6,229 nt of DNA, from positions 1 through 6,229 of the forward strand of contig DAOWAG010000085.1 in assembly GCA_030634715.1 (NCBI GenBank). The letters run 5' to 3'. Below are positions 1 to 6,229 of this stretch, in pieces. This stretch comes from Candidatus Aegiribacteria sp. (GTDB taxonomy: Bacteria; Fermentibacterota; Fermentibacteria; Fermentibacterales; Fermentibacteraceae). The translations under genes and the position numbers were made by a program. Below the pieces are notes generated by a model that ran no database searches, was not told the DNA's origin, and saw only the letters and a list, made by a program, of their open reading frames with translations. Position 1 is the first letter of the stretch, and each line of letters opens with the position of its first letter.

Positions 1-687
1 AGTATAGTTCTCAGGCAGTATGATATTCAGTCCGCTAACATCGGATATGGATCTGAGAACAGTCCGAAGATTTGCATCAACCACATCGACAGTGATGTTT
101 CTTCCCCCTGTTCCAGCCCATTCCACCGGAAATCCATCATCAACCTGCCGATGGGCTTCACTTATCCTTACACCTCTGGAAGCTGTGGAAACCGTACGTC
201 CGGATAAACTTGTTGATCCAGGAGAAGACAGCGGCGCGACATCTCCGCCTGTGATGACCGGTTCAACATATTCAGAAGTAGCTGACCAGGACGCAAATGG
301 AATTCCTGAAGGATCTGTCTGCATTTCAAGGGTAAGTATATTGCCATTGAGAGAAGCAGTGTAGTTAATCAACTCACCATTGACATCGATGATAATTCTT
401 ACAATTCCCTCGGGTGGCGCCTTGTACTGACTGGTTCTGATTGACGCTACACCACCTCTCCCGACGGAGAAGTCTGTAGAAGGAAGTGCATGAACCGCAT
501 TTCCAATATCCAGTACAATCCTCATTGGATCTGTCAGCAGGAATCTTTCGTAGGAGATTGATTCATCAGCAGTAATTGTGACGAGAGTCACGTTGCCGCC
601 GGGCACAACCGATATATCGGTAACCCTATACGCCACAACCGGCATGGCCAGAAGTAGCAAAAGACTACATACGGTAAACAGACGCAT
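1..687 (-). CDS. pilQ: PilQ-type secretin, N-terminal part (runs off the left edge)
   Basis: This frame is open from the ATG at 687 to the window edge and gives 229 residues with no stop, so it is the 5' part of a longer gene. Residues 1-19 are a signal peptide (Arg, Leu-rich core, cleavage near VVA/YRV). Residues about 22-122 fit an AMIN domain, the PilQ module that binds peptidoglycan, including a DPMRIVLDIG segment and a second RIIIDV strand. A Ser/Gly/Thr-rich linker follows (about 123-195). From about 197 the sequence matches the start of the secretin N0/STN domain, with DANLRTVLRSISDVSGLNI as key segment. AMIN followed by N0 is the PilQ order. The beta-barrel pore region lies outside the window. 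The start overlaps the pilP stop by one base (TGATG), with AAGGTGG six bases upstream, implying translational coupling. Role by family: outer-membrane channel for the pilus. The identification is firm from domain order and operon position. Confidence 0.9.
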   Translation of the reverse strand, partial: MRLFTVCSLLLLLAMPVVAYRVTDISVVPGGNVTLVTITADESISYERFLLTDPMRIVLDIGNAVHALPSTDFSVGRGGVASIRTSQYKAPPEGIVRIIIDVNGELINYTASLNGNILTLEMQTDPSGIPFASWSATSEYVEPVITGGDVAPLSSPGSTSLSGRTVSTASRGVRISEAHRQVDDGFPVEWAGTGGRNITVDVVDANLRTVLRSISDVSGLNIILPENYT

Positions 688-2099
688 CACAAACCACCTT
701 CTTCATGTAGACGCAAGGAGTAGATGGTAGGAATTGTGGTCTCCCCTCCACCTCTCGCGCTATAAGTAATAATAACATACTGAATTACAATAACTTCATT
801 ACTGGTAATCTCGGCCACGTGTGAATTGTATGCCAGGTCAGTTCCCTCGTAGAGTATGTACGAAACACCAGCTCCATCCTCAACGAGTGCCTGGTCTCCA
901 CCAATTGGATCAAGCGTGATTCCAACAAGCCTGAATTCCTCAATCGAAATACTCGTGAGATCGCGTCTTGCATCTCTTCCTGCATCAGTGAATTCAGTGA
1001 AGGGATCAGGTCTGATGGAAACGGATTCATAGATTCTGAAGGTTCCGCTTCCAGCCATGATCATATCTTCGACAGATTCAGTTGAACCCTGCATACCTTC
1101 CGTATTCTGACCGGCCAATGAGCAGAATACCCTTTCTGTTTCGTAATATGGTAAGTTTGTTTCAACTGATCCAAGTTCGGTAAATACAGTTATCCCATGA
1201 TCATCAATTGCCCAGAACGGTTCATTGAAATGATCAAGAGAGATAAGTTCTGAAGGAGTGAAAGATGGAGATTCAGCAAGGATTTCGTCTGGTTCAATCA
1301 CCGAAGAAATGCCTTTCTCCGTCATAACAAGTCCATCTGAATACAGATAACCGCTTGAATGATAATTCCATTCATTCGCGGCCGTTCTAACGAAAATGCT
1401 TTCATCTGATCCCATATAAAGAATGTTCTGTGATACTGCGAGAACATACCCGTCAGGAGAATCCTCGAATTGCCACAGATCAATCGACGGATCCAGAAGA
1501 GCAATTCCACCTCCCTGAAGTCTGAAGATCCAGTCCTGTCCGATCAGCTGTAGATCTCCCGCTGGGTCCAGCTGCGGACTTGGAGAAAATACTTCAAATC
1601 CACTTTCATTCTTTATAGCAATAGCGCCTGTCTCATCCAGTATAGCAATGCTTCCACTCTGAATCTCAAGCTCCACAGGTCTGAATCCTTCAGGGAGCGC
1701 TCCAGGTATTATTTCACAATCTTCCACACTGAATGCGAGTAATTCATTTTCTGTCAGAAATACCGGATTTTCATCCAGAATATCGAAGTCGAGGACATCT
1801 TCAACCCCCTCGATGAAGTATGCCTTCCATTTAGCGTTAGAGACACTGAACTCAAGAAGGTTACCTCCGTCGAACAGCAGCCAGGTTGAAACTTCTCCTG
1901 CTTCAGTAAGCAAAGGCGGAGCCTGTGACAACGTCAGCTCGATCCAGCCATGAACATCCGGATGAGAGACTACCGTGACAGGAGTATCTGTCTGATCCGT
2001 CAGAACTGCTGAATCATCGGATTTATTACATCCGGAAAATATGAACACTCCCGCAGTCATCAGAAGGGCTGCTGTGAGTGTTCCTTTTGAAAAACTCAT
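687..2099 (-). CDS. pilP: Large lipoprotein: propeller-like N-terminal region fused to a C-terminal PilP domain
   Basis: 470 residues from the ATG at 2099. An in-frame ATG at 2174 lies inside pilO, and the lipoprotein signal begins at 2099, so 2099 is chosen. Residues 1-23 are a signal peptide ending FSG before Cys24; Phe at -3 is slightly atypical for a lipobox. Residues about 355-466 match PilP: an RPDPF segment (family RDPF), SIEEFRLVGI, ALVEDGAG, a YEGT turn, then alternating strands to a final SLRL. PilP joins PilN/PilO to the secretin in the periplasm, and the position between pilO and pilQ is canonical. PilP is normally about 170-180 residues. Here about 300 extra residues (roughly 50-350) precede the PilP domain. 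They contain about seven loosely repeated units starting near 71, 104, 144, 184, 216, 253 and 286, each with hydrophobic strands around a short Gly/Asp turn, suggesting a seven-bladed beta-propeller. The PilP domain call is fairly strong; the propeller is inferred by eye. Confidence 0.82.
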   Translation of the reverse strand: MSFSKGTLTAALLMTAGVFIFSGCNKSDDSAVLTDQTDTPVTVVSHPDVHGWIELTLSQAPPLLTEAGEVSTWLLFDGGNLLEFSVSNAKWKAYFIEGVEDVLDFDILDENPVFLTENELLAFSVEDCEIIPGALPEGFRPVELEIQSGSIAILDETGAIAIKNESGFEVFSPSPQLDPAGDLQLIGQDWIFRLQGGGIALLDPSIDLWQFEDSPDGYVLAVSQNILYMGSDESIFVRTAANEWNYHSSGYLYSDGLVMTEKGISSVIEPDEILAESPSFTPSELISLDHFNEPFWAIDDHGITVFTELGSVETNLPYYETERVFCSLAGQNTEGMQGSTESVEDMIMAGSGTFRIYESVSIRPDPFTEFTDAGRDARRDLTSISIEEFRLVGITLDPIGGDQALVEDGAGVSYILYEGTDLAYNSHVAEITSNEVIVIQYVIITYSARGGGETTIPTIYSLRLHEEGGL

Positions 2100-2106
2100 A
2101 ACTTCT

Positions 2107-2112
2107 CCTCCC
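2107..2112 (-). promoter_or_regulatory. Ribosome binding site that fixes the pilP start
   Basis: The minus strand reads GGGAGG here, seven bases before the ATG at 2099 and just after the pilO stop (TAG at 2118-2116). It supports 2099 rather than the in-frame ATG at 2174, which lies inside pilO and would put a non-signal-like extension before the lipoprotein signal peptide. Confidence 0.75.
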
Positions 2113-2115
2113 TTC

Positions 2116-2673
2116 CTATGGCTGCACGAAGGCTGAAACTGTAAAAGTCGCAACCATATTGTCGTAATTTCCATCAGAAGCTTTCTGCTGGATAACAGAC
2201 AGGTTGGATACGGAAGTAATCATCATCTGCTGAGTAAGTTGATCTAGATATACTCCGAGCCTGTGAAAACGTCCTGAAAGCTGCACCTGCCAGCCATAAA
2301 TAAGATAATCCCCCTGAGTTACAGGAGGCAGTGGTGTAAGAACGATGATCTTAAGCCCGCTGTTTTCAGCCTTCTCTGTCAGCATATCGAGAACTTCATC
2401 CTGATCATAGCTTCGAGGAAGATATCTATCGAGTTCCGAAAGCTGCTGAGTTAGAAGATTGATCTCCTGTTCGGTTATTGCCATGTCAGCTGATGTTCCG
2501 GATTGAAGCGAAATAAGCTCTGCCTGTTTCATCTCAAGATTCTGTTCGGCGAGTTCTATTCTGTCAACAAGATCGGCGGATATCGATCTCGGGTAGAAGT
2601 AGATTAGTGCCACAATCAGAAGAACACCGACTATTAGAATATAAAACCTGGGGTCTCGAAGGTATTTATTCAT
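2116..2673 (-). CDS. pilO: PilO, type IV pilus inner-membrane alignment protein
   Basis: 185 residues, slightly shorter than well-studied PilO proteins (about 200-210). A short cytoplasmic N-terminus (1-9) is followed by one transmembrane helix (about 10-27), then a periplasmic coiled coil (about 32-83, rich in Glu, Gln and Leu), then a ferredoxin-like domain (about 85-185). The segment QVQLSGRFHRLGVYLDQLT followed by ITSVSNLSV matches the PilO signature in which a Gly-x-[YF]-His strand-helix precedes a 'vsnlsl' strand. By family knowledge PilO pairs with PilN through the coiled coil and the periplasmic domains, and the pair holds PilP. The ATG at 2673 follows AAGGGGGGTGAA, a strong though closely spaced ribosome binding site. 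The gene is preceded by a 42-nt gap after the small lipoprotein gene and followed by a 16-nt gap before pilP. Confidence 0.9.
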   Translation of the reverse strand: MNKYLRDPRFYILIVGVLLIVALIYFYPRSISADLVDRIELAEQNLEMKQAELISLQSGTSADMAITEQEINLLTQQLSELDRYLPRSYDQDEVLDMLTEKAENSGLKIIVLTPLPPVTQGDYLIYGWQVQLSGRFHRLGVYLDQLTQQMMITSVSNLSVIQQKASDGNYDNMVATFTVSAFVQP

Positions 2674-2694
2674 TTCACCCCCCTTATCTGTCTC

Positions 2695-2709
2695 CTGTTA
2701 TTGTAACAG
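2695..2709. repeat. Perfect 6-bp inverted repeat in the gap upstream of pilO
   Basis: CTGTTA-TTG-TAACAG is a perfect dyad with a 3-nt centre, in the only sizeable gap inside the operon (2674-2715). The stem is too short and AU-rich to be a convincing terminator and has no U-tract. It could be a weak mRNA structure, an operator, or chance. A nine-codon ATG-to-TAA frame (2713-2684) covers the same bases and is not called as a gene. Confidence 0.3.
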
Positions 2710-2715
2710 TCATTC

Positions 2716-3138
2716 TCAGGACCCACCGGATCCGGATTCCTCGACGAAATCTGTCAGACTGATGGAATAGAGTGACAATGTGTCACCCCCGAAGATCGTA
2801 AAGTATTCAGAATCACCATATTCGTATGTTTTATTTCCGTGGAATGCTGTAACAGCAAATGTAGCACTGCCGGGAGTGCCACCGAATGATTCCTCTCCCA
2901 TTTCCGGGTACAACTGAATCTCAATTACAAACTCACCTAAAGCATCAGTCGTTACAACATAAGTTTCCTGGGTTCCAATAGTCATCACACCTATACCATC
3001 GGCAAATTGGCTAAATGTTGAATCAAAATAGATAGTGCCGGTCACCCATATCCTGGTATCCTCCATACCGACAGGGTTACACCCGGCAGCTAAAATAGCA
3101 AGCAACAAAGCCGCTGCAGATATTATCTTTATCCTCAT
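2716..3138 (-). CDS. Small lipoprotein of unknown function inserted between pilMN and pilO
   Basis: 140 residues. The N-terminus is a lipoprotein signal: MRIK, a hydrophobic Ala/Leu/Ile stretch, then LAAGC with Cys20 as the predicted lipidated residue. The mature part is beta-rich: strands at about 30-36 (WVTGTIYF) and 60-76 (YVVTTDALGEFVIEI), then ATFAVTAF (about 92-99), and a Gly/Ser tail. The VTGTIYF ... TTDALGEFVI pattern resembles carboxypeptidase-regulatory-like or other Ig-like beta-sandwich domains (G-x-[IV] strand, then 'tDa.GeF'), but I do not recognise a named family. The start overlaps the pilMN stop as ATGA, with GGGGAGG four bases upstream, so it is very likely translated with pilMN. 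It is not a standard PilMNOPQ member. From its place it may decorate or stabilise the periplasmic or outer-membrane part of the pilus machine, which is inference only. Confidence 0.85.
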   Translation of the reverse strand: MRIKIISAAALLLAILAAGCNPVGMEDTRIWVTGTIYFDSTFSQFADGIGVMTIGTQETYVVTTDALGEFVIEIQLYPEMGEESFGGTPGSATFAVTAFHGNKTYEYGDSEYFTIFGGDTLSLYSISLTDFVEESGSGGS

Positions 3139-4967
3139 AATTCCTCCCCTGTATCTCCGGGATGATTCTGCGATTCTTCTTCTACATCAGAGTCAGCGAA
3201 AATACTGCTCAGATCCCTTGAAGATCCGGCAAATTCACCAACCATAGATGATAACGCTACAGGATTTACGCCAATCGTCATCTCGAAATTATATCTTCTA
3301 CTTCCACTTCCAGTTACGTTTGCCGCTGAAGCGAGCGTGTAAGTCTGTCCATAATCTGCAAGCGAGAATAGAGGTGTGTGCCCATCCGGCATTATTTCAA
3401 CAATCTCACGCTGAAATTCAATAATATCTCCCCAGGTTTTCGCTACACCGGAGATACTGATTTCACGCGGAGCTAAGACCATTCTGGTAAGATAAATACC
3501 TTTCTCACTTGCAGAGCCCGGTGCGATTACATCGGGATAGATCGCTCGGCAAAGGTATTCAACAATGTAGACTGTATATTTCTGATTGAGTGAAAGATCA
3601 AGGATCTGTTGCTGTTTTCTTTCAACCATATTTCTCAATCGTTCAGCTTCGACCTGCTGATCAAGCTGCAAGCCAAGCTGAGATATCTGCTCTGTGACCA
3701 GATCAATTTCCTGGTTCAATTCCGTTTCGTGAGTCTTCAGATCCTGATAATCCATATATGCTATCACTCCACCGGCAATGAGACCAAGGAATGGAATAAT
3801 ACAGAGAATTGTCAGAATGGAAGATGGTTCAGCGGCTGAAGGGATTCCGGGAGCAGCTCTTCTCTTGCCTTCAGGCTGTTCAAGTATGTTGATATCAACC
3901 ATGCTGGTCTCATATCCCCGCAGCGCGAGTCCGATGGAAACTGCAAGTACCGCGCCCAGGGAGTCAAGATTCTCATCACTGATGACAGTTTCGGGAACAG
4001 TAATGTTCCTGAAGGGCTGGAAGTGCTCAACTGGAAGTCCGTGCTGCTCACTGAGTATCGTCGCGAGCCCGGGCATAAGTGAGCATCCTCCGCTGATGTA
4101 CATTTTATCTATTCTGGTGTTCTCACCGGAAGCCTGATAAGTTATGAAAGATCTCCTGATACTTGTAGACAATTCCTCAATAACCCTGCCGATCGCAGTA
4201 TGCACTTCTTCCGAAGATACACCGTCCGGCACATTACCTTTGAGAACACCAAGGGCAACGTCGTATTCAAAACCAAGCGATCTCTGCAGGGCTTCAACAA
4301 ATCTCGATCCTCCTATCGAAAGATCGCGGTTGAAACTTGGGAGCCCTTCACGAACAACAACCATGTTCGTAACCTCGGCACCGATGTTCAGGATTGTTAC
4401 GCATTCATCACCTGCTGGCCTGTAGGCGTGCTGATAAACCCTCTGCAGAGAAAACTGCTCAAGTTCAATTGTAGATGGCTTCAGTCCAGCTCCTTGCAAG
4501 ATACCTCGATGAAGGTCAACTACTTCTTTCTTGGCTGCGACCAGCAGCACCTCCATCTGTCCCGGAGAGATCTCAGGGTTAATTATCTTGAAATCAAGAC
4601 TGACTTCATCGATCCTGAATGGGATATGCTGTTCAGCTTCCCATTGGATTGCCTGCCGAGCCTCTTGTTCTGACATTTTTTCCATTGGTATCCTTCGAAC
4701 TATCACACTTCTTCCGGATACCGCACTATGGATATTTCTACTACTGGTTTTAATACCGGCCTGCCGTACGACATCGTGAACAGTATCTATCAGATGTTCG
4801 CGGTTTACGACTTCACCATCTACAATCGTACCAGGAGATAACTCCTGGATCGCATAACTCGACAGGGTTACTGCTTTGCTTGATCCTGTCAGTTGTACAA
4901 CTTTGATTGAATGGCTGCCGATATCAAGACCAACAGTTCCCCCGCCTGATTTTCCGAAGATGAACAT
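3135..4967 (-). CDS. pilM/pilN: PilM-PilN fusion protein of the type IV pilus alignment complex
   Basis: 610 residues. Residues about 8-352 are PilM, an actin/FtsA-fold cytoplasmic protein: phosphate-1 motif GLDIGSHSIKVVQL (13-26), phosphate-2-like ILNIGAEVTNMVVV (192-205), and adenosine motif YISGGCSLMPGL (290-301), ending SIGLALRG as free PilM proteins do. At 357-370 comes VDINILEQPEGKRR, the counterpart of the PilN N-terminal 'INLLP' motif that docks on PilM. PilN continues with a transmembrane helix (about 384-404), a coiled coil (about 408-458), a periplasmic ferredoxin-like domain (about 460-570) and an acidic tail (580-610). Free PilM is about 350 residues and PilN about 180-220, so both look complete. 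No stop or frameshift separates them. The ATG at 4967 has GAGGAAGGGAAG just upstream. In the phosphate-2 motif Asn194 replaces the Asp usual in PilM. Role: scaffold linking cytoplasmic motor components to PilO/PilP. Confidence 0.92.
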   Translation of the reverse strand: MFIFGKSGGGTVGLDIGSHSIKVVQLTGSSKAVTLSSYAIQELSPGTIVDGEVVNREHLIDTVHDVVRQAGIKTSSRNIHSAVSGRSVIVRRIPMEKMSEQEARQAIQWEAEQHIPFRIDEVSLDFKIINPEISPGQMEVLLVAAKKEVVDLHRGILQGAGLKPSTIELEQFSLQRVYQHAYRPAGDECVTILNIGAEVTNMVVVREGLPSFNRDLSIGGSRFVEALQRSLGFEYDVALGVLKGNVPDGVSSEEVHTAIGRVIEELSTSIRRSFITYQASGENTRIDKMYISGGCSLMPGLATILSEQHGLPVEHFQPFRNITVPETVISDENLDSLGAVLAVSIGLALRGYETSMVDINILEQPEGKRRAAPGIPSAAEPSSILTILCIIPFLGLIAGGVIAYMDYQDLKTHETELNQEIDLVTEQISQLGLQLDQQVEAERLRNMVERKQQQILDLSLNQKYTVYIVEYLCRAIYPDVIAPGSASEKGIYLTRMVLAPREISISGVAKTWGDIIEFQREIVEIMPDGHTPLFSLADYGQTYTLASAANVTGSGSRRYNFEMTIGVNPVALSSMVGEFAGSSRDLSSIFADSDVEEESQNHPGDTGEEL

Positions 4968-5071
4968 TATCTTCCCTTCCTCAGGTAGTTGTCCGCCTGT
5001 TTCATAAAATACTTCAACTCAACTAATCTTCCTACTTCATCATGAATATTAACGAATTTAATATTATTCAT
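4967..5071 (-). CDS. Possible 34-residue leader ORF overlapping the pilMN start
   Basis: ATG at 5071 to TAA at 4969-4967, sharing one base with the pilMN start (TAATG). The product starts MNNIKFVNIHDEVG and ends with a Lys/Arg-rich, helix-prone stretch (YFMKQADNYLRKGR). The TAATG junction and the helix-like composition favour a real, coupled ORF. Against it, the purine run AGAAGG abuts the ATG with no spacer, the frame is short, and the AT-rich inverted repeat covers codons 1-10. An in-frame TTG further in (GTAGGAAG upstream) is another possible start. I recognise no family. If the promoter candidate at 5061-5088 is correct, the ATG at 5071 would not be transcribed, so the two calls exclude each other. 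Confidence 0.33.
   Translation of the reverse strand: MNNIKFVNIHDEVGRLVELKYFMKQADNYLRKGR
5042..5071. repeat. AT-rich inverted repeat upstream of pilMN (operator or hairpin candidate)
   Basis: The core is a perfect 8-bp inverted repeat, AATATTAA (5045-5052) and TTAATATT (5058-5065), around a 5-nt centre. Outer arms ATGAAT (5042-5047) and ATTCAT (5066-5071) extend the symmetry with a 3-nt offset. It lies between the divergent pilMN and ribbon-helix-helix-like genes and overlaps the possible -10 element and the start of the 34-codon ORF. It could be a repressor site or an mRNA hairpin. No poly-T run follows in either direction, so a terminator is unlikely. Confidence 0.5.
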
Positions 5072-5088
5072 CCTTCTAATCCATGCAA
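5061..5088 (-). promoter_or_regulatory. Weak sigma-70-like promoter candidate for the pil operon
   Basis: On the minus strand, TTGCAT (5088-5083) is followed after 16 bases by TAATAT (5066-5061). Each matches its consensus at four of six positions. Transcription would start near 5054, giving a leader of roughly 85-90 nt before the pilMN ATG. The region is AT-rich, so such matches arise easily by chance, and an alternative sigma factor cannot be excluded. Confidence 0.2.
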
Positions 5089-5113
5089 GTCCCTGAAAAT
5101 CCCCACAAGTTCC
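5074..5113 (-). repeat. Degenerate 20-bp direct repeat upstream of pilMN
   Basis: On the minus strand two adjacent 20-base units (5113-5094 and 5093-5074) share 13 of 20 bases, with the conserved part GG-x-ACTTG followed by GGATT. A period of about two helical turns would place both boxes on one DNA face, overlapping or just upstream of the -35 candidate. This could be a pair of regulator sites or chance similarity. Confidence 0.25.
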
Positions 5114-5176
5114 TGCAATTTTTGACTATCAGAACTTTACAACCATTCAAGCCCCGCGTCAATACCCTAACTTCAT

Positions 5177-5192
5177 AACTATGGAACTATGG
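5177..5192. repeat. Tandem 8-bp repeat upstream of the ribbon-helix-helix-like gene
   Basis: AACTATGG occurs twice head to tail and is followed by a further AA. TTCATA flanks the pair at 5172-5177 and 5196-5201. Short tandem boxes near the start of a ribbon-helix-helix gene can be autoregulatory operators, but nothing here proves binding. Confidence 0.35.
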
Positions 5193-5207
5193 AATTTCAT
5201 ACCTAGC

Positions 5208-5236
5208 TTGACTCGTAATGTCAAATGGAATATCTT
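5208..5236 (+). promoter_or_regulatory. Weak promoter candidate for the ribbon-helix-helix-like gene
   Basis: TTGACT (5208-5213) matches the -35 consensus at five of six positions. After a 17-base spacer, TATCTT (5231-5236) matches the -10 consensus at four of six. The predicted transcript would start about 5242-5243, leaving only some 11 nt before the ATG at 5254, so the ribosome binding site would sit at the very 5' end. A second TTGACT at 5122-5127 lacks a good -10. Confidence 0.22.
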
Positions 5237-5243
5237 CCCGCTC

Positions 5244-5248
5244 GGAGG
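5244..5248 (+). promoter_or_regulatory. Ribosome binding site that fixes the start at 5254
   Basis: GGAGG with a five-base spacer to the ATG at 5254. The in-frame ATG at 5218 lacks a comparable site and would place this GGAGG inside the coding sequence, so 5254 is preferred. Confidence 0.75.
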
Positions 5249-5253
5249 TTCAA

Positions 5254-5550
5254 ATGAAAATGAAAAAATCATCTGATTTCGTTTCAAACATTTCGGATAT
5301 ACAGGAGCATTCAGATCCTACTGTCAGATTAACTGTTCCTGTCAGACCAGACCAGGAGGAACTGCTGACGAGAATCGCTCGAACCATTACTCAAAACCGT
5401 GATAACGAGCACAGAGCGCAGAGAATTACAAAGGCAACTATTATCAGAGCATACATCGACGCTCTTTCAGCATTACTAATAGACATAAGTAATATCAGTG
5501 ATGAAAGAACTCTTCTTCAGCGCATTCTTGATTATCTGAATAAGAAATGA
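5254..5550 (+). CDS. Small ribbon-helix-helix-like DNA-binding protein (putative regulator)
   Basis: 98 residues from the ATG at 5254. After a polar, Lys/Ser-rich N-terminus (1-20), a single strand TVRLTVPV (about 23-30) is followed by helix 1 (about 33-47, DQEELLTRIARTI), a long polar loop (48-57, with Arg, Asn and Asp), then helix 2 (about 59-76, TKATIIRAYIDALSALL) and a further C-terminal helix (about 82-96). Strand-helix-helix with 'TKATIIRAYIDAL' resembles CopG/Arc-type ribbon-helix-helix proteins, where paired strands bind the major groove. The inter-helix loop is longer than usual. It is transcribed away from the pil operon across a 286-bp region with several repeats, so it may control itself, the pil operon or both. 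No toxin gene adjoins it, which argues against a plain antitoxin. The fold is inferred from pattern, not from a recognised family member. Confidence 0.75.
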   Translation: MKMKKSSDFVSNISDIQEHSDPTVRLTVPVRPDQEELLTRIARTITQNRDNEHRAQRITKATIIRAYIDALSALLIDISNISDERTLLQRILDYLNKK

Positions 5551-5553
5551 TTC

Positions 5554-6229
5554 TCATTCTGTTTCCGATACAAAACAGTAAAGCACATACCGATCAACAG
5601 TCAACAGTGGATATAGCCTGTGGGAAACAAATTTTCTCCACTCCTCCTGTTCACGTATATCAAGCTCAGGAGTAAGGTTTATTGATGTTAGAAACATATC
5701 CATCGCAAGATGAGTGATCCCTCTCTCCCTGAGCTCTGCCTCAATCTCTTGAGAATCCATCCCAGCCCAGAACATCTCCAGTAATCCAAGCGGCACTCTC
5801 TGTCGATCGAAGATCGCAAATCCTGGAAAATAGAATGGGCGTCCAAGGTTAACCAGCAGTGTTTTATCGCTACCTGAAATGTATCTGTCGCATTTCTGAA
5901 AGAAAGCATAATAAGGTGCATTCACCTGCAGATATGTTTCATCATCCGGCAGTTCCCATGGTCTCTCTATTGCGTACAGATCAAGAACTTTATTTGCGGA
6001 CCAGATTACGCATACTGCAATCAGAAAGATGGAAACCACTCTGATCACTCTTTTCCCGCTGGAGAGTAATGCACTCAAAGCTTCAGTTGCCGGAACCACC
6101 AGCATAACAAGTCCGGGAAGCAGATATCGTAAGCGGATTACTGTACCGCTGAAAGCAAATGCGCTCAGAAGGTCAAGAAATGGAAGAGCAAATGTCTTTT
6201 TTCTTCTTGTTGCGAGCGGAATAGCAATA
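5554..6229 (-). CDS. C-terminal part of a polytopic membrane protein, probably GT-C glycosyltransferase-like (runs off the right edge)
   Basis: The frame is open from the right edge (first full codon ends at 6228) to the TGA at 5556-5554 and gives 224 residues with no start inside the window. An internal ATG at 6105 is not the start, because coding continues upstream with a membrane-like sequence (RLRYLLPGLVMLVVP) that runs straight into it. Visible parts: a hydrophobic stretch ending in RLRYLLPG, a membrane segment (fragment residues about 34-55), a short basic loop, another membrane helix (about 61-78), then a soluble C-terminal domain of about 140 residues with aromatic-rich strands and a helix preceding RGITHLAMD. 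'RYLLP' before a late membrane helix plus an exported tail is typical of GT-C lipid-linked sugar transferases (GT39/ArnT-like). The catalytic N-terminal loop is off the window, so activity cannot be judged. Its stop is 3 nt from that of the convergent small regulator gene. Confidence 0.7.
   Translation of the reverse strand, partial: IAIPLATRRKKTFALPFLDLLSAFAFSGTVIRLRYLLPGLVMLVVPATEALSALLSSGKRVIRVVSIFLIAVCVIWSANKVLDLYAIERPWELPDDETYLQVNAPYYAFFQKCDRYISGSDKTLLVNLGRPFYFPGFAIFDRQRVPLGLLEMFWAGMDSQEIEAELRERGITHLAMDMFLTSINLTPELDIREQEEWRKFVSHRLYPLLTVDRYVLYCFVSETE

Follow-up and report, generated by a model that had tools for sequence, protein, structure and literature searches.

Analysis of the window (the whole stretch of 6,229 nucleotides from Candidatus Aegiribacteria sp.) showed that its type IV pilus operon encodes, at 687..2099 of the minus strand, a lipoprotein of 470 residues in which a predicted seven-bladed beta-propeller is placed between the lipid and the probable PilN/PilO-binding arm. 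With a probability of about 0.6, the protein is the PilP of the Fermentibacteria type IV pilus, carrying the propeller between its lipid anchor and a complete PilP module and acting as a non-catalytic protein-binding platform. The gene position, the propeller fold (predicted), the PilP-type C-terminal domain, the phylum-wide conservation and the purifying selection were all computed.

The 470-residue ORF of the original prediction proved to be a real gene, with homologues of similar length in Ca. Fermentibacteria. A clear ribosome-binding site, GGGAGGAG, ends 5 bases ahead of the ATG, and a longer version of 495 residues merely uses an upstream in-frame ATG within pilO. The protein search returned 121 homologues at E ≤ 0.001, and dN/dS in the propeller was 0.07-0.23 (10 pairs, two of which have more than one synonymous change per site), showing that the propeller is under purifying selection. 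For the window and L001, dN/dS was higher in the HR domain (0.346) than in the propeller (0.183). A frameshift or gene-prediction artefact was ruled out, as 36 of 42 genomes carry the ORF open from end to end, and so do the 114 sequences that were aligned (457-486 residues each; the shorter P0034, P0035, P0043, P0057, P0068, P0090 and P0119 were left out of the alignment). The gene was split over two overlapping frames in one genome alone (G028).

The minus strand of the window carries pilMN, a gene for a small lipoprotein, pilO, the propeller-PilP gene and the start of pilQ. The pilM gene (3135..4967, 610 residues) matched PilM_2 at E 1.7e-64 over residues 13-351 and, in an addition to the original prediction, its product has a PilN-like C-terminal part (PilN, E 0.018 at 489-522, below the cut-off). 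The NCBIfam Amuc_1101 family also matched this product in part, at E 4.4e-47, below its cut-off. A single protein with PilM followed by a PilN-like C-terminal part is built like GspL of type II secretion; pilMN ORFs had 578-637 residues in relatives with a complete gene, and L016 had two separate ORFs. A divergent small ORF upstream of pilMN (5218-5550, plus strand, 110 residues) has by eye the look of a ribbon-helix-helix DNA-binding protein, had no Pfam match over the cut-off, and is clearly matched by an ORF at the corresponding position in L125 (2658-3059). The small lipoprotein (2716..3138, 140 residues) lies between pilMN and pilO, where a lipobox ORF was found in all 18 tabulated loci. 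Pfam scans gave no family over the cut-off for this lipoprotein, and one relative had a carboxypeptidase-regulatory-like match below it (PF13620, E 0.033).

The propeller-PilP gene itself is flanked by PilO and AMIN matches, placing it between pilO and pilQ. Its upstream neighbour pilO (2116..2673, 185 residues) matched PF04350 over the cut-off (E 6e-12), and the 5' part of pilQ (1..690), which exits the window, encodes an AMIN domain (PF11741, E 1.6e-10) and begins with a GTG that overlaps the stop codon of the propeller-PilP gene. The gene was present in 18 of 21 Fermentibacteria loci. A pilO-sized ORF lay ahead of it in all 18, and an ORF in the pilQ position followed in 15, the other 3 loci ending earlier; this ORF was checked by family as PilQ in L013 only, where AMIN, STN, Secretin_N and Secretin were all over the cut-off (STN/N0-type domain, E 1.3e-6). 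The L013 PilQ (10261-12012) has a single AMIN domain, and PilQ of Fermentibacteria is short, with 581-587 residues in the complete pilQ-position ORFs. The gene after pilQ in L013 (12029-12562) matches the methyltransferase family Cons_hypoth95 (E 2.3e-26), and ORFs of 172-180 residues come after pilQ in other loci.

Four parts were recognised in the protein. Residues 1-24 (2028..2099) form a lipoprotein signal peptide ending at the predicted lipid-acceptor Cys24, which was found in 114/114 aligned sequences. At +2 after this cysteine, 95 of the 114 have Gly, 12 have Asn and 2 have Asp, and such a mixture does not decide between the inner and the outer membrane. Residues 1-45 had a pLDDT below 50 in the AlphaFold2 model. 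The predicted propeller covers residues 46-318 (1146..1964), and the linker of residues 319-382 (954..1145) had no stable predicted fold, although its part 351-382 is nearly invariant. Residues 383-466 (702..953) form a PilP HR-type beta-sandwich, the expected docking domain for the secretin N0. The two linkers flanking the propeller, of about 20 and 65 residues, are both predicted to be flexible.

Roughly seven repeats had been noticed in the N-terminal part, and seven strand-turn-strand hairpins could indeed be read from the sequence within residues 60-312, spaced by about 30-40 residues, with turns near 79, 118, 158, 198, 233, 263 and 302. Structure prediction, named beforehand as the check on a propeller, returned one. 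AlphaFold2 gave 27 strands of at least 3 residues within 50-308 and a further one of two residues at 251-252; in this model the count fits seven four-stranded blades closed into a ring, with strand 50-55 closing the last blade. Sequence matches to known families were weak, the best in Pfam being PQQ_2 (E 0.0028), with 4 of 93 members matching PQQ_2/BamB. Among PDB sequences the family profile matched an iron-citrate-binding protein best (E 0.04), and propeller chains were matched at E 1-2. One member (P0105) carries the precomputed Pfam label PF23381, which the Pfam scan did not return.

The propeller is the most variable folded part of the protein, with a mean entropy of 2.22 bits against 0.73 for the HR domain and 0.72 for residues 351-382 (114 sequences). 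Five of its residues (G51, W52, W91, W244 and W296) were invariant in 114/114 sequences. A total of 23 propeller positions were conserved in at least 85% of the 114, and 20 of these were G, W, P, L or V, the exceptions being D203, E313 and T314. This mostly Gly/Trp/Pro/aliphatic conservation is read as that of a binding platform and not of an enzyme; an enzyme function was set aside because conserved polar positions are lacking. The propeller is also strongly acidic, with a median net charge of -34 (range -46 to -10, n=114), and the 16 most acidic of 116 mechanical ORFs above 300 residues in loci L001-L019 were all propeller-PilP. Such a charge weighs slightly against anionic peptidoglycan as a ligand, and likewise against tight propeller-propeller packing.

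The PilP motifs quoted in the original prediction were all present: RPDPF at 363-367, EEFRLVGI at 387-394, ALVEDGAG at 404-411 and SLRL at 461-464. The last 110 or so residues had been called PilP-like; they are, and the conserved part is slightly longer, at about 351-466. Behind a variable stretch that separates it from the propeller, the segment 351-382 reads FRIYESVSxRPDPFTEF..RD.RR, with 18 of 32 positions at least 95% conserved, and is likely the equivalent of the PilN/PilO-binding arm. The RxDPF motif is common to 35 PilPs of other groups, and its proline was the sole invariant column over the 41/41 rows of alignment A2, which holds 35 outgroup rows (5 of 40 outgroup hits, L039, L040, L042, L062 and L064, were left out). 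Given the roles of the arm and the HR domain in ordinary PilP, the roughly 150 residues behind the propeller make up an ordinary PilP module in full.

Neither Pfam nor NCBIfam gave a match to the window protein at E ≤ 10, so its nature was deduced from its relatives and its fold. At E ≤ 0.1, Pfam PilP (PF04351) matched 38 of the 93 propeller members, the best of them at 5.6e-4. Its cut-off of 25.6 bits (an E of 7.2e-4 equals 20.0 bits) was reached by none of the 93, nor by 8 of 10 outgroup ORFs in the pilP position, of which 7 matched at E ≤ 1 and two passed the cut-off. Searched against PDB sequences at E ≤ 10, the family profile alone hit no PilP, and the PDB matches of A2 identify its 35 outgroup rows as PilPs, not the propeller protein. 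With weak Pfam matches and no PDB match to PilP, membership rests on intermediate sequences and on the fold. When the C-terminal domain was compared by hhalign with 39 pilP-position ORFs (all of the 40 outgroup hits but L042), the probability was 98.6 (E 1.2e-15). As these 39 had been picked with the same profile, controls were run, giving a probability of 0.3 for the reversed profile and at most 2.3 for 30 column-shuffled profiles. The six strands of the C-terminal domain in a model without outgroup PilPs coincided with those of a model including them, and profile comparisons, the second check named beforehand, together with fold comparisons place this part within the PilP family as an HR-type beta-sandwich. 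A C-terminal domain outside PilP, in an unrelated lipoprotein encoded in the pil operon, would agree with the missing family match and with the family profile's lack of a PDB PilP hit, but is barely credible against the hhalign result and its controls, the PF04351 matches and the strands shared by the two models.

The same architecture had been proposed for a search in neighbouring genomes, and in the phylum of the L008 genome (Ca. Aegiribacteria) 41 of 42 genomes matched; the match spanned the whole profile in 36 and part of it in 5. Partial copies in G026 and G032 were cut at contig ends, that in G025 extends to 5 bases from a contig end, the two parts in G033 sit at the ends of two contigs, and the fifth is the two-frame gene of G028. 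Only G039 gave no match, which its contig end explains: pilMN, the small lipoprotein and pilO are there, and the contig stops 77 bases past pilO. The profile search returned 120 family members, and even the weakest of them scored E 1e-113, which gives the family a sharp edge; the protein and profile searches each scored about 8000 candidates sharing most words. Source names among the matches listed were Ca. Aegiribacteria, Sabulitectum, Fermentibacteraceae, Fermentibacterales and Fermentibacteria, most rows being nameless. Full-length members with a source name among the matches listed were labelled 'hypothetical protein', and the C-terminal pieces P0128 and P0132 carry the source name PilP. 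PilT-family ATPases were found at E ≤ 1e-60 in 41 of 42 genomes (39 over the cut-off), which makes a retracting pilus likely.

A propeller-less PilP was sought with profile A2 in 13 Fermentibacteria genomes, where all 12 strong matches were the propeller-PilP gene. Among 18 weak matches (E 0.004-0.094), 17 covered the N-terminal signal-peptide part (model positions 4-73), and the remaining one (G005:C32, E 0.009, model 137-174) lay in a 964-residue frame. Short members of the family (P0126-P0132, 118-202 residues) start in the linker or the last blade; P0129 is the G032 copy, whose contig end was seen, and the others are probably cut copies as well. A search with the 35-row PilP alignment (7997 candidates scored) gave, in the best 120 of 128, one Myxococcota PilP (P0125) and otherwise the propeller-PilP family or its pieces. 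Phylum-wide scans beyond the Fermentibacteria covered two phyla. In the phylum of L022 (Ca. Eisenbacteria), A2 matched 39 of 47 genomes. All seven stop-to-stop frames of at least 368 residues and one of 312 were read there; 6 of these 8 (L114, L115, L117, L118, L120 and L121) hold low-complexity sequence rich in Ala, Thr, Pro and Lys before the HR domain, and the propeller profile matched none of the 8 at E ≤ 1. The other two, L116 and L119, look like out-of-frame extensions, and the 591-residue frame of L042 holds an ordinary PilP behind apparently out-of-frame sequence. PilP frames in the five-genome phylum with L025 and L026 had 224-289 residues.

On the preferred reading, the lipid would keep the protein in the inner membrane (this membrane being assumed), the conserved RPDPF arm would hold PilN/PilO and the C-terminal domain would dock to the PilQ N0, the last two as in ordinary PilP. 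The propeller would then sit in the periplasm near the inner membrane, alongside the PilN/PilO stalks, as a binding platform present once per PilP subunit; its partner may be the small lipoprotein of the operon or some other envelope protein. A more tentative extension, somewhat improbable as it stands, is an extra periplasmic layer: the propellers, one per PilP, would surround the channel at its inner-membrane end and form a deck that docks the pilus machine to a further envelope protein, for which the small lipoprotein is a candidate. A passive spacer, adding only bulk or distance in the anchor-proximal arm and having no specific partner, is unlikely, but the low-complexity sequence in the same place in the 6 long Eisenbacteria frames keeps it alive, and the propeller is far more variable than the PilP part (2.22 against 0.73 bits). 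Yet the inserted part is folded and of near-constant length (whole proteins of 457-486 residues, n=114), has five invariant residues, is complete in 36 genomes and is under purifying selection.

PilP occurs in many copies per pilus machine, each with a propeller here, and with flexible linkers predicted on both sides about a dozen propellers might stand side by side as an extra periplasmic ring around the pilus. Such a collar is doubtful, as the acidity (median -34) disfavours tight homo-packing and the propeller is the most variable folded part. A single propeller is smaller than needed to surround a 5-8 nm pilus, and so a lone one would not encircle the filament either (pilus diameter as given in PMC5805733). 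An assembly factor resembling BamB (outer-membrane lipoprotein) or Ycf48 (photosystem II), whose propeller aids the insertion or maturation of a partner such as the secretin and whose lipid may lie in the outer membrane, was judged very improbable. BamB and Ycf48 chains were among the Foldseek matches listed, 4 of 93 members weakly matched PQQ_2/BamB, and Asp at +2, which in E. coli signals the inner membrane, occurs in only 2 of 114 members. BamB, however, has eight blades, whereas the strand count of the model fits seven; many unrelated propellers ranked equal or higher in Foldseek, and the +2 residues vary in ordinary PilPs too.

PilP bridges the two halves of the pilus machine, that of the inner and that of the outer membrane, and a propeller of about 270 residues on its arm across a phylum suggests that the alignment complex can accept a large folded module at its base. 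The fusion is a natural experiment on the tolerance of PilP and well suited to cryo-tomography, where extra density close to the inner membrane is predicted.

Among known systems, the propellers of BBS1, streptogramin B lyase and WDR91, all seven-bladed, were close to the Fermentibacteria domain, as were those of Ycf48, PorZ and the BT4673 sensor, with identities to known propellers of 6-14% among the matches listed. To our knowledge no seven-bladed propeller of this kind is joined to PilP, and titles and abstract starts of open-licence papers showed no report of a PilP with a beta-propeller or WD40 domain. The homology-region domain of GspC in type II secretion (3oss, 6hcg, 7oio) is among the closest systems, but GspC has an N-terminal transmembrane helix and then the HR domain, whereas the present protein has a lipobox Cys in 114/114 sequences and a propeller before the HR domain. 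Type IVa PilP (PF04351; 3jc8, 2y4x, 2lc4, 2ivw, 4av2) shares the lipobox, the position between pilO and pilQ, the RxDPF arm and the HR beta-sandwich, and differs by lacking the 270 or so extra residues that form the propeller between anchor and arm; the 470 residues compare with 163-316 in 39 outgroup ORFs. Ordinary PilP is described as a long disordered arm with one small domain (PMC4471445), the unstructured N-terminal region binding the PilN/PilO pair and the C-terminal domain the secretin (PMC5805733, PMC4471445). PilW of Thermus thermophilus also departs from standard PilP in the pilO-pilQ gap; there, according to PMC3724824, PilP is replaced by a protein without T4P/T2SS homology, whereas in Fermentibacteria PilP is kept and enlarged. 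Another protein of type IV pili with a beta-propeller is PilY1, whose C-terminal propeller is a modified one with a calcium site (PMC4471445).
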